In this document: positions 1 to 64,000 of the stretch, in pieces
How positions within the stretch are numbered: position 1 is the stretch's first letter
How the letters are laid out: every line of letters starts with the position of its first letter
Assembly: GCA_018241505.1 (NCBI GenBank)
Contig: JAFEDS010000017.1
Coordinates: forward strand, 310,001 to 374,000
Length of the DNA: 64,000 bases
Direction: 5' to 3'
Source of the DNA: Pseudomonadota bacterium
GTDB lineage: Bacteria; Pseudomonadota; Gammaproteobacteria; Steroidobacterales; Steroidobacteraceae
The notes under the pieces: generated by a model
What the model saw: the letters and a program-made list of their open reading frames with translations, nothing else
The model's database searches: none
Told to the model about the DNA's origin: nothing
Position numbers and translations under genes: made by a program

Positions 1-789
1 TTCGGGATTGGCAGCATGTTGACCGCCATCAGCTCGTGGTATGCCCTGACCCTGCCCGCGCTCATGCTCGGCGGCGCCGCCTGGGTGTTGGCTCTCTCGA
101 CTTTCAATGTCACGGTTCAAACCTCGTCGCCGCGCTGGGTGGTCGGTCGAACGGTGGCCATCTATCAGATGGTGACTTTCGGCGGACTGGCCGCCGGCAG
201 TTGGCTTTCGGGCGAGGTGGCCGAAGCGTTCGGCTTGTCCTGGTGCCTGCTGGTCACTGGTGCGCTCATGACCCTCTCGACCGTGCTGGGTCGCTGGCTG
301 GCCCTGCGTCAGCCCGACGGACTCAACCTCGATCCCTCGCGAACCTGGTCCAGCGAAAACCGGGCCCAGCTCGACAGGCTCATTGACACTGGACCGGTGG
401 TGGTGACGGTCGAATATAAAATCGCGGTGGAAGACGCCGAAGCCTTCAGGGTGGCCATGCACGAGTTGAAGCGGATCCGCCGGCGCGACGGTGCCAAACG
501 CTGGTCGCTCATGCAGGACATGGCGGCCCCGGAAATCTGGATCGAGCGCTACCACAGTCCCAACTGGGTGGAGCACCTGCGCCGCCATCACCGGTTCACT
601 GTGGCCGATCGCGAAATCGAGCGCTCCGCGCTCGACTTTCACCAGGGACCGGAGCCTCCGCACATCCGCCACTTGATAGAAAGACGCACGGACGAACCGG
701 TGGGAGAAACGACGGCAACGACCGACCCACATCTGGGGTCGGGCTCGGTCACATTGACGCCTAACGAGGCCCCTGCAGAACCCGGATGA
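1..789 (+). CDS. MFS exporter of the transmembrane secretion effector type, C-terminal part (start lies outside the window)
   Basis: The frame is open from the first base, so the N-terminus is missing. The visible 262 codons begin with alternating hydrophobic helices typical of the last membrane segments of a major facilitator transporter. From about residue 125 they continue into a soluble tail of roughly 100 residues starting VVVTVEYKIAVEDAEAF and containing WIERYHSPNWVEHLRRH. A ferredoxin-like (antibiotic-monooxygenase-type) tail after the membrane part is the known architecture of the MFS_3 / EntS-like branch. The likely role is export of a small molecule across the inner membrane; the substrate cannot be read from the sequence. 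Its 3' end overlaps the 3' end of the opposing FUSC gene by 29 bases. Confidence 0.8.
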   Translation, partial: FGIGSMLTAISSWYALTLPALMLGGAAWVLALSTFNVTVQTSSPRWVVGRTVAIYQMVTFGGLAAGSWLSGEVAEAFGLSWCLLVTGALMTLSTVLGRWLALRQPDGLNLDPSRTWSSENRAQLDRLIDTGPVVVTVEYKIAVEDAEAFRVAMHELKRIRRRDGAKRWSLMQDMAAPEIWIERYHSPNWVEHLRRHHRFTVADREIERSALDFHQGPEPPHIRHLIERRTDEPVGETTATTDPHLGSGSVTLTPNEAPAEPG

Positions 790-1948
790 GATCGTGGAGA
801 TCCTTGCCGAGGGTCTCCAGGAGAAAGTCGAGCGCGTCCAGAGCAGGCGCCCCCACGCCCATGGGCCGTTGCGTCGACGTATCAGGAGCGCTAACGCCAG
901 CACCGACCGCCTCGGCGGCCCACGCGTCAGCGCCGCCCGGCTGGCCGCCGCTCGCGTCAGCGGCCCACGCGTCAGCGCCGCCCGGCTGGCCGCCGCTCGC
1001 GTCAGCGGCCCCAGCGTCAGCGCCACCCGACTGGCCGCCGCTCGCGTCGGCGGCCCCAGCGTCCGCCGCGTGGCGCGCCCGCGCTAACGCCTGCGAAGCC
1101 GCGTCGAGCGCTTCCCGGCTGCGCGCCAGCGCCCCCGACTCCGGCTCCAACATCCCATCCGCCAGGTCCCGGCACACACTGTGAACGGCCTGCGCGTATT
1201 TCAACGCGCTCGTTCGCCGCACCCCACTGCCCACTACCCTTCCTACAAACATCGAGTCCTGCTGCAAGCGGCTCAACAACCGAACCATGCGAGCCTGCGC
1301 TCGGGTCACACCTCTCTTGGTCACTATCAGGACACCCAGGTCGCGCAGATCACGCCGAATGTCATCGTGCATGGCATCCAACTTCGCAGCGTCGCGTTTC
1401 TCGTCGAACGCGCCTTCCAGAGCAGCACCGATGCGTGTCAGGATGGATGCAGCCCTTCGGAAAATACGGCCATGGCCGCGCGATGGCAGCACCGAAAGGC
1501 CCACGACCGTGCTCGACATCGACCCGATAGTGATCTGCAGGAGCCGCAGCAGCGCCACGTGAAACGGTGAAACCAACGTCGACGTCGAAGACAGCAGAAT
1601 CACCGCCGCAACTGGCGCGGTGCGGAACTCTTCAAACGCGGTAATGAAAAGACTCAGCGGGATCATCGCCACCGCCAGCAACGCGATTTCGGGCACGTGC
1701 CAGGCTCGCGCACCAATGACGCCCATCGCAACAGCCGAGCCAAACACGGTACCTATCAAGCGACTCCTGCCCGCCCTGCCGGAGCCTCCGGCGCCGGGAC
1801 GCGAAACGATGAGCGCGCTGAGCACAGCCCAATACGTCTCAGGCAGATGACACAACATCGACACTGCCGCCGCGAGCACCGTCGAGATCACCATCCGCAG
1901 TGCATCAGGCCAATCCTCGCGCAATGCAGCCAGCCGTTTAATCAACAT
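761..1948 (-). CDS. FUSC-family inner-membrane transporter (aromatic-acid/drug efflux type)
   Basis: The 395-residue product has two clusters of hydrophobic helices in the first 165 residues, including the motif SALIVSRPGAGGSGRAGRSRL typical of FUSC/AaeB-like proteins (a conserved membrane-exit loop). A long cytoplasmic region follows. Full-length FUSC proteins usually have two such membrane blocks, so this is a half-size member. Near the C-terminus (about residues 297-343) there is an Ala/Gly/Asp-rich tandem repeat, described separately. It starts inside the marR gene (11-base overlap), so the two are translationally coupled and probably co-regulated by MarR. The substrate is unknown; weak aromatic acids are a reasonable guess. 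Confidence 0.8.
   Translation of the reverse strand: MLIKRLAALREDWPDALRMVISTVLAAAVSMLCHLPETYWAVLSALIVSRPGAGGSGRAGRSRLIGTVFGSAVAMGVIGARAWHVPEIALLAVAMIPLSLFITAFEEFRTAPVAAVILLSSTSTLVSPFHVALLRLLQITIGSMSSTVVGLSVLPSRGHGRIFRRAASILTRIGAALEGAFDEKRDAAKLDAMHDDIRRDLRDLGVLIVTKRGVTRAQARMVRLLSRLQQDSMFVGRVVGSGVRRTSALKYAQAVHSVCRDLADGMLEPESGALARSREALDAASQALARARHAADAGAADASGGQSGGADAGAADASGGQPGGADAWAADASGGQPGGADAWAAEAVGAGVSAPDTSTQRPMGVGAPALDALDFLLETLGKDLHDLIRVLQGPR
917..1061 (-). repeat. 45-base in-frame tandem repeat inside the FUSC gene
   Basis: About 3.2 copies of a 45-base unit begin at 917, 962, 1007 and 1052. The first two copies are identical and the later ones carry point changes. Because 45 is a multiple of three the repeat encodes a 15-residue unit (ADASGGQPGGADAWA) without disturbing the frame. 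The encoded stretch is small, flexible and acidic, and is probably an unstructured linker or tail. Confidence 0.9.
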
Positions 1949-2363
1949 CTGCCAGGCGCTCCAACAGCTTCGCCGCCAATCTCAGGAGCTCCCGCTCCGT
2001 GTCGGAAAGCTCCCCTTCCATGGCCTCGGCCAGCCACGCGTCTCGTGCCTGCATATCCCCCGTCAGGGCCGCCCGGCCCTCCGCGGTAATTTCCAGGATC
2101 TGCCGCCGGCCATCCTCCGGGTCGGGACGGCGACTGATCAGCCTCTCAGCCACGAGCTCGGCGACCACGCGGGTCAGGGACTGCGGCTGGATGCGTTCCA
2201 GGTCCGCGAGATCCGCCGCGGTAGCCGGTCCGCGCCGATACAACTGCCCCAAAAGAGTCAATTTCGTGGCGCTGAGGCTGTTGGGAGGCCGCTGGGCGCG
2301 CAGCCGCCGCCCCAGGGCCCCGACCGCACGACGGACATTGCTCGCCGCCTCAAACGGATTCAT
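1938..2363 (-). CDS. MarR-family transcriptional regulator
   Basis: This 141-residue protein has the winged-helix layout of MarR proteins: a recognition region around residues 45-75 (ATAADLADLERIQPQSLTRVV) followed by a wing with the family signature DPEDGRRQILEITAEG at about residues 82-97. Its C-terminal helices would form the dimer interface. It is the first gene of a two-gene operon with the FUSC transporter, the usual arrangement of a ligand-sensing repressor that controls its own efflux pump. A perfect 14-base palindrome touching its start codon, and a near copy 53 bases upstream, are the likely operators. No clear Shine-Dalgarno precedes the ATG. Confidence 0.9.
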   Translation of the reverse strand: MNPFEAASNVRRAVGALGRRLRAQRPPNSLSATKLTLLGQLYRRGPATAADLADLERIQPQSLTRVVAELVAERLISRRPDPEDGRRQILEITAEGRAALTGDMQARDAWLAEAMEGELSDTERELLRLAAKLLERLADVD

Positions 2364-2376
2364 AAGCTATAGCTTA
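2362..2376. promoter_or_regulatory. Probable MarR operator 1 (perfect palindrome)
   Basis: TAAGCTATAGCTTA at 2363-2376 is a perfect 14-base palindrome that begins at the marR start codon. AT-rich palindromes of this size in front of a marR gene are classic self-binding sites. Binding here would block transcription of marR-FUSC. Confidence 0.65.
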
Positions 2377-2414
2377 CTATATTTCCACTAAATCACCATC
2401 AATCACTGAAATTA

Positions 2415-2426
2415 ATAAGTTATAGC
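2415..2426. promoter_or_regulatory. Probable MarR operator 2 (degenerate copy)
   Basis: ATAAGTTATAGC matches 11 of 12 bases of ATAAGCTATAGC at 2362-2373. It sits 53 bases away, close to five helical turns, so two dimers could lie on the same face. It also lies just in front of the rightward GGDEF-EAL gene, so that gene may share the control. Confidence 0.5.
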
Positions 2427-2451
2427 GTTGTAAATAATTTCGTCATATTCT

Positions 2452-4659
2452 GTGACGGACCCCCGACCGCCGAGCCCGGGCGGTTGCTACGTTGCATCAA
2501 CCAACACAGCAGCCGTCATGACCACAGCCGCCTCGATCATTCCTTTGCCGCAACCTCCAGGGACCGAGAATCCCCAGGACGTCGCGCGCATGTTGAAGAC
2601 GCTGCTAGCCAGTGTGGACGGCATGGTCTATCGGCGGCGCCTGGATCCGGACTGGACCATGGAGTTCGTCAGCAGTGGTTGTGTGCGCGTGACGGGTCAT
2701 CATCCCGGCGATCTGCTGTTCAACAATCGGGTCGCGTACGGTGAGTTGGTCATTGCGGACGATCGGATGTGGGTGCGCGAAGCCATCGCCTGCGCGGTGA
2801 GCGAGTTCCGCTCATTCGACCTCGAATACCGCATTACGCACTGCGACGGCAGCACGCGCTGGGTGTGGGAACGCGGCACCGGCATCTCCGACGAGCACGG
2901 CCGGCCGATCGCAATCGAAGGGCTCGTCCAGGACATCACCAAGCGCAAGCACGCCGAGCATGCCTTGCGGGAAGCCGAGCGCCGCTATCACGGGTTGTTT
3001 GACAACGCGATTGAAGGGATCTTCCGCACGACACTGGATGGTCACTTCGTCGATGCCAACCCCGCATTGGCCCATATCTATGGCTACGACTCCGCCGAAG
3101 AGCTGTTGGTCTCGTTTCTCAATGTCGGCACGCAGTTGTACGTTGAAAAGCAGCGGCGCGAAGAATTCGTCAGCATCATGAGCGCCCGAGGCTCCGTCAC
3201 AGGCTTCGAGTCCCAGGTCTATCGCAAGAGCGGCGAGATCATCTGGATCTCGGAGAATGCGCGCGCCGTGTTCGCCGAGGACGGCACACCGATCGGCTAT
3301 GAAGGAACGGTCGAGGACATCACGGAACGCCGCCACTACCAGGTCCGGATCGAGCACCAGGCCAACTACGACACCCTGACCGGCCTCGCCAACCGAGCCC
3401 TGCTGCAGGACCGGTTGCAACAGGCCCTGCTCACCGCCGCGAGCTCAGGGCGGCGCGTGGCGGTCGCCTTCGTGGATCTCGACCGCTTCAAGTTCATCAA
3501 TGACAGCCTGGGGCACCACGTTGGCGATGAGTTGTTGAAAGCCGTTGCCGCGCGCCTGAAGTCCTGCGTGCGCGACTGCGATACGGTGGCACGCCTCGGT
3601 GGCGACGAGTTCGTACTACTCATCAACGGCCACACGGGTCCCGAGTACGTGCGCCAGTTGATGGAGAAGATGCTCGCGGCCGTGGCACAACCCTGGGTCA
3701 TCGAACAAGGGGAGTTCCTCGTCAGTTGCAGCATCGGTGTGGCACTTCACCCGGATGACGGCGCAGAGGCATTGACCTTGTTGAAACACGCCGACTCGGC
3801 GATGTATCGCGCCAAGGACAACGGCCGCAGCAACTTCCAGTTCTTTACGCATGAGCTGAACGCGTTGATGACGGAGCAGCTCGAGCTGGAAACACATCTG
3901 CGGCGCGCGTTGGAGCGCAACCAGTTCGTGCTTCGCTACCAGCCGCGCGTGCACCTGGCCACGGGACAGATTGTCGGCGCGGAGGCGTTGCTGCGGTGGC
4001 GGATCCCACAGCGAGGCACTGTGCCGCCCATGCGCTTTATCAGTCTCGCGGAGGAAACCGGTCTGATTGTGCCGATCGGCAAATGGGTGTTGCAGACTGC
4101 CTGCGCGCAGAACAAGGCTTGGCAGGACGCGGGCCTGCCGCCGATCGTCGTTTCAGTCAACGTGTCGCCGCGCCAGTTTCGTCACGAAAGCCTGGTCCAC
4201 GTCGTGGCCGAAGTGTTGCAGTCAACGGGGCTGCAGCCGCGCTTCCTGGAGCTCGAGCTGACGGAAAGCATGGTCATGGACGATGCGCCCAAACTGGTGG
4301 CCATGCTCGATGAGTTGAAGGAGCTGGGCGTCAAGATTGCCGTCGATGACTTCGGCACCGGCTATTCGAGCCTGTCGTACCTGAAGCGCTTCCCCGTGGA
4401 CCGCCTGAAGGTCGACCGCTCTTTTGTTGAGAACATGACCACCGAAGCGGACGACGCCACCATTGTCCGAACGATCATTGCCCTCGGCCACAACCTCGGT
4501 CTGAAGGTGGTGGCCGAGGGCGTCGAGACTGCCCAGCAGGCGCGCGCCCTGCGCGCCTATCAGTGCGATGAAGCGCAGGGATTCCTGTTTGCTCGCGCCG
4601 TCTCCTCGTACACGCTGCCGAAGCTCATCACCAGATCGATACCCGGTCGGCGGGTTTGA
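2452..4659 (+). CDS. PAS-PAS-GGDEF-EAL cyclic-di-GMP signalling protein
   Basis: The protein is 735 residues with two PAS domains (about 50-165 and 175-295), a GGDEF domain (about 300-465) with an intact RLGGDEFVLL active-site motif, and an EAL domain (about 485-725). The EAL domain keeps its signature AEALLRWR, the metal-binding DDFGTGYSS motif and the VDRSFV helix, so both synthesis and hydrolysis of c-di-GMP look chemically possible. No membrane segment or signal peptide is seen; it is cytoplasmic and the PAS domains probably sense a ligand or redox state. The start used is GTG 2452; ATG 2518 is an equally reasonable alternative because neither has a good ribosome-binding site. Its end overlaps the opposing M13 peptidase by 32 bases. 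Confidence 0.92.
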   Translation: MTDPRPPSPGGCYVASTNTAAVMTTAASIIPLPQPPGTENPQDVARMLKTLLASVDGMVYRRRLDPDWTMEFVSSGCVRVTGHHPGDLLFNNRVAYGELVIADDRMWVREAIACAVSEFRSFDLEYRITHCDGSTRWVWERGTGISDEHGRPIAIEGLVQDITKRKHAEHALREAERRYHGLFDNAIEGIFRTTLDGHFVDANPALAHIYGYDSAEELLVSFLNVGTQLYVEKQRREEFVSIMSARGSVTGFESQVYRKSGEIIWISENARAVFAEDGTPIGYEGTVEDITERRHYQVRIEHQANYDTLTGLANRALLQDRLQQALLTAASSGRRVAVAFVDLDRFKFINDSLGHHVGDELLKAVAARLKSCVRDCDTVARLGGDEFVLLINGHTGPEYVRQLMEKMLAAVAQPWVIEQGEFLVSCSIGVALHPDDGAEALTLLKHADSAMYRAKDNGRSNFQFFTHELNALMTEQLELETHLRRALERNQFVLRYQPRVHLATGQIVGAEALLRWRIPQRGTVPPMRFISLAEETGLIVPIGKWVLQTACAQNKAWQDAGLPPIVVSVNVSPRQFRHESLVHVVAEVLQSTGLQPRFLELELTESMVMDDAPKLVAMLDELKELGVKIAVDDFGTGYSSLSYLKRFPVDRLKVDRSFVENMTTEADDATIVRTIIALGHNLGLKVVAEGVETAQQARALRAYQCDEAQGFLFARAVSSYTLPKLITRSIPGRRV

Positions 4660-6712
4660 TAAACAGCTTGTCGGTCGGCTGCACATCGAAAGCCTGGTAC
4701 CAGGCATCGATGTTGGGCAGCGGCCCGTTCACCCGGAACTGGGCCGGGCTGTGCACATCCGACAACACGATCTCGCGCAGCACCCCGTCACGATACTTCG
4801 TCCGCCACACCTGGGCCCATGACAGGAAGAAGCGCTGATCGCCCGTCAGACCGTCGATCACCGGTGCCGGCTGGCCCTTCAACTGCAAGTGATAGGCGTG
4901 ATACGCCATGTTGAGTCCACCCAGGTCGCCGATGTTCTCGCCAATGGTGTTGGCACCGTTCACCTTTAAGCCGGGCAGTGCCTCGAATGCGGAGAATTGC
5001 GCAATCAGGCGGTCCGTACGCTTGGTGAACTCCGCGGCATCCTGCTGCGTCCACCAGTCCTTCAAGCTGCCGTCCGGTCCGAACTTGCGGCCCTGGTCAT
5101 CAAACCCATGGCCGATCTCGTGTCCGATCACGGCCCCGATACCGCCGTAATTCACGGCCGCGTCCGCCTTCGGATCAAAGAACGGCGGCTGCAGGATGGC
5201 CGCCGGGAAGACAATCTCGTTGTTGAGCGGGTTGTAGTAGGCATTGATCTCCTGCGGCGTCATCTGCCACTCATCGCGATCGACCGGCTTGTCCAGCCGC
5301 GCAACCTGGTAACGCCAGTGCCACACCGCGGCGCGGCGCACATTGCCAATCAGGTCGTTGCGCTGCACCTCGAGGCCCGAATAATCCTTCCAGTGATCCG
5401 GATAGCCGATTTTCGGTGTGAAGGTCGCAAGCTTTTCATGGGCGCGCGCCTTCGTTTGCGCTGTCATCCAGTCGAGCTGATCGATGCGTTCGCTGAGCGC
5501 GGCACGCAGGTTGGTGACGAGCTGCTGCATCATCGCCTTGGATTCGGGCGGAAAATACTTCTCCACATACAACTGCCCGACCTGCTCGCCAAGAGAGTCA
5601 TTCACCACATCCACGGCGCGCTTCCAACGCTCGCGCTGTTCCGGCTGGCCGCGCAGCGTCCGGCCGTAGAAATCGAAGCGCGCATCGTCGAAGCGCTTCG
5701 GCAGGTACGGCGCATGATCGCTGAGATAGTGGAACGTCAGGTAGGCCTTGAGTGTCGGCAGCGCGGTCTTGTTGTACAGAGCCGCCAGGTCCTTGATGGC
5801 ATCGATCTCACTCAGGACCAGGTTCTGGCGCGAGCCGACCTCGGACGCGGCGAAGAATGCCTGCCAGGGAAAGCCCGGCGCATAGGCCAACAGTTGGGTT
5901 TTCGTCCGCGGATTGTAAGCCTTGTCCACATCGCGCCGCTTCTCGATGGGCCATTGCAGCTTCGCCACCGCCGTCTCGAACACCATGATGTCGTGCGCCT
6001 TGGCGCGCGGCTCCGGGATCTCGGCGAGCTGCAGAATGTTCTCAACATACGCTGTGTACTTTTCGCGGATGTCGCGCAGCTTCGGATCATCCTTCAAGTA
6101 GTAGTCACGATCCGGCAGACCCAGGCGGGACTGACTGATGACCACGGAATAACGATCGGGATTGCGCAGATCCGGCGGCAGGTCGATATCAAACAACGAG
6201 GCAAAGCCCGGCAACCCGAACAGAGTCGCCACGTCCTGCCGCGAATGCGCGGCCGAAATCCGCTTTAGATCGTCCTGGATCGCCGTGAGCCCATTGGCCT
6301 CAATGGTTGCCTGGTCCATGAACGCGGCGTAGTAGTCGCCGATTTTCTGCGCGGGCGTGCCGGCGGCCGCCTGCGATGCGGCCGCGGCCTCGATGATCTC
6401 GTGCACGCGCTTTTTCGACAGCTCATCGAGCTCATGGAAAGCACCGAAGCTGGAGCGGTCGGCGGGAATCTGGAAATGATCGAGCCAGTTGCCGCTGGCA
6501 TAGACATTGAAGTCCTCACCCGGTCTGACCTGCGGCTTGCCGGCGGTCGGGTCGAGGCCAAAATCACCAATGGCGGCCTTCGGCACCTGCGGTGCCGGTG
6601 GTTCGGGAGTGGTCATAGCGGCAGCCACGGGTTTCTCCTGGGGCGGCTGGGAGGTGCAAGCTGCCAGCGAAGCCAACAGCACTGCAGACACTAGTTTGGA
6701 ACGCAACACCAT
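4628..6712 (-). CDS. M13-family (neprilysin-like) zinc metallopeptidase, lipoprotein
   Basis: The 694-residue product starts with a lipoprotein signal ending LASLAAC (Cys19), so it should be anchored in the outer or inner membrane facing the periplasm. M13 hallmarks are all present: the NAYYNPLNNEIVFPA substrate-binding motif, the zinc motif HEIGHGFDDQG at about residue 530 and the third zinc ligand in GENIGDLGG at about residue 592. Length fits full bacterial M13 enzymes, which cleave oligopeptides. The usual C-terminal CxVW signature is replaced by RVSIW, lacking the Cys; the fold should tolerate this. It lies 21 bases downstream of the nitroreductase gene and is probably co-transcribed with it. 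Confidence 0.93.
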   Translation of the reverse strand: MVLRSKLVSAVLLASLAACTSQPPQEKPVAAAMTTPEPPAPQVPKAAIGDFGLDPTAGKPQVRPGEDFNVYASGNWLDHFQIPADRSSFGAFHELDELSKKRVHEIIEAAAASQAAAGTPAQKIGDYYAAFMDQATIEANGLTAIQDDLKRISAAHSRQDVATLFGLPGFASLFDIDLPPDLRNPDRYSVVISQSRLGLPDRDYYLKDDPKLRDIREKYTAYVENILQLAEIPEPRAKAHDIMVFETAVAKLQWPIEKRRDVDKAYNPRTKTQLLAYAPGFPWQAFFAASEVGSRQNLVLSEIDAIKDLAALYNKTALPTLKAYLTFHYLSDHAPYLPKRFDDARFDFYGRTLRGQPEQRERWKRAVDVVNDSLGEQVGQLYVEKYFPPESKAMMQQLVTNLRAALSERIDQLDWMTAQTKARAHEKLATFTPKIGYPDHWKDYSGLEVQRNDLIGNVRRAAVWHWRYQVARLDKPVDRDEWQMTPQEINAYYNPLNNEIVFPAAILQPPFFDPKADAAVNYGGIGAVIGHEIGHGFDDQGRKFGPDGSLKDWWTQQDAAEFTKRTDRLIAQFSAFEALPGLKVNGANTIGENIGDLGGLNMAYHAYHLQLKGQPAPVIDGLTGDQRFFLSWAQVWRTKYRDGVLREIVLSDVHSPAQFRVNGPLPNIDAWYQAFDVQPTDKLFIKPADRVSIW

Positions 6713-6733
6713 TTAAGTTTTCTCCGGCTCAAT

Positions 6734-7297
6734 TCAGCGAGCGGGCCAGGTCTGTACGTACTCGCGCCAGTCGGGTCTCGGCAGATTGCCAGGACCTTCG
6801 GCGTCCGTTCCCATGTACAGAAACCCTACGATGGCATCCTTCGACTCGAGCCCCAGTGACCGCTTGACCCCGTCATCGTAGGCGGGCCCCCCAGTCTTCC
6901 ACACGGCGTTGAAACCCAAAGCGAACGTCGCGTGCAACATGTTTTGTGCGGCGGCTCCCGCGGACAGAATCTGCTCAATGGGAGGAATTTTACCCTCGGG
7001 GGTAATCACCGCCGCCACCGCCACAATGAGCGGCGCACGAAACGCCTTGCGACGCTCGCGTTCCAAAGCTTCATCGGAAACTGAAGCCTTGGTACGACGC
7101 AGGTGATCGGCAAGAAGCTCGCCGAAGGCGGCCCGGTCTTCGGAACGGATCACAATGAAGCGCCACGGCCGCATTCTTCCATGATCGGGCGCCCGCGTGG
7201 CGCTCTCGAGTATCAGCCCCAGGGTCGCCTCATCGGGCGCCGGCTCCACGAGTGAGCGGCCCGAATAGCGTTGCAACAGGGCGTCAATGGCTTGCAT
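6734..7297 (-). CDS. Nitroreductase-family flavoprotein (YdjA-like)
   Basis: The 187-residue product has the FMN-binding signatures of the small nitroreductase branch: RYSGRSLVEPAPD at the N-terminus, APDHGRMRPWRFIVI at about 33-48, and GAAAQNMLHATFALGFNAVW at about 120-140. YdjA-type enzymes are FMN-dependent oxidoreductases of uncertain physiological substrate. I place the start at ATG 7297 (MQAIDALLQRYSGRS), where family homology begins; a longer open frame to 7696 runs over the divergent methyltransferase gene and is not credible. It is divergent from the DUF938 gene with 60 bases between starts. Confidence 0.9.
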   Translation of the reverse strand: MQAIDALLQRYSGRSLVEPAPDEATLGLILESATRAPDHGRMRPWRFIVIRSEDRAAFGELLADHLRRTKASVSDEALERERRKAFRAPLIVAVAAVITPEGKIPPIEQILSAGAAAQNMLHATFALGFNAVWKTGGPAYDDGVKRSLGLESKDAIVGFLYMGTDAEGPGNLPRPDWREYVQTWPAR

Positions 7298-7357
7298 GAG
7301 ACTCGATACCTTCTTTTGAGAGAGGAACTGGGGGCTATTGTCGCGCAGAATCGCCGC

Positions 7358-7954
7358 ATGGAATATGTGGTCTCCGATGCGGCCGAGCGCAACAAAGAAC
7401 CCATTCTCCACGTTGTGGCGCCCGTATTGTCGCAGACGCAACGTGTACTGGAGATCGGCAGCGGTACAGGTACCCACGCGCTCCTGTTTTCCGCGCGCCT
7501 GCCGCACCTGAGTTGGCAACCGACCGACATGGGCGACTATCTGCCTGCGCTGCGCGAGCGGCTGCGCCAGGAAGGCGGTGCAAACCTCCTTCCGGTCGTG
7601 GAGCTCGATGTTCGCAGGCATCCGTGGCCGGTCGGCGAAGTCGACGCCATCTACAGTGCCAACACACTTCACATCATGAGTTGGAGCTCGGTGCACGATT
7701 TTTTCAAGGGCGTCGGACAGGTACTCACGCGCCCTGGATTACTGTGCATATATGGGCCGTTCCGCTACGGCGAGCGCTACACCAGCGACAGCAACGCAAG
7801 ATTCGATCAGTTTCTTAAGAACCGCGATCCCGACAGCGGCCTGCGTGATGCCTATGAAGTGGACCGCCTCGCGCGGGAACAGGGACTCGAGCTGATAGCG
7901 GACCACGCGATGCCCGCCAACAACCAGTTGCGGATCTGGCGGCGCCCGCCCTGA
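7358..7954 (+). CDS. DUF938 family SAM-dependent methyltransferase-like protein
   Basis: The 198-residue protein opens with SDAAERNKEPILHVVAPVL, typical of DUF938, followed by the SAM-binding loop VLEIGSGTGTHALLFS at about residues 28-43 and the later motif DAIYSANTLHIMSW. This is a class I methyltransferase fold; the acceptor is unknown. I chose ATG 7358 because the conserved N-terminus starts there; the open frame extends upstream to 7271 but would overlap the divergent nitroreductase start. The egtB gene follows after 31 bases in the same direction, so the two may be co-transcribed. This is not EgtD, which is much longer. Confidence 0.85.
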   Translation: MEYVVSDAAERNKEPILHVVAPVLSQTQRVLEIGSGTGTHALLFSARLPHLSWQPTDMGDYLPALRERLRQEGGANLLPVVELDVRRHPWPVGEVDAIYSANTLHIMSWSSVHDFFKGVGQVLTRPGLLCIYGPFRYGERYTSDSNARFDQFLKNRDPDSGLRDAYEVDRLAREQGLELIADHAMPANNQLRIWRRPP

Positions 7955-7985
7955 GGCGGCATAGAACTTGCGGGCCCGGTGACCC

Positions 7986-9248
7986 ATGAACGCGATCATT
8001 GATGTGAAGCCCGGGCGCCCGGTCGGCCTCGATAGCCGATTTCGGCTGGTTCGGGATGCCTCACTGGCGCTAGCGGCGCCACTCGCGCCAGAAGACTACG
8101 TCATTCAATCGATGCCGGATGCCAGTCCGGTGAAATGGCACCTGGCCCACACCACCTGGTTCTTCGAAGAATTCGTATTGCAGCACGCGCTGCCGGGCTA
8201 TCGGTTTCATGACGATCAGTTCCGCTTCCTGTTCAACTCCTATTACAACTCCGTGGGGCCGATGCACAGCCGGCCACAACGCGGTTTGTTGTCGCGGCCC
8301 ACTGTCGGTCAGGTCATGGAGTATCGCAAGCGCATCGACGCGCGCATGAGCGAGTTGTTGCAACGGCAGACCTTGTCGCGCGAGCTGCGCGATGTCGTCA
8401 TTCTCGGCTTGAATCACGAGCAACAACACCAGGAACTGTTACTGACGGATATCAAACACCTGTTCAGTTGCAACCCGCTGTTGCCGGCCTACACGCGCGA
8501 GAAGATTGCGCCGGCACGTGCCGCCGCCGCCCTGGAGTTTCAGCGCTTCGAAGGCGGCCTGCTCGAGATCGGCCACGGCGGTGACGGCTTCTGCTTCGAC
8601 AATGAGCAGCCACGTCACCGTACGTACACCGACGCGTTCAGTCTCGCGAATCGCATGGTCACCAACGGCGAATTCCTGGAGTTTGTGCGCGCCGGCGGCT
8701 ACCAGGAACCCGCTCACTGGCTGTCGGACGGTTGGGCAACGGTGCAGGCGCAAGGGTGGCAGCGACCGATTTACTGGACTCCGGATCTCGAGCAGGAGTT
8801 CACGCTCACCGGCTTGCGCGAATTGAATCCGCACTCCCCCGCGTGTCATTTGAGTTACTACGAGGCCGACGCGTTTTCGCGCTGGGCCGGCGCGAGACTG
8901 CCTTCCGAAGTGGAATGGGAGTTGGCCTGTGACGATATGGCGATCCGCGGCAATTTCGTGGAGAACGGCCGCTGGCATCCCGAAGCACCGCCACCCAATA
9001 AGGGGCTCCTGCAAATGTTCGGCGACGTATGGGAGTGGACTCGGTCGGCCTACGCACCTTATCCCGGCTTCACAGCAGCCACGGGCGCGCTGGGCGAGTA
9101 CAACGGCAAATTCATGGTGAACCAGCTCGTACTCAGAGGCGGGTCGTGCGCCACGCCTCTCAGCCACATCCGCGCCACGTACCGCAACTTCTTCAATCCG
9201 GCGGCCCGCTGGCAGTTCACCGGCGCGCGGCTGGCCCGGGATGTTTGA
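7986..9248 (+). CDS. egtB: Ergothioneine-biosynthesis-type iron sulfoxide synthase EgtB
   Basis: The 420-residue protein has the two-domain layout of EgtB. A DinB-like four-helix domain carries the iron-ligand histidines, with VKWHLAHTTWFFEEF near residue 52 and HEQQHQE at residues 144-150. A C-terminal formylglycine-generating-enzyme-like domain carries VEWELAC, FGDVWEWT and LRGGS. EgtB uses O2 and iron to join a sulfur donor (gamma-glutamylcysteine or cysteine) to hercynine. Its usual partner, the histidine methyltransferase EgtD, is not in this window. The related OvoA and SenA enzymes share this fold; OvoA is excluded by the absence of its extra methyltransferase domain, SenA cannot be fully excluded. 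Confidence 0.88.
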   Translation: MNAIIDVKPGRPVGLDSRFRLVRDASLALAAPLAPEDYVIQSMPDASPVKWHLAHTTWFFEEFVLQHALPGYRFHDDQFRFLFNSYYNSVGPMHSRPQRGLLSRPTVGQVMEYRKRIDARMSELLQRQTLSRELRDVVILGLNHEQQHQELLLTDIKHLFSCNPLLPAYTREKIAPARAAAALEFQRFEGGLLEIGHGGDGFCFDNEQPRHRTYTDAFSLANRMVTNGEFLEFVRAGGYQEPAHWLSDGWATVQAQGWQRPIYWTPDLEQEFTLTGLRELNPHSPACHLSYYEADAFSRWAGARLPSEVEWELACDDMAIRGNFVENGRWHPEAPPPNKGLLQMFGDVWEWTRSAYAPYPGFTAATGALGEYNGKFMVNQLVLRGGSCATPLSHIRATYRNFFNPAARWQFTGARLARDV

Positions 9249-9284
9249 GCGGACAGCCCAGGTGCAGCCGGAGTAAAGTACCGT

Positions 9285-9830
9285 GTGGATACAGTCACCC
9301 TGCAAGAAATCAAAGAGTCGATTCGCACCATCCCGGACTACCCGAAGCCGGGCGTGCAGTTTCGGGACATCACGACCTTATTAGGCAATGCCCGCACGTT
9401 CCGGCGCGTCATTGACGAGCTCGTCGAGCCCTGGTCGGTCGCCAAAGTAGATCGCGTGGCCGGCATTGAGGCGCGTGGCTTCATCCTGGGCGGTGCCGTG
9501 GCGCACCAGCTAGCCGCCGGCTTCGTTCCGATCCGCAAGAAGGGCAAGCTACCCCATACCACCGTACGCGTGGCTTATTCGCTCGAGTACGGCCTGGATG
9601 AAATGGAAATGCACGAGGATGCGGTCTCGCGCGGCGAACGCATCATTCTGGTGGATGATTTGATTGCCACCGGTGGCACCGCGGAAGCGGCGGTGAAGTT
9701 GCTGCGCCGGCTGGGCGTGGAAATCCTGGGCGCCTGCTTTGTCATCGACCTGCCCGAGCTGGGCGGATCAAAAAAACTCACCGACCTGGGTGTGCCGGTG
9801 CGAACTCTCGTCTCTTTCGAAGGTCACTGA
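9285..9830 (+). CDS. apt: Adenine phosphoribosyltransferase
   Basis: The 181-residue product matches APRT throughout: the N-terminal [18 protein letters not shown] segment, [14 protein letters not shown] in the middle, and the PRPP-binding loop [18 protein letters not shown] at about residues 120-137. The enzyme salvages adenine to AMP using PRPP in the cytoplasm. The start is GTG 9285, preceded by GGAG at 9270-9273; homology begins immediately after it. Length is normal for the family. Confidence 0.96.
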
Positions 9831-9892
9831 TTTTTCCGTCATACTACGCGCGCCTTGTTTCGCACCAACCACACTCTTTACGGAGAGCTTCG

Positions 9893-10078
9893 ATGTTCAA
9901 ACGCGTTGTACCCGTGCTCAGTCTCATTCTGCTCGCGGGTCCGGTATTTGCCGCCGACACGCCGCCTGCCCAGGATTCATCCGCTTCGGCCCCGGCTGCC
10001 AAAAGCACCGTCAAAAAGCACCATGGCAAGAAGCATCACAAAAGCTCAGCCAGCAGCGAGAGCTCGGCACCCAAGTAA
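9893..10078 (+). CDS. Small exported Lys/His-rich protein
   Basis: This 61-residue product has a clear signal peptide (MFKRVVPVLSLILLAGPVFA, cleavage after about residue 20). The mature part of about 40 residues is made of Ala/Ser and the basic stretch KKHHGKKHHK. ACGGAGAG at 9882 gives a good ribosome-binding site, and a perfect intrinsic terminator follows 30 bases downstream, so it is a real single-gene transcript. The composition recalls acid-shock-type periplasmic proteins or metal-binding His-rich peptides. The function is not established. Confidence 0.75.
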   Translation: MFKRVVPVLSLILLAGPVFAADTPPAQDSSASAPAAKSTVKKHHGKKHHKSSASSESSAPK

Positions 10079-10107
10079 GATTCACATTAAGTAATACCTT
10101 GGTTCAT

Positions 10108-10134
10108 GAGGCCCGCCCCCAGCGGGCCTCTTTT
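10108..10134 (+). terminator. Intrinsic terminator after the small Lys/His-rich gene
   Basis: GAGGCCCGC and GCGGGCCTC form a perfect 9-base-pair stem around a five-base CCCCA loop, directly followed by TTTT. Confidence 0.92.
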
Positions 10135-10266
10135 GTCGGTCCCGGTCCTACATAACTACGCGCAAACCCCGCTGAAGATGCGGCGGTTTCGACTGACGGG
10201 ATGCGACTTTCTGCTACGGTATCGTTCGTTCCCCTGACCATCCTTTATTTTTGTTCGGAGTTGCTC

Positions 10267-10530
10267 ATGAAGATGATTTTGGCTGTTCCCGTTGCTCTGC
10301 TGACTTTCGGCGTGCTCGCCTGCTCGCAGCACAGCACAGCCCCGACGGTCGAGCGTCCCGCCGCCGCCCCCTCGGCTGCGTCGAGTGGAACCAACACTTT
10401 CGGCGAGAGCAAGGATGAAGCGGCCGGCAGCGCTGCCAGCGCGCGCGCAGCCAACTACGGCAGCGAGCCGGCTCCGGCCGCCGATGCGACCCCGCCAGCC
10501 GCGGCTGCCGATTCCGGAGCGCCGAAATGA
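10267..10530 (+). CDS. Small Ala/Pro-rich lipoprotein
   Basis: The 87-residue product starts at ATG 10267, seven bases after GGAG (10257-10260). It has a lipoprotein signal with lipobox FGVLAC (Cys18). The rest (HSTAPTVERPAAAPSAA and similar) is low-complexity Ala/Pro/Ser/Gly with no recognisable domain. The open frame extends upstream to 10201 but the lipoprotein signal fixes the start. The function is unknown. Confidence 0.65.
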   Translation: MKMILAVPVALLTFGVLACSQHSTAPTVERPAAAPSAASSGTNTFGESKDEAAGSAASARAANYGSEPAPAADATPPAAAADSGAPK

Positions 10531-10536
10531 ATCGCG

Positions 10537-10554
10537 CGTAGGAGGACTCCTACG
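10537..10554. other. Inverted repeat downstream of the small lipoprotein gene
   Basis: CGTAGGAG and CTCCTACG are perfect complements separated by GA. No T-run follows, so it is not a standard terminator; it may be an operator or a short repeated element. The rest of the 126-base gap before 10657 shows nothing else I can identify. Confidence 0.4.
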
Positions 10555-10656
10555 ACGATATCAGTCAATATGCGCACATGGGCAGCGCGGCGGCGGGTGG
10601 CCGGCGTCGCGCTCCCGGTACACGCTGCAGGCCATTGAAATGACTGTGCTCACTCC

Positions 10657-10977
10657 ATGATGGAACGTACCGCCCAGCAGACCGCGGCGCTCGCCGACGA
10701 GCTGCGTAACGTCATGCGCCAGGCCGAAAAGCTCGTGCTGGCCTTGAGTGAAGATCGTGACGAGGCCCTCGTAGAATTGCGCGAACGCCTGAGTGTCGCG
10801 GTGGCCGAGGGCAAACGGCGAATGGCGGATATCGAAGAGCAGGCGCGCTTGTTCAAGGACACGGCCGGCCGTGCCGTGGACCAGTTCGTACAGGACAATC
10901 CATGGACGGCGGTAGGAGTGAGTGCCGCCCTCGGCCTGATCCTGGGCGCGTGGCTCGCTTCGGATCACCGTGAGTAA
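10657..10977 (+). CDS. DUF883 (ElaB/YqjD-type) membrane-anchored protein
   Basis: The 106-residue protein has an amphipathic helical region rich in charged residues (about 5-75), then DQFVQDNPWTAVGVSAALG leading into a single C-terminal membrane helix. This is the hallmark of the DUF883/ElaB/YqjD family, tail-anchored inner-membrane proteins linked to stationary phase and ribosome association in Escherichia coli. Two in-frame ATGs (10657 and 10660) are possible. It overlaps the next gene, a histidine kinase, by 8 bases, which suggests co-expression. Confidence 0.85.
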   Translation: MMERTAQQTAALADELRNVMRQAEKLVLALSEDRDEALVELRERLSVAVAEGKRRMADIEEQARLFKDTAGRAVDQFVQDNPWTAVGVSAALGLILGAWLASDHRE

Positions 10978-11644
10978 GCAGAGCGAAGATCGCGAGCGGG
11001 ACCTCTCAGCGCTGTCGCACCACCTGCAGGCTCTGTCCGAGCGGGAAAAATGGGAGCTGGCCCGCAAGCTCCACGATGAGCTGGGCGGGCTGCTGACAGC
11101 GGCCAAGATGGATCTGTCCTGGTTGCAATCCCGTCTCGAAGGCGCCCCGATCCAGGAGCGATTGGCTCAATTGGGCAGCGTGCTCGATGAGGCCATGGAC
11201 CTCAAGCGGCGCGTCGTGGAAGAGCTGCGTCCCTCGCTGCTCGATCACTTTGGTCTGCCCACGGCCCTGCGCGCCTACGTGGAATCCACCTGCGGCAAGG
11301 AAGGTCTGAGCACCCAGGTCGACCTGGTGCACGGCTGCGAGTCGATGTCGAAGGAAACGTCCATCGCACTGTTCCGGATCGTGCAGGAAGGTCTGGCCAA
11401 CATCATCCGCCACGCTCACGCCCGCACCGTGAAGTTGGATATGCACGGCGACGAGGGTAGCTGCGTCATTTCACTCACGGATGATGGCCGCGGTTTCGAT
11501 GCGGACAGCGCTGAATTCCGCTGGTCGCACGGTCTCATGGGAATGCGGCAGCGCGCCGAGGGGCTCGGCGGTCATCTCGAAGTCAAATCCCGTGTTGGAG
11601 TTGGAACGACGCTCAGCGTCGCCGTGCCGCTCTCGCGTCAGTGA
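10970..11644 (+). CDS. Cytoplasmic sensor histidine kinase, NarX/DegS (HisKA_3) type
   Basis: The 224-residue protein contains only the transmitter module. The HisKA_3 phosphorylation helix carries REKWELARKLHDELGG with His35. A HATPase domain follows with the N-box region FRIVQEGLANIIRHAHA, the G1 box DDGRGF and the late box VGVGTTLSV. No sensor domain or membrane helix is present, so input must come from a partner, possibly the DUF883 protein with which it overlaps. The natural output partner of HisKA_3 kinases is a NarL-type regulator, and one lies at 12091-12735. The GTG start at 10970 overlaps the upstream gene. Confidence 0.88.
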   Translation: MSKQSEDRERDLSALSHHLQALSEREKWELARKLHDELGGLLTAAKMDLSWLQSRLEGAPIQERLAQLGSVLDEAMDLKRRVVEELRPSLLDHFGLPTALRAYVESTCGKEGLSTQVDLVHGCESMSKETSIALFRIVQEGLANIIRHAHARTVKLDMHGDEGSCVISLTDDGRGFDADSAEFRWSHGLMGMRQRAEGLGGHLEVKSRVGVGTTLSVAVPLSRQ

Positions 11645-12087
11645 CTTTGGTGCGGCGGCGTCCACTTTGAGTGGCCGTCGACCACAACCGCCTTCAACAG
11701 CGCGATATCGCGCATCTTGTCCAGGAAGTAATCGGCGCCGGCCGCGAAGCAGTGATCGCGGACGAAGTCTGATGCGTAATTGGTGAGAACGACAATCAGC
11801 GGCTGGGAATCGGGCGGATACATCTGGCGCGCCGCGCGGATAACCGCCACGCCGTTGCCCTCCGCCAGCTCGATGTCGACGACGAGTACATCGTAGGCAT
11901 CCTGCTGCAGGCGCGAAACGGCTTCCGATTGCGTGGCGGCCTGCGCCGCTACCTCGATCCGGCCCGGCTCGGACAATAGATCGATCAGGCGCCGGGTCAG
12001 GACGGCCGAATCCTCTATCAGGAGAATGCGCCGTTCAGCCACGACGCTCTCACCTGGACCGGGGGATTGCACTTCCACCGTGCTCAT
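11638..12087 (-). CDS. Single-domain response regulator (REC only)
   Basis: The 149-residue product is a receiver domain: the acidic pocket LLIEDS near the start, the phospho-acceptor in DVLVVDIELAEGNG, the Thr in IVVLTNYAS and the Lys in FLDKMRD. No output domain follows. It probably acts as a phosphate sink or by protein contact within the kinase/regulator cluster. It sits three bases downstream of the NarL-type regulator gene in the same operon and overlaps the kinase gene tail-to-tail by 7 bases. Confidence 0.85.
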   Translation of the reverse strand: MSTVEVQSPGPGESVVAERRILLIEDSAVLTRRLIDLLSEPGRIEVAAQAATQSEAVSRLQQDAYDVLVVDIELAEGNGVAVIRAARQMYPPDSQPLIVVLTNYASDFVRDHCFAAGADYFLDKMRDIALLKAVVVDGHSKWTPPHQSH

Positions 12088-12090
12088 CGC

Positions 12091-12735
12091 CTATTGCAAC
12101 AGGTTGTTCTTGATGGCGTAGTAGGTGATGTCAGCGTTGGTCTTCATACTCATCTTCTCCAGGATACGCGTGCGGTACGTGCTGACAGTCTTCACGCTCA
12201 GAAACAACTTTGCTGCGATTTCCGACACACTCTTGCCTTCGGCGAGCTTGCAGAAGATCTGAAACTCGCGCTCGGACAGCACGCTGTGGCGCGGCTCGCC
12301 CGCCGGCCCCTGCATGCCGCTGACGAGCATTTCCGCCAGCTCGGGACTGACGTAACGGCCGCCCCGCACCGCCGCACGGATCGCCCGGCACAGCTCGCCG
12401 TCATCGGCCGACTTGCTGACAAAGCCGCTCGCGCCCGCCCGCAGTACATTCAAACCGTACTGATTTTCCGGGTAGGAGCTGAGTACCAGCGTCGCCACGG
12501 CTTCATGATGGGCCTTGATCTGTCGCAGAACGTCGAGGCCCGACATGTCGGGCAACGACAGGTCCAGCAGCAGCACATCGCACTGGGCACTGCGCAACAA
12601 GGCCAGGGCCTCGCGCCCCGATTTGGCCTCGCCTGCCCAGGCGAAATCCGGCTGGCTCTCGATGATTTGCTTCAGTCCCATCCGGACGAGCTGATGATCG
12701 TCGGCAACTGCAACTCGTGTAGCGGGCATAATCAC
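12091..12735 (-). CDS. NarL/FixJ-family response regulator
   Basis: The 214-residue product has an N-terminal receiver (ADDHQLVRMG, phospho-acceptor Asp58 in LLLDLSLPDMSG, Lys in GFVSKSADD) and a C-terminal LuxR-type helix-turn-helix (LSEREFQIFCKLAEGKSVSEIA, then SVKTVSTYRTRILEKM). It resembles the UvrY/GacA group by sequence pattern. It is the likely target of the HisKA_3 kinase encoded nearby. A start at 12729 (MPATRV) is equally plausible. It is the first gene of a two-gene leftward operon with the REC-only protein. Confidence 0.9.
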   Translation of the reverse strand: MIMPATRVAVADDHQLVRMGLKQIIESQPDFAWAGEAKSGREALALLRSAQCDVLLLDLSLPDMSGLDVLRQIKAHHEAVATLVLSSYPENQYGLNVLRAGASGFVSKSADDGELCRAIRAAVRGGRYVSPELAEMLVSGMQGPAGEPRHSVLSEREFQIFCKLAEGKSVSEIAAKLFLSVKTVSTYRTRILEKMSMKTNADITYYAIKNNLLQ

Positions 12736-12865
12736 CGTTTCAAGCGCTCCAGGCGCTTAAGTTACGCGCTCCGGCCGAGCTGTCGATGTGGGACTGGAGC
12801 GGCCCGCACCGAAAATCCCGGCGCAATATAGTGTAGGAATCCTCTGACAAGGCGCCGCGCCGCCC

Positions 12866-14248
12866 CTAGTCCTGGGCTCCCACGGCTTCGTCCTTGGCTT
12901 CCGCCTCTACCTCCTTACCAGTATAAGTCTCGAGACGGTTGTATAGCGTCTTCAGACTGACACCCAGAATCTCCGCGGCCTTGCGTTTGACATGGCCGCA
13001 ATACGCCAACGTTGCCATGGTCACGCGCCGCTCGACCTCTTCCAGCGGCGTGCCGACGCGAATCGTTATGGTCGTGCCGTCATCCTGTTTGGGAGCGGCT
13101 TCCGACACTGCGACATCGAACTCGATGACATCGTCTGCCATGATGTACGTGCGCTGCACGTAGTTCTTCAACTCGCGCACGTTGCCGGGCCACGGATGTT
13201 GGTACAGCCGCACCAGCGCATCGCGCGAGAAGGTTTTGTTGGTGGATTCCTTCTTGTTGAGATCATCGAGGAAGAACTGCGCCAGTTGCTCGATGTCGGT
13301 GCCCCGGTCGCGCAGCGGCGGCAGCCGGATCGGAAACACATTCAGGCGGTGATACAGGTCCTCGCGCAATTTGCCGTCCGCGACCGCCTTTTCCGGCTCC
13401 CGGTTGGTGGCACAGATGACGCGCACATCGCTTGCAATGGTCTGGGTACCACCCACACGCAACACCGTGCCGGTCTCGAGGACGCGCAGCAGTTTCACCT
13501 GCAGCTCCATCGGCATTTCGGTGATTTCATCGAGAAAAATCGTCCCGCCGTTGGCGCGCTCGAAGAAACCTTTGTGTTGGCGGTCGGCACCCGTGAAGCT
13601 GCCGCGCTCGTGACCGAACAGCTCGCTCTCTATCAACTGGGGGGCGACGGCACCGCAGTTCAAGGGCAGGAAGGAGCTATCGCGCCGGCGTGACAACTCA
13701 TGGACAGTCGCAGCCGCGAGCTCTTTGCCCGTTCCGCTTTCACCAATGAGCATGACCGTCGCCGACGTCGGCGCCACCCGGGTCAACTGATCGTACAAGA
13801 CCTGCATGCGCGGGGAGCTGCCCAGGATGCGCCCGAAACGACCGAGCTTGCGCAGCTCTTCGCGCAGCTCACCAATTTCATGCTGCAATGCCGAAGTCTT
13901 TTTGGCGTGGCGCAGAACGGCCTGGACGCGGTCGAGATCCGCAGGCTTGACCAGATAGTCGCTGGCACCGGCCCTCAAGGCGGCGACGGCGCTATCCACT
14001 GTTGCGTGGCCCGTTACGATAATGACCTCGGTGGCCTCTGGCTTGTCCAGCTCACGAACCAGCTCGATGCCCTCGCCGTCCGGCAGGCGGAGGTCAGTCA
14101 GCAGCACATCGGGACGCTGCCGCCCAAGCTCGATCCGCGCCTCGCGGATGCTGTGAGCCCGGGCAACGGTAAAGCCCTCCATGCGCGCCACTTCCTGCAG
14201 CCAGTCCACGACATCCGGGTCATCGTCGACAATCAGAGCATGTGCCAT
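12866..14248 (-). CDS. NtrC-family sigma-54-dependent response regulator
   Basis: The 460-residue protein has a receiver domain (Asp52 in DVLLTDLRLPDG), an AAA+ domain and a Fis-type DNA-binding domain (HVKRKAAEILGVSLKTLYNR). The AAA+ domain shows Walker A GESGTGKE, Walker B GGTIFLDEI and the sigma-54-contacting loop. That loop reads GSFTGA rather than the usual GAFTGA, a variant seen in some functional activators. No kinase gene is adjacent; the hybrid kinase at 16647-18320 is a candidate partner. The sigma-54 gene itself is only 4 kb away, and sigma-54-type promoter elements lie nearby, including one divergent from this gene. Confidence 0.93.
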   Translation of the reverse strand: MAHALIVDDDPDVVDWLQEVARMEGFTVARAHSIREARIELGRQRPDVLLTDLRLPDGEGIELVRELDKPEATEVIIVTGHATVDSAVAALRAGASDYLVKPADLDRVQAVLRHAKKTSALQHEIGELREELRKLGRFGRILGSSPRMQVLYDQLTRVAPTSATVMLIGESGTGKELAAATVHELSRRRDSSFLPLNCGAVAPQLIESELFGHERGSFTGADRQHKGFFERANGGTIFLDEITEMPMELQVKLLRVLETGTVLRVGGTQTIASDVRVICATNREPEKAVADGKLREDLYHRLNVFPIRLPPLRDRGTDIEQLAQFFLDDLNKKESTNKTFSRDALVRLYQHPWPGNVRELKNYVQRTYIMADDVIEFDVAVSEAAPKQDDGTTITIRVGTPLEEVERRVTMATLAYCGHVKRKAAEILGVSLKTLYNRLETYTGKEVEAEAKDEAVGAQD

Positions 14249-14285
14249 TTAGTCCTCGGAAACCTCGTTCAAGATAGCCAATGTG

Positions 14286-14301
14286 GGGTACCAGCCTTGC
14301 G
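14286..14301 (+). promoter_or_regulatory. Weak sigma-54-like promoter candidate, divergent from the activator gene
   Basis: GGGTAC-CAGCC-TTGCG keeps the -24 GG (14287-14288) and the -12 GC (14299-14300) ten bases apart, with a TTGC box. The -24 box is degenerate. It faces the small membrane-protein gene at 14356 and lies 38 bases from the start of the NtrC-type activator. Confidence 0.3.
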
Positions 14302-14355
14302 GGAACAATAGATGCGTCGCTCCTAGTAACGAATAGCTGCCGGGAGGGTTGCCGG

Positions 14356-14538
14356 ATGGGCTGGATTATCGGCGTTTTAGCGATCGGCGTCGTCGCGCTG
14401 GGCGCAGGGTACGATCGAAAGCGACAACGAGAGCGCTTTAGGGTATCACGACCCGAGATCAACCGCTGGGAAGAGGAAGGCGGTGCCGTTCCAACGGTCG
14501 AGCCTGTTCAGCCAACGCCCCGGCCAACAACGCATTAA
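14356..14538 (+). CDS. Small single-pass membrane protein
   Basis: The 60-residue product begins at ATG 14356, eight bases after GGGAGG (14342-14347), a strong ribosome-binding site that excludes the upstream in-frame starts. Residues 2-19 (GWIIGVLAIGVVALGAGY) form one membrane helix, followed by a basic stretch and a Pro/Thr-rich tail. No family is recognised. It is divergent from the sigma-54 activator gene, and the 36-base dispersed repeat lies just after its stop. Confidence 0.6.
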   Translation: MGWIIGVLAIGVVALGAGYDRKRQRERFRVSRPEINRWEEEGGAVPTVEPVQPTPRPTTH

Positions 14539-14544
14539 AGCATC

Positions 14545-14580
14545 ATTAGCGCGGCAGTGGCCGCGCTGAGCCCGGGTCCT
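14545..14580. repeat. 36-base dispersed intergenic repeat, copy 1
   Basis: This element matches 33 of 36 bases with 61827-61862. It begins ATTAGCGC and ends GAGCCCGGGTCCT. In this copy GCGCGGC and GCCGCGC form a perfect 7-base-pair hairpin around AGTG; in the other copy the stem is broken by two mismatches. Both copies sit a few bases after a rightward gene. Confidence 0.7.
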
Positions 14581-14586
14581 TTCCAC

Positions 14587-15777
14587 TCAAAGATCCACAG
14601 TGTTAGGTGTGGGCCGGCTCAGCGGCAATCCCGAAATAGCACTGACAATGATCGACGTCACCATCACCACGAGCGTTGCCCCGGCCAACTGGCGGGCAAA
14701 TGGTGCGCTCAGGCCATGGTTGATTGAAAAGGCCAGACAGTAAAGCGAGGCCACGCCCCTGGCTGTAAACCAGGCGACACCGCGCCACTGCGCGTCGGGC
14801 ATCGAAATGCCTCCCAACGCGAGCCTCACGGCCAACGGGCGAATCAGCAGTATCAACACCGCGGCGAATGCGAGCATCCACCACTTGTACTCGATGCTGG
14901 CCACGAGAGTTCCCAACAACACCAGGACCCCGAGCCACGCGCACCGCTCGATGCGCGCCGAGATCCGCAGTACCCGCGGCATCAGCGGGCGGTTTCGCAG
15001 TGGCCGGCGCAAACGCCCCCCGTGAGAAAGGGCCACACCCGCGGCGAAGACGGCCAGAAAGCCATCGGTCCGGATCGCCATGGCCGCACCGTAAGCCAGG
15101 GCCGCCGCCGCGAACACCATGGCCTCTTCGAGAAAATCCGCCTGACGCTCCGGATCGAGCAACTTGATCCAGCGAGCCATGCCCGCGCCGATCAGTCCAC
15201 CCGCTGCGATACCTCCCGCGAGCGACCACGCCCCCAGGAGCGATGCCGGTCCGAGGGCCGCGGATTCCGCATCACTCAGACCCATCCATCCCAGAATCAA
15301 CATCACCAGGGCGGCTGCGAACCCATTGTTGATTCCGCTTTCGGCGGACAGGATGAACGCGGGCGAATCCTGTTCCGTTTCCGGGTGTGCACCGACATCC
15401 GCGGCCAGCACCGAGTCGCTGGGAGCGATGACCGCACCCAGCAGCAACGATTGGGCGAGGCTCATATCGAACATGAGGTGCGCGGCGGCGGCGGCGAGTC
15501 CGACGGTCGCGAGAGTGGTGAGAGTCGCGAGCCGCAGCGGGATCCGCCAGGTACGCCAGTCGATCGGCAGTTTCAGCCGCAGTCCCAGACAAAACAGACA
15601 GGTGAGCAGGACGATCTCACTGACGGTTTCAATCGGCGCGCCGTCCTCCAACAACTGCGGACGCAGCAGCCGCAGACCCAGGGGGCCCAGCAAGGCGCCA
15701 ATTGCGAGTGCGACGATAGCCGCGTGCGCGGGACGTCGCGTCAGTGCGAAATCGATTCTATTGCCGGGCGTGGCCAC
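14587..15777 (-). CDS. CPA1-type sodium/proton antiporter
   Basis: The 396-residue membrane protein has about 11-12 hydrophobic helices, the transport-site motif GAVIAPSDSVLAADV (with the key Asp) at about residues 113-127 and the neighbouring ESGINNGFAAALV motif at about 145-157. These are the NhaP/CPA1 core motifs. It lacks a long cytoplasmic C-terminal domain, so this is a short form. It overlaps the upstream DUF2383 gene by 20 bases, so the two are an operon, linking ion homeostasis to the stress island. Confidence 0.88.
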   Translation of the reverse strand: MATPGNRIDFALTRRPAHAAIVALAIGALLGPLGLRLLRPQLLEDGAPIETVSEIVLLTCLFCLGLRLKLPIDWRTWRIPLRLATLTTLATVGLAAAAAHLMFDMSLAQSLLLGAVIAPSDSVLAADVGAHPETEQDSPAFILSAESGINNGFAAALVMLILGWMGLSDAESAALGPASLLGAWSLAGGIAAGGLIGAGMARWIKLLDPERQADFLEEAMVFAAAALAYGAAMAIRTDGFLAVFAAGVALSHGGRLRRPLRNRPLMPRVLRISARIERCAWLGVLVLLGTLVASIEYKWWMLAFAAVLILLIRPLAVRLALGGISMPDAQWRGVAWFTARGVASLYCLAFSINHGLSAPFARQLAGATLVVMVTSIIVSAISGLPLSRPTPNTVDL

Positions 15778-16246
15778 CGGTACTCGCGGCTAAAACGCCG
15801 CCCTGCAAGGCATCGCTCATCAAAAGGCGAATCTGGTCGTAATCGCTCATCAGGTCCTCGAACTGGCGCAACACCACCTGCCGCACGAACTCCGGCAGAT
15901 GATCATCCAGCGCATTCCGGTATACCTCGAGCGCGTGATCCTCGCCACGCTCGCACTCATCGACCAGAGCATCGTCGTTGTCATGCGCCAGGGCGTCCGG
16001 CAGTGTCACCCAGCCGCGGCGATTCGTGCTGACGATTTTGCCGCGCGTGGCCGGATCACCGCCGAGCTGTCCGATCAGGCCACGCAGCTCCGCCGCGGCG
16101 AGCGCATGCCGGCTGGCGCGGGACACGAAAAGCTGCCGAAGGATATCCGCACGCGCGTGTTCCGCACAGGCAATGAACCCACTCTCACCATCTCGGGTAA
16201 CCGCCAACAATTCGCTGAGGGTCACTATGGTGTAACGGTAGTTCAT
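15758..16246 (-). CDS. PA2169-type DUF2383 four-helix-bundle protein
   Basis: The 162-residue protein matches the PA2169 family: TLSELLAVTRDGESGFIACAEHA at the start, then a helical body with DECERGEDHALEVYRNALDD and a C-terminal helix. The fold is a ferritin-like four-helix bundle whose function is unknown; in pseudomonads the family is linked to anaerobic and general stress genes. I use ATG 16246, which lies nine bases after GAGGGG (16255-16260); the GTG at 16255 would overlap that site. The same ten bases CGAGGGGTGA form the ribosome-binding region of the BON gene. Confidence 0.82.
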   Translation of the reverse strand: MNYRYTIVTLSELLAVTRDGESGFIACAEHARADILRQLFVSRASRHALAAAELRGLIGQLGGDPATRGKIVSTNRRGWVTLPDALAHDNDDALVDECERGEDHALEVYRNALDDHLPEFVRQVVLRQFEDLMSDYDQIRLLMSDALQGGVLAASTGGHARQ

Positions 16247-16255
16247 GTGGCTCAC

Positions 16256-16483
16256 CCCTCGTATCGGCCAGCGTTTTTGATTCCAGACGCTTCACAGCAT
16301 TCGTCATTCCCGACGACGCATTCGATCAGGGAAATTTCACTCTACGCAAAGACACTACGCGCCCGCGGAATTTTTTTCACGGGGAGTTTGGGGGGCGCGT
16401 ACGAATTACATGTCAGTGGCGGGGAATTAACTTGTGATAGCGGGCCCGCGGGCGATTCGCACTACCAACCCCGCGCAAACTGT
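16256..16483. other. Intergenic region upstream of the candidate small RNA
   Basis: This 228-base part of the 400-base gap must contain the DUF2383 promoter (leftward) and any activator sites for the rightward sigma-54 promoter. GCGGGCCCGC at 16440-16449 is a perfect palindrome, 35 bases upstream of the -24 box. A degenerate GG-N10-GC pattern lies on the minus strand near 16285-16302. I see no credible coding sequence. Confidence 0.5.
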
Positions 16484-16499
16484 TGGCACAACGGTTGCA
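16484..16499 (+). promoter_or_regulatory. Perfect-consensus sigma-54 promoter
   Basis: TGGCACAACGGTTGCA fits TGGCACRNNNNTTGCW at every defined position, with GG (16485-16486) and GC (16497-16498) exactly ten bases apart. It predicts transcription starting at about 16510, immediately before a set of three hairpins. It is intergenic and no rightward coding gene follows. Confidence 0.8.
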
Positions 16500-16509
16500 T
16501 GGCGTTGTG

Positions 16510-16638
16510 TAGGCGGGTGGCGACACGCCCACCCGCAGTCGCTCTAGTTTTGTAGTCACGGCCGCCGAGGGCGGCCGTGACTCTTGCCGAAGACCCCCCG
16601 TTTGGCGGGCTGTGGTGCGACCAGCCCGCTCCTTTTTT
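16510..16638 (+). ncRNA. Candidate sigma-54-dependent small RNA of about 129 nt
   Basis: Downstream of the sigma-54 promoter the sequence folds into three consecutive hairpins. The first is GCGGGTGGCG with CGCCCACCCGC (16513-16536, ten pairs with one bulged C, ACA loop). The second is a perfect 12-base-pair stem GTCACGGCCGCC/GGCGGCCGTGAC with GAG loop (16555-16581). The third is the terminator hairpin (16605-16629) with a six-T run. The linkers are single-stranded, and the second contains the C-rich stretch ACCCCCCG (16593-16600). No open frame with a ribosome-binding site fits. The promoter, fold and terminator are seen; that it is a regulatory RNA is inference. Confidence 0.65.
16605..16638 (+). 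terminator. Intrinsic terminator of the candidate small RNA
   Basis: GCGGGCTG (16605-16612) and CAGCCCGC (16622-16629) form a perfect 8-base-pair stem with a nine-base loop, followed by TCC and TTTTTT. It is oriented rightward. On the other strand no T-run follows the stem, so it does not serve the hybrid-kinase gene. Confidence 0.88.
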
Positions 16639-16646
16639 CGTTGCCT

Positions 16647-18320
16647 TCATCGACCCGCGTCGGCCAGTCGCCGCACCAGGGGCACGAATGTGTTGAAGTC
16701 CAACGGCTTGGGCACATGCAGATCGAAACCCGCATCCATGGCCGCCTCGATGTCGCTGCTGGAGGCATAACCGGTGACCGCGATGGCCAACATCTGGCGG
16801 CCCGACTGCAGGGCCCGAAGCCGGCGTACGAGTGAATACCCGTCCTCTACCGGCATGCCAATGTCCGTCACAATAATGTCGAAGTGAACGCCGGTCTCCT
16901 GCAGCTTCGCGAGCGCCGAAGTCGCTGAATCCGTCACGGTGACATTGGCTCCTTCGAGCTTGAGCGTTTCCGCGACCACCGTACGAGCGTCCGGCTCGTC
17001 ATCGACCACGAGGATCGACAATCCACCGAGACTGGCGCGTCCAGATGTGGAACGCGGATCGCCTGCAGGTTGAGGCTCCGATCTCCAGGGCTGACGCGCT
17101 GGGAATCTCGCGACAAACCGGGCACCACGACCGACGCCAGGACTATAGGCCGCCACGGTTCCTCCGTGCAGGGTGACGATCTCGCGCACGAGGGCCAGGC
17201 CCAAACCCAAACCGCCCGTGTGCCGAGTAATGGAACTGTCGCCCTGGCGGAAACGATCGAACACGTGCGGCAGCAGCTCAGGCGCGATTCCCTGCCCCGT
17301 ATCCTCGACACTCAACTCGGTGTAGCCACCGGCATTGCGAAGACCAACGGTAATATTTCCAGAGCTCGACGTAAATTTCAGAGCGTTTGACAACAGGTTG
17401 GACACCACCTGTTGCAGGCGGTCGGGATCGCCACGCAATTGACCCGCACCCGGCTCGATGTCGGCATGTAACGTGATGCCCCTGCTCGCCGCGGACGGCC
17501 GTGTCTGATCCAGGGTTGCGGCAACTACCTTTGCGAGTTGCATCGGGCGGGCCTCGATTCGCAACTTGCCCGTTTCAATGCGCGCCAGGTCGAGGAGGTC
17601 GTTCACCATTTTCAACTGGGTGCGCGCACTGTGCTCGATACGCGGCGTAATGGCCGCCACCTCCGTGTCATCAGGCCGCTTGACGGCGAGGATGCGATTC
17701 CAGCCGAGGATGGCATTCAGAGGCGAACGCAACTCGTGTGAAAATACCGACAGAAACTGATCTTTACCGCGATTTGCTGCTTCCGCATCGATGCGCAGGC
17801 GCCGCTCGTGTTCGAGTGCCGCCGCGCGTTCAGCCGAATCACTGTCCGCGGCGCGCTTTTCACCGCTGATGTTGCGCGAGGTGAGAATGAGGTTGCGATG
17901 ATTGCCGTCGCCGTTGACGGTGCGACCATGCAGCGCCAGCCATTGAGTTACACCATTCGGCCACAGCGCCTGAACCACGAGGTCGAAATCCACGCCGTTC
18001 GCGAATGCAGCCCGCACCGCATCCGCCAACACCGCCCGAGCTTCTGACACAACGCGCTCTTCCAGCTCTTCCCAGTGGATGGATGCATCCGGCGCCCAGC
18101 CAAATTCTGCTTTGAATTGTGAATTTGCCCGCACGGCGCGGGTCTCACCCGTGAGTACGCAAAAACCCAAGCGCGATGCGGCGACGATGAGTTCGAGCTC
18201 ATCGTTGCGGCGTTCCAGGACCGCACAGCGCACCTGGGCCCGTTGCAGCGCGTCCGAGACTTCCTCGCCGGGGAGGGGCGTCTCAACGGAACTGCGTTCT
18301 GGCTCGTGAATTGATCTCAT
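16647..18320 (-). CDS. Hybrid sensor histidine kinase with PAS and C-terminal receiver
   Basis: The 557-residue protein has a short coiled N-terminus, a PAS-like domain (about 45-165), a HisKA dimerisation helix with FSHELRSPLNAILGW at about residue 190, a HATPase domain with DTGQGIAPELLPHVFDRF and GGLGLGLALV, and a C-terminal receiver with DIIVTDIGMPVEDGYS. No membrane segment is seen, so sensing is cytoplasmic. The receiver suggests phosphotransfer inside the molecule and possibly onward to one of the clustered regulators. It is divergent from rpoN with 81 bases between starts, so the two may respond to the same signals. Confidence 0.92.
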   Translation of the reverse strand: MRSIHEPERSSVETPLPGEEVSDALQRAQVRCAVLERRNDELELIVAASRLGFCVLTGETRAVRANSQFKAEFGWAPDASIHWEELEERVVSEARAVLADAVRAAFANGVDFDLVVQALWPNGVTQWLALHGRTVNGDGNHRNLILTSRNISGEKRAADSDSAERAAALEHERRLRIDAEAANRGKDQFLSVFSHELRSPLNAILGWNRILAVKRPDDTEVAAITPRIEHSARTQLKMVNDLLDLARIETGKLRIEARPMQLAKVVAATLDQTRPSAASRGITLHADIEPGAGQLRGDPDRLQQVVSNLLSNALKFTSSSGNITVGLRNAGGYTELSVEDTGQGIAPELLPHVFDRFRQGDSSITRHTGGLGLGLALVREIVTLHGGTVAAYSPGVGRGARFVARFPARQPWRSEPQPAGDPRSTSGRASLGGLSILVVDDEPDARTVVAETLKLEGANVTVTDSATSALAKLQETGVHFDIIVTDIGMPVEDGYSLVRRLRALQSGRQMLAIAVTGYASSSDIEAAMDAGFDLHVPKPLDFNTFVPLVRRLADAGR

Positions 18321-18345
18321 ACCGTTCGCACAGATCTCACAGCTT

Positions 18346-18361
18346 TGGCATGGCTGTTGCT
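18346..18361 (+). promoter_or_regulatory. Sigma-54-like promoter in front of rpoN
   Basis: TGGCAT-GGCTG-TTGCT differs from the sigma-54 consensus at one defined base (C to T in the -24 box). GG (18347-18348) and GC (18359-18360) are correctly ten bases apart. Transcription would begin near 18372, 30 bases before the rpoN start codon. It suggests that sigma-54 transcribes its own gene. Confidence 0.55.
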
Positions 18362-18401
18362 GTAGTTCTCAAGTCGATCGCAAAGTCGAGGATGATCGGG
18401 A

Positions 18402-19778
18402 ATGTCCAATGCCGTAATGGGACTGCGTCTCAAGCAGCAGCTCACGCTGACGCCGCGACTGCAGCAATCGGTCAAGCTTTTGCAGTTATCGGCCCTGGAG
18501 TGTGTGCAAGAACTGCACCAGGCGATTGCGCAGAACCCGTTCCTGGAAGAGCCCGCGGACACCGCGGACAGCCGATCGCAGGGCGAAGAAGGATCCACGG
18601 AGACGTCCTCGGACGACTCTTCCCGCAGCGACCTGGATTTCTCCGGGAGCGCCGGCAGCAGCGGCGGTGGGGACGACGCGCCCGATTGGACCGAATGGAC
18701 GGCCTCCCCGGCCACGCTGCACGACTCCCTGCATGAGCAACTCCTGCTTCTGGGGCTCAACGAGCGCGACTATCTTCTCGCCAACCTCGTTGTGGACGCG
18801 CTGGACGAGGATGGCTTCCTGCGCCAGCCGCTGGAAGAAATCGAGGAGCTCGCTTCCGGCACCGAGCCGGGAGAGCTGGAAACCGCCCTGCGCATTGTGC
18901 AGACCCTGGAACCGAGCGGTGTCGGAGCCCGGGACCTGGGGGAATGCCTGGCGTTGCAGCTCCAGGCCCTGGAAGCGCAGACGCCGGGCCTGGCCCTGGC
19001 ACTGGATATTGTGCAAAACCGCCTCAGCCTCATGGCGGCCCGCGACAACACGCGCCTGCTGGACGCTCTGGGATGCTCGGAGGACGACCTGCGGCTCGCC
19101 ATGGAGCTGATCCGCAGCCTGGACCCGCGACCGGGATCCAAGATCGGGAGTTTCGAGCCGCGCGCCATCGTACCGGATGTCGTCGTACGCAAGGACAAGA
19201 AACGCTGGAGCGTGAGCATCAATGCCGCCATCTACCCGCGCATCCGCGTGAATCAACAGTACGCTGATTATTTCCGTCAGACCCGAGACGGTGAAACGGC
19301 GCTGCTCGCCCAACACCTGCAGGAAGCACGCTGGCTGGTGCGCAACCTGGAACAGCGTTTTCTCACTATTCAACGCGTGGCTGAGGCCGTCGTTGCTCGG
19401 CAACGTAACTTCTTCGAGTACGGTGATCTCGCCATGCGTCCGCTGACGCTTCGCGAAATAGCGGATGAGTTGGGACTGCACGAGTCGACGGTGTCGCGTG
19501 CGACCAGCCACAAGTACATGGCGACGCCTCGGGGTGTTGTTGCTTTCAAGCGCTTCTTCTCGCGACAACTCGCCACGACCAGCGGCGGATCCTGCTCCGC
19601 GACGGCGATTCGCGCCCTGCTGCGCGAGTTCATTGCGGCGGAGGATCGGCACAATCCGCTGTCGGATGTGCAGTTGACCGAGTTGCTGGCGAATCGCGGC
19701 GTGAAAGTCGCTCGCCGGACCGTCACCAAGTATCGACGCTCAATGTTGTTGCCGGCGGTTGATTTCCGCCGCGCGTAG
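18402..19778 (+). CDS. rpoN: RNA polymerase sigma-54 factor
   Basis: The 458-residue protein has all three sigma-54 regions: the Gln/Leu-rich activator-response region (LKQQLTLTPRLQQSVKLLQL), the core-binding middle, and the DNA-binding end with the helix-turn-helix (TLREIADELGLHESTVSRA) and the RpoN box ARRTVTKYR near residue 440. GAGG at 18388 precedes the ATG. Sigma-54 directs RNA polymerase to -24/-12 promoters and needs an NtrC-type activator, one of which is encoded at 12866-14248. The usual gammaproteobacterial neighbours (lptB, hpf, ptsN) are absent, so this may be a second, specialised rpoN copy. Confidence 0.96.
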   Translation: MSNAVMGLRLKQQLTLTPRLQQSVKLLQLSALECVQELHQAIAQNPFLEEPADTADSRSQGEEGSTETSSDDSSRSDLDFSGSAGSSGGGDDAPDWTEWTASPATLHDSLHEQLLLLGLNERDYLLANLVVDALDEDGFLRQPLEEIEELASGTEPGELETALRIVQTLEPSGVGARDLGECLALQLQALEAQTPGLALALDIVQNRLSLMAARDNTRLLDALGCSEDDLRLAMELIRSLDPRPGSKIGSFEPRAIVPDVVVRKDKKRWSVSINAAIYPRIRVNQQYADYFRQTRDGETALLAQHLQEARWLVRNLEQRFLTIQRVAEAVVARQRNFFEYGDLAMRPLTLREIADELGLHESTVSRATSHKYMATPRGVVAFKRFFSRQLATTSGGSCSATAIRALLREFIAAEDRHNPLSDVQLTELLANRGVKVARRTVTKYRRSMLLPAVDFRRA

Positions 19779-19789
19779 TTCTCGCCCAC

Positions 19790-19819
19790 GGCGCCGGCCA
19801 CTACCTGCCGACCGGCGCC
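19790..19819. terminator. Possible bidirectional hairpin between rpoN and the BON gene
   Basis: GGCGCCGG (19790-19797) and CCGGCGCC (19812-19819) form an 8-base-pair GC stem between convergent genes. There is no T-run on either side, so termination by this hairpin alone is uncertain. Confidence 0.35.
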
Positions 19820-19833
19820 CCGCACCTGCCAAA

Positions 19834-20736
19834 TTACGAGTCACGTCGAAGCGAGCTTCCAGAGCGTCCGCTGGATGTAGTGGAGGTTGTCGAGCCCGTT
19901 CCGCTCGCGACCGGATTGTTGGCGTTCTGACCCAACGCGCCCGCATCCTGATTACCACCCCAGCGAGTAGCGCTCGACGCAACGTGTATGCGGTTGTCGA
20001 CGTCCTGCACGCCGGCCGCCGAGTCCGCTATGTCCTCGATCATATGTTTCATGTGGCGACTCGGCACCGTGCCTTCCAAGGTGACCTTGCCGCCTTGCAC
20101 CTGCACCGTCACTTCGCTGGAGTCGATGTCGTAAGACTGCATCAGCCGCTCGGAGATATCTTCGCGCATGCGCTCGTCCGACCGGGTATAACCCTTCGGC
20201 CCCTGTGGGTAGCGCCGCTCCGTCCGTCCGCGCCAACCGGATGAGAATCCATAGCCATCGCCGCGCGCCTGCCGATATTGAGAGCGGCCCTCGCTCTCGC
20301 GCCCCAGCGGGTCTTCGTAGTTGCCGCGGTTGAAACCAACTTCGTCGAAGTAAGGCGCGTCGGATCTCCAGTCAGCGTGCCCGTAAGTGCCGCCGGTAAA
20401 AGTGGGTCCGCCACCATAGCCTTGCGTGCCGGAGCCGAAGTAGCGCGGCTGATTGCTCCGGCCGAAGGCCGAGTGTGCAAACGGCTCGTGCCCTGAAGGC
20501 TCCTGAGAAAAGACGGAACGACCCTGCCAATCCTGGTTTTCACGCCCGAGATAGTCCTCACGCGATTCGCGTCCACGCCAATCCTGCTCGCCACGGCGCC
20601 AGTCGCCGGTCTCCTGACCGTGCTGTTGTTGCTCGTACCGCCCGCGACCGTAGCGTCCAGATTCTCCGTATTGACGCTGGCTGTAGTGCTCCTGCCCGTA
20701 TTGATCCGGGCGGTTGGTCTGGTCTCGGTAATTCAT
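19834..20736 (-). CDS. BON-domain protein with long hydrophilic N-terminus
   Basis: In this 300-residue protein the first 190 residues are very rich in Gly, Tyr, Arg, Gln and Asp (for example YGQEHYSQRQYGESGRYGR) and look disordered. A BON domain follows at about 195-265 (RMREDISERLMQSYDIDSSEVTV, then GKVTLEGTVPSRHMKHMIEDIA), ending in a Ser/Thr tail. BON domains bind phospholipid and occur in OsmY-type stress proteins. No signal peptide is visible, so its location is uncertain. The ribosome-binding site is buried in a leader hairpin and a sigma-54-like promoter lies just upstream. Confidence 0.8.
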   Translation of the reverse strand: MNYRDQTNRPDQYGQEHYSQRQYGESGRYGRGRYEQQQHGQETGDWRRGEQDWRGRESREDYLGRENQDWQGRSVFSQEPSGHEPFAHSAFGRSNQPRYFGSGTQGYGGGPTFTGGTYGHADWRSDAPYFDEVGFNRGNYEDPLGRESEGRSQYRQARGDGYGFSSGWRGRTERRYPQGPKGYTRSDERMREDISERLMQSYDIDSSEVTVQVQGGKVTLEGTVPSRHMKHMIEDIADSAAGVQDVDNRIHVASSATRWGGNQDAGALGQNANNPVASGTGSTTSTTSSGRSGSSLRRDS

Positions 20737-20739
20737 GTA

Positions 20740-20775
20740 TCACCCCTCGTTCCAATGTTGGTACCCGAGGGGTGA
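20740..20775 (-). promoter_or_regulatory. Leader hairpin that sequesters the BON-gene ribosome-binding site
   Basis: In the mRNA sense, TCACCCCTCG (20775-20766) pairs perfectly with CGAGGGGTGA (20749-20740), a 10-base-pair stem that includes the GAGGGG Shine-Dalgarno. Inside the 16-base loop CCAA and TTGG can pair again around CA. The start codon follows three bases after the stem. Such a layout would keep translation low until the stem is opened by temperature, a protein or an RNA. Confidence 0.6.
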
Positions 20776-20778
20776 CAC

Positions 20779-20794
20779 AGCAACCGCTGTACCT
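20779..20794 (-). promoter_or_regulatory. Sigma-54-like promoter in front of the BON gene
   Basis: On the minus strand AGGTAC-AGCGG-TTGCT keeps GG and GC ten bases apart and matches TGGCACRNNNNTTGCW except at two positions of the -24 box. It predicts transcription starting at the 5' side of the leader hairpin. Confidence 0.45.
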
Positions 20795-20814
20795 TTTCAA
20801 GCTTCAGGCGACGA

Positions 20815-21672
20815 TCAGCGTTGGGCCGGAGCGGCACCCTGGGCAAAACGGCCGGAAGGATCACTGAACACAATTTCAACACGCCGGTTCTGCTGGCGCC
20901 CGGCCGCGGTGGAATTGCTGGCAACCGGCATGTCCTTGCCGCGGCCCAGCGTCTGGATCTGCGAATCTGCAATGCCGCGCGACTCCAACTCGGTGGCGAC
21001 CGCACGCGCCCTGCGCTCCGACAGTCCAATGTTGTAATCATCGCTGCCCACACTGTCGGTATGACCCTCGATCAGGACCTTGGTATTCGGGTTCTGACTG
21101 AGATAGGTGGCGAGCCGATTTATTGATGCCATTGCGCCCGGTTTCAGCGTCGCCTGGCCGGTATCAAACAACACATCGCCCAGCGTCACGACCATGCCGC
21201 GATCGGTCTGCTTGGCTTTCAGCTCGGAGAGCTCCTGCTGCGCGTTGGCGAGCTGTGCCTGGGCCGCCGCGGCCTGGTTTTTCGCCGACTCCGCCGCCGC
21301 CTGCGCATTGGCCGCATCGCGGTTGCGCGCCTCCAGGATGATCTTGTTGCGCTCATCCTGGCCGCGCGCCACTTCCTGGCGCGAATGAGCTTCGGCAGCA
21401 CGCGCTTCACCCGCCTCCGCGTGGCGTCGCGCCAGGTAGGCATAGTGGTCCACGATTGCCGGCGACTGCTTCTGTTGCAGAGCCGCTTCCGCCTGCTGCA
21501 GGGATTTGCGGGCCGCCTCGAGATCCGCGCCGGCGGCCTGTTGCGCCAACGGATCCTGCGACAGTGTCTGGATTTCGGCGCGCGCCTGTTCGACCTGGTC
21601 ACTTCGTTGTGGAGCGGTTGCACACGCAGCCAGTGCCGCCGTGACTGCCCCGACAATCAACAGCTTGTTCAT
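20815..21672 (-). CDS. OmpA-family lipoprotein with DUF4398-like helical region
   Basis: The 285-residue product has a lipoprotein signal with lipobox LAAC (Cys17). A long Ala/Gln-rich coiled-coil region (about 25-155) is followed by an OmpA-like peptidoglycan-binding domain (about 170-275) containing TKVLIEGHTDSVGSDDYN and LSERRARAVATELESRG. It should be lipid-anchored to the outer membrane with the OmpA domain gripping peptidoglycan. Its start overlaps the upstream DUF4398 gene by 4 bases (ATGA), so the pair is translationally coupled. Confidence 0.9.
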   Translation of the reverse strand: MNKLLIVGAVTAALAACATAPQRSDQVEQARAEIQTLSQDPLAQQAAGADLEAARKSLQQAEAALQQKQSPAIVDHYAYLARRHAEAGEARAAEAHSRQEVARGQDERNKIILEARNRDAANAQAAAESAKNQAAAAQAQLANAQQELSELKAKQTDRGMVVTLGDVLFDTGQATLKPGAMASINRLATYLSQNPNTKVLIEGHTDSVGSDDYNIGLSERRARAVATELESRGIADSQIQTLGRGKDMPVASNSTAAGRQQNRRVEIVFSDPSGRFAQGAAPAQR

Positions 21673-22046
21673 TTGGATTCTCCCCGAGCCGATTCCTGAC
21701 GGAGGGTCTCGTTGCTTTTAGCCACTTCCTGCGCCGCGCGCTGCGCCTCGCCGGCGGCCGCACGAGCACTTGCTACATCAGCGTCCACGGCCGCGGATTG
21801 CGCGTAGCGACGCGCCTCGTCGTACTTCCTCTCGGCGTTGGCTTTGTCAGCATTGCTCAATTCATCATGGGCACGCTGCAGATCCGCAGCCGCAAAGCGC
21901 TGCGCTCCCGATCTGTCCGCCTGTTCGATGAGAGTACGTGCCCGCGTCATTTCGTCCGTGGGTTGCGGCCCTTGCGTGGCACAGCCGCCGGCCAATCCAC
22001 ACACCAGTGCGGCCGCCGGAATGAGTCCTATTAGTCTGGGTGACAT
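21669..22046 (-). CDS. DUF4398-domain lipoprotein
   Basis: The 125-residue product begins at ATG 22046, after AGGGGAG in the leader; the longer frame to 22070 lacks such a site. The signal has lipobox LAGGC. The mature part is a helical DUF4398 domain (MTRARTLIEQADRSGAQRFA and AHDELSNADKANAERKYDEA). Its function is unknown. The adjacent OmpA protein carries a similar helical segment, suggesting that the two interact or arose by duplication. Confidence 0.82.
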   Translation of the reverse strand: MSPRLIGLIPAAALVCGLAGGCATQGPQPTDEMTRARTLIEQADRSGAQRFAAADLQRAHDELSNADKANAERKYDEARRYAQSAAVDADVASARAAAGEAQRAAQEVAKSNETLRQESARGESK

Positions 22047-22158
22047 GGTTCTCCCCTTTGGGTGTTGCATCCGATTGCATATGACCTGGGGGAATCATGC
22101 GCGCACGCAACAACACTCACTGTCAGCCGCAAACGGCTTCAGCAGCGCGTCGGACTCA

Positions 22159-23148
22159 TCAATGCGTAGGAGTTCGCTGACCGGCGCTCTTGGTGGCCAG
22201 CTCAATGGAGGCGCGCAACGTGGCGCTGATGCTGCGTCGGCGCAACAGGCTGCGCAGGGCAGCCGCGGGCTTGGCGCCGTTCAAGCGTGACAGGCGTCCA
22301 TCCGCGAAGGCTGCCAGAACCTCGGGGTGGATGTAAGACTTGCGACAGATGGTCGGCGTGTTGCCCAGGCGCCGCGCTACCGCGGCGATGGTTGTAACCA
22401 ATTCCTTCTTGATCTCGCCCTTGTTGCCGACCGGGCGTTTACGCAGCGCCTGCAAGGCTTCAACCGTGGCGAACCAGGTGCGGAAATCCTTGGCGGTGAA
22501 GGGGCCGCCACTTGCCTCGCGCAGGTAGTCATTGACATCTGCCGAATCGATGCCGCGGCGCTCGCCGTCCTCATCGACCCATTGGAACAGCTCCTGGCCG
22601 GGGATGTCGGCGCACCTTTGCACGATACGGGCGATGTGCGGATCGTTGACACTGACACTGTGGGCAACACCGCTTTTGCCCCGAAATTCAAATGTCAGCT
22701 TGCTGCCCCGGATGGTGACGTGACGGTCGCGCAACGTGGTGAGCCCGAATGAGCCGTTCTCACGCGCGTACTCTTCGTTGCCGATGCGTATCAACGTGCA
22801 CTCGAGGAGCCTGACCAGGGTTGCCAACACCTTCTCGCGCGGCAAACCGGGCTTGTGCAGGTCCTGGGAGACGCGGCGCCGGATGCGGGCCAGGCTGCGC
22901 CCGAATTCCAACATGCGGTCGAATTTGGCGGCATCGCGGTGGGTGCGCCAATCGGCGTGATAGCGGTATTGTTTGCGGCCCCGCGCGTCGCGGCCGGTTG
23001 CCTGCAGGTGCCCCCGCGGGTCACAGCAGATCCACACATCACGGTAGGCCGGCGGGATGGCCAGCTTGCGAATCCGGGACAGCAGGGCGGGGTCCGCTAC
23101 CCTGCGGCCACCGGGATGAAAGTAATTGAACTGGCGTCCGCGACGCAC
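22159..23148 (-). CDS. Type IB DNA topoisomerase (poxvirus-like)
   Basis: The 329-residue product matches bacterial topoisomerase IB: IPPAYRDVWICCDPRGHLQATG, QYRYHADWR, LIRIGNEEYARENGSFGLTT, the GGPFTAKDFRTWFAT catalytic segment and the nucleophile Tyr at about residue 270 in ICRKSYIHP. It relaxes supercoils through a 3'-phosphotyrosyl intermediate. The first start codon in frame after the upstream gene is GTG 23148, but homology (PGIRR followed by VRRG) seems to begin about 4-10 codons earlier, where no ATG, GTG or TTG exists. Confidence 0.88.
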   Translation of the reverse strand: MRRGRQFNYFHPGGRRVADPALLSRIRKLAIPPAYRDVWICCDPRGHLQATGRDARGRKQYRYHADWRTHRDAAKFDRMLEFGRSLARIRRRVSQDLHKPGLPREKVLATLVRLLECTLIRIGNEEYARENGSFGLTTLRDRHVTIRGSKLTFEFRGKSGVAHSVSVNDPHIARIVQRCADIPGQELFQWVDEDGERRGIDSADVNDYLREASGGPFTAKDFRTWFATVEALQALRKRPVGNKGEIKKELVTTIAAVARRLGNTPTICRKSYIHPEVLAAFADGRLSRLNGAKPAAALRSLLRRRSISATLRASIELATKSAGQRTPTH

Positions 23149-23170
23149 TCGGCGGATGCCAGGTTTGCAA

Positions 23171-23425
23171 TCACTCGTGAATTCGAGGTTGATTGAAGAT
23201 ACTCCGCAAGAACCGCTGTTGCCGTCCGGGCGGCAGGTGCCACTGTGACGGAGCGCGCGCCAGGCTCATTGCATAGGCCAATGCAGCGTGCTTGTCGGTA
23301 AATGTAGCCACCGGCTCCCCCGAGGGACCGCGAAGTACGTCCCACCGTTCGGGGGTTACAGCGCAAATCCGATACACAGATCGCGTTTTTACGATTGATT
23401 CTGCACCGTTTTCCGCCTGTTTCAC
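23171..23425 (-). CDS. Small DUF2188-like hypothetical protein
   Basis: The 84-residue product starts at GTG 23425, seven bases after a perfect AGGAGG, which makes this start secure. The core RICAVTPERWDVLRGPSGEP followed by ATFTDKHAALAYAMSLARA resembles small beta-alpha proteins of the DUF2188 kind. The function is unknown. The topoisomerase gene begins 22 bases after its stop, so the two are probably one operon. Confidence 0.65.
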   Translation of the reverse strand: MKQAENGAESIVKTRSVYRICAVTPERWDVLRGPSGEPVATFTDKHAALAYAMSLARAPSQWHLPPGRQQRFLRSIFNQPRIHE

Positions 23426-23640
23426 GCCTCGCCTCCTGATTGCCGGCCGCCGAACGGCGTATTGCCAGGGCCGAGCAAGGAACGCTCCCAGGGGCTCTGT
23501 AGGACAGTTCTGACAGCACCTCGGGGGTCTTCCGGCCCCCTTCCCGCGATGCCTTCCGACTTTGGTACGCAGGCGCCGCAAGTACCTTGCCTACATCCCA
23601 TGGCTCATGCCGGACGGCCGGCCAAAAAGGTAGCAAGCAA

Positions 23641-24258
23641 ATGGTGACTGATGACATGGTGGCCCTCGTGCCCCAACTGCATACCTTCGCACGTTCCCTG
23701 ACGCGCGATGGTGTCCGCGCTGACGACCTCGTCCAGGAGGCCCTCATGCGTGCCATTCACAATATTGAACGCTTCCGCCCCGGGACGAACTTGAAGGCCT
23801 GGCTCTTCACGATTGTCCGTAATGAGCACTACTCACAACTGCGCCGCAGGAAGTTTGAAGCCCACGGCGTGGATACGGACCTGCTCCCCGAGCCGAGCGT
23901 CCCGCCGGATCACGATGGCAAGCTGGAGTTGCGCGATCTGAATCGCGCCCTGGCGAGCCTGTCTCCCGGTCAACGGACCGCGTTGATCCTGGTGAGCGCC
24001 AGCGGATTCTCGTACGAGGAAGCCGCGGCCATCTGCGGATGCGCGGTTGGAACAATCAAGAGCCGCGTGGCCCGTGCACGCGAAACCCTTCTGCAAATGC
24101 TGGACGGCACGCTGCCGATCCCGGAAATGGAGAACCAAGACGACGCGACGGTTGCAACTGCTCGCACGACCCGCCAGCGGATGAGCTCGTGCCTCAAGTC
24201 GCCGCGAGTCAGCAGTATGCGGGTTACGGCTCCGGGCCTGGCCGCTGCCGCTTCCTGA
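23641..24258 (+). CDS. EcfG-like ECF sigma factor
   Basis: The 205-residue product has a sigma-2 region (ARSLTRDGVRADDLVQEALMRA, then GTNLKAWLFTIVRNEHYSQLRRR) and a sigma-4 region (LSPGQRTALILVSASGFSYEEAAAICGCAVGTIKSR). This wording is close to the EcfG (ECF15) group that drives the general stress response in alphaproteobacteria. The partner proteins NepR and PhyR are not in the window. A 45-residue Thr/Arg/Ser tail after sigma-4 is unusual. I use ATG 23641; the upstream in-frame ATG at 23587 has no better ribosome-binding site. Confidence 0.85.
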   Translation: MVTDDMVALVPQLHTFARSLTRDGVRADDLVQEALMRAIHNIERFRPGTNLKAWLFTIVRNEHYSQLRRRKFEAHGVDTDLLPEPSVPPDHDGKLELRDLNRALASLSPGQRTALILVSASGFSYEEAAAICGCAVGTIKSRVARARETLLQMLDGTLPIPEMENQDDATVATARTTRQRMSSCLKSPRVSSMRVTAPGLAAAAS

Positions 24259-24280
24259 CGCTGGCCTCGGGCCGGTCTGA

Positions 24281-24778
24281 TCAGGCTAACATGCCCGGCG
24301 CTGATGCCAGTCTGATCAGCGCCGGGCCGGTGACCCTGAATATCTGCCACTGCTTCACGTGTACGGCACCCAGGCTCTTGTAGAACTGGATCGACGGCTC
24401 ATTCCAATCCAACACCGCCCATTCCAACCGCCCGCACTCGCGGTGGATCACCTCGGCCGCCAGCCACTCCAGCAAGCGGCGCCCCACGCCACGGCCGCGC
24501 GCCGCGGGCCGCACAAACAGATCCTCGAGGTAGATGCCCGGCTTGCCGACGAAAGTGGAGAAGTTGTGGAAAAACAGCGCGAATCCCACCGGCTCGCCCT
24601 CGAGACAGGCAAACACCACTTCAGCGTAGCGCCGCTGTCCGAATAGTGCCGCGCGCAACTGCTGCTCGGTCGCGAGCACTTCGTGTTCGAGGTGCTCGTA
24701 CGCCGCGAGATCGCGGATGAACTGCAGTATGAGAGGAACTTCGTGCTCGCCCGCGGGGCGAATGGTGATTGCATTCAT
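24281..24778 (-). CDS. GNAT-family N-acetyltransferase
   Basis: The 165-residue product shows the GNAT pattern: ITIRPAGEHEVPLILQFIRDLA at the start, the acetyl-CoA-binding motif ARGRGVGRRLLEWLA at about 95-109, and LDWNEPSIQFYKSLGA towards the C-terminus. The layout is that of diamine/thialysine acetyltransferase-like proteins; the substrate is not determined. The ATG at 24778 overlaps the stop of the PEP carboxylase gene (TGATG), so it is translationally coupled to it. Confidence 0.88.
   Translation of the reverse strand: MNAITIRPAGEHEVPLILQFIRDLAAYEHLEHEVLATEQQLRAALFGQRRYAEVVFACLEGEPVGFALFFHNFSTFVGKPGIYLEDLFVRPAARGRGVGRRLLEWLAAEVIHRECGRLEWAVLDWNEPSIQFYKSLGAVHVKQWQIFRVTGPALIRLASAPGMLA
24294..24326. 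other. Strong hairpin at the convergent 3' ends of the ECF sigma and GNAT genes
   Basis: CCCGGCGCTGAT and ATCAGCGCCGGG are perfect 12-base complements around a nine-base loop. The element lies within the last codons of the GNAT gene and 36 bases after the sigma stop codon. There is no T-run; it may stabilise 3' ends or slow polymerase from either side. Confidence 0.5.
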
Positions 24779-27510
24779 CAACCGGTGCTCTGCAGACCTT
24801 GCGCTATGCCACTGATGCTTGCCACCAATGCCTCAAACAGGTCCCGGTCGCGCCGCCCGCTCGCGCGCCAGCGCTGCAGCAGATCCACCTGCATGAGATT
24901 CATGGGATCCACATAGGGATTGCGCAGCCGGATGGAGCGCTGCATGGTGGGTTCCGAATCCAACAGCGTGCTGGATCCCTTGATGGCGAGAACGTGCTCG
25001 CAGGCAAGGGCGTACTCGGAGCGGATGCGCGGAAAAAAGCGGCGCAGCGGCTCGGGCGCCAGGATGTCGTAGGCAACCGCGATTTCGAGGTCGACACGGG
25101 CGAGCATGGTTTCGATGTCGTCGACGAGATTACGCAGGAAGAACCAGTTCGAGTAGGCGTCTCGCAGTTGTCCGATGCCACACTGGGCGATCGCGGCCGC
25201 AAAGCCCCCACCCGCGCCGTACCAACCCGGAAGCATGTGGCGCGTCTGGGTCCAGGCAAATACCCACGGGACAGGCAACAGCCCGTCCGGGCCTTCCTGG
25301 TCGGGCCGATGCACCGGACGCGAGCCGATCTGCATCCGCTCAATAACATCAATCGGGGTCACGGCGTTAAAGTAGTCGAAGAAGTCTCGCTCCGCATACA
25401 CCAGCGATTGATAGGCTTCCTTGCTCGCCAGCGCTACGATTCCGGCGCACTCGAGATGCGACGGCGCATCGGGCGCAAGCGTGCCGCGATTCGCGGCGGA
25501 AGTCGCCAGGGAAAGAGCGCTGAATGCCCGCTCCAACGTCCTCATCGCAATGGGCCGCAACCCATAGCTCTGTTGAACAGCCTCCCCCTGCTCTGTCAGC
25601 CGCAACACGCCATTGACCGCACCTGCAGGTGCCGCTTTCACGAGAGCATCGATACGTCCGCCACCGCGAGCAATACTGCCGCCCCGAGCGTGGAATACAA
25701 CATGCCGCTCATTCGCGGCCGCCAGCGTTTCGGCAAGGGCGCGCTGCGCCTGATGTGTAGCGAAGCGTGACGCGCACAGCCCACCTTCCTTGTTGCCGTC
25801 GGAGTATCCGATCAGCACGCATTGGGTACGGCCGTGTGCTTCCAGATGCCGCCGGTATACGGGCTCGGCTAACAATTCCTGCATCGTCTCGCCGCACCGG
25901 TCGAGCGCCCCAAGGGACTCGAATTGCGGAGCGATATCGAGAGCGACTTCGCCGGTCCGCTTGTCGTACGCCTCTGCCCACCGCGCCAACAGGACAGCCG
26001 CCAACACGTCGTCGGCGCCCGTCGCTCCGTTAACTATAAAATAACCTACTGCGGCAGGTCCGTAGCGGTGTCGGCCTTGCATGATGGCATCGAACACCGC
26101 AAGCGTCCGTTTCCCCAGCGCATCCAACTCGACGCTCGGCCCGAGGTCCTTTTCCAGCGCGTTGGCCAACAACCTGCGGCGCTCCGCACTCGATCGAATG
26201 AGCCACTCGGAATCGTCCAGGCCGCGCGAGACCACATCGTGGAGCACCGAGGCGTGTTGGCGCACATCCAACGTGGCCAGGTGGAAGCCGAACGTATCAA
26301 TACGTCGCAGGAGCCTCTGCACGTAGAAAAGCCCCGCATTTGCCCCCTTATTGGCCTGCAGGCTGGTGGCTACGAGCCGGACATCAGCGCGAAACTGCCG
26401 CAGATTCTGATAGCCATTCGCCCGCCCGTCGTACGTGAGACGCAACCGCTCGCCGATCTGGGCAAAAAACACACGATACGGCATGCGATCGTGGCGTGCC
26501 GGTGTAATGGCCCGCGCGCCCGGCAGCAACACCAGATACTCTTCGATTTTCTTGGACAGCTCGGGCGAAACACTGGTCCGGATACCGCTCTGCGACAGGC
26601 GCGAAGCAAGCGTCTGACAGTCCTTGAAGTAAGCGTTGATGATGACTCGCTGTTGGCGAGCCAACGTCTCACGAATCGTCTTCGCGTGCACGTCGGGGTT
26701 GCCATCCATGTCCCCACCGACCCACGATCCAAAGCGCAGCAGGGAAGGAAACTCCACTAGTCCCTCAGCCGCCGCTCCGTAAACCTTCTCGAGCGCCTGA
26801 GCGATCTCTTCGTAGAACGCGGGTACGACGCGATACAGAATCTCAACCAGGTAAAACAGGACGTGCTCGCGCTCGTCGGCGACAGTCAGCTTTTCGCGAG
26901 GATGGTCTTCCGTCTGCCAACCTGCCGTCATCTCGATACGGATGCTGTTCCAGATCCGCCGCGCCTCGTTGGGAGTCAGCGTGGGGTCCAATCGATCGAG
27001 CAGATGTTCGGCAATCCGTTGCTGCTTCGTCAGGATGGTCTGGCGCGTCGACTCGGTCGGGTGCGCCATGAAGACCGGCTCGATGCGCAGCGTTCCGAGC
27101 AACTCAACGACATCTTTCAACGCAAGGCCGCGCGCTTTCAGTGCCGCGATGGCGTCTTCAACACCGCCAGGCTGGGGCCGCTGACTGTCCTTCACAAAAT
27201 ACTGGCGTCGCCGCCGGATGCGATGGACCTTCTCCGCCAGATTGACCGCCTGGAACCAGGTAAGGAACGCACGGACCAAGTCCCGCGCCAGCGCCGGAGG
27301 CCGGCCGCGCACCCGCGCCGCGAGCTCGACGGCGGCTTTCTCGTTGCCATCCCGGCGCTGGATGGCAGCGACGCGGTCGTGCTCGGTCAGATCGAACAAC
27401 TGCCGCCCACCCTGCTCCCGCAGAATGTCGCCGACCAGAGCGCCCAGTGCGTGTACGTCGTCGCGCAGGGCTTCGTGCTTCGGCGGAAAGTGTATGTCGC
27501 TGCGACTCAA
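24778..27510 (-). CDS. ppc: Phosphoenolpyruvate carboxylase
   Basis: The 910-residue protein has the diagnostic motifs: catalytic His in MAHPTESTRQTIL at about residue 148, VGGDMDGNPDVH, IGYSDGNKEGG and FHARGGSIARGGG near 610. The C-terminus ends STG where an NTG end is usual. The enzyme adds bicarbonate to PEP to make oxaloacetate, replenishing the TCA cycle. Length is normal. It is the first gene of a pair with the GNAT gene. Confidence 0.97.
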   Translation of the reverse strand: MSRSDIHFPPKHEALRDDVHALGALVGDILREQGGRQLFDLTEHDRVAAIQRRDGNEKAAVELAARVRGRPPALARDLVRAFLTWFQAVNLAEKVHRIRRRRQYFVKDSQRPQPGGVEDAIAALKARGLALKDVVELLGTLRIEPVFMAHPTESTRQTILTKQQRIAEHLLDRLDPTLTPNEARRIWNSIRIEMTAGWQTEDHPREKLTVADEREHVLFYLVEILYRVVPAFYEEIAQALEKVYGAAAEGLVEFPSLLRFGSWVGGDMDGNPDVHAKTIRETLARQQRVIINAYFKDCQTLASRLSQSGIRTSVSPELSKKIEEYLVLLPGARAITPARHDRMPYRVFFAQIGERLRLTYDGRANGYQNLRQFRADVRLVATSLQANKGANAGLFYVQRLLRRIDTFGFHLATLDVRQHASVLHDVVSRGLDDSEWLIRSSAERRRLLANALEKDLGPSVELDALGKRTLAVFDAIMQGRHRYGPAAVGYFIVNGATGADDVLAAVLLARWAEAYDKRTGEVALDIAPQFESLGALDRCGETMQELLAEPVYRRHLEAHGRTQCVLIGYSDGNKEGGLCASRFATHQAQRALAETLAAANERHVVFHARGGSIARGGGRIDALVKAAPAGAVNGVLRLTEQGEAVQQSYGLRPIAMRTLERAFSALSLATSAANRGTLAPDAPSHLECAGIVALASKEAYQSLVYAERDFFDYFNAVTPIDVIERMQIGSRPVHRPDQEGPDGLLPVPWVFAWTQTRHMLPGWYGAGGGFAAAIAQCGIGQLRDAYSNWFFLRNLVDDIETMLARVDLEIAVAYDILAPEPLRRFFPRIRSEYALACEHVLAIKGSSTLLDSEPTMQRSIRLRNPYVDPMNLMQVDLLQRWRASGRRDRDLFEALVASISGIAQGLQSTG

Positions 27511-27553
27511 GGAATTCTCTCGTGTGCGGCGTCACCGGGTATCGGCACGGCCC

Positions 27554-27967
27554 TCATTCTGTCCATGTATTGGCGTTCGCCTCGAAGTCCGAGCGCTGTA
27601 CGCGGACAACACAGAACCGCTGGCCGGTGGGCGCTTCCATGACCACCCAGCTCTTCACCTCGCTGACGCGCCGGGCGCCCAGCTTCTCCAACCGCTTCAC
27701 TTCGGCCTCGATGTCATCCGCTTCGATATCGAGGTGGACGCGGCTGGGGTGGGTGACTCTTTGCACTTCGATGTGCAACTCGTCCGCGGGCGTGTCGAGC
27801 AGCTTGTATTGGGCGTCTTCAGCAGCCGCCGACTTCCTGAGCGGATACCCCAGCGCCCGGCTCCAGAACTGCCCGGCAAGCTCCAGGTCGTCGGTCTGGC
27901 AGTCGATAATGAATCCGGCGAGTCGGCTCTTGTGCACGGGGGCGCTCCGCAGCTTCGTAGGCCCCAT
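27554..27967 (-). CDS. VOC-family (glyoxalase/bleomycin-resistance-like) protein
   Basis: The 137-residue product shows one vicinal-oxygen-chelate pattern: AGFIIDCQTDDLELAGQFW at the start, LHIEVQRVTHPSRVHLDIEADD in the middle and WVVMEAPTGQRFCVVRVQ at the end. I start it at ATG 27967 because the open frame further upstream overlaps the antiporter gene and shows no homology. These proteins bind a metal and act on diverse small molecules; the substrate is unknown. Confidence 0.8.
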   Translation of the reverse strand: MGPTKLRSAPVHKSRLAGFIIDCQTDDLELAGQFWSRALGYPLRKSAAAEDAQYKLLDTPADELHIEVQRVTHPSRVHLDIEADDIEAEVKRLEKLGARRVSEVKSWVVMEAPTGQRFCVVRVQRSDFEANANTWTE

Positions 27968-27986
27968 TCTACCGGACTGGCACCGC

Positions 27987-29948
27987 TCAGCCTGCCAGGA
28001 GCACTGATTCCGCCCGGATGAGGTCCTCGGGTTGGCCATAGATGACGACAATATCGCCGTCTCTCAGGACCGTTTCCCCGACGGGGTCACGCCCGAGTAT
28101 TCCTTGGCGGCGCACGCCGGTAAACGTGACCGCTGTCCCCCGGCCGCGAACATCATCGAGCGTGCGCCCGATCGCCCATGCACCCGGCGGGACAACAACC
28201 GAAGCCATCTGCTCCTGGCTGTCCCCGGACTCGTCGCTTCGTGGAACGATGTTGCGCAACACTGAATATCGGTTGTTGCGGATGTCGTTCACTGCCCGAA
28301 CCACCCGGGTCACCGGGACATGCAGCAGCATCAACACATGCGACACCAGCATGAGACTCGCCTCAAACGTCTCAGGCACAACGTCGGTGGCCCCAGCGTC
28401 CTGCAACTCCTTCAGCCGTGCATCGTCGGTCGTACGCACCAGGATGGGGACCTCCGGCCGCAGTTGCCGGATGCCGCGCAGAATTCCGATCGCGGTGTTG
28501 GGATCCGAGAAACTGATCACCACGGCACTGGCCTGCTCGAGCCCCGCCTTGTGCAGCATTTCCTCATCCGATGAATCGCCATACATCACCGGATCGCCGG
28601 CCTGCCGTGCCGCGCGGATGCGGCCGGGATCGAGATCGATGGCAATGTATTCAAATCCCTGCGACTCGAGCACACGGGCGATGTTCTGTCCCACGCGGCC
28701 AAAGCCGCACAGAATGACGTGCTCGCGTTTGGCGATCTGGATCGTCGCCAGCTCCTCACGCTCGATGGCGGTGCGCGGCGGTCCCTTCTCACGCAGCAGG
28801 AACCGGGCAATCCGCTTGTTGTGTCTGAGCACAAACGGGCTCAACACCATGGACAGCACCAGCGCCACCAGCAGCGGCTCACCCGGTGACGAGGGAATCG
28901 CGCCAGACTGCAAACCGATTGTGCACAAAGCGACGCCGAACTCGCCGCCAATCGAGATCACGATACCGGTGCGAAGCGCCTTGAATCTCGTAGTGGTAAA
29001 CGGTCGCGACACGAGGGCGGCCACCGCCGCCTTCAACACGTACATGCCGATCAGCATGGTCGAAACCAGCCCGAGACCCGCAAACAACAGGCGCACATCC
29101 AGCAGCATGCCCACCGAAATAAAAAACATGCCCAGCAGGATGTCCCGGAAGGGACGGATGGTGGCCTCGATCTGATAGCGGTATTCGGTCTCGGCGAGCA
29201 TCATCCCGGAGAGGAATGCGCCAAGGGCCAGGGACAGCCCCGACATGTTGGAAATCCATGCGGAGGCGAGCACCACGAACAGCACGGTGAGGGTGAACAA
29301 TTCGCGCAGCCGGCTGTGGGCAATCTCATGAAACAGCGGCCGCAACAGCCAGCGGCCCGCGGCCAACACCACGACAACCGACAATGCCGCGCCCACCACC
29401 GCCAGGGCACTGTCGCGCAGATTGAAATGGGCGTGGTCGGTCGCGAGCCCCGAGGCGAGGGCCAACAGGGGTACGAACGCCAGGTCCTGGAACAGGAGCA
29501 TGCTGAATGCCAGCCGGCCGTGGGTGCGGTTCAGCTCGGCCCGCTCGGTGAGCTGTTGCAGCAGGATCGCGGTGGAGCTCATGGCGATGGCGCCGCCCAC
29601 TACCAGGGCGGTCAGCCAGTGCAGGCCCAGGAGCCAGGCAATCAGTCCAAACACCGCCGTTGTGGCCGCTACCTGCGCGGCCCCGAGGCCGAATACCTCG
29701 CGCCGCATGGCAATCATGCGCGGGAAGGAGAACTCCAGGCCCAGGGTAAAGAGCAGGAAGGCCACGCCCAACTCACCGAGCAGCGAAGTCGTTTCCGATT
29801 CCGACACGAAGCCGAACGCGTGCGGCCCCAGAGCCAGTCCGACGGCAAGATAGGCCAGCGTCGCGGGCAGGCCCATGCGCCGGACCACCGCTACGGCGAA
29901 TACGGCGGCGGCCAGAAGAATCAGAACCTGTGCGAGCGGCGCGGTCAT
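27987..29948 (-). CDS. Kef-type (CPA2) monovalent cation/proton antiporter with TrkA-N domain
   Basis: The 653-residue protein has about 12 membrane helices (residues 5-385), with LGELGVAFLLFTLGLEFS and MSSTAILLQQL typical of the CPA2 family. A TrkA-N/RCK nucleotide-binding domain follows (about 405-520, VILCGFGRVGQNIARVLE with a GxGxxG loop), then a TrkA-C-like domain. Kef systems exchange K+ for H+ in response to glutathione adducts or nucleotides. No KefF/KefG partner is adjacent. Confidence 0.92.
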   Translation of the reverse strand: MTAPLAQVLILLAAAVFAVAVVRRMGLPATLAYLAVGLALGPHAFGFVSESETTSLLGELGVAFLLFTLGLEFSFPRMIAMRREVFGLGAAQVAATTAVFGLIAWLLGLHWLTALVVGGAIAMSSTAILLQQLTERAELNRTHGRLAFSMLLFQDLAFVPLLALASGLATDHAHFNLRDSALAVVGAALSVVVVLAAGRWLLRPLFHEIAHSRLRELFTLTVLFVVLASAWISNMSGLSLALGAFLSGMMLAETEYRYQIEATIRPFRDILLGMFFISVGMLLDVRLLFAGLGLVSTMLIGMYVLKAAVAALVSRPFTTTRFKALRTGIVISIGGEFGVALCTIGLQSGAIPSSPGEPLLVALVLSMVLSPFVLRHNKRIARFLLREKGPPRTAIEREELATIQIAKREHVILCGFGRVGQNIARVLESQGFEYIAIDLDPGRIRAARQAGDPVMYGDSSDEEMLHKAGLEQASAVVISFSDPNTAIGILRGIRQLRPEVPILVRTTDDARLKELQDAGATDVVPETFEASLMLVSHVLMLLHVPVTRVVRAVNDIRNNRYSVLRNIVPRSDESGDSQEQMASVVVPPGAWAIGRTLDDVRGRGTAVTFTGVRRQGILGRDPVGETVLRDGDIVVIYGQPEDLIRAESVLLAG

Positions 29949-30010
29949 TTCGGGATGGAGCTCCTGCTGCCACCCCTCTCTGACCCGGATGTCCTGGCGG
30001 GCGGCCGGTG

Positions 30011-30685
30011 TCAGTCTATATCGGACTGCGCACGTTGGCGTCTATACGTAGACACGTTTGTGGGCACGGGCGTACCCAACATCAGGCGGGGATCGTCGAT
30101 CGGTGCACCGGGCAGCAACTGCAGCGGCAGGACTCCTGCCCAACAAGTGAGCGCGTAGTCCTCGTCTGCATCAATTGGGGGCCCGCGCCGGACCTTGGCA
30201 GAAGCCTCATCGATGACCAGCCGCAAAACACTCGTCGCCTTTAGCTCTTGTGCATCCGCCGCACGGACATCGGCAGAGCGTCCCGCCACAACGTGATTGA
30301 CCAGGGCATCGAACGCGAGGCGCTTCTCGTCCTCGCCGGTCACTTCCTCAGCGACGCCGAGAAGCATCGCCGAGCGATAATTCATGGAATGATGGAAGGC
30401 CGATCGGGCGAGCACCAGGCCGTCGAGGAGCGTCATGGTGACGCATACCGGCACTCCTTGACGCATGTTTTTCAACATGCGACTGCCAACAGAACCGTGG
30501 ATGTAGAGGCGGTCATCGACGCGCGCGTGCGTGGTGGGAATCACGTACGGTTGATCACGTACGGTGAACCCGACGTGGCAGATCAGAGATTCGTCAATGA
30601 TGGCATTGATTGTGTCGCGGTCGTAGCGGCCGCGGTCGCGTTGGCGCGCTACCGTAGTGCGTGGGGTTTTGGGGGTGGCATCCAA
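30011..30685 (-). CDS. Pyridoxamine 5'-phosphate oxidase-like flavin-binding protein
   Basis: The 224-residue protein has the split-barrel pattern of the flavin-nucleotide-binding PNPOx group: INAIIDESLICHVGFTVRDQPYVIPT, then RLYIHGSVGSRMLKN and LDGLVLARSAFHHSMNYRSA. Related proteins bind FMN or haem; an enzymatic role is not assigned. It stands alone. Confidence 0.85.
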   Translation of the reverse strand: MDATPKTPRTTVARQRDRGRYDRDTINAIIDESLICHVGFTVRDQPYVIPTTHARVDDRLYIHGSVGSRMLKNMRQGVPVCVTMTLLDGLVLARSAFHHSMNYRSAMLLGVAEEVTGEDEKRLAFDALVNHVVAGRSADVRAADAQELKATSVLRLVIDEASAKVRRGPPIDADEDYALTCWAGVLPLQLLPGAPIDDPRLMLGTPVPTNVSTYRRQRAQSDID

Positions 30686-30780
30686 GACAGGTCTCCCGAA
30701 ATGAACGCGGGAGATTGGCGCGGCCGGGAGTAGCGCGAAAGGGCCAGTTTCGCGGAGTTTTGGTAGCCGCCCGCCCCGGA

Positions 30781-31143
30781 TCAGCCGCCGCCCATCAGCA
30801 CCGTGGTGTCGTAGCTCTCGAAGCCGTGTATGGCACGCCCATAGGCGTTATAGACCAGCCGTTCCGCCACCTTGTCTGCTCGTGGCGAGAGCAGCATCCG
30901 CAACACCACATCGTCCGCCGGCCGGGTAGCATCCTCCGCCAGCAACTGCTCGATCACCCGCGTCAGGCGATGCGTCAGCTCATTCACGAACCGCAAATGA
31001 GCGGTATCGTGCACTTCCTCGACTGTTGGCCCGTAGGTGCCGCGAGCCTCTTCGGACAACTCGTGCAGAAACAGGTTCAGCAGCCGCGCTTTATCCAGCA
31101 GCCGCATCTCCTGGAAGTATTCGATTTCGGATTTGATGTTCAT
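30781..31143 (-). CDS. Hypothetical helical protein, last gene of the TolQ/TolR-like operon
   Basis: The 120-residue product is mainly helical (EIEYFQEMRLLDKARLLNLFL, FVNELTHRLTRVIEQLL) with no signal peptide or membrane helix, so it should be cytoplasmic. I do not recognise a family. Only 12 bases separate it from the AgmX-like gene, so it belongs to that operon and may be a cytoplasmic partner of the inner-membrane complex. Confidence 0.7.
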   Translation of the reverse strand: MNIKSEIEYFQEMRLLDKARLLNLFLHELSEEARGTYGPTVEEVHDTAHLRFVNELTHRLTRVIEQLLAEDATRPADDVVLRMLLSPRADKVAERLVYNAYGRAIHGFESYDTTVLMGGG

Positions 31144-31155
31144 GAACGCACCGGT

Positions 31156-32085
31156 TCACGAGGGGAAGAAATCGATGGGTTTGGTGGTGGTGATGCTTTC
31201 CACGTCCTTCGCTTCGAAGTGGAACAGCTTCACGCGCGCAACAATCTTGCTTTCCAGATCCGGGTCGTTCAGCTCGCTCGACACGACGCGGCACATCGTC
31301 ACTTCGCCTGACGGCGCGACCGTGAACTCCAGAACGAGCTTGCCCTGAAGCTCCGCACGTTCGCGCAGGGCGCGGTTGTACAACCCGTAGATGGCGCCCT
31401 TGTTGCGATCGAATACGAGCTCGATCTCTTCACGTGAGCGGGCAGCTTTACCGCTGGAGCCGGTACGAACCGGCCCGCGGGCATCGGCACTGCCACGTGC
31501 AATATTCGAAGTCACCGCGGTCGTGTCGTGACCGGTCAACGAGCCCGCGCCCGTCCCAAAGCCACGGCTGCTGTTGGCGGAGGTGATTCCCCCACTTCCG
31601 GCACCGACCTTGGAGGTAATCATCGAGCGCTCGGCATGCGAATCCGCGCCAACCGCGCCGGACAGGTTCTTTGTCTGGCTGAGCGGCGTGAGATCCATCT
31701 GCTGGCGCAGGTCCGCCAGCTCATCCTTCACGCGATCGAGCTGCTTCTGGGCCTTTTCGTGCGCAACCTGTTTCTTGTCCACGGGCGGCGGCACCGGTGT
31801 CGGCTTCTTTTCGACTTCCGGTTTGGGTTTCGGCTGTTCCACCTTCGGTGGCGGCGGTGGCGGCGGTTTCGGCTTTTCCTCAATCATCACGCGCGCCAGG
31901 CGCTCCGGTACCGCGGATTCAGCGGCCGTGCGCTTGGGCGTGGGCAACAGGGGAAACAGGATCCCGAGAATCACGAACAGAATGAGCAATATCCGCAGGA
32001 TTTTGCGGAAGCGCGAGTTCGACTCGGTATCTTCCTCCCACGCAAGCGCGTACTCGCGATAGAACGGTGTCATGACACTGGACAT
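31156..32085 (-). CDS. AgmX/PglI C-terminal-domain, TonB-like energy transducer
   Basis: The 309-residue protein has one membrane helix near residues 30-47 (LRILLILFVILGILFPLL) and a Pro/Lys-rich spacer (KPKPPPPPPPKVEQPKPKP). A Gly/Ser-rich region follows, then a C-terminal domain (about 220-309, FDRNKGAIYGLYNRALRE and GKLVLEFTVAPSGEVTMCRV) of the AgmX/PglI type. It is anchored in the inner membrane with the C-terminal domain reaching into the periplasm, as in TonB. In Myxococcus the AgmX (GltJ) protein belongs to the Agl-Glt gliding machine. It follows two TolR genes and a TolQ gene, its expected energising partners. Confidence 0.85.
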   Translation of the reverse strand: MSSVMTPFYREYALAWEEDTESNSRFRKILRILLILFVILGILFPLLPTPKRTAAESAVPERLARVMIEEKPKPPPPPPPKVEQPKPKPEVEKKPTPVPPPVDKKQVAHEKAQKQLDRVKDELADLRQQMDLTPLSQTKNLSGAVGADSHAERSMITSKVGAGSGGITSANSSRGFGTGAGSLTGHDTTAVTSNIARGSADARGPVRTGSSGKAARSREEIELVFDRNKGAIYGLYNRALRERAELQGKLVLEFTVAPSGEVTMCRVVSSELNDPDLESKIVARVKLFHFEAKDVESITTTKPIDFFPS

Positions 32086-32097
32086 GTTGAGTCGCCC

Positions 32098-32622
32098 TTA
32101 CCCAGGCCTGAACGCGCCGGGCGCAACAGGCTTTTCCTTCTGGATCACGGCGAGCGACACCTTGCCGTAGTCGGCATCGGTGCACGTGCTCATGACTTTC
32201 TTCAACACTTCGTAGGGCAGTGTCTTGTCGGCCATGATGGTGATCTCGCGCTGTGCCAGGTCCTTCTCGGTCATCGCCTGGCCCACCAGCAGCGGGCGCT
32301 TCAGCGCATCGCGCAGCGGCGCCACGATGGGCTCCGGGCTGTCCTTCACCTGCTGCACGCTGCCAACACGCTCGCCCTGCACGAACAGGTCCGTCTTGGT
32401 GATCATGACCACCACCGATTCCTTCGGCGCGGTCTGCGCAATGGACATCGGAATCTCGATGCCCTTGCTGTTCTGGATGACTTCCACCTCGGTCGAATAC
32501 ACCAGCAGGAACGACACCAGCGTCGACAGAATGTCGATCAGGGGAATCAGGTTGAGCTCGGTATCGGCCTTGTGGCGTGCATGGTGCTGCGCCATGCGAA
32601 TCGCGCGGCGTGAGGTACTCAT
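32098..32622 (-). CDS. ExbD/TolR-family protein (second copy)
   Basis: The 174-residue product has a short basic N-terminus, one membrane helix with the channel-lining Asp (LNLIPLIDILSTLVSFLLVY, Asp near residue 29) and a periplasmic domain with EITIMADKTLPYEVLKKVMS. TolR/ExbD/AglQ-type proteins use the proton-motive force with a TolQ/ExbB partner. Its start overlaps the preceding TolR gene by 4 bases. Two TolR-type genes with one TolQ gene match the AglR-AglQ-AglS set of Myxococcus. Confidence 0.92.
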   Translation of the reverse strand: MSTSRRAIRMAQHHARHKADTELNLIPLIDILSTLVSFLLVYSTEVEVIQNSKGIEIPMSIAQTAPKESVVVMITKTDLFVQGERVGSVQQVKDSPEPIVAPLRDALKRPLLVGQAMTEKDLAQREITIMADKTLPYEVLKKVMSTCTDADYGKVSLAVIQKEKPVAPGAFRPG

Positions 32623-33185
32623 GAGTGCGGAGCTCCTGCTGCAGCGGGCGGCGCGCTGCCGCTTGCAGCCCCGTCAGGCTGGTCGGGCGCGGGCGCATCA
32701 CCCATGGAAATATCGGGGAACAACTCCGCCTGGATGGTCTCGGCCCCCTGTTTGGTTTCAAACACGCGTGTGTGGTCCATGACCTGCACGACTGTGTCGT
32801 AGGTCGTATCGGGCTCGAGCAGGATCGAGGCATCCGTCTTGTCCGGATACTTCGACTTCACGAGCTTCAGGTACTCCGTAAACTTGTCGTAGTCCGGCCC
32901 GTCCGCCAGATTGGGGATGGTGGCCAACGGCCCCGTATTGCGATCGGCGACCTGCAGCAGGTCCTTGCGGACCAGGATTTCCATCTGCAGTCCCGGCGGC
33001 GGCTCCTTGAATTCGGTCTGCGCGGCCGGCAGGTTCATCTGCAGGATCACCGTGCGCGAAAACACCGCGGTCATGAGCAGAAAGGTCACGAGCACCGTGA
33101 AGATGTCGATCATCGGCACGAGCAACAGCTCGGCCGGCTTCTTCATGCGCCGCGCGATCTTCTTGTTGGCGTAGGACCTACGCAT
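32619..33185 (-). CDS. ExbD/TolR-family protein (first copy)
   Basis: The 188-residue product begins with a basic cytoplasmic end (MRRSYANKKIARRMKKPA) and one membrane helix with the conserved Asp (LLLVPMIDIFTVLVTFLL). Its periplasmic domain includes TDASILLEPDTTYDTVVQVMD. It ends in a Pro/Ala/Gly tail. It forms the proton channel with the TolQ homologue encoded 42 bases upstream. Confidence 0.92.
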   Translation of the reverse strand: MRRSYANKKIARRMKKPAELLLVPMIDIFTVLVTFLLMTAVFSRTVILQMNLPAAQTEFKEPPPGLQMEILVRKDLLQVADRNTGPLATIPNLADGPDYDKFTEYLKLVKSKYPDKTDASILLEPDTTYDTVVQVMDHTRVFETKQGAETIQAELFPDISMGDAPAPDQPDGAASGSAPPAAAGAPHS

Positions 33186-33227
33186 TCGAAATGTTCACCC
33201 GTTCCTGGTTGGTGCGAACGCGGCGGC

Positions 33228-33878
33228 TCAAGAAGCCGCCGGCGCCGGCTGCCGTTCGGTAATGGCGTTCAGGAACTTGACGGAAGCCATCTCCAGGCTG
33301 TCAATCAGCTCGGTGGTCTTCGTCTGCAGGAACGCGTGTACGAACAACAGCGGCACGGCCGTCATCAGACCGAATGCCGTGCAGTTCATGGCCACCGAAA
33401 TACTGGCGGACAACAGATTCGCCTTCTCGGCCGGGTTGATGGTGGCCACCGCCGCAAACGCGTGGATCAGACCCATGACGGTGCCGAGCAGCCCGAGCAG
33501 GGTGGCGAGGTTCGCGAAGGTCGCCAGATAGTGGGTGCGCTTTTCCAGGCGCGGCACCACCTCCATGAGGCTTTCCTCCATCGCCTTCTCAATGTCGTCA
33601 CGGCGGCGTGCGGACTGAATGCGCGCCAGGCCGTAATTGAGAATGTGCCCGATGGCTGAATCGGACTTCGAGGTCACCTGCACGACCTGGCGGAAGTTTC
33701 CTTGCGCCAGCATGGGGACCACTTCGTTCCACAGAGTGCGGTTACGCACGGCCGTGTGCGTCAGGTAGATGTAGCGCTCGACCGCAATCGCGGCGCCCAC
33801 CACAAACACGACGGCAATGGGGTACATGAAGTCCCCGCCGCCCTGAAAGAACCGAACGATGACGTTCCACAGATCCAT
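33228..33878 (-). CDS. MotA/TolQ/ExbB-family proton channel protein
   Basis: The 216-residue protein has three membrane helices: near residue 10-30 (PIAVVFVVGAAIAVERYIYL), and a pair near 125-190 with the family signature LATLLGLLGTVMGLIHAF and SISVAMNCTAFGLMTAVPLL. I use ATG 33878 (MDLWNVIVRFF), eight bases after GGAG; the GTG at 33887 is too close to that site. It should form the stator-like complex with the two TolR proteins and drive the AgmX/TonB-like protein. Confidence 0.93.
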   Translation of the reverse strand: MDLWNVIVRFFQGGGDFMYPIAVVFVVGAAIAVERYIYLTHTAVRNRTLWNEVVPMLAQGNFRQVVQVTSKSDSAIGHILNYGLARIQSARRRDDIEKAMEESLMEVVPRLEKRTHYLATFANLATLLGLLGTVMGLIHAFAAVATINPAEKANLLSASISVAMNCTAFGLMTAVPLLFVHAFLQTKTTELIDSLEMASVKFLNAITERQPAPAAS

Positions 33879-33944
33879 CGAAAACACTCCAGGTCAGTTC
33901 AGGCCACACACGACCACGCCTACGTCAAACTGAATGACATAAGC

Positions 33945-33965
33945 CAAAAAAGCTGCGATCCAGCT
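33945..33965 (-). terminator. Weak intrinsic terminator upstream of the TolQ-like gene
   Basis: On the minus strand AGCTG-GATCG-CAGCT is followed by a run of T. The stem is only five pairs. It may partly separate the TPR-gene operon from the tolQ-tolR-tolR-agmX group in the 150-base gap. Confidence 0.35.
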
Positions 33966-34028
33966 CTCATCCTCTGCAGCCCGGCTCAAGCAACAAAGCC
34001 GCACTGCAGCATCGGTCTCATTTCACGC

Positions 34029-34790
34029 TCAGTGCTTCCCGTTTGCCGGATCTGAAGCCGTGCCCGCCGCATCCTTGGCGTTGTCGGGCTTCAGGGCATC
34101 GTAGTAGCGGTTCTGGCGCTTGAATACGTCACGGTCGACAGGTGTGAGCACTTCGTCGAGCAGGCTGTTTACCGGCTTGCCCACGAGATCGCCCAGGTCG
34201 GACCGCTTCCAGGGCACGATGTATAGCACCTTCGGAAGCTCCCGGTTGCCCGTGATTTGAGTAGTGTCGAGCTCGAGGCTGTCATGCGCCTTGCCAGCGG
34301 CTTTGGGGGTGGCGGCCGCGGTGGCGTGTCCCGGTTTTGAGGCCACACTCGTGGCCTCTCCGCCTGCCGTTCCGGTCGGTGGCGCGTTGGCGGACCCGCC
34401 CGCTGTTCCCGCAGGCGAAGGCGGCGTGCTCGACGCGGCGGGTGCGCGCTTGGAAGTTGTTGGTGTCGCCTTGGGAACTGGCGCAGGTGGCGCAGCAGGC
34501 TCCGGCTCGGGTGATGACGATTGTGTTGCAGATGTATTTACGCCGGGCTCGAGGTCCGCCGGTGGCGGAGAGGCTTTTTTAGGCGGCGCGGCTGGGTTGC
34601 CAGGCGCAGTTGTATTGGCAGGCGGGGCTGTATTGGCAGGCGCGACGGTATTGGCAGGTGCTGCGGCCAGACTGCCGGCTTGATTGCTGCTCTGGGCCCA
34701 GACACTCAGGCTGATGGTCGACACAGCGGCCATGACCAGGGCTCGCACGAGCGCCGTCGTCACGGGTTGTTTGAAAGTTCGCACAATCAA
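34029..34790 (-). CDS. Exported Ala/Pro/Asn-rich protein of unknown function
   Basis: This 253-residue product begins with a signal peptide (ALVMAAVSTISLSVWAQ, cleavage near residue 33). A long low-complexity part contains repeated PANT motifs (TVAPANTAPPANTTAPGN). The conserved-looking C-terminal domain of about 85 residues contains LPKVLYIVPWKRSDLGDLVG and LTPVDRDVFKRQNRYY. I do not recognise the family. It overlaps the upstream TPR lipoprotein gene by 4 bases and is thus part of the trans-envelope operon. Confidence 0.75.
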   Translation of the reverse strand: MIVRTFKQPVTTALVRALVMAAVSTISLSVWAQSSNQAGSLAAAPANTVAPANTAPPANTTAPGNPAAPPKKASPPPADLEPGVNTSATQSSSPEPEPAAPPAPVPKATPTTSKRAPAASSTPPSPAGTAGGSANAPPTGTAGGEATSVASKPGHATAAATPKAAGKAHDSLELDTTQITGNRELPKVLYIVPWKRSDLGDLVGKPVNSLLDEVLTPVDRDVFKRQNRYYDALKPDNAKDAAGTASDPANGKH

Positions 34791-35854
34791 CCTCCCGCCT
34801 TGGGGGCTGGTTTGGTTGGCGGCGTCGCATCCTTGCCCGGCGCCGGGTTGTTGGGTGGCGGCGTGGCCGACGGGGCGGCTGCGGCCGGCGTCGATCCCGC
34901 GGCATCAGTGGCCGGCGTGCTCACACCGTTGCCGTTAGCACCAGCGGGCGCGTTGGCTCCCGAGGCGCCAGCGTCACCTGACGGCGTCGCCCCCGGTGCA
35001 GCGGCGCCTGGGGGAGTCGAGCCTGCAGGCTTCATCGGAGGCTTGCCCGTGCGTTGCCGCAACTCGGCAATCCAGCTCGTCACCGGCCTATCCTCGCCGG
35101 TCAACTCCTTGTACCGCTCGAGCGCCGTCAGTGCACGCTCGGGATCACCCAAATAAAGGTCCGACACGACGCCGAGGTTCCGGTAGGCAGGCGCGAAGTT
35201 GGAATCGGCCGCAATCGCTTTTTCGTACGAGGCCGCCGCATCGGGGAACTCCCCGCGCATGCGTTGTGTCGCGCCGAGCTCGTTCCACGCCACGGCACTG
35301 CCGCCATTGCGCTCGACAGCACCCTTCAACGCCTCTTCGGACTGATCGAGGTGTCCGGCCTTGCGATACAGAATTCCCAGATTCACATACGGTGTCGACA
35401 AGCGCGGATACGCCAATGTCATCTGTTTGAATTGCAGCTCCGCCTCAGTGGCGTTGCCACTACGCATGACATTCACGGCGCGGTTGAAATCAGCAGTCGC
35501 CTGCGCGGATGGCGGGCCCGCGGGACCACATGGCGCGGAACCAACAGCCGCGCCGGCCTTCGCCCCGGCAGCCTTGGCGTCAGCGCCATTCGCGGCGCCA
35601 ACAGGTGGCTTGCTGCCCGCTGCAGCGCCCGCAGCACCGACGCCAGCAGCCGCTGCGTCACCGGGCACGCACGGCCCTCCCGCGCCACTCGAACCTGCGC
35701 CGCCGGCGCCCTGCCCCGCGCTGGCCGACACAGGCGCAGCCGCACCCACCCCCGGCGAACCCGCCGAACCGCTATCCGGTTTCTGCTGGGGTGTTGAAGC
35801 GCAACCGCTCAACAACACCAGCAGCGCAACCTCAATTGAGTGTCGTCGCCACAT
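34787..35854 (-). CDS. TPR-repeat lipoprotein
   Basis: The 355-residue product has a lipoprotein signal with lipobox LLSGC (Cys18) and an Ala/Gly/Pro-rich linker to about residue 110. TPR repeats occupy about 115-250 (LSTPYVNLGILYRKAGHLDQSEEALKGAV is the clearest part, with AWNELGATQRMRGEFPDAAAS). A second Pro/Ala/Gly-rich tail ends the protein. It should sit at the inner face of the outer membrane as a scaffold. Its position matches that of the AglT/GltE-type TPR lipoprotein in Agl-Glt clusters. Confidence 0.82.
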   Translation of the reverse strand: MWRRHSIEVALLVLLSGCASTPQQKPDSGSAGSPGVGAAAPVSASAGQGAGGAGSSGAGGPCVPGDAAAAGVGAAGAAAGSKPPVGAANGADAKAAGAKAGAAVGSAPCGPAGPPSAQATADFNRAVNVMRSGNATEAELQFKQMTLAYPRLSTPYVNLGILYRKAGHLDQSEEALKGAVERNGGSAVAWNELGATQRMRGEFPDAAASYEKAIAADSNFAPAYRNLGVVSDLYLGDPERALTALERYKELTGEDRPVTSWIAELRQRTGKPPMKPAGSTPPGAAAPGATPSGDAGASGANAPAGANGNGVSTPATDAAGSTPAAAAPSATPPPNNPAPGKDATPPTKPAPKAGG

Positions 35855-38645
35855 CCTGCGTCATTTCCGTCTTGCCGTAGCGGGCGGGTTTCAACTCCGC
35901 CAGCACCTTGAAACTCTTCTGCACCCACTCGTCATAAACGCCTTCTTTGGCGCGCGCCGTGTTGATCTCGTGCGCCTTGATGGCTTGCTCTTCGAACGGG
36001 AAAGTCTGCTCTTCCAGCAGCGAGTTATATTCTTCCAACTCGTCGCCTTTCATACCCTTCGGACGTTCAGAATTCATGACATCCTTGGCCAGCGTGCGGT
36101 ACAGCTCGGCCATTTCATACGTGGCCGCGGTCGTCACTTCCGCGACGTTGTACTCGGCAGCCTTCTTGTATCCACTCATCGCATCCTCGAGCGCCTTGCG
36201 CTTCGCGACCAGGCTCTTCTTCAGAGGCGCGGTCAAGCGCACGCCACGGAAAGCATCGCGAGCCGGCTGCGCCAGGGACAATTGTGCCTTCGCTGCCAGG
36301 TAATGGGTGCGATCGGTGCGCTGCGCGCCACCTTGCGCGTCGGCCTTGATGATTTCGCGATACCAGTAGTCGCGCTTGCCGAAGTCGCCCCCCTTGGCGG
36401 CATAGTCCGCCAGGCGCTGACGCGCCTCTTCCGCATCCGACATCGGTGTCGGGTTTGTAGCAATGAACTTTTCCAACATCGAGACCGCTTTCGGCGTGTT
36501 GTTGGCCTTCGAGTACAGGTCGGCCGACTGCAACAGCGCCTCGCGCTGCACCTTCTTGTCCTCCGCCGGATTCGCGGCGATCGCCTCAAACTCCGCGGCG
36601 GCCTCGCCAGGACGATGTGCCTCGGTGTAGGCCACAGCCAGCTTGCGGGTCACATCCGCGGACAGCTCGCTCTTGGGATACTGCTTGCGGAACTGCTCCA
36701 GCACGCCGATAGCGCGATCCCACTGCTTCAGGTTGATCAACTGCGCGGCGGCGTCGTACTCCGCCGTTGATTTGATCTTGGAGTCCGGCGCCACGCGCGC
36801 CACCCGCAGGAAGTCATCCACGGCGCCCGCGCCGTCACCGGCTTTCTGCTTCGCCTCACCCTGTTTGTAGACAGTCGCGGCCAACCGCTCGGTGAGATCG
36901 TTCTTCATCTTGTCGTCATTCACGACGAGATCACGGGCCTTGATGAAAGCCGGCTCCGCCTGATCGAATTCACCCTGGTCAAAGTGCGACTGCGCGATGA
37001 TCGTCCACGCAATCCGTTGTTTCGCTACGTCCACCGCTGGCTGCCTCGCCAGGATAGCCTGGCCGAGAGTGATGGCCCGCGGCAGGTCCTTGGCCGCAAA
37101 CACTTCTTCCGCCGCGCGCGTCAACACGCCCGCGCTGTCCGGATGTTCCGGGAAAGTCTGCGCGAATTTGACGCCCGCATCGGTCGCGCGCTTGTGCAAC
37201 TCCGCCTTGGATGTGCCCGTGAGCGATTCTTCCGCCTTCTGGAACGACACCAGCGATGCGTAGGCAGCCGTGGCCGACTTGGCATTCTTCGGATAACCGT
37301 ACGCGGTCTTCTCGTACTCGGTCCCGGCATCAACGTACTGGTGACTCTCAAACAACGTCTCGGCCAGCAGGTAGTTGGTTTCGGAGGAATCCGGATCGTC
37401 GGGGAATGACTTCAGGTAGTCGCGGTACCACTTGGCCGCCTCCTGGTAATCCTCCACCTTCTTCGACTTCTGCGCCGTTGCATGGAAGTACGTTGCAACG
37501 TCCTTCAGGTTCGTCTTCAGCTCCTGCACCACGGTCGGGTACTGCGCGCGATCGCGACCCTGCCAGAACGGAGAGCTGAAGTTGTAGTGCTCGACATACT
37601 CGTGCTTGCCATCCAGCACGAGCTGGCTGAAGCCCCCCTTGCGGTATGCCTCAATGGCCTGCATGGCAAGGTTCGGAGCGTGATCGCTATACGGATCGCG
37701 TTGAACGTACGCGCGGTATGTTGTCGCAGCATCCTGGTAGCGCTGCTTGTCGACATACAGATCGCCGAGTCGGGAGTACAAAAGATAAGAATACGGCCGT
37801 TCGCCATGCTTCGTCATGTACTGATCGAGCAACTGCGAGCCTTCCGCGTAGGAGAAGGTGATGCTCATCACCCGCAGGGTGTCTTCCACGAGCTCGCGAT
37901 CGGCTCGCCTCAGATCCTCGATGCGCAGCGGCTTGTTGCCGGCCCCAATGAGCTTCGCATCGAGCACGCCGCCGAAGGACGGCAGGCTCTCTTCCGTCAG
38001 CGACTGCTTGAACAGCGACCAGCCGTGCTTGTAGAGGCTCTGCTCGTAGAAATGCGAGCTCTTGCCCTGCTTGATGACCACGGCGTAGGCCTTTTCAGAG
38101 TCGGCGTACTTCTTGGCCGAAAACAACAACTCACCGCGCCGGAACTGAACTTCGTCCATCTGCGGGCTGTTGGGATATTGGCGAACGATGCGGTCCAGCG
38201 TGGCCAGTGCCTGCTCGGGCTGGCCGGTCGTCTCGTAGGCGCGCGCGAGCTGATACAACACCTGGTCGTTGCGCCCGTAGTTCGGGTAGGCCTTCAGCAG
38301 AGTCGCGTACAGCTTGATGGCCTCGCCACCCTGCAGATCGATGGAGGAGACTTCCTTTTCCATGCGCTCGACTTCGCCGGCATCCAGATTGAGGTCGCCC
38401 AACCGGCGCAGCGCCTCCGCGCGCAACTGCGGATCGGTCTTCTGCAACTCGAGGAAGCGCCGATAGTTTTCCATCGCCCGGGTGGCGTTGGAATCGAGCT
38501 TCGTGTCCTTTTTGACGGTGATGGGCTTCGAGGTCAGGTCGTGGATGGTGCGCTGGTCGGAATCCTTGGAGTCCGCGGCCAGGGCCGCATTGCCGGCAAA
38601 TATGGCCAACAACAGGCTGAGGGCCATGAGGCGTGCCGACATCAT
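35832..38645 (-). CDS. Large periplasmic TPR protein
   Basis: The 937-residue product has a signal peptide (LMALSLLLAIFAGNAALA) and many TPR-like repeats across its length, for example NDQVLYQLARAYETTGQPEQ, MDEVQFRRGELLFSAKKYAD and KSTAEYDAAAQLINLKQWDR. The repeats predict a long solenoid suited to spanning the periplasm. It overlaps the next gene by 23 bases and the previous one by 4, so translation of the three TPR genes is coupled. Its place resembles the GltD/GltI-type TPR components of the Myxococcus machine. Confidence 0.85.
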   Translation of the reverse strand: MMSARLMALSLLLAIFAGNAALAADSKDSDQRTIHDLTSKPITVKKDTKLDSNATRAMENYRRFLELQKTDPQLRAEALRRLGDLNLDAGEVERMEKEVSSIDLQGGEAIKLYATLLKAYPNYGRNDQVLYQLARAYETTGQPEQALATLDRIVRQYPNSPQMDEVQFRRGELLFSAKKYADSEKAYAVVIKQGKSSHFYEQSLYKHGWSLFKQSLTEESLPSFGGVLDAKLIGAGNKPLRIEDLRRADRELVEDTLRVMSITFSYAEGSQLLDQYMTKHGERPYSYLLYSRLGDLYVDKQRYQDAATTYRAYVQRDPYSDHAPNLAMQAIEAYRKGGFSQLVLDGKHEYVEHYNFSSPFWQGRDRAQYPTVVQELKTNLKDVATYFHATAQKSKKVEDYQEAAKWYRDYLKSFPDDPDSSETNYLLAETLFESHQYVDAGTEYEKTAYGYPKNAKSATAAYASLVSFQKAEESLTGTSKAELHKRATDAGVKFAQTFPEHPDSAGVLTRAAEEVFAAKDLPRAITLGQAILARQPAVDVAKQRIAWTIIAQSHFDQGEFDQAEPAFIKARDLVVNDDKMKNDLTERLAATVYKQGEAKQKAGDGAGAVDDFLRVARVAPDSKIKSTAEYDAAAQLINLKQWDRAIGVLEQFRKQYPKSELSADVTRKLAVAYTEAHRPGEAAAEFEAIAANPAEDKKVQREALLQSADLYSKANNTPKAVSMLEKFIATNPTPMSDAEEARQRLADYAAKGGDFGKRDYWYREIIKADAQGGAQRTDRTHYLAAKAQLSLAQPARDAFRGVRLTAPLKKSLVAKRKALEDAMSGYKKAAEYNVAEVTTAATYEMAELYRTLAKDVMNSERPKGMKGDELEEYNSLLEEQTFPFEEQAIKAHEINTARAKEGVYDEWVQKSFKVLAELKPARYGKTEMTQDVATTLN

Positions 38646-40714
38646 GGCTTCGGCTCGCTGGGTGCCGGCGCCGCAGAATCCGGCTGAAGCTGTTGGCTGG
38701 GCGCCGGCGCCGCAGAGTCCCGCTGAGGCTGTTGGCTGGGCGCGGCGGCCTGAGGCTCAGGCGACGGCTGCTGCAAGGGCGACTGCCCGCCCTGAGGCTC
38801 TTCAGCCCCCTTCTGCGTCGGCGCCACATCCTGGGGTTTCTTTTCCGGTTCAGGGTTGGCCGCGCGGTCATACATGGTCGCAAGCGCGAAGCGCGCCTGA
38901 ACCTGATATGTGGCGAGACGGTTCTTCTGCTGCTCCAGCTCGGCCACCGCCACCTGCGCGAGGTAGCCAGCCTGTTTCTGTTCCACAGCCGCCATACGCA
39001 CCTGCAAGGCATCGATGCGCGCTTTCAGCGCCGCTACGCGCGCGGCGAACTCACCATTGTTGGTGGGAACACTCTGGCGCGCGCGCTGCACCCGGATCCA
39101 GCGATTCTGGGCTTCCTTGAGAGACAGGTCGAGATCCTTCATGGTGCGGCGCTGTTGCCACATCCGCGCCTTGAACGAGTCGTTCAAGCGGAAAAACAGC
39201 ACGCCCTTGACCAGGCGCAACCGGTCTTTGAGCTCAGCCTTGTCCTGATTGTCCGGAGCGGCCGCGAGGGCTGCTTCCAGACGCTGCAAGCGCGCCCACT
39301 GGTCGCGCTCCTCATTCGATCCGAGCGCAGCGACATCCGCGGCGCCGTCGATGTCGTTCAAGCGGTTGTCGAGATCGGTCTTGTGCTGAGCGAGCTTATC
39401 CACCGCCCCCGAGCTGAGCAGCGCATCCACTCGCGGCAGCCGCTGCGCATACGCGCGCTCACGCGTATCGATCATGTCACCGAACGCTTCCATGCTGTCG
39501 CCCCACCTGTCCAACGTGTGCGACATGTAAATGAGATCGCGATAGTTCTTCAGGCCTTCCTGGAAATCGTGGCCGGCCAGCACGGCATACAGATAACGGG
39601 ACTCGGGCGCATTCGGGACTGCCTTCAACTGCCAGAACCAGCCGTAACGCGAATCGCGCTCGCTCTTGATGACATCCTCGAGCAGGCTGCCACTGTTGAC
39701 GCGCGCAATGGCATCGTCCAGGCGCACCGTCTCGGCGTCGTACGACTCTACCGCCGACTCGTAATATTCCGCCGACTGAGAGTTGGCACTGAGCTTGCTG
39801 AATGCATAGGGGACCGCCAGCAACGACTCCTGGACCGCAGCATCCAACAAGTTGCGGCCACGCAGCTCCAGCCACGGATTCAACGCCGCCTTGTAGTCGC
39901 CCAGCGCCGCATCGGCCCAACCCGTTCCCAGCAGCGCCTTGTTGGAATACGGGCCGTTCAGGCGCACGCGTTCCAGGGACTCTTTGGCTTTCGCCGGCTG
40001 ATCGGCCTGCATCTCGGCAAAACCCAACGCCAGGTTGGCCCGATCCTTCAGAGCGAGCAGCTCATTCGACTCGGCGTACATCGTACCGACCGCAGTCAGG
40101 AACGGTTCCGCATCCGCCAGGCGCTTCTGGCGCACGAGAGCAACGCCGAGATTGAATCGTGCATACGCCGACCAGGTAGGTGAACCTTTCCACGCCTCGA
40201 GGAGCCGGATGGCCTCATCGAACTTGCCTTCGTACATCAGCACGTTGGCAAACAGGTGGTCTTTCTGCGCCTCCAGCTCGGGCGACAGTTTCCCCTGGAT
40301 CTTGCGCAACGAATCCTCAGCCTTGTCCAGATAACCACGCGCATACCACACCTGCGCGAGGTAGAACCAGGCGCGATTGCGGACGCCCGTCGGCACATCC
40401 TTGGTCAACAACGACTGGAAACGCTCGCCCGCTTCGTTGTGCATTCCCAGGGACAGATACAACCCGCCGAGCAGGAGCTGGCCTTCCTCTTCATGGTGGG
40501 GAATCAGGTTCCAGTGCTGGTAGGCGGTGAGGCGGGTGATCGCCTCGAAATCCTCGTCCTGGTACAGATAAAACAGCACATCGCCGTAGTGCAGGTCGCG
40601 GATTCGCGTAACCGGCAGCTTCTCCGGGTCGTGGCGCCGGGCAGCCGCGGGCCCACTCGCCGCCATCGTGACAGCCAGGGCAACCGAAGCCAGGATCAGG
40701 GACAGGGGACGCAT
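38642..40714 (-). CDS. Periplasmic TPR and coiled-coil protein
   Basis: The 690-residue product has a signal peptide (LASVALAVTMAASGPAAA) and TPR-type repeats in the first 270 residues (GQLLLGGLYLSLGMHNEAGE, AWFYLAQVWYARGYLDKAED). A coiled-coil region at about 540-620 is followed by a Pro/Gln/Ala-rich tail with a 13-residue repeat (PSQQPQRDSAAPA then PSQQLQPDSAAPA). The tail recalls proteins that reach through peptidoglycan. It overlaps the following TPR gene by 4 bases. Confidence 0.83.
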   Translation of the reverse strand: MRPLSLILASVALAVTMAASGPAAARRHDPEKLPVTRIRDLHYGDVLFYLYQDEDFEAITRLTAYQHWNLIPHHEEEGQLLLGGLYLSLGMHNEAGERFQSLLTKDVPTGVRNRAWFYLAQVWYARGYLDKAEDSLRKIQGKLSPELEAQKDHLFANVLMYEGKFDEAIRLLEAWKGSPTWSAYARFNLGVALVRQKRLADAEPFLTAVGTMYAESNELLALKDRANLALGFAEMQADQPAKAKESLERVRLNGPYSNKALLGTGWADAALGDYKAALNPWLELRGRNLLDAAVQESLLAVPYAFSKLSANSQSAEYYESAVESYDAETVRLDDAIARVNSGSLLEDVIKSERDSRYGWFWQLKAVPNAPESRYLYAVLAGHDFQEGLKNYRDLIYMSHTLDRWGDSMEAFGDMIDTRERAYAQRLPRVDALLSSGAVDKLAQHKTDLDNRLNDIDGAADVAALGSNEERDQWARLQRLEAALAAAPDNQDKAELKDRLRLVKGVLFFRLNDSFKARMWQQRRTMKDLDLSLKEAQNRWIRVQRARQSVPTNNGEFAARVAALKARIDALQVRMAAVEQKQAGYLAQVAVAELEQQKNRLATYQVQARFALATMYDRAANPEPEKKPQDVAPTQKGAEEPQGGQSPLQQPSPEPQAAAPSQQPQRDSAAPAPSQQLQPDSAAPAPSEPKP

Positions 40715-40725
40715 GGATGGACGGC

Positions 40726-41418
40726 CTATTCCCAGTCCTTGACCTCAAACTCCGGCTGCTGTTTACGCTGCCGGTCACTGATTTTGAGCTCCAGGTACTT
40801 GGCCCCGATGCCCTTCTCGAACTTGAGCGTCGCACCACGTTTGTAGTCGCGGTCGTTCGGGCCCTTGCCACTGAAGAAGGCCACCAACTCGTGTTTGCCC
40901 ACCTTCAGGTTGCCCAGGTACAGGCGGTGCACGCCGCCCTTCAGCAGGGCCTCCACCTCGCGCGGCGTGTACAGGTAATTGATGACCTCTTTCTGATCGA
41001 TCTTCAAAGTGACCGAATCGAGGGCAAAGAAGTCGCCCACATCCATGGAAACGAACACGGCCACCTGGGTATTGGCTGGAAACAGCAGCTCTTCCTCGAG
41101 AACAAACAGCTCGCGATTCAGATCCACCACATCTTTTTTGAGGCCCTGCACCTCCTGGTCGAGACCGCGGGTGTCCGGAGCCGCGGCCGCATCGCCCGAG
41201 GCGCCGGCATCCGCGGCCGCACCGGCATTGGCGGGGGCAGCCGCATCTTGTGAACCCGCCTTACCGGGTGGCGAAGCGGTGCCAGCCGCCGGGGGCTGGG
41301 CGCCAGCCGGCGCCGCCTGCGCAAAAACCGTCGGCGCGGCAACGCCGGTGCAGATCAAAAAGACCGCGGCCATTGCCGCGGCCACTGAAAAACGTGACTG
41401 CATAGTTGTTCCGTTCAT
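40726..41418 (-). CDS. Exported protein with conserved C-terminal domain, unknown function
   Basis: The 230-residue product has a signal peptide, an Ala/Gly/Pro-rich linker, a short coiled coil (LDQEVQGLKKDVVDLNREL) and a C-terminal beta-rich domain (VFVSMDVGDFFALDSVTLKI, LYLGNLKVGKHELVAFFSGK). I do not recognise an enzyme or binding family. It lies 11 bases upstream of a TPR gene and overlaps the thioredoxin gene by 4, so it belongs to the operon. Coupling to TPR genes suggests a structural role in the envelope. Confidence 0.75.
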   Translation of the reverse strand: MNGTTMQSRFSVAAAMAAVFLICTGVAAPTVFAQAAPAGAQPPAAGTASPPGKAGSQDAAAPANAGAAADAGASGDAAAAPDTRGLDQEVQGLKKDVVDLNRELFVLEEELLFPANTQVAVFVSMDVGDFFALDSVTLKIDQKEVINYLYTPREVEALLKGGVHRLYLGNLKVGKHELVAFFSGKGPNDRDYKRGATLKFEKGIGAKYLELKISDRQRKQQPEFEVKDWE

Positions 41419-41966
41419 TCGTTCAGCAGCGCTCGTAGCTGCTGCAAAAACAATTCTTCGCTCTTTGCGTTGTAGTCCCGCATCACATTGCGGACCACGC
41501 CGCTCCGATCGATCAACAGCGTCATGGGCAGATTGTCGACCTGATAACTGCGGCTCACCGCTTTCTGCGGGTCCAGGAGTAACGGAAACGTCACTGACTC
41601 GCCGTGCGCATAGGCAATCGCCCGCGTCTGGTCGTCATCCACATTGATCCCATAAACCTGCAAGCCTGCCGAGCGGTACGTAGCCAACGTGCGGTTGAGC
41701 GCCTCGAGCTGGGTCCGGCAGGGCGTACAGCGGCTGCCCCAGAAGCTGAGGATGACGACGTCACCCCTATGCTCGGACAACCGCACATTGCCACCCGCAA
41801 TGGCATGGAGCGCGAAGTCCGGGGCCTCGTGCGCCTTCAGCGGATAAGGAGTATCCGCCATTGCGGGCGCACAGAATGTGATCGCGGCCAGACACAGCCG
41901 CAATCCCAGGCTCGACTCAGGGCGGGATTGACGCTGCATTGCGCCTTTCGGCCGTTGCAAGCTCAA
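41415..41966 (-). CDS. Exported TlpA-type thioredoxin
   Basis: The 183-residue product has a signal peptide (LRLCLAAITFCAPAMA) and a thioredoxin fold with active site SRCTPCRTQ and the cis-Pro loop NLPMTLLIDRSG. The Cys pair is intact. Such periplasmic thioredoxins reduce disulfides, often in apocytochrome c or metal-site maturation. It is the first gene of the envelope operon and sits just downstream of the cytochrome-like genes. ATG 41939 is an alternative start. Confidence 0.87.
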   Translation of the reverse strand: MSLQRPKGAMQRQSRPESSLGLRLCLAAITFCAPAMADTPYPLKAHEAPDFALHAIAGGNVRLSEHRGDVVILSFWGSRCTPCRTQLEALNRTLATYRSAGLQVYGINVDDDQTRAIAYAHGESVTFPLLLDPQKAVSRSYQVDNLPMTLLIDRSGVVRNVMRDYNAKSEELFLQQLRALLNE

Positions 41967-42079
41967 GAAATATCCTTCTGCAAAACATGCGACTGCGACC
42001 AGATCTCGTGCGCGGTGAACCCTCGCATAGCAAACTTCACACTGTCAACGAACGGCCCGCCGGATCCCAAAAGAATGCA

Positions 42080-42123
42080 CGGGGGCGTCGGCATTGCGCG
42101 ACATGCGCGCAACGCCGCCCCCG
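42080..42123 (-). terminator. Long hairpin after the Tat-exported protein gene, probable terminator
   Basis: CGGGGG/CCCCCG, CGGC/GCCG and TTGCGCG/CGCGCAA stack into one 17-base-pair imperfect hairpin. On the minus strand it is followed by TGCATTCTTTT. It separates the cytochrome operon from the thioredoxin/TPR operon. Confidence 0.5.
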
Positions 42124-42151
42124 GGTGTGCGAAGAGAGAGCTTCCGGAAGC

Positions 42152-43855
42152 TCAGGTTATCTTGCTGAATGCAGTCAACGCCGTCTGTGCGGTCGTTGCG
42201 CCCAACCCCTGCATCGGAAACGTCGCCTGGAAGGCGGAGTTGATGCCGTTCAAGGCCATCCAGTTCAGGGCCACGATCTGGGGCACCAGGTTCGGGGCAT
42301 TCGCGCCCGGACTGGAGGTGGCATTGACCGTGCCGTCCGAATTGAGCGAGCCGATCTGGTTGACGGTCGCAGCCGGCTTACCCTTCGGGCTATAGACCAG
42401 GATGATGGAAGCTGCGACCTGCTGCGAGTCGCCCTGCCAACCCAATTTGCCCCGTCCCGCCGTGCTGTTATCGGCCATTCCGGTCGAGGTCAGCGAGCCG
42501 TCGCTGATGATGTTGATCATCACCGGTGTATTCGCCGCGTCGGCATAGGCAATGATGGCGCCGATGATCAGACCGGCATGCTGGTTTTTCGTCTCGCCAT
42601 CCGCGCGGTTGCCGCTGTGATAGTCGTACCCACCCAGGACGATCGTTCCCGCACCCGCGAAGCCGTTGATCACGAGCTTCATGACTGCGGCGGTCTTCTT
42701 GACATCCCCGTCCGTGTAGTCCGTGGCTGTAAAAATGGAGTTGGCTGCGCCCACAATCACGAGATCCTTGTCAGGATTGACCGAGTTGGGGCCCTTGGAC
42801 ACCGCGGACGTGAAGGCTGTCTTCACGTAAGCGCAACGCAACTGCTCCTTCAGTGCCAGGTTCGCAGCGTCGGCCGCCGAATTCGGGCCTGGGTTATCCG
42901 AGGTGGGCTTGACCAGAGTCAACGTGCTCTGGTCAACCAGGCTGCCGTCGAACGTCGCCGCAACTACTCCGGTTGCCTTCTGATCAGGCGAAGCATTGAC
43001 TCCGGTGCTGATGCTGGCTTGGGCCTGCTGCACATCGACTTGAAGCTGTGTCGCCGCCGCACCGCTGCCGGAACCGACGAGCGCAGTGTTGTCTGCAGAG
43101 CTGGCGATGCGGGTCGGCTGCAGAGTCGGATCGACGGATATCGCCGGAGCCATCGAGTTGCCACCCGAGGTCGTCGCATTCGTTCCCACCAGCGTTGCGT
43201 ACTGGCCAAACGTCGGAGCCAATTGACCGGGACCGGGCGCGAGCGCGCTGACCGCCTTCGCAATAAAGTACATCGCGTTCAGCGGGTTGCTGTTCGTATC
43301 GTTCTGCGAGATCGCAGGGATCACGACACCGTTGACCTTCGCCAGCGCGAGCGCCGACGCCTTCGACTTGATGCCGCGCAGGATTGCCGAATCCGGATGG
43401 AAGGGCAGGCCGAGGGTCATGTCAATGGTCGTGCTCGAAGTCGGCACCATGTTGCCCGGCACGCCCAGCCTGCTGAAGCCGGCGGCGGAAATGAAGTTGG
43501 TCGGACTGCCGGCCATGCCGGCAATCGCTTCCGATCCCATCAGGTTGGCACCGCCTGCCAGGTCGATCGTAATGAAGGGCACAGGGCCCGTGGTTCCCAG
43601 TGCGCCGCCGACATTCGACGGCGTCTGCAACGCGCATTCTGCCTGCAGTTGCTGAATCGAGGTCAGCCCAACAGCACCTTCAGCACGCTGCGATTTGAGC
43701 AAGGCGCCGAGCCAGGCGGGTGCCATCACCATGGCTCCCCCGGACAGGAAACCGGCACCAATGAGCTCGCGGCGCGTGACCGGACGCGGATGATTCTCAT
43801 GCTTGAACGGCTCATTGGGTCCGTGAGCGCGAGGAGTTTTCTTCAGAATGTACAT
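42152..43855 (-). CDS. Tat-exported protein, DUF1501-like in layout
   Basis: The 567-residue product starts at ATG 43855, six bases after GGAG. It has a twin-arginine signal (TRRELIGAGFLSGGAMVMAP). The mature part contains FITIDLAGGANLMGSEA, FHPDSAILRGIKSKA, GGYDYHSGNRADGETKNQHA and ISDGSLTSTG, a pattern resembling the DUF1501/sulfatase-like proteins often paired with exported cytochromes. Export in folded state suggests a metal or other cofactor. It is the last gene of the leftward three-gene cytochrome operon. Exact function unknown. Confidence 0.72.
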   Translation of the reverse strand: MYILKKTPRAHGPNEPFKHENHPRPVTRRELIGAGFLSGGAMVMAPAWLGALLKSQRAEGAVGLTSIQQLQAECALQTPSNVGGALGTTGPVPFITIDLAGGANLMGSEAIAGMAGSPTNFISAAGFSRLGVPGNMVPTSSTTIDMTLGLPFHPDSAILRGIKSKASALALAKVNGVVIPAISQNDTNSNPLNAMYFIAKAVSALAPGPGQLAPTFGQYATLVGTNATTSGGNSMAPAISVDPTLQPTRIASSADNTALVGSGSGAAATQLQVDVQQAQASISTGVNASPDQKATGVVAATFDGSLVDQSTLTLVKPTSDNPGPNSAADAANLALKEQLRCAYVKTAFTSAVSKGPNSVNPDKDLVIVGAANSIFTATDYTDGDVKKTAAVMKLVINGFAGAGTIVLGGYDYHSGNRADGETKNQHAGLIIGAIIAYADAANTPVMINIISDGSLTSTGMADNSTAGRGKLGWQGDSQQVAASIILVYSPKGKPAATVNQIGSLNSDGTVNATSSPGANAPNLVPQIVALNWMALNGINSAFQATFPMQGLGATTAQTALTAFSKIT

Positions 43856-43874
43856 GTCGATCTCCTGATGCCGA

Positions 43875-46394
43875 TCACTGCAGCGACACTGCGGCGCTTC
43901 CGAGCACCGCGCTGCACGCGCCTTGGACGGTCTGGGTGGTGGTGGCGTTGTCAGGGGCCACAACCAGGGTGTTGATCAATGTGTTCAGTGCATTCGTGAT
44001 CACGGTGGCCTGGGGGTTAGGACTCACGGCCGCGCCGCCCGTCACGGCATTGACCAACGGAGTGATGACCAGAGCCCGATTATTCGCCTGCGCGGAACCG
44101 CCTGCGGGCGTCGTCGTTCCGAAGTAGCTCGCGGCCGGCTGCGTCAGATCTACGGTCGGGAAGAGCGTTTTCGAGCTGACTGCCTGCGTGCAATAGGCAT
44201 CAGCCAACTGCGAGATCGCCGTCTGCGCCGAGGCAACGAATGCCGAGAGGTCATTGGTCGTCGGCAACGACTGTTGCAGTGAGTTGTACAGCGTATTCAC
44301 CGCTGGGGTGGACGCCGGCACCCGCGTGATCGTCGCCATCGCAGCATTGATCTGGCCGTAGAACTTCACGCCGCTCAACGGGGGCGAAATCCCGGTGAAT
44401 ACGGGGTCCGCTACCGGGCCGACCGGGATGCTGTACGGATGCGAGTGGCTACCGATCTTGTCGAAGGCCAGGAACATGAGGTCGGTATCGGCGCCCTTGT
44501 CGGCCGCCACGATGCCGCCCACCTTCGACAAAGCCTGGTTATTGGCCTTCAGTGTCGTGTTGATCATCTGCCAGGACTGGCCTGATGTCTGCAACTGACC
44601 GTTGACACCGTAGCGGATACCGGCAAGCGGGACATTGCTGACCACGGCGTTGGGGTTGAGGCTGACGAACGTCGGCGCGGTGAACAGGTAAGAGTAGTTG
44701 TCGAGCACGCTCGCGGTCACCTCGACGTACGACTGTGGGACACCTGTCAGCGGCGTCACATCGAACAGCATGAAGTACTTCTCGCCGACGCCGGCGTTGA
44801 AATTCTGCATGACCTGATCGGCCGTCAGTGCGCGATTGTGGATGGCGACGAAGCGAATCACGCCCATCCACTGGTCCTTGCCATTCGTTTCGGCGCCGAG
44901 CACCAGGGCGAACGTGTTGTCCCAGCTCGCGAGCGAGCCACCGGGGAAGTTGTTCTTCAACTTCGTGTCCACGCCGTTCACGTAGATCTTCTGACCGTCC
45001 TGCGGGGAGTACGTCATGACCAGGTGTTGCAATGCAGCCTGCACGGGGAACTTGGTCGCATCCGTCGTATCGAGAGTCTTGTTGCCGTTGGCGGTGGTCT
45101 GGTCACTGCGCGTGGAGGCAGTCCACGACATCCCGGCCTGTCCGAGCGTCGTATTGCGAGTCGTCTCGCTGCCCGAGTAGCTGACGACCCAGGCGCTCGT
45201 CTGCGCCACGTTTGCCGGAGCAACCCAAGCCTCGATCGAGAACTCGCCGGTGGACTGAATCATGGAGGCGATCTTCGCGCTGGTGGCCGTAGTCGCCTGT
45301 GCCTTGCCGCCCATGTTGATATTGATACCCCAGCCACCTACCCAGCTCACATCGCCGGTAAACATGAGGTCGGCCGAGGGGGTCACACCGCTGGTGTCGT
45401 ACGCGGTGGTGCCGGTCATGGTCTTGAACTCGTATTTGGCCACGAGATTGGCTTCCGAGCGGTTGCCGCCCGAAGCGACCGTGCCGTCGTGCAGTTTCAA
45501 GCCCTTCGACAACAACAGGTTGGGATCGATCGGCTGTACCGTGATGGCGTTCGCAAACTGCTTGATCTTCGCCAACATGTCGGCTGCGCTGCCCGCGCAG
45601 TCGGCAGGTCCATTCACGGTCCAGCAATTATGGTGCTCGGCGCCCAGCCGCACGACGAAGCGCGACTGATCGGGCGAGTTCAGATTGATCTTGTCCTGCG
45701 CCGCCAGATACGCCGCATGGACGTCCACCTGCGCAAAATAAGGGGTCTGCGGGGAAGCAGCATCCGGAGCGTGGCAACCCTTACAGAACGGCCTGAGGTC
45801 CTGGTACACGGTGTTATAGAAGCTGTTCGTGCCTCCGTCTGTCTCGTTCGTCGGGAACTGCTTGCCGCCAGCAACATCGGTCGACGTGGGAGGTGTCAGC
45901 ACCACGGCCGTCGAGGACGTCGCCGAATTGCCAATCCAGGCCTTGATCCAGGTCAGCATGGTATCGGCACACGCCTTCGCATCGGCAACCCAGCAGTTGT
46001 GGCCACTACCGACCTGCAACACCAGGGTCGACTGATCCGGCTGCGAGAAATTGATGAGCGGATTGGCCGCCTGGTAAGCGGCGTTCACGTCATCGGAACG
46101 CGCAAACATCGGCGACTGACCGCCCTCATGGTGACAGCCACCGCACTTGTCCGACGTGCGGATGTTTTCCCACAGGTTGACCTTGAAAGCCTGAACGTCC
46201 GCGTTCGCAGCGGCCGGACCCGTGTAGCTGGCCGCAGAGCTTCCTGGAGTGGTCTGCTGTGTCTGCGAGGTAGCCGGTCCGCCTGCTGTACAGGCCGCGA
46301 GAGAGGCCAGCAGTGTGGCGACGGCGACGTGCCGCAGCACGCGCACGCCCACACCGAGGTTGGGTAAGCGATTCATGAAAGTCTCCCTGCTCAT
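43875..46394 (-). CDS. LamG-domain lipoprotein with two c-type haem motifs
   Basis: The 839-residue product has a lipoprotein signal with lipobox LAAC. Two haem-attachment motifs follow, CGGCH near residue 78 and CKGCH near residue 195, each followed by a similar HNCW segment (GSGHNCWVADAKACAD and LGAEHHNCWTVNGPADC), so the cytochrome unit is duplicated. A LamG/concanavalin-like domain is at about 320-520 (GEFSIEAWVAPANVAQTSAW, YVNGVDTKLKNNFPGGSLAS). I use ATG 46394, whose ATGA overlaps the upstream stop; ATG 46376 also has a good ribosome-binding site. Apparent frame extension beyond 46394 is antiphase to the upstream gene. Confidence 0.82.
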   Translation of the reverse strand: MSRETFMNRLPNLGVGVRVLRHVAVATLLASLAACTAGGPATSQTQQTTPGSSAASYTGPAAANADVQAFKVNLWENIRTSDKCGGCHHEGGQSPMFARSDDVNAAYQAANPLINFSQPDQSTLVLQVGSGHNCWVADAKACADTMLTWIKAWIGNSATSSTAVVLTPPTSTDVAGGKQFPTNETDGGTNSFYNTVYQDLRPFCKGCHAPDAASPQTPYFAQVDVHAAYLAAQDKINLNSPDQSRFVVRLGAEHHNCWTVNGPADCAGSAADMLAKIKQFANAITVQPIDPNLLLSKGLKLHDGTVASGGNRSEANLVAKYEFKTMTGTTAYDTSGVTPSADLMFTGDVSWVGGWGININMGGKAQATTATSAKIASMIQSTGEFSIEAWVAPANVAQTSAWVVSYSGSETTRNTTLGQAGMSWTASTRSDQTTANGNKTLDTTDATKFPVQAALQHLVMTYSPQDGQKIYVNGVDTKLKNNFPGGSLASWDNTFALVLGAETNGKDQWMGVIRFVAIHNRALTADQVMQNFNAGVGEKYFMLFDVTPLTGVPQSYVEVTASVLDNYSYLFTAPTFVSLNPNAVVSNVPLAGIRYGVNGQLQTSGQSWQMINTTLKANNQALSKVGGIVAADKGADTDLMFLAFDKIGSHSHPYSIPVGPVADPVFTGISPPLSGVKFYGQINAAMATITRVPASTPAVNTLYNSLQQSLPTTNDLSAFVASAQTAISQLADAYCTQAVSSKTLFPTVDLTQPAASYFGTTTPAGGSAQANNRALVITPLVNAVTGGAAVSPNPQATVITNALNTLINTLVVAPDNATTTQTVQGACSAVLGSAAVSLQ

Positions 46395-47602
46395 GGCGTC
46401 CCCCCCGGCCCGGTCGTGCAATACGTCGCGGCCTCGACGAACACCGCCTTGAACTTGTAGCCGCCGGCGGTGAAGTGCGACGCGAGTAGCTTTATTTCCG
46501 TGACATCGTTCTTGCTGGCAGGCGCCCGCAGGCACACGGCCTTGAAGGCCTTCGTGGCCTGGCAGCTCGCGAAAGCGCCGCTTTGCGCGATTTCCTGACC
46601 GAACGACTTGGCGCCGTTGCCCTTGCCGGGCAGGGCCGGATCGAAGTTGAAAATCTGCGTATCGGCGCCGCCCAGGCGAATGCGGCTTTCCCAACTGTCG
46701 TCCGTGGTCACATAGCCGTACGGATTGTTGGTGGCGTTGATGAAATACTTCGGCTGCACCGTGCCCGCCGTGTACACCATGGCGCCTGCCGTCTCGTCGA
46801 AGTCGTAATACGCAAAGGCGCCCGCCATGGGGTCCATGTGCGAGTGACATCCCACGCAGCTCTGGAGGCGCACACGACTGTCACCGCCCGGGGAGGCAGC
46901 CACGTCCTGGCGGATCCGATCGCTGGGCAGCGACACGTCCGTGATGTTCTCCATCTGGTGGCAAGTCTGGTTGATGATGTTGATGTTGTAGCCGCGGCGG
47001 TTGGTACCGGCATCGAAGTGCTGGATTGCGCCGGCGCGCGTGGTGATGAGGCCAGCAACCGCGGCAGTCGGGTAACCGTAGGCCGCACTCTGGGTCGTCG
47101 CCACCAGCTTGGCGCTGAGATCGACGTTGGCGGCGTCGGCGGCGGCATAGTGGGCGTTGCTGTTGGCCGCGGCGGCGGGGCTGGTGCCGCTCACGGTGTA
47201 GAGAAGGTCGGCCGACAGAGCGGTGTTGTACGCCACATCGTCACGAACCATACCGATGGCGGTGGCGATGTAATCGTTGAGCGGGACGAACACCGAGCCG
47301 TCGCGATTACTTTCGGCCGCGAAGATGTTCCGCAACGTGACGTTGTAGAACGATGGCTGTTGAACGGCGAGCGCCGCAACCGCGTTGTCATTGAAGTTGG
47401 CAGCCTGGATCTGCGCAAGGATCGCCGCGGTGGGCGGCACGCCCGTGAGACGCGTGTACAGCAGGATCTCCTGCTGCAAGGTCCCTGCTGCTGCCGGCAG
47501 CGGTGCCAGCACTGAAAGTAACGCCAGCGCACACAACGCGCTCGCTACTGGCGCGCGTGCCAGCCGCGTTCCGTTCAGCCTGATCGGTGTTTTCGTGTCC
47601 AT
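46391..47602 (-). CDS. Exported cytochrome-c-like protein related to DUF1585/DUF1592 families
   Basis: The 403-residue product has a signal peptide (ALCALALLSVLAPLPAAAG). One haem motif SCVGCHSHMDPMAGAFAYYDF resembles the C-terminal haem region of planctomycete-type DUF1585/DUF1588 cytochromes. Another region reads FKAVCLRAPASKNDVTEIKLL. These proteins are thought to be outer-surface redox proteins. It is the first gene of the leftward operon and overlaps the LamG gene by ATGA. The family assignment is from motif context and is moderately sure. Confidence 0.72.
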   Translation of the reverse strand: MDTKTPIRLNGTRLARAPVASALCALALLSVLAPLPAAAGTLQQEILLYTRLTGVPPTAAILAQIQAANFNDNAVAALAVQQPSFYNVTLRNIFAAESNRDGSVFVPLNDYIATAIGMVRDDVAYNTALSADLLYTVSGTSPAAAANSNAHYAAADAANVDLSAKLVATTQSAAYGYPTAAVAGLITTRAGAIQHFDAGTNRRGYNINIINQTCHQMENITDVSLPSDRIRQDVAASPGGDSRVRLQSCVGCHSHMDPMAGAFAYYDFDETAGAMVYTAGTVQPKYFINATNNPYGYVTTDDSWESRIRLGGADTQIFNFDPALPGKGNGAKSFGQEIAQSGAFASCQATKAFKAVCLRAPASKNDVTEIKLLASHFTAGGYKFKAVFVEAATYCTTGPGGTP

Positions 47603-47973
47603 AGCGCTCGTCTACTCCCAACATGATTGCGATGCGCGCGAAGTGAACTATACGGAGCCGCTGACCGCTGCCGAATGTCTCAGCCAAATGACGTCGCCAG
47701 AGACCGACACTCGTGCTGCGAACGGGTCCGGGACGCCCCTGGAGCCGCAAATTGCGAGACTGGTCACGACACGGCAGGGGCCGAAGGCATACCAATCGGC
47801 CTGCGCGCACGCTGACTCGTTCAGCCGCTGAGAAAACAGCGAACCGCGCCCGGGTGTCGTGACGGACTCGGCACAACAAGAGAAAAGCATCACGGAATCA
47901 TTCAATCCGGGGACTGAATTACGTTACATTGGCCCGTCGCGGCAGTGCGGAGGGTGGACCTGGAGTGACTTGC
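47603..47973. other. Divergent promoter region between the cytochrome operon and the HzsA-like operon
   Basis: This gap of 371 bases separates two divergent operon starts. It must hold both promoters. A weak rightward sigma-70-like pair (TTCAAT, 18 bases, TACATT) lies near 47902-47931. Short open frames cross it on both strands but none has a ribosome-binding site or recognisable sequence. No sigma-54-type element was seen. Confidence 0.4.
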
Positions 47974-50712
47974 ATGAGTACGGAGCGCGAAATTGTGAAT
48001 GGCCGCACGTTAATGCTGCGAGCGCGAGCGGCGTTGCACCGCCTCGCGGTGCCCGCCCTCATTACGTGCGGCGCGCTCCTGGGCGGTTGCAGCGGCAACG
48101 CCCATATCGACGTGGCGAACAGCCAGACGGCCGATCCGGCCACCGTCGACTTCCCGATTTTCTATGTCAAGCGCACGATTCCGCCCACCACCGACGACCT
48201 GCGCGCGCTGCGCGACGCGGTGAAGCCAACCAATGACCAACTCGTGGTCCCGAAGGCGGACCTGTTCATGCGCAGGAGCGCATCGCCGAGCGCCGACGAA
48301 GTCAACATCACAACGCGTGTTACGGGCACCGACACCTACGACATCAAGGATGTCGATGCCTCAGTCGATGGCAAGGCCGTCGTGTTCGCGATGCGCGGAC
48401 CCTTGACGGAAAAGATGGAGCAGAAGGATCCGCCCACCTGGCACTTGTGGGAATACGTCATTGCCACGGACACCCTGCAGCAGGTGATTCCGCCGTCGCT
48501 CGTTCCCGATGAGAGTAACAATGTTGCCCCTCACTACATGCCGGACGGGCGCATTGTTTTTTCCTCCACGGCACAGAGGCAGTCAAAAGCCATCCTGCTC
48601 GATGAAGGCAAGCCCCAGTTCGAAGCCCAGGACGAGGCGCGCGACGAGCCGGCCTTCGTGCTGCACGTGATCAACGCCGACCGCACCGAGTTTCACCAGA
48701 TCGAGTTCAACCAAAGTCACGACCGCGACGCCACGGTGCTCGCCAACGGCCGGATCCTCTTTACGCGCTGGGATCACGCTCCGGGCAAGGACGGGATGCA
48801 CCTCTACAGCAGCAACCCGGATGGCACGGACCTGCAGCTCTACTACGGCGCCAACAGTCACATGACCGGGACCAATACCACCGGAACGAATGATGCCGTC
48901 ATTGAGTTTGTCAAACCGAAGGAAATGCAGGACGGCCGCATCCTGACACTCGCCCGGCCGTACTCGAACATCGACTTCGGCGGCGATCTGCTGATCATCA
49001 ACGGCAAACAGTTCGTGGAAAACAACCAGCCCCTGCTGGCGGATGCGGGGCTGCCGGGTCCTGCGCAGACCCGTGCGACTGAAAACAACGTCATCGACGT
49101 CCCCGGCCCGTCACCGGGCGGGCGTTTCAATTCAGCGTTCCCCCTGTGGGACAACTCGAGCCGCATCCTGGTGAGTTGGTCGCAGTGCCGTCTACTCGAT
49201 AGTGATGGCGTCACCATCGTGCCCTGCACGGACACGCGCCTGAAGGACCCGAACGCCAAGATCGCACCTCCCCTGTACAGCGTCTGGATGTTCAATCCGG
49301 CCCAGAACACGTTGCTGCCGATCATGCCGCCGACCGAAGGTGTCATGGTGACGGACGTCGTGGCCGCGTCCCCACGCGCCCTCCAGAACATCATCCTGGA
49401 CAAAGTACCGGGAGTGGATCTCGATCAGACGCTCGTCAACGGGAACGTCGGGATTCTCGACATCCGCAGCGTGTACGATTTTGACGGGGTCGACACCGCC
49501 AAGCCGAGCACCCCGGTCCTGGCCGACCCGCTAGCCACGACCGCGGCACAACGTCCGGCGCGCTTCATCCGGCTGGAGAAAGCAGTATCTATCCCCAACC
49601 GCGACGTACTGGCGCTCGACGATACCGCCTTCGGTGCCAGCGGCTTCATGCGCGAGATTCTGGGTTATGCCCCCGTTGAGCCCGACGGGTCGGTCAACAT
49701 CCGGGTGCCGGCGAACGTCGCATTCCAGATAAGCGTCCTCGACTCCAATGGACGGCGCATCTCGCCCACTCACGCCGCGTGGCTGCAGGTTCGACCCGGC
49801 GAGACTCTCTCATGCAACGGTTGTCATACACCTGCCAGCCAGCAGCGTCCCATCTCACACGGGCGCAAGGGTCTGTTCAATGCTGCTTACGCCGGGGCGC
49901 CCTCGGCGGCGCCATTCCCTCATACCCTCGCCACATTTACGCCGGCTGCAGGGGAAACCATGGCAGAAGCCCGCGCTCGCACAAGCTGCACGAGCGACAC
50001 GCCGAAGTGCAAACAGATGCTGCCGAGTGTGAATATCTACTACCAGGATGTCTGGACAGATCCGGCTGTGCGTACGCCGGACGCGTCGTTCGCGTACGCC
50101 TACAACGACGCGACCCAGTTCTTTACGGCCGCGCCGAACGTTGGCTGCCTCGATTCGCTTGGCGGACCGTCGCTCTGGCATGCGAGCTGCCGCGTCGTGA
50201 TCAACTATCCGACGCACATCCAGGCGCTGTGGGATTTGAAGCGACAGACCCTGGATACCATGGGCAATGTGGTCACGGACCACACCTGCACACAAGGCGG
50301 CTGTCACACGACGACCGCGGCCGCGGGAGCCGCCGTTGCCATTCAAGCGCCAAAGGGCGATCTCGATCTGACCAGTACCGCATCGAACGATGTGGCCACG
50401 CAGCCCCTGTCCTATCGATATTTGCTGTTTCAGGAGCCCAAGCTGGAAGTTATCATGGGCGCGCTCTCACCCGTCCCAGGGCCGCCGGACGCGAACGGCA
50501 ACCCGACGGTGCTGCAGGTGGGGCCGTACCTGAATGCGGGTAGTGCGAATGGCGCGCTCTCGAGCGCGTTCCTGAGTCGCTTCGCGCCGGGTTCGGGCAG
50601 CACGCATGCGGGCTACCTGACACCGGCCGAGCTTCGCTTGATCTCAGAGTGGCTGGATATTGGCGCGCAGTTCTTCAACAACCCGTTCGACCCGGCTGCT
50701 CCTCTCGACTAG
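47974..50712 (+). CDS. HzsA-related haem lipoprotein with PD40-like beta-propeller region
   Basis: The 912-residue product starts at ATG 47974 after GGAG. The signal has lipobox LLGGC. The middle contains repeats resembling PD40 propeller blades (NVAPHYMPDGRIVFSSTAQR, DRDATVLANGRILFTRWDHA). The C-terminal half has a CNGCH haem motif with ISHGRKGLFN and a CTQGGCH variant motif (CX4CH). The pattern resembles proteins related to the alpha subunit of hydrazine synthase, a name that reflects fold, not proven hydrazine chemistry. It leads the rightward operon. Confidence 0.78.
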   Translation: MSTEREIVNGRTLMLRARAALHRLAVPALITCGALLGGCSGNAHIDVANSQTADPATVDFPIFYVKRTIPPTTDDLRALRDAVKPTNDQLVVPKADLFMRRSASPSADEVNITTRVTGTDTYDIKDVDASVDGKAVVFAMRGPLTEKMEQKDPPTWHLWEYVIATDTLQQVIPPSLVPDESNNVAPHYMPDGRIVFSSTAQRQSKAILLDEGKPQFEAQDEARDEPAFVLHVINADRTEFHQIEFNQSHDRDATVLANGRILFTRWDHAPGKDGMHLYSSNPDGTDLQLYYGANSHMTGTNTTGTNDAVIEFVKPKEMQDGRILTLARPYSNIDFGGDLLIINGKQFVENNQPLLADAGLPGPAQTRATENNVIDVPGPSPGGRFNSAFPLWDNSSRILVSWSQCRLLDSDGVTIVPCTDTRLKDPNAKIAPPLYSVWMFNPAQNTLLPIMPPTEGVMVTDVVAASPRALQNIILDKVPGVDLDQTLVNGNVGILDIRSVYDFDGVDTAKPSTPVLADPLATTAAQRPARFIRLEKAVSIPNRDVLALDDTAFGASGFMREILGYAPVEPDGSVNIRVPANVAFQISVLDSNGRRISPTHAAWLQVRPGETLSCNGCHTPASQQRPISHGRKGLFNAAYAGAPSAAPFPHTLATFTPAAGETMAEARARTSCTSDTPKCKQMLPSVNIYYQDVWTDPAVRTPDASFAYAYNDATQFFTAAPNVGCLDSLGGPSLWHASCRVVINYPTHIQALWDLKRQTLDTMGNVVTDHTCTQGGCHTTTAAAGAAVAIQAPKGDLDLTSTASNDVATQPLSYRYLLFQEPKLEVIMGALSPVPGPPDANGNPTVLQVGPYLNAGSANGALSSAFLSRFAPGSGSTHAGYLTPAELRLISEWLDIGAQFFNNPFDPAAPLD

Positions 50713-50719
50713 GAATACG

Positions 50720-51466
50720 TTGATCCGTCTGCCACTACTCGGGCTGTTGCTCTCCCTCCTGCTGATCACGGCTCCTGCCGTGAGCCGGGAGCGTGAGCAC
50801 CTGCAGGTGTACATCACCGCCCCATACCTGGAGTTACGCTCCGGGCCCGGCCGCGGGTACCCGATTTTCCACGTCGCAGAGCGCGACGAGAGCGTGCAGG
50901 TGCTCTACCGCCGCACGGACTGGTTCAAGGTTCGCACGGAACGAGGCGTCGAGGGCTGGGCCGCGCAACGCGACATGCAGCGGACGGTGCTGGCCGACGG
51001 GACGCCCTTCAAGTTCGATCTAGGCGACCGCGCCGGCTTCACATCACACAATTTCGAGATGGGTATCTTCGCCGGGTCGTACAGCGGATCGACGCTGGTG
51101 TCCACCTACGCGTCCTACTCACTCAACTCGCAACTCGCGGCGGAGCTGTCGGTGGGACAGTTCCTTGGCAAGTACACTAACGGTGTCGTCGGCGACCTGG
51201 GGCTCACACACGTACTGGTCCCTGAATGGCGGCTGTCGCCCTTTTTGATGCTCGGCACGGGGATGGTGCACGTGTCGCCGAAGGCAACCCTGGTTCAGCC
51301 GACCGAGCGCACCGATCAGACCGCCTATGTGGGCGGCGGTGTGCGCTATTACCTTACACGCCGCTTTTTCCTGCGCGGTGAGTACAAGAGTCACATGGTA
51401 TTCACGAAGCGCAACGCAAACGAGGAAGTAGACGAATGGAAACTGGGATTCGCGTTCTTCTTCTGA
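50720..51466 (+). CDS. SH3-domain plus outer-membrane beta-barrel protein
   Basis: The 248-residue product starts at TTG 50720, six bases after AGGA; the frame upstream lies inside the HzsA-like gene. It has a signal peptide (LLGLLLSLLLITAPAVS), a bacterial SH3 domain at about 30-90 (LELRSGPGRGYPIFHVAERD, GVEGWAAQRDM), and a C-terminal beta-barrel ending FAFFF, the usual outer-membrane terminal signature. The barrel belongs to the myxobacterial-type outer-membrane barrel family also seen in the next gene. It overlaps that gene by 31 bases. Confidence 0.8.
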   Translation: MIRLPLLGLLLSLLLITAPAVSREREHLQVYITAPYLELRSGPGRGYPIFHVAERDESVQVLYRRTDWFKVRTERGVEGWAAQRDMQRTVLADGTPFKFDLGDRAGFTSHNFEMGIFAGSYSGSTLVSTYASYSLNSQLAAELSVGQFLGKYTNGVVGDLGLTHVLVPEWRLSPFLMLGTGMVHVSPKATLVQPTERTDQTAYVGGGVRYYLTRRFFLRGEYKSHMVFTKRNANEEVDEWKLGFAFFF

Positions 51467-52170
51467 CTGCGGTCCTGATGACGCTTCCGGGCTGCGCCTC
51501 CGTGCGCAACTGGTTCCATCACCGCAGCGAAGTACGCCAGGCAAGGGCGGAAGCCAAGGAAGAAGCCGCGCAGCAGGACGCCCAGGCCGCCGCGCAGGAT
51601 GCGGACGCCACCCCGCCCAGGGTGGTCGATCCCGAGGTCGAGCGCCGCAAGATCAAAGTGCCCCACATCCGCAGCTCCAATGTCGAAATCGGCATCAATG
51701 ACGGTTTCATTTCCATTGAGGATTTCGGCACCCAGAACGCCTACGGTCTGACGGCGGCCTATCACATCACCGAGGACTTCTTTTTCCTGGGTGAGTACGG
51801 GCGCGCGTATGCCGGCCGCACCAGCTTCGAGACCCTGGGGGGCAATATCCAGCTCCTTACGAACGCTGAGAGGCGCTTCACGTACTACGACATCAGCCTG
51901 GGCTACAACTTCCTTCCGGGCGAGACCTTCATCGGTCGGGGTCACGCCTTGACGACGGCTTTCTATTTTGTCGGCGGCATCGGGGCCACGAAGTTCGCGG
52001 GCGACGATCGCTTTACAGTGAACTTCGGCGGCGGGTACCGGGTGCTGCCGTCGGATTGGCTTGCGATCCACATCCAGGTCCAGGACCGCGTCTTCCGGAC
52101 GGATCTGCTGGGCGTATCCAAGCTGACCAACAACATGGAAGCCTCGCTCGGAGCAACCGTATTCTTTTGA
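51436..52170 (+). CDS. Outer-membrane beta-barrel lipoprotein of the myxobacterial type
   Basis: The 244-residue product has lipobox LPGC (Cys20), a charged Ala/Glu-rich helix (about 25-70) and a beta-barrel from about 75 ([39 protein letters not shown]), ending ATVFF. It is a close structural relative of the preceding barrel but lacks the SH3 domain. The two barrels could provide the outer-membrane part of the trans-envelope system. Spacing to the next gene is 8 bases. Confidence 0.82.
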
Positions 52171-52178
52171 GGAACGTC

Positions 52179-52691
52179 ATGAAACACCGTATCGCAACAA
52201 TCCTTTCCGGCGCCATCGCCGCCGCACTGCTCATCACGGTGCCGGCCTCGGCCGGATCGAGCTCGGCCGGTCCCGCGCCGCAATTCACCCTGGAATCCCG
52301 TGGCGGCCCCAAGGTCAGCCTCGCGCAGTACAAGGGCCAGGTGGTGATGCTCAACTTCTGGGCAAGCTGGTGCGGCCCGTGCCGGCAGGAAATGCCGCTG
52401 CTGGAAAACATCTACTCAAAGTACAAGAAGATGGGCTTCACGCTGATTGGCGTGAATGTCGAACCCGACTCGAAGGACGCAGAAGGCTTCCTGAAAGCGC
52501 TCGCGACGCCCGTCAGCTTCCCTGTCATCTATGACAAGGATAGTACCGTCAGCAAGGCCTACGACGTGTCGGGCATGCCCAGCACCGTCATCATCGACCG
52601 GAAGGGCAACATCAGAATGCTGCACCGGGGCTACAAGCCCGGTGACGAGAACGAGTATCTCGACAGCATTCGCGCCCTGGTTCGCGAATAG
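52179..52691 (+). CDS. Exported TlpA-type thioredoxin (second copy)
   Basis: The 170-residue product has a signal peptide ([16 protein letters not shown]) and the thioredoxin active site [14 protein letters not shown], with the cis-Pro loop [13 protein letters not shown]. It is a better match to classic TlpA/ResA proteins than the copy at 41415-41966. A role in keeping haem-binding cysteines reduced fits its haem-protein neighbours. The frame opens further upstream inside the barrel gene, but ATG 52179 follows GAGGAA. Confidence 0.92.
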
Positions 52692-52702
52692 AGGACGCCA
52701 TC

Positions 52703-52930
52703 ATGCGGGCTCGAACGATTTTGATCGCCGTCGGCCTCGGACTGCTGCTGGGTGGGTGCTCGCCCATTCAGCCATGGGTCAAGCCCTACGAGCGTGAGCA
52801 CTTCGCCGATCCCATCATGTCATTCAACCGTGACCCCGTCTCCAGCGCCTACTTCGAGCACGTCATGGAATCGCGCGAAGGAGCGCGAGGAGCGACCGGC
52901 GGTGTAGGCGGCGGCTGCGGATGCAACTGA
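52703..52930 (+). CDS. DUF4266 small lipoprotein
   Basis: The 75-residue product has lipobox LGGC, then the DUF4266 signature KPYEREHFADPIMSF and YFEHVMESREGARGATGG, ending in a Gly/Cys-rich GGGCGCN. Its function is unknown. It overlaps the DUF3570 gene by 10 bases; the two families are known to occur side by side, often together with a TlpA thioredoxin, as here. Confidence 0.88.
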   Translation: MRARTILIAVGLGLLLGGCSPIQPWVKPYEREHFADPIMSFNRDPVSSAYFEHVMESREGARGATGGVGGGCGCN

Positions 52931-54144
52931 ACGTGTCGCGACTCCGCCTCTTTACGCTGCTTTTCCTGAGCGTCTGTGCTGCCCCCGCTATCACGGGAGT
53001 GCTGCCGGATGATCGGACCGACGCTCTGTATCATCGCTACCAGGGTGGTGGAATCACCATTCAGGGGCCCTCCGTCCTGGTGCAGAAGAAGATCACCGAC
53101 AACTTTGCCCTGAACGGCAACTGGTATCAGGACTACATTTCCAGCGCGTCCATTGACGTGAAGCTGTCCGCAAGCCCCTACAAGGAAAAACGCACCCAGG
53201 AAAGCGCCGGCTTCCAGTACCTGCACGGCAAGGCGACCTACAGCGCCGGTCTCATTCACAGCACCGAGCCCGACTACAAGTCGAACACCACCTACTACTC
53301 GATCAGCCAGGACATGTTCGGCGACCTGACGACCCTGTCCATGACCTACAAGCGCGGTTGGGACAAGGTGTACAAGGACTTCAAGGACCCCACCACGGGC
53401 CAGATCCGCAACGATCCCGCCTTCGGCGGCCTGGACAAGGACAACAACCCGATCTCATTCAAGGATGCGGATCACCGCGGCTATTCCATCGGCCTCTCAC
53501 AGATTCTCACCCGCACCCTCATCGGCAGCTTCAACTATGAAGTGCTGACCGACCAGGGCTATCTGCAGAGCCCGTACCGTCAGATCCTGTATCTCAATCC
53601 GCTGTCCGGCAAGGGCTTCACGCTGGCCGACCAGATATACCCCAACACCCGCACCAGCAACGCGGGCTCGGTCCAGCTCAAATACTATCTGCCGTATCGT
53701 GCGGCGGTCACGGGCTCCTATCGCTATTTCTCCGACACCTGGGGCATCCATGCCCACACCGCCGAAGTGGGTTATACGCACCCGGCCTTCAAGAAGTGGA
53801 TATTCGACGGCTCCTTCCGCTTCTACACACAGAACGCGGCGAGCTTCTTCAGTGACCTGTTTCCCCGCGCCAATTCCCAGAATTTCATGGCGCGCGATCG
53901 CGAGCTCGCGGCATTCAACAGCTACACGGTCGGAGTGGGTGCGTCCTACGACTTCCCGCTGCCGCGCAATCCCTGGGTCAACAGAAGCACGTTTTCCGTC
54001 CGCTTCGATCACCTGCTGATTGACTACAAGGACTACCGCAACGCGCTGCTGATTGGCGCCAACCCCGACTGGACCGCGGGCAACGAGCCGCTTTACAAAC
54101 TGAACGCCAACATCCTGCAGGCGTTCCTTTCAGTCTGGTTCTGA
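52921..54144 (+). CDS. DUF3570 outer-membrane protein
   Basis: The 407-residue product has a signal peptide and the DUF3570 pattern (ALYHRYQGGGITIQGPSVLV, KATYSAGLIHSTEPDYKSNT, DADHRGYSIGLSQILTRTL). It is rich in alternating aromatic beta strands and ends AFLSVWF, as expected for an outer-membrane barrel. DUF4266/DUF3570 pairs are often accompanied by an ApbE flavin transferase; none is in this window. It is the last gene of the rightward operon. Confidence 0.88.
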   Translation: MQLNVSRLRLFTLLFLSVCAAPAITGVLPDDRTDALYHRYQGGGITIQGPSVLVQKKITDNFALNGNWYQDYISSASIDVKLSASPYKEKRTQESAGFQYLHGKATYSAGLIHSTEPDYKSNTTYYSISQDMFGDLTTLSMTYKRGWDKVYKDFKDPTTGQIRNDPAFGGLDKDNNPISFKDADHRGYSIGLSQILTRTLIGSFNYEVLTDQGYLQSPYRQILYLNPLSGKGFTLADQIYPNTRTSNAGSVQLKYYLPYRAAVTGSYRYFSDTWGIHAHTAEVGYTHPAFKKWIFDGSFRFYTQNAASFFSDLFPRANSQNFMARDRELAAFNSYTVGVGASYDFPLPRNPWVNRSTFSVRFDHLLIDYKDYRNALLIGANPDWTAGNEPLYKLNANILQAFLSVWF

Positions 54145-54238
54145 TTCCCGGGCGCGAACGTTGTAACATGCCCCCCTTGCGCGCCGGCGTGATATAAGCT
54201 AGCGCAATGTGTCTGACAGCACTGCAAGGGGATTCAAA

Positions 54239-55087
54239 ATGCGAAGTCGCATGAGACTGTTCATGGCTTTGATCGGGCTCGCGCTCGCTCTGAGCACAAC
54301 CGGAGCCTGGGCGCAGGCACGGGAAGAAGGCCGCCTGCTCATGGCGAGCCAGGTACTGGAAGAGCTGCGCTCCTCGCGCGACCAGTACATTCCGGACAGG
54401 TTGCTCGAACGCGCGTACGCCATCGCCGTCATTCCTGACATGACCAAGATTGCATTCTTCGCCGGCGGTCGGCGCGGCCACGGTGTCCTGGTCGTGCGCG
54501 ACAAGGACGGCCGCTTCACCAGCCCCACCTTCATCACCATGACGGGTGGCAGCTTCGGCTGGCAGTGGGGTGTGCAATCAACTGACATCGTGCTGGTGTT
54601 CACCACCCGCAAGGGTGTTGAAGGCATCACCGGCGGCAAGTTCACACTGGGCGCCGATGCATCCGTCGCCGCAGGCCCCGTCGGGCGCCAGGCATCGGCC
54701 TCCACGGACACGAGCTTCAAAGCTGAGGTCTATTCGTACTCACGGACCCGCGGTGTGTTCGCCGGTCTCGCCCTCGATGGCACCGCGCTGACCATCGATG
54801 ACGATGCCAACGAGGCGTTCTACCGGAAGCCCGACCTACTTGCCTCGGACATCATCTCCGGCAAGGTCAAGAGCAACGACGACTCGGCGCGCCGGTTCAT
54901 GACCGCCGTGAACTCGGGCACCGGCACGGTGTCGAATGCCACTACGACCACCGCCCAGGCGCCCGTTTCAGCGCCTTCGACCGGTGTTCAGAGTGACGCT
55001 CCAGCGCCAATGCAACGCAGCTCGCCTCCGACGGGAGCCACATCGTTTCCCATGGAAGATCCCAATCCGGGCCGGGAGCCCAAGTAG
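54239..55087 (+). CDS. SYLF (YSC84-like) lipid-binding-domain exported protein
   Basis: The 282-residue product starts at ATG 54239, after AAGGGGA. It has a signal peptide (FMALIGLALALSTTGAWA) and a SYLF domain at about 30-205 (IPDMTKIAFFAGGRRGHGVL, WQWGVQSTDIVLVFTTRKG, FTLGADASVAAGPVGR). The tail is Thr/Ser/Pro-rich. SYLF domains bind phosphoinositides in eukaryotes; bacterial members are envelope proteins of unclear role. It is a single-gene unit with a strong terminator. Confidence 0.9.
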   Translation: MRSRMRLFMALIGLALALSTTGAWAQAREEGRLLMASQVLEELRSSRDQYIPDRLLERAYAIAVIPDMTKIAFFAGGRRGHGVLVVRDKDGRFTSPTFITMTGGSFGWQWGVQSTDIVLVFTTRKGVEGITGGKFTLGADASVAAGPVGRQASASTDTSFKAEVYSYSRTRGVFAGLALDGTALTIDDDANEAFYRKPDLLASDIISGKVKSNDDSARRFMTAVNSGTGTVSNATTTTAQAPVSAPSTGVQSDAPAPMQRSSPPTGATSFPMEDPNPGREPK

Positions 55088-55150
55088 TCACTCGAGTAGT
55101 ATGTCGCACGCGCCTGCGCGCGTTCGCCAGACGGGGTGGTTGATAAGAAC

Positions 55151-55186
55151 GGGCGGCCCTGCCTTCGGCAGGAGCCGCCCTTTTTT
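55151..55186 (+). terminator. Intrinsic terminator after the SYLF gene
   Basis: GGGCGGC/GCCGCCC stacks on CCTGCC/GGCAGG around a TTC loop, with one bulged A, followed by six T. Confidence 0.95.
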
Positions 55187-55274
55187 ATAGGATAGACCCA
55201 GATGCTGGGTATAGGGATCGTTGCGTTGGTCTCGCATGCGGCAGGTCGCCGCCGATCCAACACCGTAACCCGTA

Positions 55275-56348
55275 CTAACGGGTGCGCCACTCGTTCCAGT
55301 CCTCGACGGTTGCATTGCGCATGGCACGCGCGGCAAGCAACAGCCAGTCACCTTTTCGCTTGCGCAGGTCGCGCCGGATCGCCTCGCGTTGCCGTGGGGT
55401 TCCCAGGTGCACATTGGCCGTCTCCCATCCCATCATCCACAGCAACCGGCACTCATCCTGAACGCCGACGAGATGTTTCATTTCGATACGACTGCAGTCC
55501 GGTGCCAAGCGGCGCAGGACCCACCCGTCACGGACGTGTAAAAAAGGATCCGCCACCCGCACGGCGCGGGTGATGATCTGTGAATATTGGACCGGCGGCG
55601 ATTGATTCCGGGACCACCACCAGGCCGAGGTCGTCAGGGCCTTTGCCTCACGGGCGATGGTGCCGCCCCGCCAATGAGCCACCGCCGTAAAGCGTTGGCG
55701 CCCCAGGCTTCCCAGGCCTGCCTGGCGGTGTAGAACGCGGAACGGCAGCCGATGCTCAGGCATGGACTCCCGCAGCAACCGCATTTCCTCACGCCGGGGA
55801 ACCACCGCGACCCGCCCGAGTTTCAACAGCCGCTGCCAGTAGCCACGTTGCTCCTTCAAACGGCCCATGGCGAGATCGCGCAACCAGCGATTACGCTCGG
55901 CGAGCACCACCGGCTCGCCGCCCTGCCGCAGCGCTTCGGTATATCCCGCCAGTACCGACTCACAGGCCCGCTGCGATGGCGTTTCCAGGCGCGACTCGCT
56001 GATTGCAATCAGTGCGCTCGTGCACAGGCGCACGAGATCGTTGGTGTAGGGAAGCGTCGTGGCCTCGTCGAAGTCGTTGATTCCCCAGATCAGGCGGCCT
56101 TCGCCGTCGCGCCACGTCCCGAAATTTTCCACGTGCAGATCGCCGACCCCCAACACTTTCGGCGCCGCGGTAAGATCGGTACACAGTTGCGGCCAGACCT
56201 GGGCCCAGCGATAGAAGGTCGCGCGCAGGAAGGAGAACGGATCCTCGGCCATCTCGCGATGTTTCAGCTTCAGGTCGCGCTTCACAATGACTCTCAGGCG
56301 GCTCGCGAGCCAGCGGTCATAGGCAGCCGTCGCGGCAACGACATTCAT
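55275..56348 (-). CDS. DUF2252 family protein
   Basis: The 357-residue product matches DUF2252: EDPFSFLRATFYRWAQVW, GVGDLHVENFGTWRDGEGRL, IWGINDFDEATTLPYTNDLV, and the later RIEMKHLVGVQDECRLLW. The HxEN and DFD motifs recall aminoglycoside-phosphotransferase-like kinases, so a kinase-type fold is plausible but no reaction is proven. ATG 56348 follows AGAGGG. An alternative ATG at 56381 would overlap the divergent antiporter start codon itself. Confidence 0.85.
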   Translation of the reverse strand: MNVVAATAAYDRWLASRLRVIVKRDLKLKHREMAEDPFSFLRATFYRWAQVWPQLCTDLTAAPKVLGVGDLHVENFGTWRDGEGRLIWGINDFDEATTLPYTNDLVRLCTSALIAISESRLETPSQRACESVLAGYTEALRQGGEPVVLAERNRWLRDLAMGRLKEQRGYWQRLLKLGRVAVVPRREEMRLLRESMPEHRLPFRVLHRQAGLGSLGRQRFTAVAHWRGGTIAREAKALTTSAWWWSRNQSPPVQYSQIITRAVRVADPFLHVRDGWVLRRLAPDCSRIEMKHLVGVQDECRLLWMMGWETANVHLGTPRQREAIRRDLRKRKGDWLLLAARAMRNATVEDWNEWRTR

Positions 56349-56379
56349 TGCTCGAACCCTCTTCGGAACTTTTTCGCCC

Positions 56380-57975
56380 ATGATACTTTTTGAACTCGTG
56401 ATTGCTCTGTTGGTCCTGGGTGCCATTCTCACACTGTGGGCAAACCGGATCGGCGTGCCGTATCCCGCGCTGCTGGCGCTCGCCGGGGCCGGCCTCGCAC
56501 TGATCCCCGGTGCGCCCCAGGTAACCCTCGATCCCCAACTTGCCCTTGCGCTGTTCGTGGCGCCCGTGCTGCTGGACGCGGCCTACGACGCCTCACCGCG
56601 TGATCTCAGACAAAACCTCAGGCCGCTCATCAGCCTTGCGTTGGTGATGGTGGTTCTCACTATTGTCGCCGTCGCGTTCGTGGCGCGAAAGATCGTTCCG
56701 GATCTCGGCTGGGCCGCCGCAATTGCCCTTGGCGCGATTGTTGCTCCGCCGGACGCCTCCGCGGCGACCGCCGTGCTGCGGCGATTGCGGCCTCCACACC
56801 GTTTGCTGGTGATTCTCGAAGGCGAAAGCCTCTTCAACGATGCAAGCGCTTTGCTGATATACCGGATCGCGGTCGGGGCAGCCATGACCGGAGCGGCCGT
56901 CGGCTGGAAGATCATTCCTCTGTTGTTGCTGACCTGCGGCGGTGGGGTCGTCGTGGGTGTGCTCGCGGCCCGATTCTGGATGCGGGTCACGCGCGGTGTG
57001 GATGACATCCAGGTGTCGGTCATCCTGCAGTTCTGCGGCACCTTCGGCGTCTGGATCCTGGCCGATCACATCGGCGTGTCCGCGATCATTACCGTAGTCA
57101 GTTTCGCCATGAGCATTGCCCAATGCGCACCGGGTAGGGTCGATGCGCGGCACCGGATCGCCTCGTACGCCGTGTGGGAAGTAGCTGTCTTCGTTCTCAA
57201 CGTACTCGCATTCGTACTCATCGGCCTGCAGTTGCGCCAGATCCTCACTCGTATGCACAGCGCGGACTGGAAAACATATGCGATTTGCGCAGCCTCGGTG
57301 TGCGTAACAGTCATTGTCGTGCGCTTTGTGTGGGTCATGGTCTACGGTTATGCGAACCTCTGGTTGGAATCGCGCCGCTCGAATCAGGACAAACCGAAGA
57401 AAGCGCGCACGCGCGGCGGCGGACTGGTTGTGTCATGGGCGGGCATGCGCGGCATCGTGACGCTCGCCGCGGCGCTGGCTCTTCCGGATGGTGCGCCGGA
57501 GAACGCCTTTCCCTATCGCGACCTGATCATTCTGTGCGCCTTTTGTGTTGTGTTGACAACGCTGGTCCTGCAGGGATTGACGCTGCGGCCCCTCTTGGCG
57601 ATGTTGGGTCTGAAGGATGACGGGTCGGTGGCCCGGGAAGTCAGACTGGCCCGTATCGAGACGGCACGGGCGGCATTGCGGGTGCTCGCGCAGGAGTCGG
57701 ACGGCCATCCGTCAATTGATGTACTCCGAAGCGAATACGAGGCCCGGATACGCTCCGGTGAACAGACTGCCACGGCCGGCACCGACGCTACGCGCATGAC
57801 TGAGTTGCAACGGCGCGCGGTCAGGGCTCAACGGCAGGCGCTGATGAGCCTGCGCGCTCGCAAGGTAATTGGCGATGATGCCTTTCATGCCGCCGAAGAG
57901 GAAGTCGACTTGCTCGAGCTCACGGCCGACTCCCGCATCCGGCCGGGACCGGACAGCACGACCCAGTCTTCCTAG
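56380..57975 (+). CDS. CPA1-family Na+/H+ antiporter with C-terminal cytoplasmic domain
   Basis: The 531-residue protein has about 12 membrane helices, the ion-site motif GAIVAPPDASAATAVLRRL at about residue 120, and the following ILEGESLFNDASALLIYR, the full CPA1/NhaP signature. A charged cytoplasmic tail of about 120 residues contains helical segments (TELQRRAVRAQRQALMSLRA). It exports Na+ or K+ in exchange for protons. Its start codon is 31 bases from that of the divergent DUF2252 gene. Confidence 0.93.
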   Translation: MILFELVIALLVLGAILTLWANRIGVPYPALLALAGAGLALIPGAPQVTLDPQLALALFVAPVLLDAAYDASPRDLRQNLRPLISLALVMVVLTIVAVAFVARKIVPDLGWAAAIALGAIVAPPDASAATAVLRRLRPPHRLLVILEGESLFNDASALLIYRIAVGAAMTGAAVGWKIIPLLLLTCGGGVVVGVLAARFWMRVTRGVDDIQVSVILQFCGTFGVWILADHIGVSAIITVVSFAMSIAQCAPGRVDARHRIASYAVWEVAVFVLNVLAFVLIGLQLRQILTRMHSADWKTYAICAASVCVTVIVVRFVWVMVYGYANLWLESRRSNQDKPKKARTRGGGLVVSWAGMRGIVTLAAALALPDGAPENAFPYRDLIILCAFCVVLTTLVLQGLTLRPLLAMLGLKDDGSVAREVRLARIETARAALRVLAQESDGHPSIDVLRSEYEARIRSGEQTATAGTDATRMTELQRRAVRAQRQALMSLRARKVIGDDAFHAAEEEVDLLELTADSRIRPGPDSTTQSS

Positions 57976-58030
57976 TTCGGGTAAGCTGTACGACGTTGCG
58001 CTGGAAGACGGGCGCCGTTGAAACATTGAC

Positions 58031-60190
58031 ATGTCAGGATTTGTCGAGACCCTGGATTCCTATCGAAGCGGGACCCTGTCCAGAGACGCGCTGCTTGCCG
58101 AAATCGAACGCCAGTTGGCGGCCGGTGAAGCCGATCCCGGCGCCCTGCTCGCCGCCCTGAACAACGAGCAGGCCCGCGAGCGCCTGCCGGGCAACATCCA
58201 CATCGAAATTGTGCGCAAGTTGCTGCGACGCCGCGATACGCCGGTGGAGGCGAAATCAGGGCGGGCGCCGAAAATTGTTGCGCTTCAGCTACAGGACGAC
58301 GATGCCGCCACGGTGCTCGTCGATCATTCGGGCAGCCGCCCGGCTCCGGTGCCGGCGCCGCCACGCCGCAAGTCCTTCATCTCTGTTGGAACCGTGTTGC
58401 ACAACCGGTTCCGCCTGATCGAGCCCATTGGCGAAGGCGGCATGAGCACGGTGTACAAGGCCATCGACCTGCGCAAGGTCGAGGCCCGCGCGAGCGAAAC
58501 CCACGTCGCCGTCAAACTCCTGACCATGCCGCTCAGCGATTTCACCGAGTCGCTGGCGGTGTTACAGGGCGAGGCCCACAAGCTCCAGACACTGCCCCAC
58601 CCCAACATCGTCCGTGTGATTGACTGCGACCGCGACGGGCGGATCGTGTTCATGACCATGGAATATCTGAGCGGTGAGTCGCTCAAACGCCGGCTGGCCG
58701 CCACGGAGCACAAAGGCCTGCCACCGCGCGACGCCACCGATATCGTCAAATCCATCGCGAGCGGTCTCGCGTTCGCCCATCGCAACGGCATCATCCACGG
58801 CGACCTCAAGCCGGGCAACGTGTTGGTCACTGACAGCGGCGCGGTCAAGATCATTGATTTTGGCATTGCCCGCCTCATGACACGCCATCCGCGCGCAACC
58901 GGCGTCAACGGCGACGAGCGCCCCCGGTTGAGCGCATTGACGCCGCCGTACGCGAGCCCGGAAATGTTGGAAAACGCGCCACCGGATCCGCGCGATGACA
59001 TCTATGCGCTGGCCTGTATTGCGCACGAGCTGTTGACCGGACGGCATCCCTTCGATCGGATGGTCGCCAACGACGCGCGCGACAGCGGCATGAAGCTGGT
59101 GCGCCGTGCCTCGCTGTCTGCCGCACAGTTCCGGGCCATCGCCCATGGGCTGGAATTCGATCGGGACCGGCGTACGCCGAGTGTTGAAGAGTTCATGGCA
59201 GAGCTTACGTCAGGCACCGGCATCTCGCGCGCGCGGATGGAGCTCATCATTGGCGCGAGCGTCGTGGCGGTGTTGCTGGGCGCCTATTTCATGGGCCGCC
59301 CGCAGATCGAACACTGGCTGGCGGCGAACCGCGGCACGGCCATTCCCATCCCGGCCCAAGGCGAAGTATTTCGCGACTGTCCCATCTGCCCGTTGATGAA
59401 AGCGTTGCCGCCAGGTGAATTCAAACAGGGGGTCGCGGCTGGACAGGCCGACGCCTCCCCTCTCGAGATGCCCCAACACGCGGTCCGTATCGCGTACCCC
59501 TTAGGTGTGGGGGTATATGAGATCACCGTTGGCGAATTCCGGGAGTTTGTGGACGCCACCGGCCACAAGAGCGCCGGTTGCCAGACTTACAACGGCAAAT
59601 GGCAGGCCAGCTCCGAGCTCAACTGGAACAACGCCGGTTTCACTCAAACCTCACTGCATCCGGTCGCGTGTGTGTCATGGCGGGATGCGCGCGACTTCGC
59701 CGGGTGGCTGTCGAAAAAGACCGGGCAGACTTACCGGCTGCCGAGCGAGTCGGAATGGGAATATGCGGCCCGCGCGGGTTCACCGTACACACGTCCCTGG
59801 AAGGACAACATCGAAAGCGCCTGCACCGGCGCCAATGTCGCCGACCAGGCGGCGGCACAGCAGTATCCGGGCTGGAGGGTCCACCCCTGCAGCGACGGCT
59901 ATGTGTACACCGCGCCGGTCGGCTCGTTCCAGCCCAACGCCTTCGGGCTGTATGACATGCTGGGGAACGTTTTCGAATGGGTCCAGGATTGCTGGCACCA
60001 GGACTACCGGGGCGCGCCCACCGACGGCTCCGCCTGGCGCGCGAACGGCGACTGCACCCAACACAACCTGCGCGGAGGTTCGTGGTTCACGACACCAACC
60101 CTGGTGAGCACAGCAGCGCGTAACCGGTTCGACGAAACCTACCGCAGCAACAGCATCGGCTTCCGCCTGGTGAGGGAGATCCCGCAATGA
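58031..60190 (+). CDS. Transmembrane Ser/Thr kinase fused to a formylglycine-generating-enzyme-like domain
   Basis: This protein is 719 residues. A kinase domain at about 128-385 shows GEGGMSTVYKA, VAVKLL (Lys), IIHGDLKPGNVLV (catalytic Asp, with HGD in place of HRD) and IIDFGIARL (DFG). One membrane helix at about 397-415 (MELIIGASVVAVLLGAYFMG) follows. The periplasmic FGE-sulfatase domain at about 445-715 includes YEITVGEFREFVDATGHKSA, LPSESEWEYAARAG, GLYDMLGNVFEWV and NLRGGSW. The FGE-like part probably senses or binds rather than oxidises cysteine. It leads a three-gene operon with ATGA overlap. Confidence 0.93.
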   Translation: MSGFVETLDSYRSGTLSRDALLAEIERQLAAGEADPGALLAALNNEQARERLPGNIHIEIVRKLLRRRDTPVEAKSGRAPKIVALQLQDDDAATVLVDHSGSRPAPVPAPPRRKSFISVGTVLHNRFRLIEPIGEGGMSTVYKAIDLRKVEARASETHVAVKLLTMPLSDFTESLAVLQGEAHKLQTLPHPNIVRVIDCDRDGRIVFMTMEYLSGESLKRRLAATEHKGLPPRDATDIVKSIASGLAFAHRNGIIHGDLKPGNVLVTDSGAVKIIDFGIARLMTRHPRATGVNGDERPRLSALTPPYASPEMLENAPPDPRDDIYALACIAHELLTGRHPFDRMVANDARDSGMKLVRRASLSAAQFRAIAHGLEFDRDRRTPSVEEFMAELTSGTGISRARMELIIGASVVAVLLGAYFMGRPQIEHWLAANRGTAIPIPAQGEVFRDCPICPLMKALPPGEFKQGVAAGQADASPLEMPQHAVRIAYPLGVGVYEITVGEFREFVDATGHKSAGCQTYNGKWQASSELNWNNAGFTQTSLHPVACVSWRDARDFAGWLSKKTGQTYRLPSESEWEYAARAGSPYTRPWKDNIESACTGANVADQAAAQQYPGWRVHPCSDGYVYTAPVGSFQPNAFGLYDMLGNVFEWVQDCWHQDYRGAPTDGSAWRANGDCTQHNLRGGSWFTTPTLVSTAARNRFDETYRSNSIGFRLVREIPQ

Positions 60191-60924
60191 TTCATTCGCG
60201 GCTGCCGGCCCTGCTGGCCATGGCCTGCATTCTGCCGCTCGCCGCTGGTTGCGTCAGCCGGCGGGCGCCGACTGTCGCCCATGTGCACATCGGCCACGCC
60301 ATCACCGGTGTACACGTTACTCCAAACAAGGAGGGTTACCTCGTGAGCGCCGAACGGCGCGCGCAGGAGGCTCTCGACTACACAACGAAAGCGGCTGCCG
60401 CGCACGACCTGACCGAAATCAAGCGCGACATCGCACTTGCCTCCCAGGCCACCAATGCGGACGACACCTTCGGAGTGAAGGAATCCATGGTGATGGCGGT
60501 CAATCACATCACGTTCGCGGCAACCTCCGACGACGCCACTCTCAATGTGCAAAAGGCGGCTCCGGTCTTGGCGGCGGATTCAGCCCGGGTCATTGAGCGC
60601 TGCGACCTGATTGGACTGTTGAACAAGGACATCCAGGCGAGCAACTCCGAGAAGGAAGCCTTCCTGTTGGTCGGGGAAATCGCCAAGCTGGCGCAGGCCA
60701 ATATTTCCGGCGATGACTCCAATGGCGACGGCGTTGTGGGCTCGGTACCCTCGGAGTACGGTTTGCTGCAGCTTCGCAAGGAGCTGGAAGCCATGATCGG
60801 CCGCGAGAAGCCACCGTATGTGACCGTGGACCAGTGGTACCTGTTCAATCTCGTCAAGCTGCCGAACGGCAAGTGGGTATTCGACAAGTTCGGCCGCGGC
60901 GGCAACATTGAGGGATATAAGTAG
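60187..60924 (+). CDS. YfdX-like lipoprotein with possible calcium loop
   Basis: The 245-residue product has a lipoprotein-like signal (LPLAAGC) and helical regions with SAERRAQEALDYTTKAAAAH and DTFGVKESMVMAVNHITFA that resemble YfdX-family proteins. DDSNGDGVVGS at about residue 178 looks like an EF-hand-type calcium loop. The final LVKLPNGKWVFDKFG is also distinctive. Its start overlaps the kinase stop by 4 bases, so it may report to the kinase's periplasmic domain. The family call is moderate. Confidence 0.7.
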   Translation: MIHSRLPALLAMACILPLAAGCVSRRAPTVAHVHIGHAITGVHVTPNKEGYLVSAERRAQEALDYTTKAAAAHDLTEIKRDIALASQATNADDTFGVKESMVMAVNHITFAATSDDATLNVQKAAPVLAADSARVIERCDLIGLLNKDIQASNSEKEAFLLVGEIAKLAQANISGDDSNGDGVVGSVPSEYGLLQLRKELEAMIGREKPPYVTVDQWYLFNLVKLPNGKWVFDKFGRGGNIEGYK

Positions 60925-60927
60925 GGC

Positions 60928-61818
60928 ATGAGTGTTCGGCTGGCAGTCGCTGTGAGTATCGGTGCCGCCGTGATCGTGTCTTACGGTCAGCCAGCCGCCG
61001 CACAGGCGGATGCTCATGCCCGCGCGATCGCCCGAGCTTCGTGTCAGAGCGGTAAGCACTCCGACGCGGTCATCGATGCCAAAGCCGCCGTGGCACGCAC
61101 CCCGGACGATTTGGGTCCGCGCATGCGACTGGCCGATGCGCTGGTCGATCAAGGTTGCTACCAGGAAGCGGTTGAGATCCTCGAAGCAGCCCAGGAGGGC
61201 TTTCCTCACAGCGCCGAGCTCGCAGGCAAGTTGCGGGACACCCGCAGCCTCGTCACTGAACAGACTTATATCGAGGGGCTCACGCAAGCTGCCGAGAGCG
61301 CCCGGATTGCGCGTAGCCAACTTCGCTGCACCAAGCTAGCTGACATTACAGCGTGTGACGATGCCTTGCACTTCAAGCCGGATGATGTGCCCCTGCTGCT
61401 GGCAAGAGGCGATGCGCTGATGCAGGCGGATCGGCCGGCGGAGGCGCTGACGGCGTACAGACACGTGGCACAGTTGAAACCCGCGGACGAGACACTCAAG
61501 AGCAAAGTGGCGAGCGCGGAGGCGCTGGTGGCGAAGAGCCAGCCTTCGCCGGGTGCCCAGGCACCGGGGGTTGGTGCTGGGGCCGCTGGGGCCGCAGGCA
61601 CGCCGACCGTGGCCAACAGCGCGGCGCGGGTGAAGGCGCCTCGGAAGGACGCGTCTGCGGGAGCCGTCAACCGACTGGCAGCGGCCGCCAAGCCAACATC
61701 GGGGCCCCACCCTGACGGTGGCCAACACTTGACGGCGACGCCGACGGCGGCCATCGCCGCGCTGGCTCCGGAAGCCAAAACCTACTCAAACGACGCCCCA
61801 CCGGGCCAAACGAACTAA
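60928..61818 (+). CDS. Exported TPR protein with Ala/Pro/Gly-rich tail
   Basis: The 296-residue product has a signal peptide (AVAVSIGAAVIVSYGQPAAA). TPR-like units cover about 30-200 (LGPRMRLADALVDQGCYQEA, VPLLLARGDALMQADRPAEA), followed by a low-complexity tail. Three cysteines in the TPR part (including QLRCTKLADITACDDA) may form a disulfide. It starts three bases after the YfdX-like gene and closes the kinase operon. Confidence 0.78.
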   Translation: MSVRLAVAVSIGAAVIVSYGQPAAAQADAHARAIARASCQSGKHSDAVIDAKAAVARTPDDLGPRMRLADALVDQGCYQEAVEILEAAQEGFPHSAELAGKLRDTRSLVTEQTYIEGLTQAAESARIARSQLRCTKLADITACDDALHFKPDDVPLLLARGDALMQADRPAEALTAYRHVAQLKPADETLKSKVASAEALVAKSQPSPGAQAPGVGAGAAGAAGTPTVANSAARVKAPRKDASAGAVNRLAAAAKPTSGPHPDGGQHLTATPTAAIAALAPEAKTYSNDAPPGQTN

Positions 61819-61826
61819 TATCATTT

Positions 61827-61862
61827 ATTAGCGCTGCACTGGCCTCGCTGAGCCCGGGTCCT
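61827..61862. repeat. 36-base dispersed intergenic repeat, copy 2
   Basis: This element matches copy 1 (14545-14580) at 33 of 36 bases, identical over the last 17 bases (CGCTGAGCCCGGGTCCT). It lies nine bases after the TPR-gene stop codon. The hairpin of copy 1 is not conserved here, so selection on that stem is unlikely. Confidence 0.7.
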
Positions 61863-61922
61863 CTCACGCCGGGCCGGGCGGCCCCCAAAGCGTGGTTTTT
61901 GGCGGCTGCGCCGCGGCGAGCG

Positions 61923-62390
61923 TCAGCGCGGGGGCGGGGTCGTGCCCGGCGCTACGAAGCCGGGTTTGACTATGTCCCGCTGCATCGGCGCCAACATCAC
62001 CATCACCTTGTTCTGCAGCCGATACGGCACGTGCACCCTGTCGAACGCGATGTACAGGTCCTCCGCTATCGCATTGAACTGCGCATTGTTGATTGCCAGC
62101 TTGGCATGGGCCTCATGCATGTCGCGTCCCGTGTATTTGCACGGCCCGCCCGTGAGATTGCAGAGCTGCTCGAAAATGAGCTGTGTGAACTTCTTGACGT
62201 CCGCGTCGGCGAACGTGAAATTGATCCGGTCATCCGCCAGGATGGCGTTGGTGAACTCCTGGGCAATGGCCCTGAATTTCGCCTCCCCACCGATCTGCTC
62301 ATAAAGCGTGCCACTCGCGTGTGCCACGGCCATGGCGCAGGTCAGTACCACCGCCCGCAGACCCAACAGGAACCAGTTGTAGAGTTTCAT
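61923..62390 (-). CDS. Exported group 1 truncated haemoglobin
   Basis: The 155-residue product has a signal peptide (LLGLRAVVLTCAMAVAHA), unusual for truncated globins, which are mostly cytoplasmic. The globin part shows LYEQIGGEAKFRAIAQEFTN, the distal region RINFTFADADVKKFTQLIF, and GGPCKYTGRDMHEAHAKLAI with the proximal His in the MHEAH region. It should bind haem and react with O2 or NO in the periplasm. It lies four bases downstream of the DUF3034 gene in the same operon, a pairing seen in other proteobacteria. Confidence 0.9.
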   Translation of the reverse strand: MKLYNWFLLGLRAVVLTCAMAVAHASGTLYEQIGGEAKFRAIAQEFTNAILADDRINFTFADADVKKFTQLIFEQLCNLTGGPCKYTGRDMHEAHAKLAINNAQFNAIAEDLYIAFDRVHVPYRLQNKVMVMLAPMQRDIVKPGFVAPGTTPPPR

Positions 62391-62394
62391 AGGT

Positions 62395-63315
62395 CTAGAA
62401 CCCCGCCTGCACAGACAAGTACGGACCGGCCTGGTGTCGTGTGACGGTCGTTACGGGTGCGAGCACACTGCCGATGTTGAGGTATGCCGCCACCAGCGAC
62501 AGGTTCCTCGTCGGGGTCCACCCGACAAAGATTGTCCATGCGTTGGTTTGATCATCGACGCTGAGATTGTGCGGTCCTGTGCGGATCTCGCCGCCCACCG
62601 CAAGCTTGCGGGTCAGCAGATAGGCAATCGTGGCTTCAGGCTTGGTTGAATAGCCGCGATGCCGGTCGCCGCCGAAGCCCAGCAACCCAAACTGGTTGGC
62701 CTTGGTTTCGCGCACCACGGCGTTGACTAGTACGCTCTCGCCGAGGAACACCTTGGTGAGCGCCAGGTAGATATCCGTTGCATGCTCAGCCTGGGCCCCG
62801 AGCTGCTGCGGATTGATCAAGCCCGGCAGACCCACCGCATCGGCGTGCTTGATGCCGTCGTTATGCTTGTATTGGGCGCCGACGGCCACCTGCGGCACCC
62901 AGGAGTCCTGGCCGTAAATGGCATCGCCGAGCAATTTGATCTTCAAGCCCACCACGTCCTGGTTGACACCCAGCCCATCGAGTGCCGTGCTGGTGAATTC
63001 CAATTGTTGGTGCGTGTAGGACAGCTCGAAGCGGTCCCACGCCCCAGCCGATACTCCATAGGTATACAGGTGCAGGTCGCGAAGTTGAATGTTCGTGAAG
63101 TGGGCGTTGGCGCCCCAGCTCAGGTTTGAGCCATAGCCGGTAATGAAGGCCATGGGAACCAACCCGCCACCCCCTGCTCCCTCGAGATCGCTGAAGCCGG
63201 CCGTCAGATGCAACTTGCCTTCGTCGGCACCCAGCAGATTATCAGCCAGGGCACAGCGTGTGCCCATCCATCCCAGTGCCACCACGGCCGTGGTGACGAT
63301 GGACATTCTTCTCAT
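62395..63315 (-). CDS. DUF3034 outer-membrane-barrel-like protein
   Basis: The 306-residue product has a signal peptide (VTTAVVALGWMGTRCALA) and the DUF3034 pattern (GKLHLTAGFSDLEGAGGGGL, FITGYGSNLSWGANAHFT, TKPEATIAYLLTRKLAVGGE), ending YLSVQAGF with a terminal Phe typical of outer-membrane barrels. I use ATG 63315, after a GGGAAA site; ATG 63333 is upstream. The partner globin suggests a function in gas or small-molecule handling at the envelope, still unproven. Confidence 0.88.
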   Translation of the reverse strand: MRRMSIVTTAVVALGWMGTRCALADNLLGADEGKLHLTAGFSDLEGAGGGGLVPMAFITGYGSNLSWGANAHFTNIQLRDLHLYTYGVSAGAWDRFELSYTHQQLEFTSTALDGLGVNQDVVGLKIKLLGDAIYGQDSWVPQVAVGAQYKHNDGIKHADAVGLPGLINPQQLGAQAEHATDIYLALTKVFLGESVLVNAVVRETKANQFGLLGFGGDRHRGYSTKPEATIAYLLTRKLAVGGEIRTGPHNLSVDDQTNAWTIFVGWTPTRNLSLVAAYLNIGSVLAPVTTVTRHQAGPYLSVQAGF

Positions 63316-63431
63316 GTGTTGTTTCCCGCCCATCCGTTTGCAGCGACGGGGCGGGATCTTACGGTATCCGAGTTGCGCCGCGCACGCTCAAACAGTCGTG
63401 CAGTGCAGCGAGCTTGGCAGTCCGAAGTGGG

Positions 63432-64000
63432 TCAGGGCGAGGAGCGGGAAGCCACCCAGTGGTCCACTTGCTTCTGCAGAATGCTCAGCGGCAGCGAGCC
63501 ACTGCCCAGCACCACGGCATGGAACTGCCGCAGGTCAAATGAAGCGCCGAGTTGGGCCTGGGCCTGGCTGCGCAATTCCAGGATCTTCAACATGCCGATC
63601 TTGTAGGCCAGCGCCTGTCCCGGCAGTACGAAGTAGCGCTCGATCTCGCTCACCACCTCGCCCTGCGCCATGCCGGTCTTCTCGCGCATGTAGGCAATGG
63701 CCTGTTCGCGGCTCCAGTGCTTGCGATGAATGCCCGTATCGACCACCAGGCGCACCGCACGGAACATCTCCGCCTGCAGGCGCCCGAAATTATCGAGCGG
63801 ATCGTTCTCGAATCCCATCTCCCAACCGAGCCGCTCCGCATACACGGCCCAGCCCTCGTCATAAGCCGTGAACGGCAGGATCTTGCGGAAGGTTGCTACG
63901 TCAGTCAGGCGCTGTGCGATCACTGCCTGGAGCTGGTGCCCCGGGACCGCTTCGTGATACGCGAGCGTACGCATCTGGTACTTCCAGATATCGCGCATGT
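63432..64000 (-). CDS. DUF885 family (peptidase-like) protein, C-terminal part
   Basis: The frame runs off the right end of the window, so only the last 189 or so residues are present. The visible part has the DUF885 hallmark AYHEAVPGHQLQAVIAQRL (HEXXPGH), the zinc-binding motif of this M32-like fold, followed by AYDEGWAVYAERLGWEMGF and YFVLPGQALAYKIGMLKILE. Full members are usually exported enzymes of about 600 residues. Expected role is peptide hydrolysis in the periplasm. Confidence 0.88.
   Translation of the reverse strand, partial: MRDIWKYQMRTLAYHEAVPGHQLQAVIAQRLTDVATFRKILPFTAYDEGWAVYAERLGWEMGFENDPLDNFGRLQAEMFRAVRLVVDTGIHRKHWSREQAIAYMREKTGMAQGEVVSEIERYFVLPGQALAYKIGMLKILELRSQAQAQLGASFDLRQFHAVVLGSGSLPLSILQKQVDHWVASRSSP

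Follow-up and report, generated by a model that had tools for sequence, protein, structure and literature searches.

RESULTS

A sigma-54 promoter that faces no likely gene

What does a sigma-54 promoter transcribe when it points into no gene? The question arises in the window, by which we mean the whole stretch of 64,000 nucleotides analyzed here, part of a 7.9-Mb genome (G000, contig C8). A preliminary description had reported a perfect-consensus -24/-12 promoter in an intergenic gap, reading into no gene, with a predicted start near position 16510 and three stacked hairpins behind it. The promoter elements and the predicted transcript are as follows.

16484..16499, plus strand: sigma-54 (-24/-12) promoter TGGCACAACGGTTGCA of the small RNA (sRNA), an exact consensus match; the same element is present in 17/17 members
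16510..16638, plus strand: predicted full-length sRNA, 129 nt, long form, its start counted from the -12 C and its end placed at the T-run
16513..16536, plus strand: predicted hairpin 1, 10 bp with one bulged C, lineage specific
16554..16582, plus strand: predicted hairpin 2, a perfect 13 bp; other long-form members have it with a different sequence
16604..16638, plus strand: predicted Rho-independent terminator hairpin and T6

The promoter is indeed perfect, and it faces no likely gene: the first gene to the right is a hybrid kinase on the minus strand (16647-18320), and the sense strand carries only mechanical short ORFs. The pattern TGGCAY-N5-TTGCW occurs three times in the 64 kb against 0.12 expected, a number reached in none of 100 shuffles; the three perfect sites lie upstream of the sRNA, upstream of a sigma-54 gene, rpoN2 (18346), and within long ORFs (39784). 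Counting 12 nt from the -12 C gives a predicted start at 16510, in agreement with the earlier estimate. At all 17 loci described below, the GG and GC are spaced by 10 nt and precede a predicted noncoding RNA, which has an intrinsic terminator and no conserved ORF and which in its short form is too small for a gene.

The region 16505-16645 folds with a predicted energy of -68.6 kcal/mol (z = -3.7), and 0/200 shuffles were as good. The first hairpin has the 10 bp originally described, interrupted by the bulged C. The second is perfectly paired, as claimed, over 13 rather than 12 bp, and the terminator has its six T on a stem of 9 bp, not 8, when the closing G-U is included (16604-16612 with 16622-16630, then CC and the six T). 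The preliminary description had named, as its own refuting test, a lack of conservation of stems and promoter in relatives with the same flanking genes. The promoter and the terminator stem are kept in 17/17 members, and hairpins 1 and 2 are missing from 7/17, so that the three-hairpin stack of the earlier description does not define the family. Hairpin 1 shows no conservation across members. Hairpin 2 varies in sequence by species among the long forms and keeps its pairing; RNAalifold found two-sided changes in 8/23 predicted pairs, all of them in hairpin 2, in a 9-row alignment that is gappy at that hairpin and has a covariation term near zero.

The conserved unit is the last 48 nucleotides

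Comparison with relatives moved attention to the 3' end of the predicted transcript, which consists of AGACCCCCCGUUU followed by the terminator hairpin.

16591..16638, plus strand: ultraconserved 48-nt core, a C-rich single strand plus the intrinsic terminator; it is the whole predicted transcript in strict short forms
16591..16605, plus strand: proposed seed AGACCCCCCGUUUGG, complementary to the ctpA leaders discussed below; the predicted fold leaves its first 13 nt single-stranded

When 16470-16645 was compared by BLASTN with 60 relatives, matches at E <= 0.01 came from 12 genomes. Besides the window itself there was one nearly full-length match (78% identity), four matches were limited to the 3'-terminal ~48-52 nt at 96-100% identity, and seven were short (19-34 nt). 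The first 40 nt of the core are 99.5% identical to the window in 15 relatives, with 97.5% in the worst case, and 16 aligned sequences, window included, are 98% identical over the 48 columns. The best 48-nt window means in the neighboring genes are 91.7% for the activator (a mean inflated by duplicates and by the window's own copy), 88.7% for rpoN2 and 83.5% for the kinase. An exact 3'-piece pattern was found in 15 contigs of an 84,980-species collection, and the exact 18-mer ACCCCCCGTTTGGCGGGC in 11/396 genomes of the order, all of them carriers of the sRNA.

There are two promoter layouts. The distance from the start of the sigma-54 promoter down to the CCCC of the core is 81-135 nt in the long layout (10 members) and 26-31 nt in the short one (7 members). 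Six of the latter are strict short forms, in which the core opens exactly at the predicted +1; that base is A in five of them and T in the sixth. The same 48 nt would thus make up the complete predicted RNA in one case and only the 3'-terminal part of a longer RNA in the other. Judged by these alignments, this is a real sRNA family, and its conserved unit is the last 48 nt, not the three hairpins.

A covariance model built from the core was searched under the stricter filter settings of Infernal, which could overlook diverged members. It matched 11/58 genomes of the genus and 24/217 of the family at E <= 0.01; 16 of these 24 were strong (E <= 1.5e-16). Among the eight weak matches, one (G381, locus L075) is a syntenic ortholog: its hairpin loop has diverged, and it has a perfect promoter of its own. 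This gives 17 carriers among the 217 family genomes. Five other weak matches (L073, L074, L077, L078 and L080) were rejected as a different locus, with promoters that by eye are TTGACA-like rather than sigma-54, and the last two (L076 and L079) look like chance.

The sRNA is inherited with a likely activator and a second sigma-54

The preliminary description had placed a sigma-54 gene and an NtrC-type activator nearby, and both are found here: rpoN starts at 18402, and the regulator occupies 12866-14248. The surrounding genes, with their occurrence in 15 slices of related loci (L014-L028), are given below.

18402..19778, plus strand: rpoN2, second sigma-54 gene, by domain and ortholog searches and copy count in carriers; in 11/15 slices, the other four ending too soon
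12866..14248, minus strand: NtrC-type response regulator, the proposed activator, with a receiver, an AAA+ domain with a GSFTGA loop and a Fis-type HTH; ortholog in 14/15 slices, the 15th beginning at the sRNA
16647..18320, minus strand: hybrid histidine kinase, convergent with the sRNA; in 13/15 slices, missing from L022 and from L028, a slice that ends 0.8 kb downstream
15758..16255, minus strand: DUF2383/PA2169-family four-helix-bundle protein, divergent from the sRNA; in 10/15 slices
14587..15777, minus strand: Na+/H+ exchanger-family antiporter, same island; in 11/15 slices
12091..12735, minus strand: LuxR-type response regulator, best NCBIfam match UvrY/SirA/GacA, below the model cut-off; orthologs (86-95%) in 7/15 slices, the others not reaching it or showing receiver cross-matches only
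18346..18361, plus strand: second sigma-54 promoter TGGCATGGCTGTTGCT, a perfect match 40 nt before the rpoN2 start codon

The activator lies closer to the sRNA in L021, L022 and L026, where no antiporter or DUF2383 gene was detected between the two. The usual loop with which such activators contact sigma-54 reads GAFTGA; here it reads GSFTGA, in a protein whose orthologs are 83-95% identical and unusually conserved compared with the neighboring genes.

At E <= 1e-180, the threshold to which absence elsewhere refers and one that drops cut copies, an activator ortholog is present in 16/217 family genomes, all sRNA carriers; in the 17th carrier (G410) the activator is cut by the contig end and is 95% identical over 289 residues. 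Two rpoN genes were counted in each of nine carriers tested and one in each of nine non-carriers tested; the rpoN of the cluster is therefore a second copy. The preliminary description had noted neither this nor the further sigma-54 promoter in front of rpoN2, nor that conservation is limited to the 48-nt core. A perfect sigma-54 promoter precedes rpoN2 at 7 of the 12 loci whose slice covers its start, window included, and the five loci that lack it are all short form, which suggests that rpoN2 may itself be sigma-54 controlled in long-form species.

With the promoter in 17/17 members, and neither the activator nor rpoN2 missing from any slice long enough to include it, the earlier reading of a sigma-54-dependent sRNA is supported. 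That the sRNA exists and belongs to this island we regard as highly probable, and that sigma-54 and the activator would control it as likely.

Upstream control region

Upstream of the promoters stands an inverted repeat, TGTA-N5-7-TACA, of which the window has a degenerate version.

16398..16410, plus strand: candidate enhancer (UAS) CGTACGAATTACA, the window's degenerate copy of this repeat, which precedes the promoter by 86 nt

The 600 nt ahead of each of the 17 sRNA promoters, 10,200 nt in all, contain 13 exact copies and the remaining 117,396 nt of the loci 0, for a pattern that was chosen by eye from the same upstream regions later counted; the background is 15 in 1.2 Mb of the window's genome. 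Of the 17 loci, 13 have an exact repeat and three (the window, L020 and L023) a degenerate one; in L075 none was seen. We treat it as a candidate enhancer, to which the activator would presumably bind.

Another motif, GCA[CTG]GA-N2-[TC][GA]TGCC, exact in 12/17 loci against a shuffle mean of 0.007, was at first favored as the enhancer. It was dropped because its opposite strand reads GG-N10-GC, a sigma-54-like promoter directed toward the DUF2383 and antiporter genes. This outward-facing motif has only weak versions in the window, and the upstream region can be read as a divergent sigma-54 control region.

Relation to known sRNAs

The sRNA had been called undescribed, and it still appears to be. 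Rfam covariance models gave no gathering matches in the 64 kb, and four relaxed matches in 16400-16700 scored 11.6-15.1 bits against cut-offs of 48-74; no description of it was found, among the matches listed, in literature on Steroidobacter, RpoN2, C-rich or CtpA sRNAs. To our knowledge, few sRNAs depend on sigma-54, and those that do tend to act as global regulators. They include GlmY/GlmZ, CrcZ/CrcY and NrsZ, from which the window sRNA differs in its neighbors and in matching no Rfam family, and the CA-rich Hfq-decoy repeats of CrcZ were not seen by eye in the core. The genes next to the Qrr sRNAs are also different from those found here.

Two systems offer partial likenesses. On the input side, the combination of sigma-54, activator and kinase resembles the LuxO/sigma-54 control of Qrr: expression of Qrr1 in Vibrio depends on sigma-54 and on enhancer-binding proteins under sensor-kinase control, according to one report (PMC10162802). 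Unlike Qrr, the window sRNA has no Rfam match, and it has a second sigma-54 in its cluster and a 48-nt core. On the output side, it probably works like sX13 of Xanthomonas, a 115-nt RNA with three C-rich loops, whose C-rich unpaired segments are complementary to G-rich motifs near start codons, as described in a second report (PMC3771888). The window sRNA has a sigma-54 promoter, a single C-run before its terminator and no Rfam match; in place of the three stems and three C-rich loops of the sX13 family, its members share that one C-run, and 7/17 are without the 5' hairpins. By sequence it is a member of neither family. Two sigma-54 genes per genome are likewise found in the RpoN1/RpoN2 pairs of Xanthomonas, Ralstonia and Bradyrhizobium, for which the literature abstracts, among the matches listed, link no sRNA to the second copy.

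A candidate target in the leader of a periplasmic protease

Thirteen carriers were scanned for CGGGGGGT shortly before an ATG, and 20 chosen places among the matches listed were inspected. Upstream of the start codon of the gene for a CtpA-like periplasmic protease stands a G-rich site that matches the C6 stretch of the core, clearly so in 15/17 carriers. In the window's genome this protein has 435 aa; its first part matches PDZ and CtpB_N-like domains, and its catalytic part we take, from its motifs, to be S41. The leader carries the site CCAAAC(C)GGGGGGUUU, or AACGGGGGGUCU in G032, five to six nt upstream of the AUG; the G032 site would form 12 contiguous pairs with the core. Orthologs of ctpA are present in 17/17 carriers versus 2/9 non-carriers at E <= 1e-50, and in 10/26 non-carriers at a looser threshold.

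Predicted hybrid energies between sRNA and leader (-30..+3) range from -16.2 to -26.4 kcal/mol in 15/17 carriers, with -15.0 in G428 and -11.6 in G381; the latter, whose RNA has diverged, has no ctpA site and reaches -7.5 with its own RNA. The starts were set by eye from N-terminal sequence, that of G026 being doubtful. Eight of the 10 non-carriers with an ortholog (G061 and G094 were left out) gave -2.2 to -15.8 kcal/mol, a difference from the carriers (one-sided Mann-Whitney p = 0.00013) that is not independent, because the carriers are related and the non-carrier leaders differ in layout. Within the window's genome, none of 855 other gene starts, sampled from 1.2 Mb or ~15% of the genome, reaches the -24.8 of ctpA (best of up to five starts), and 33/855 reach -18.5. 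Good pairing with the seed is also predicted for two other starts in this sample, on contigs C42 and C1, one belonging to a gene that by eye is mnmA-like (-22.9) and one to an ORF of 930 aa (-23.2).

When the seed flanks were shuffled with C6 kept, 115/1000 seeds equaled or beat the real one over the 17 leaders. Support from the flanks is confined to G000, G005, G032, G258 and G410 (23-26 of 1000 each), and in the six short-form genomes the real flanks are worse than the shuffle average. The pattern CCAAACN{0,1}GGGGGG showed no clear enrichment: outside the sRNA itself, 17 carriers gave 16 matches, ctpA accounting for 4, and 17 non-carriers gave 13. The exact complement AACGGGGGGTC has 10 matches besides the sRNA itself in 16 carriers, of which two were inspected, one in G032 (ctpA) and one in G275, and among 13 loci inspected from the complement-pattern matches ctpA was the sole shared gene seen. 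Since ctpA was found by scanning for the complement of the C-run, these statistics are post hoc. The link between ctpA and the sRNA is only suggestive, and the chance that ctpA is a true target we put somewhat short of even.

Proposed mechanism and alternatives

The promoter, the core, the neighborhood and the co-occurrence with the activator and a second rpoN are read directly from the sequence, and from them we infer that the RNA is transcribed and that the activator has a role in it. The kinase would phosphorylate the NtrC-type activator, which would bind the upstream inverted repeat and open a promoter held by sigma-54 polymerase, most likely with RpoN2 rather than RpoN1, to give a short RNA ending in the 48-nt core. 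The unpaired AGACCCCCCGUUU of the core would then base-pair with G-rich ribosome-binding sites, mask them and block translation, with the leader of the CtpA-like periplasmic C-terminal processing protease as the best candidate target. Repression through such sites is, on balance, favored, and we lean to the same degree toward the whole picture of a trans-acting sigma-54-dependent sRNA that belongs to a self-contained island of kinase, NtrC-type activator and RpoN2 and that blocks G-rich ribosome-binding sites, ctpA being the best candidate. If the ctpA leader is the target, the island would lower the protease and thereby alter envelope turnover.

A serious, if rather unlikely, alternative keeps the sigma-54-dependent sRNA and drops ctpA: the C-run might act on many G-rich ribosome-binding sites, as in sX13, or on one undiscovered mRNA. 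The flank shuffles, which do not single out ctpA in short-form species, fit such broad targeting, and so does the excess of CGGGGGGT-N0-16-ATG over its reversed control (226 vs 148 over 13 genomes), which may reflect nothing more than ordinary ribosome-binding sites. Against it, the ctpA site, clear in all but two carriers, is the sole ortholog-conserved one among the places inspected. Action of the core through a protein, as a sponge of the Hfq, ProQ or CsrA kind, instead of through base-pairing, is improbable. It would account for a terminator loop, UGGUGCGAC, that is almost invariant though unpaired with the ctpA site; however, in G381 the loop differs and the C-run is kept, and the core contains no GGA.

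Two further readings deny that there is an independent sRNA. An intergenic element with a terminator at its end could be the terminator, leader or attenuator of a neighboring gene, and in L022 rpoN2 does start ~580 nt downstream with no kinase detected between. Yet that rpoN2 also has its own sigma-54 promoter, and in the window the next rightward gene is rpoN2, 1.8 kb off, past the convergent kinase and behind a promoter of its own; toward the kinase, the minus-strand hairpin has no U-run, and the distance to that gene is variable. These points make an attenuator very improbable. Even less weight, close to none, goes to a mobile or repeated element (a REP or integron site) or a chance structure. 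Very high identity across diverged genomes might be expected of a mobile element, but each of the 16 strong carriers has a single match, no dispersed copies were seen, the same activator or rpoN2 adjoins in the slices that reach, and no exact 19-nt match was found in viral contigs.

We return, then, to the trans-acting sRNA of the island. A bolder version, offered tentatively, is that a kinase, an activator and a private second sigma-54 form a self-contained island whose nearly invariant 48-nt RNA output represses a periplasmic processing protease. Accessory 5' hairpins appear to have been gained or lost as the promoter moved to or from the core; the core would therefore be the minimal functional sRNA, perhaps among the shortest sigma-54 transcripts. 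The purpose of second rpoN genes can readily be tested on an sRNA inherited with its likely activator and a spare sigma-54, and the 48-nt core, at which both promoter layouts arrive, points to a minimal sRNA open to direct tests. Should the ctpA link hold, a signaling island would be connected with the control of a periplasmic protease and of the envelope in soil bacteria of an uncultured lineage.

Other C-rich loci and sigma-54 promoters in the family

The rejected weak matches L073, L074, L077 and L078 (genus g37) and L080 share, besides the TTGACA-like promoter, a small 5' hairpin, the segment TGACCCCC (CGACCCCC in L080) and a G+C-rich terminator. They may be distantly related or make up a second family of C-rich sRNAs; divergent from the candidate in L073 is a 311-aa protein that by eye is MerR-like with a possible B12-binding part.

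Perfect -24/-12 sites elsewhere were scanned in 15 genomes, and 34 regions of five genomes were inspected. Such promoters stand upstream of other genes in the carriers (L153, L154, L159, L166, L170-L172, L175-L178, L180 and L183), and even a loose copy of the GCA[CTG]GA motif, with up to 4 changes, accompanies these other sites only in L153 and L174. By eye, the genes behind them include fliL, flgB, an ammonium transporter (amt), nirB, an aldehyde dehydrogenase, a porin and FN3-type lipoproteins, and one porin type recurs in five genomes. One type of small lipoprotein-like gene (ALSGCGG) has a perfect sigma-54 promoter 150-350 nt upstream in L164, L165, L168 and L169, and genes of this type are paired on one contig in G355 and in G031.
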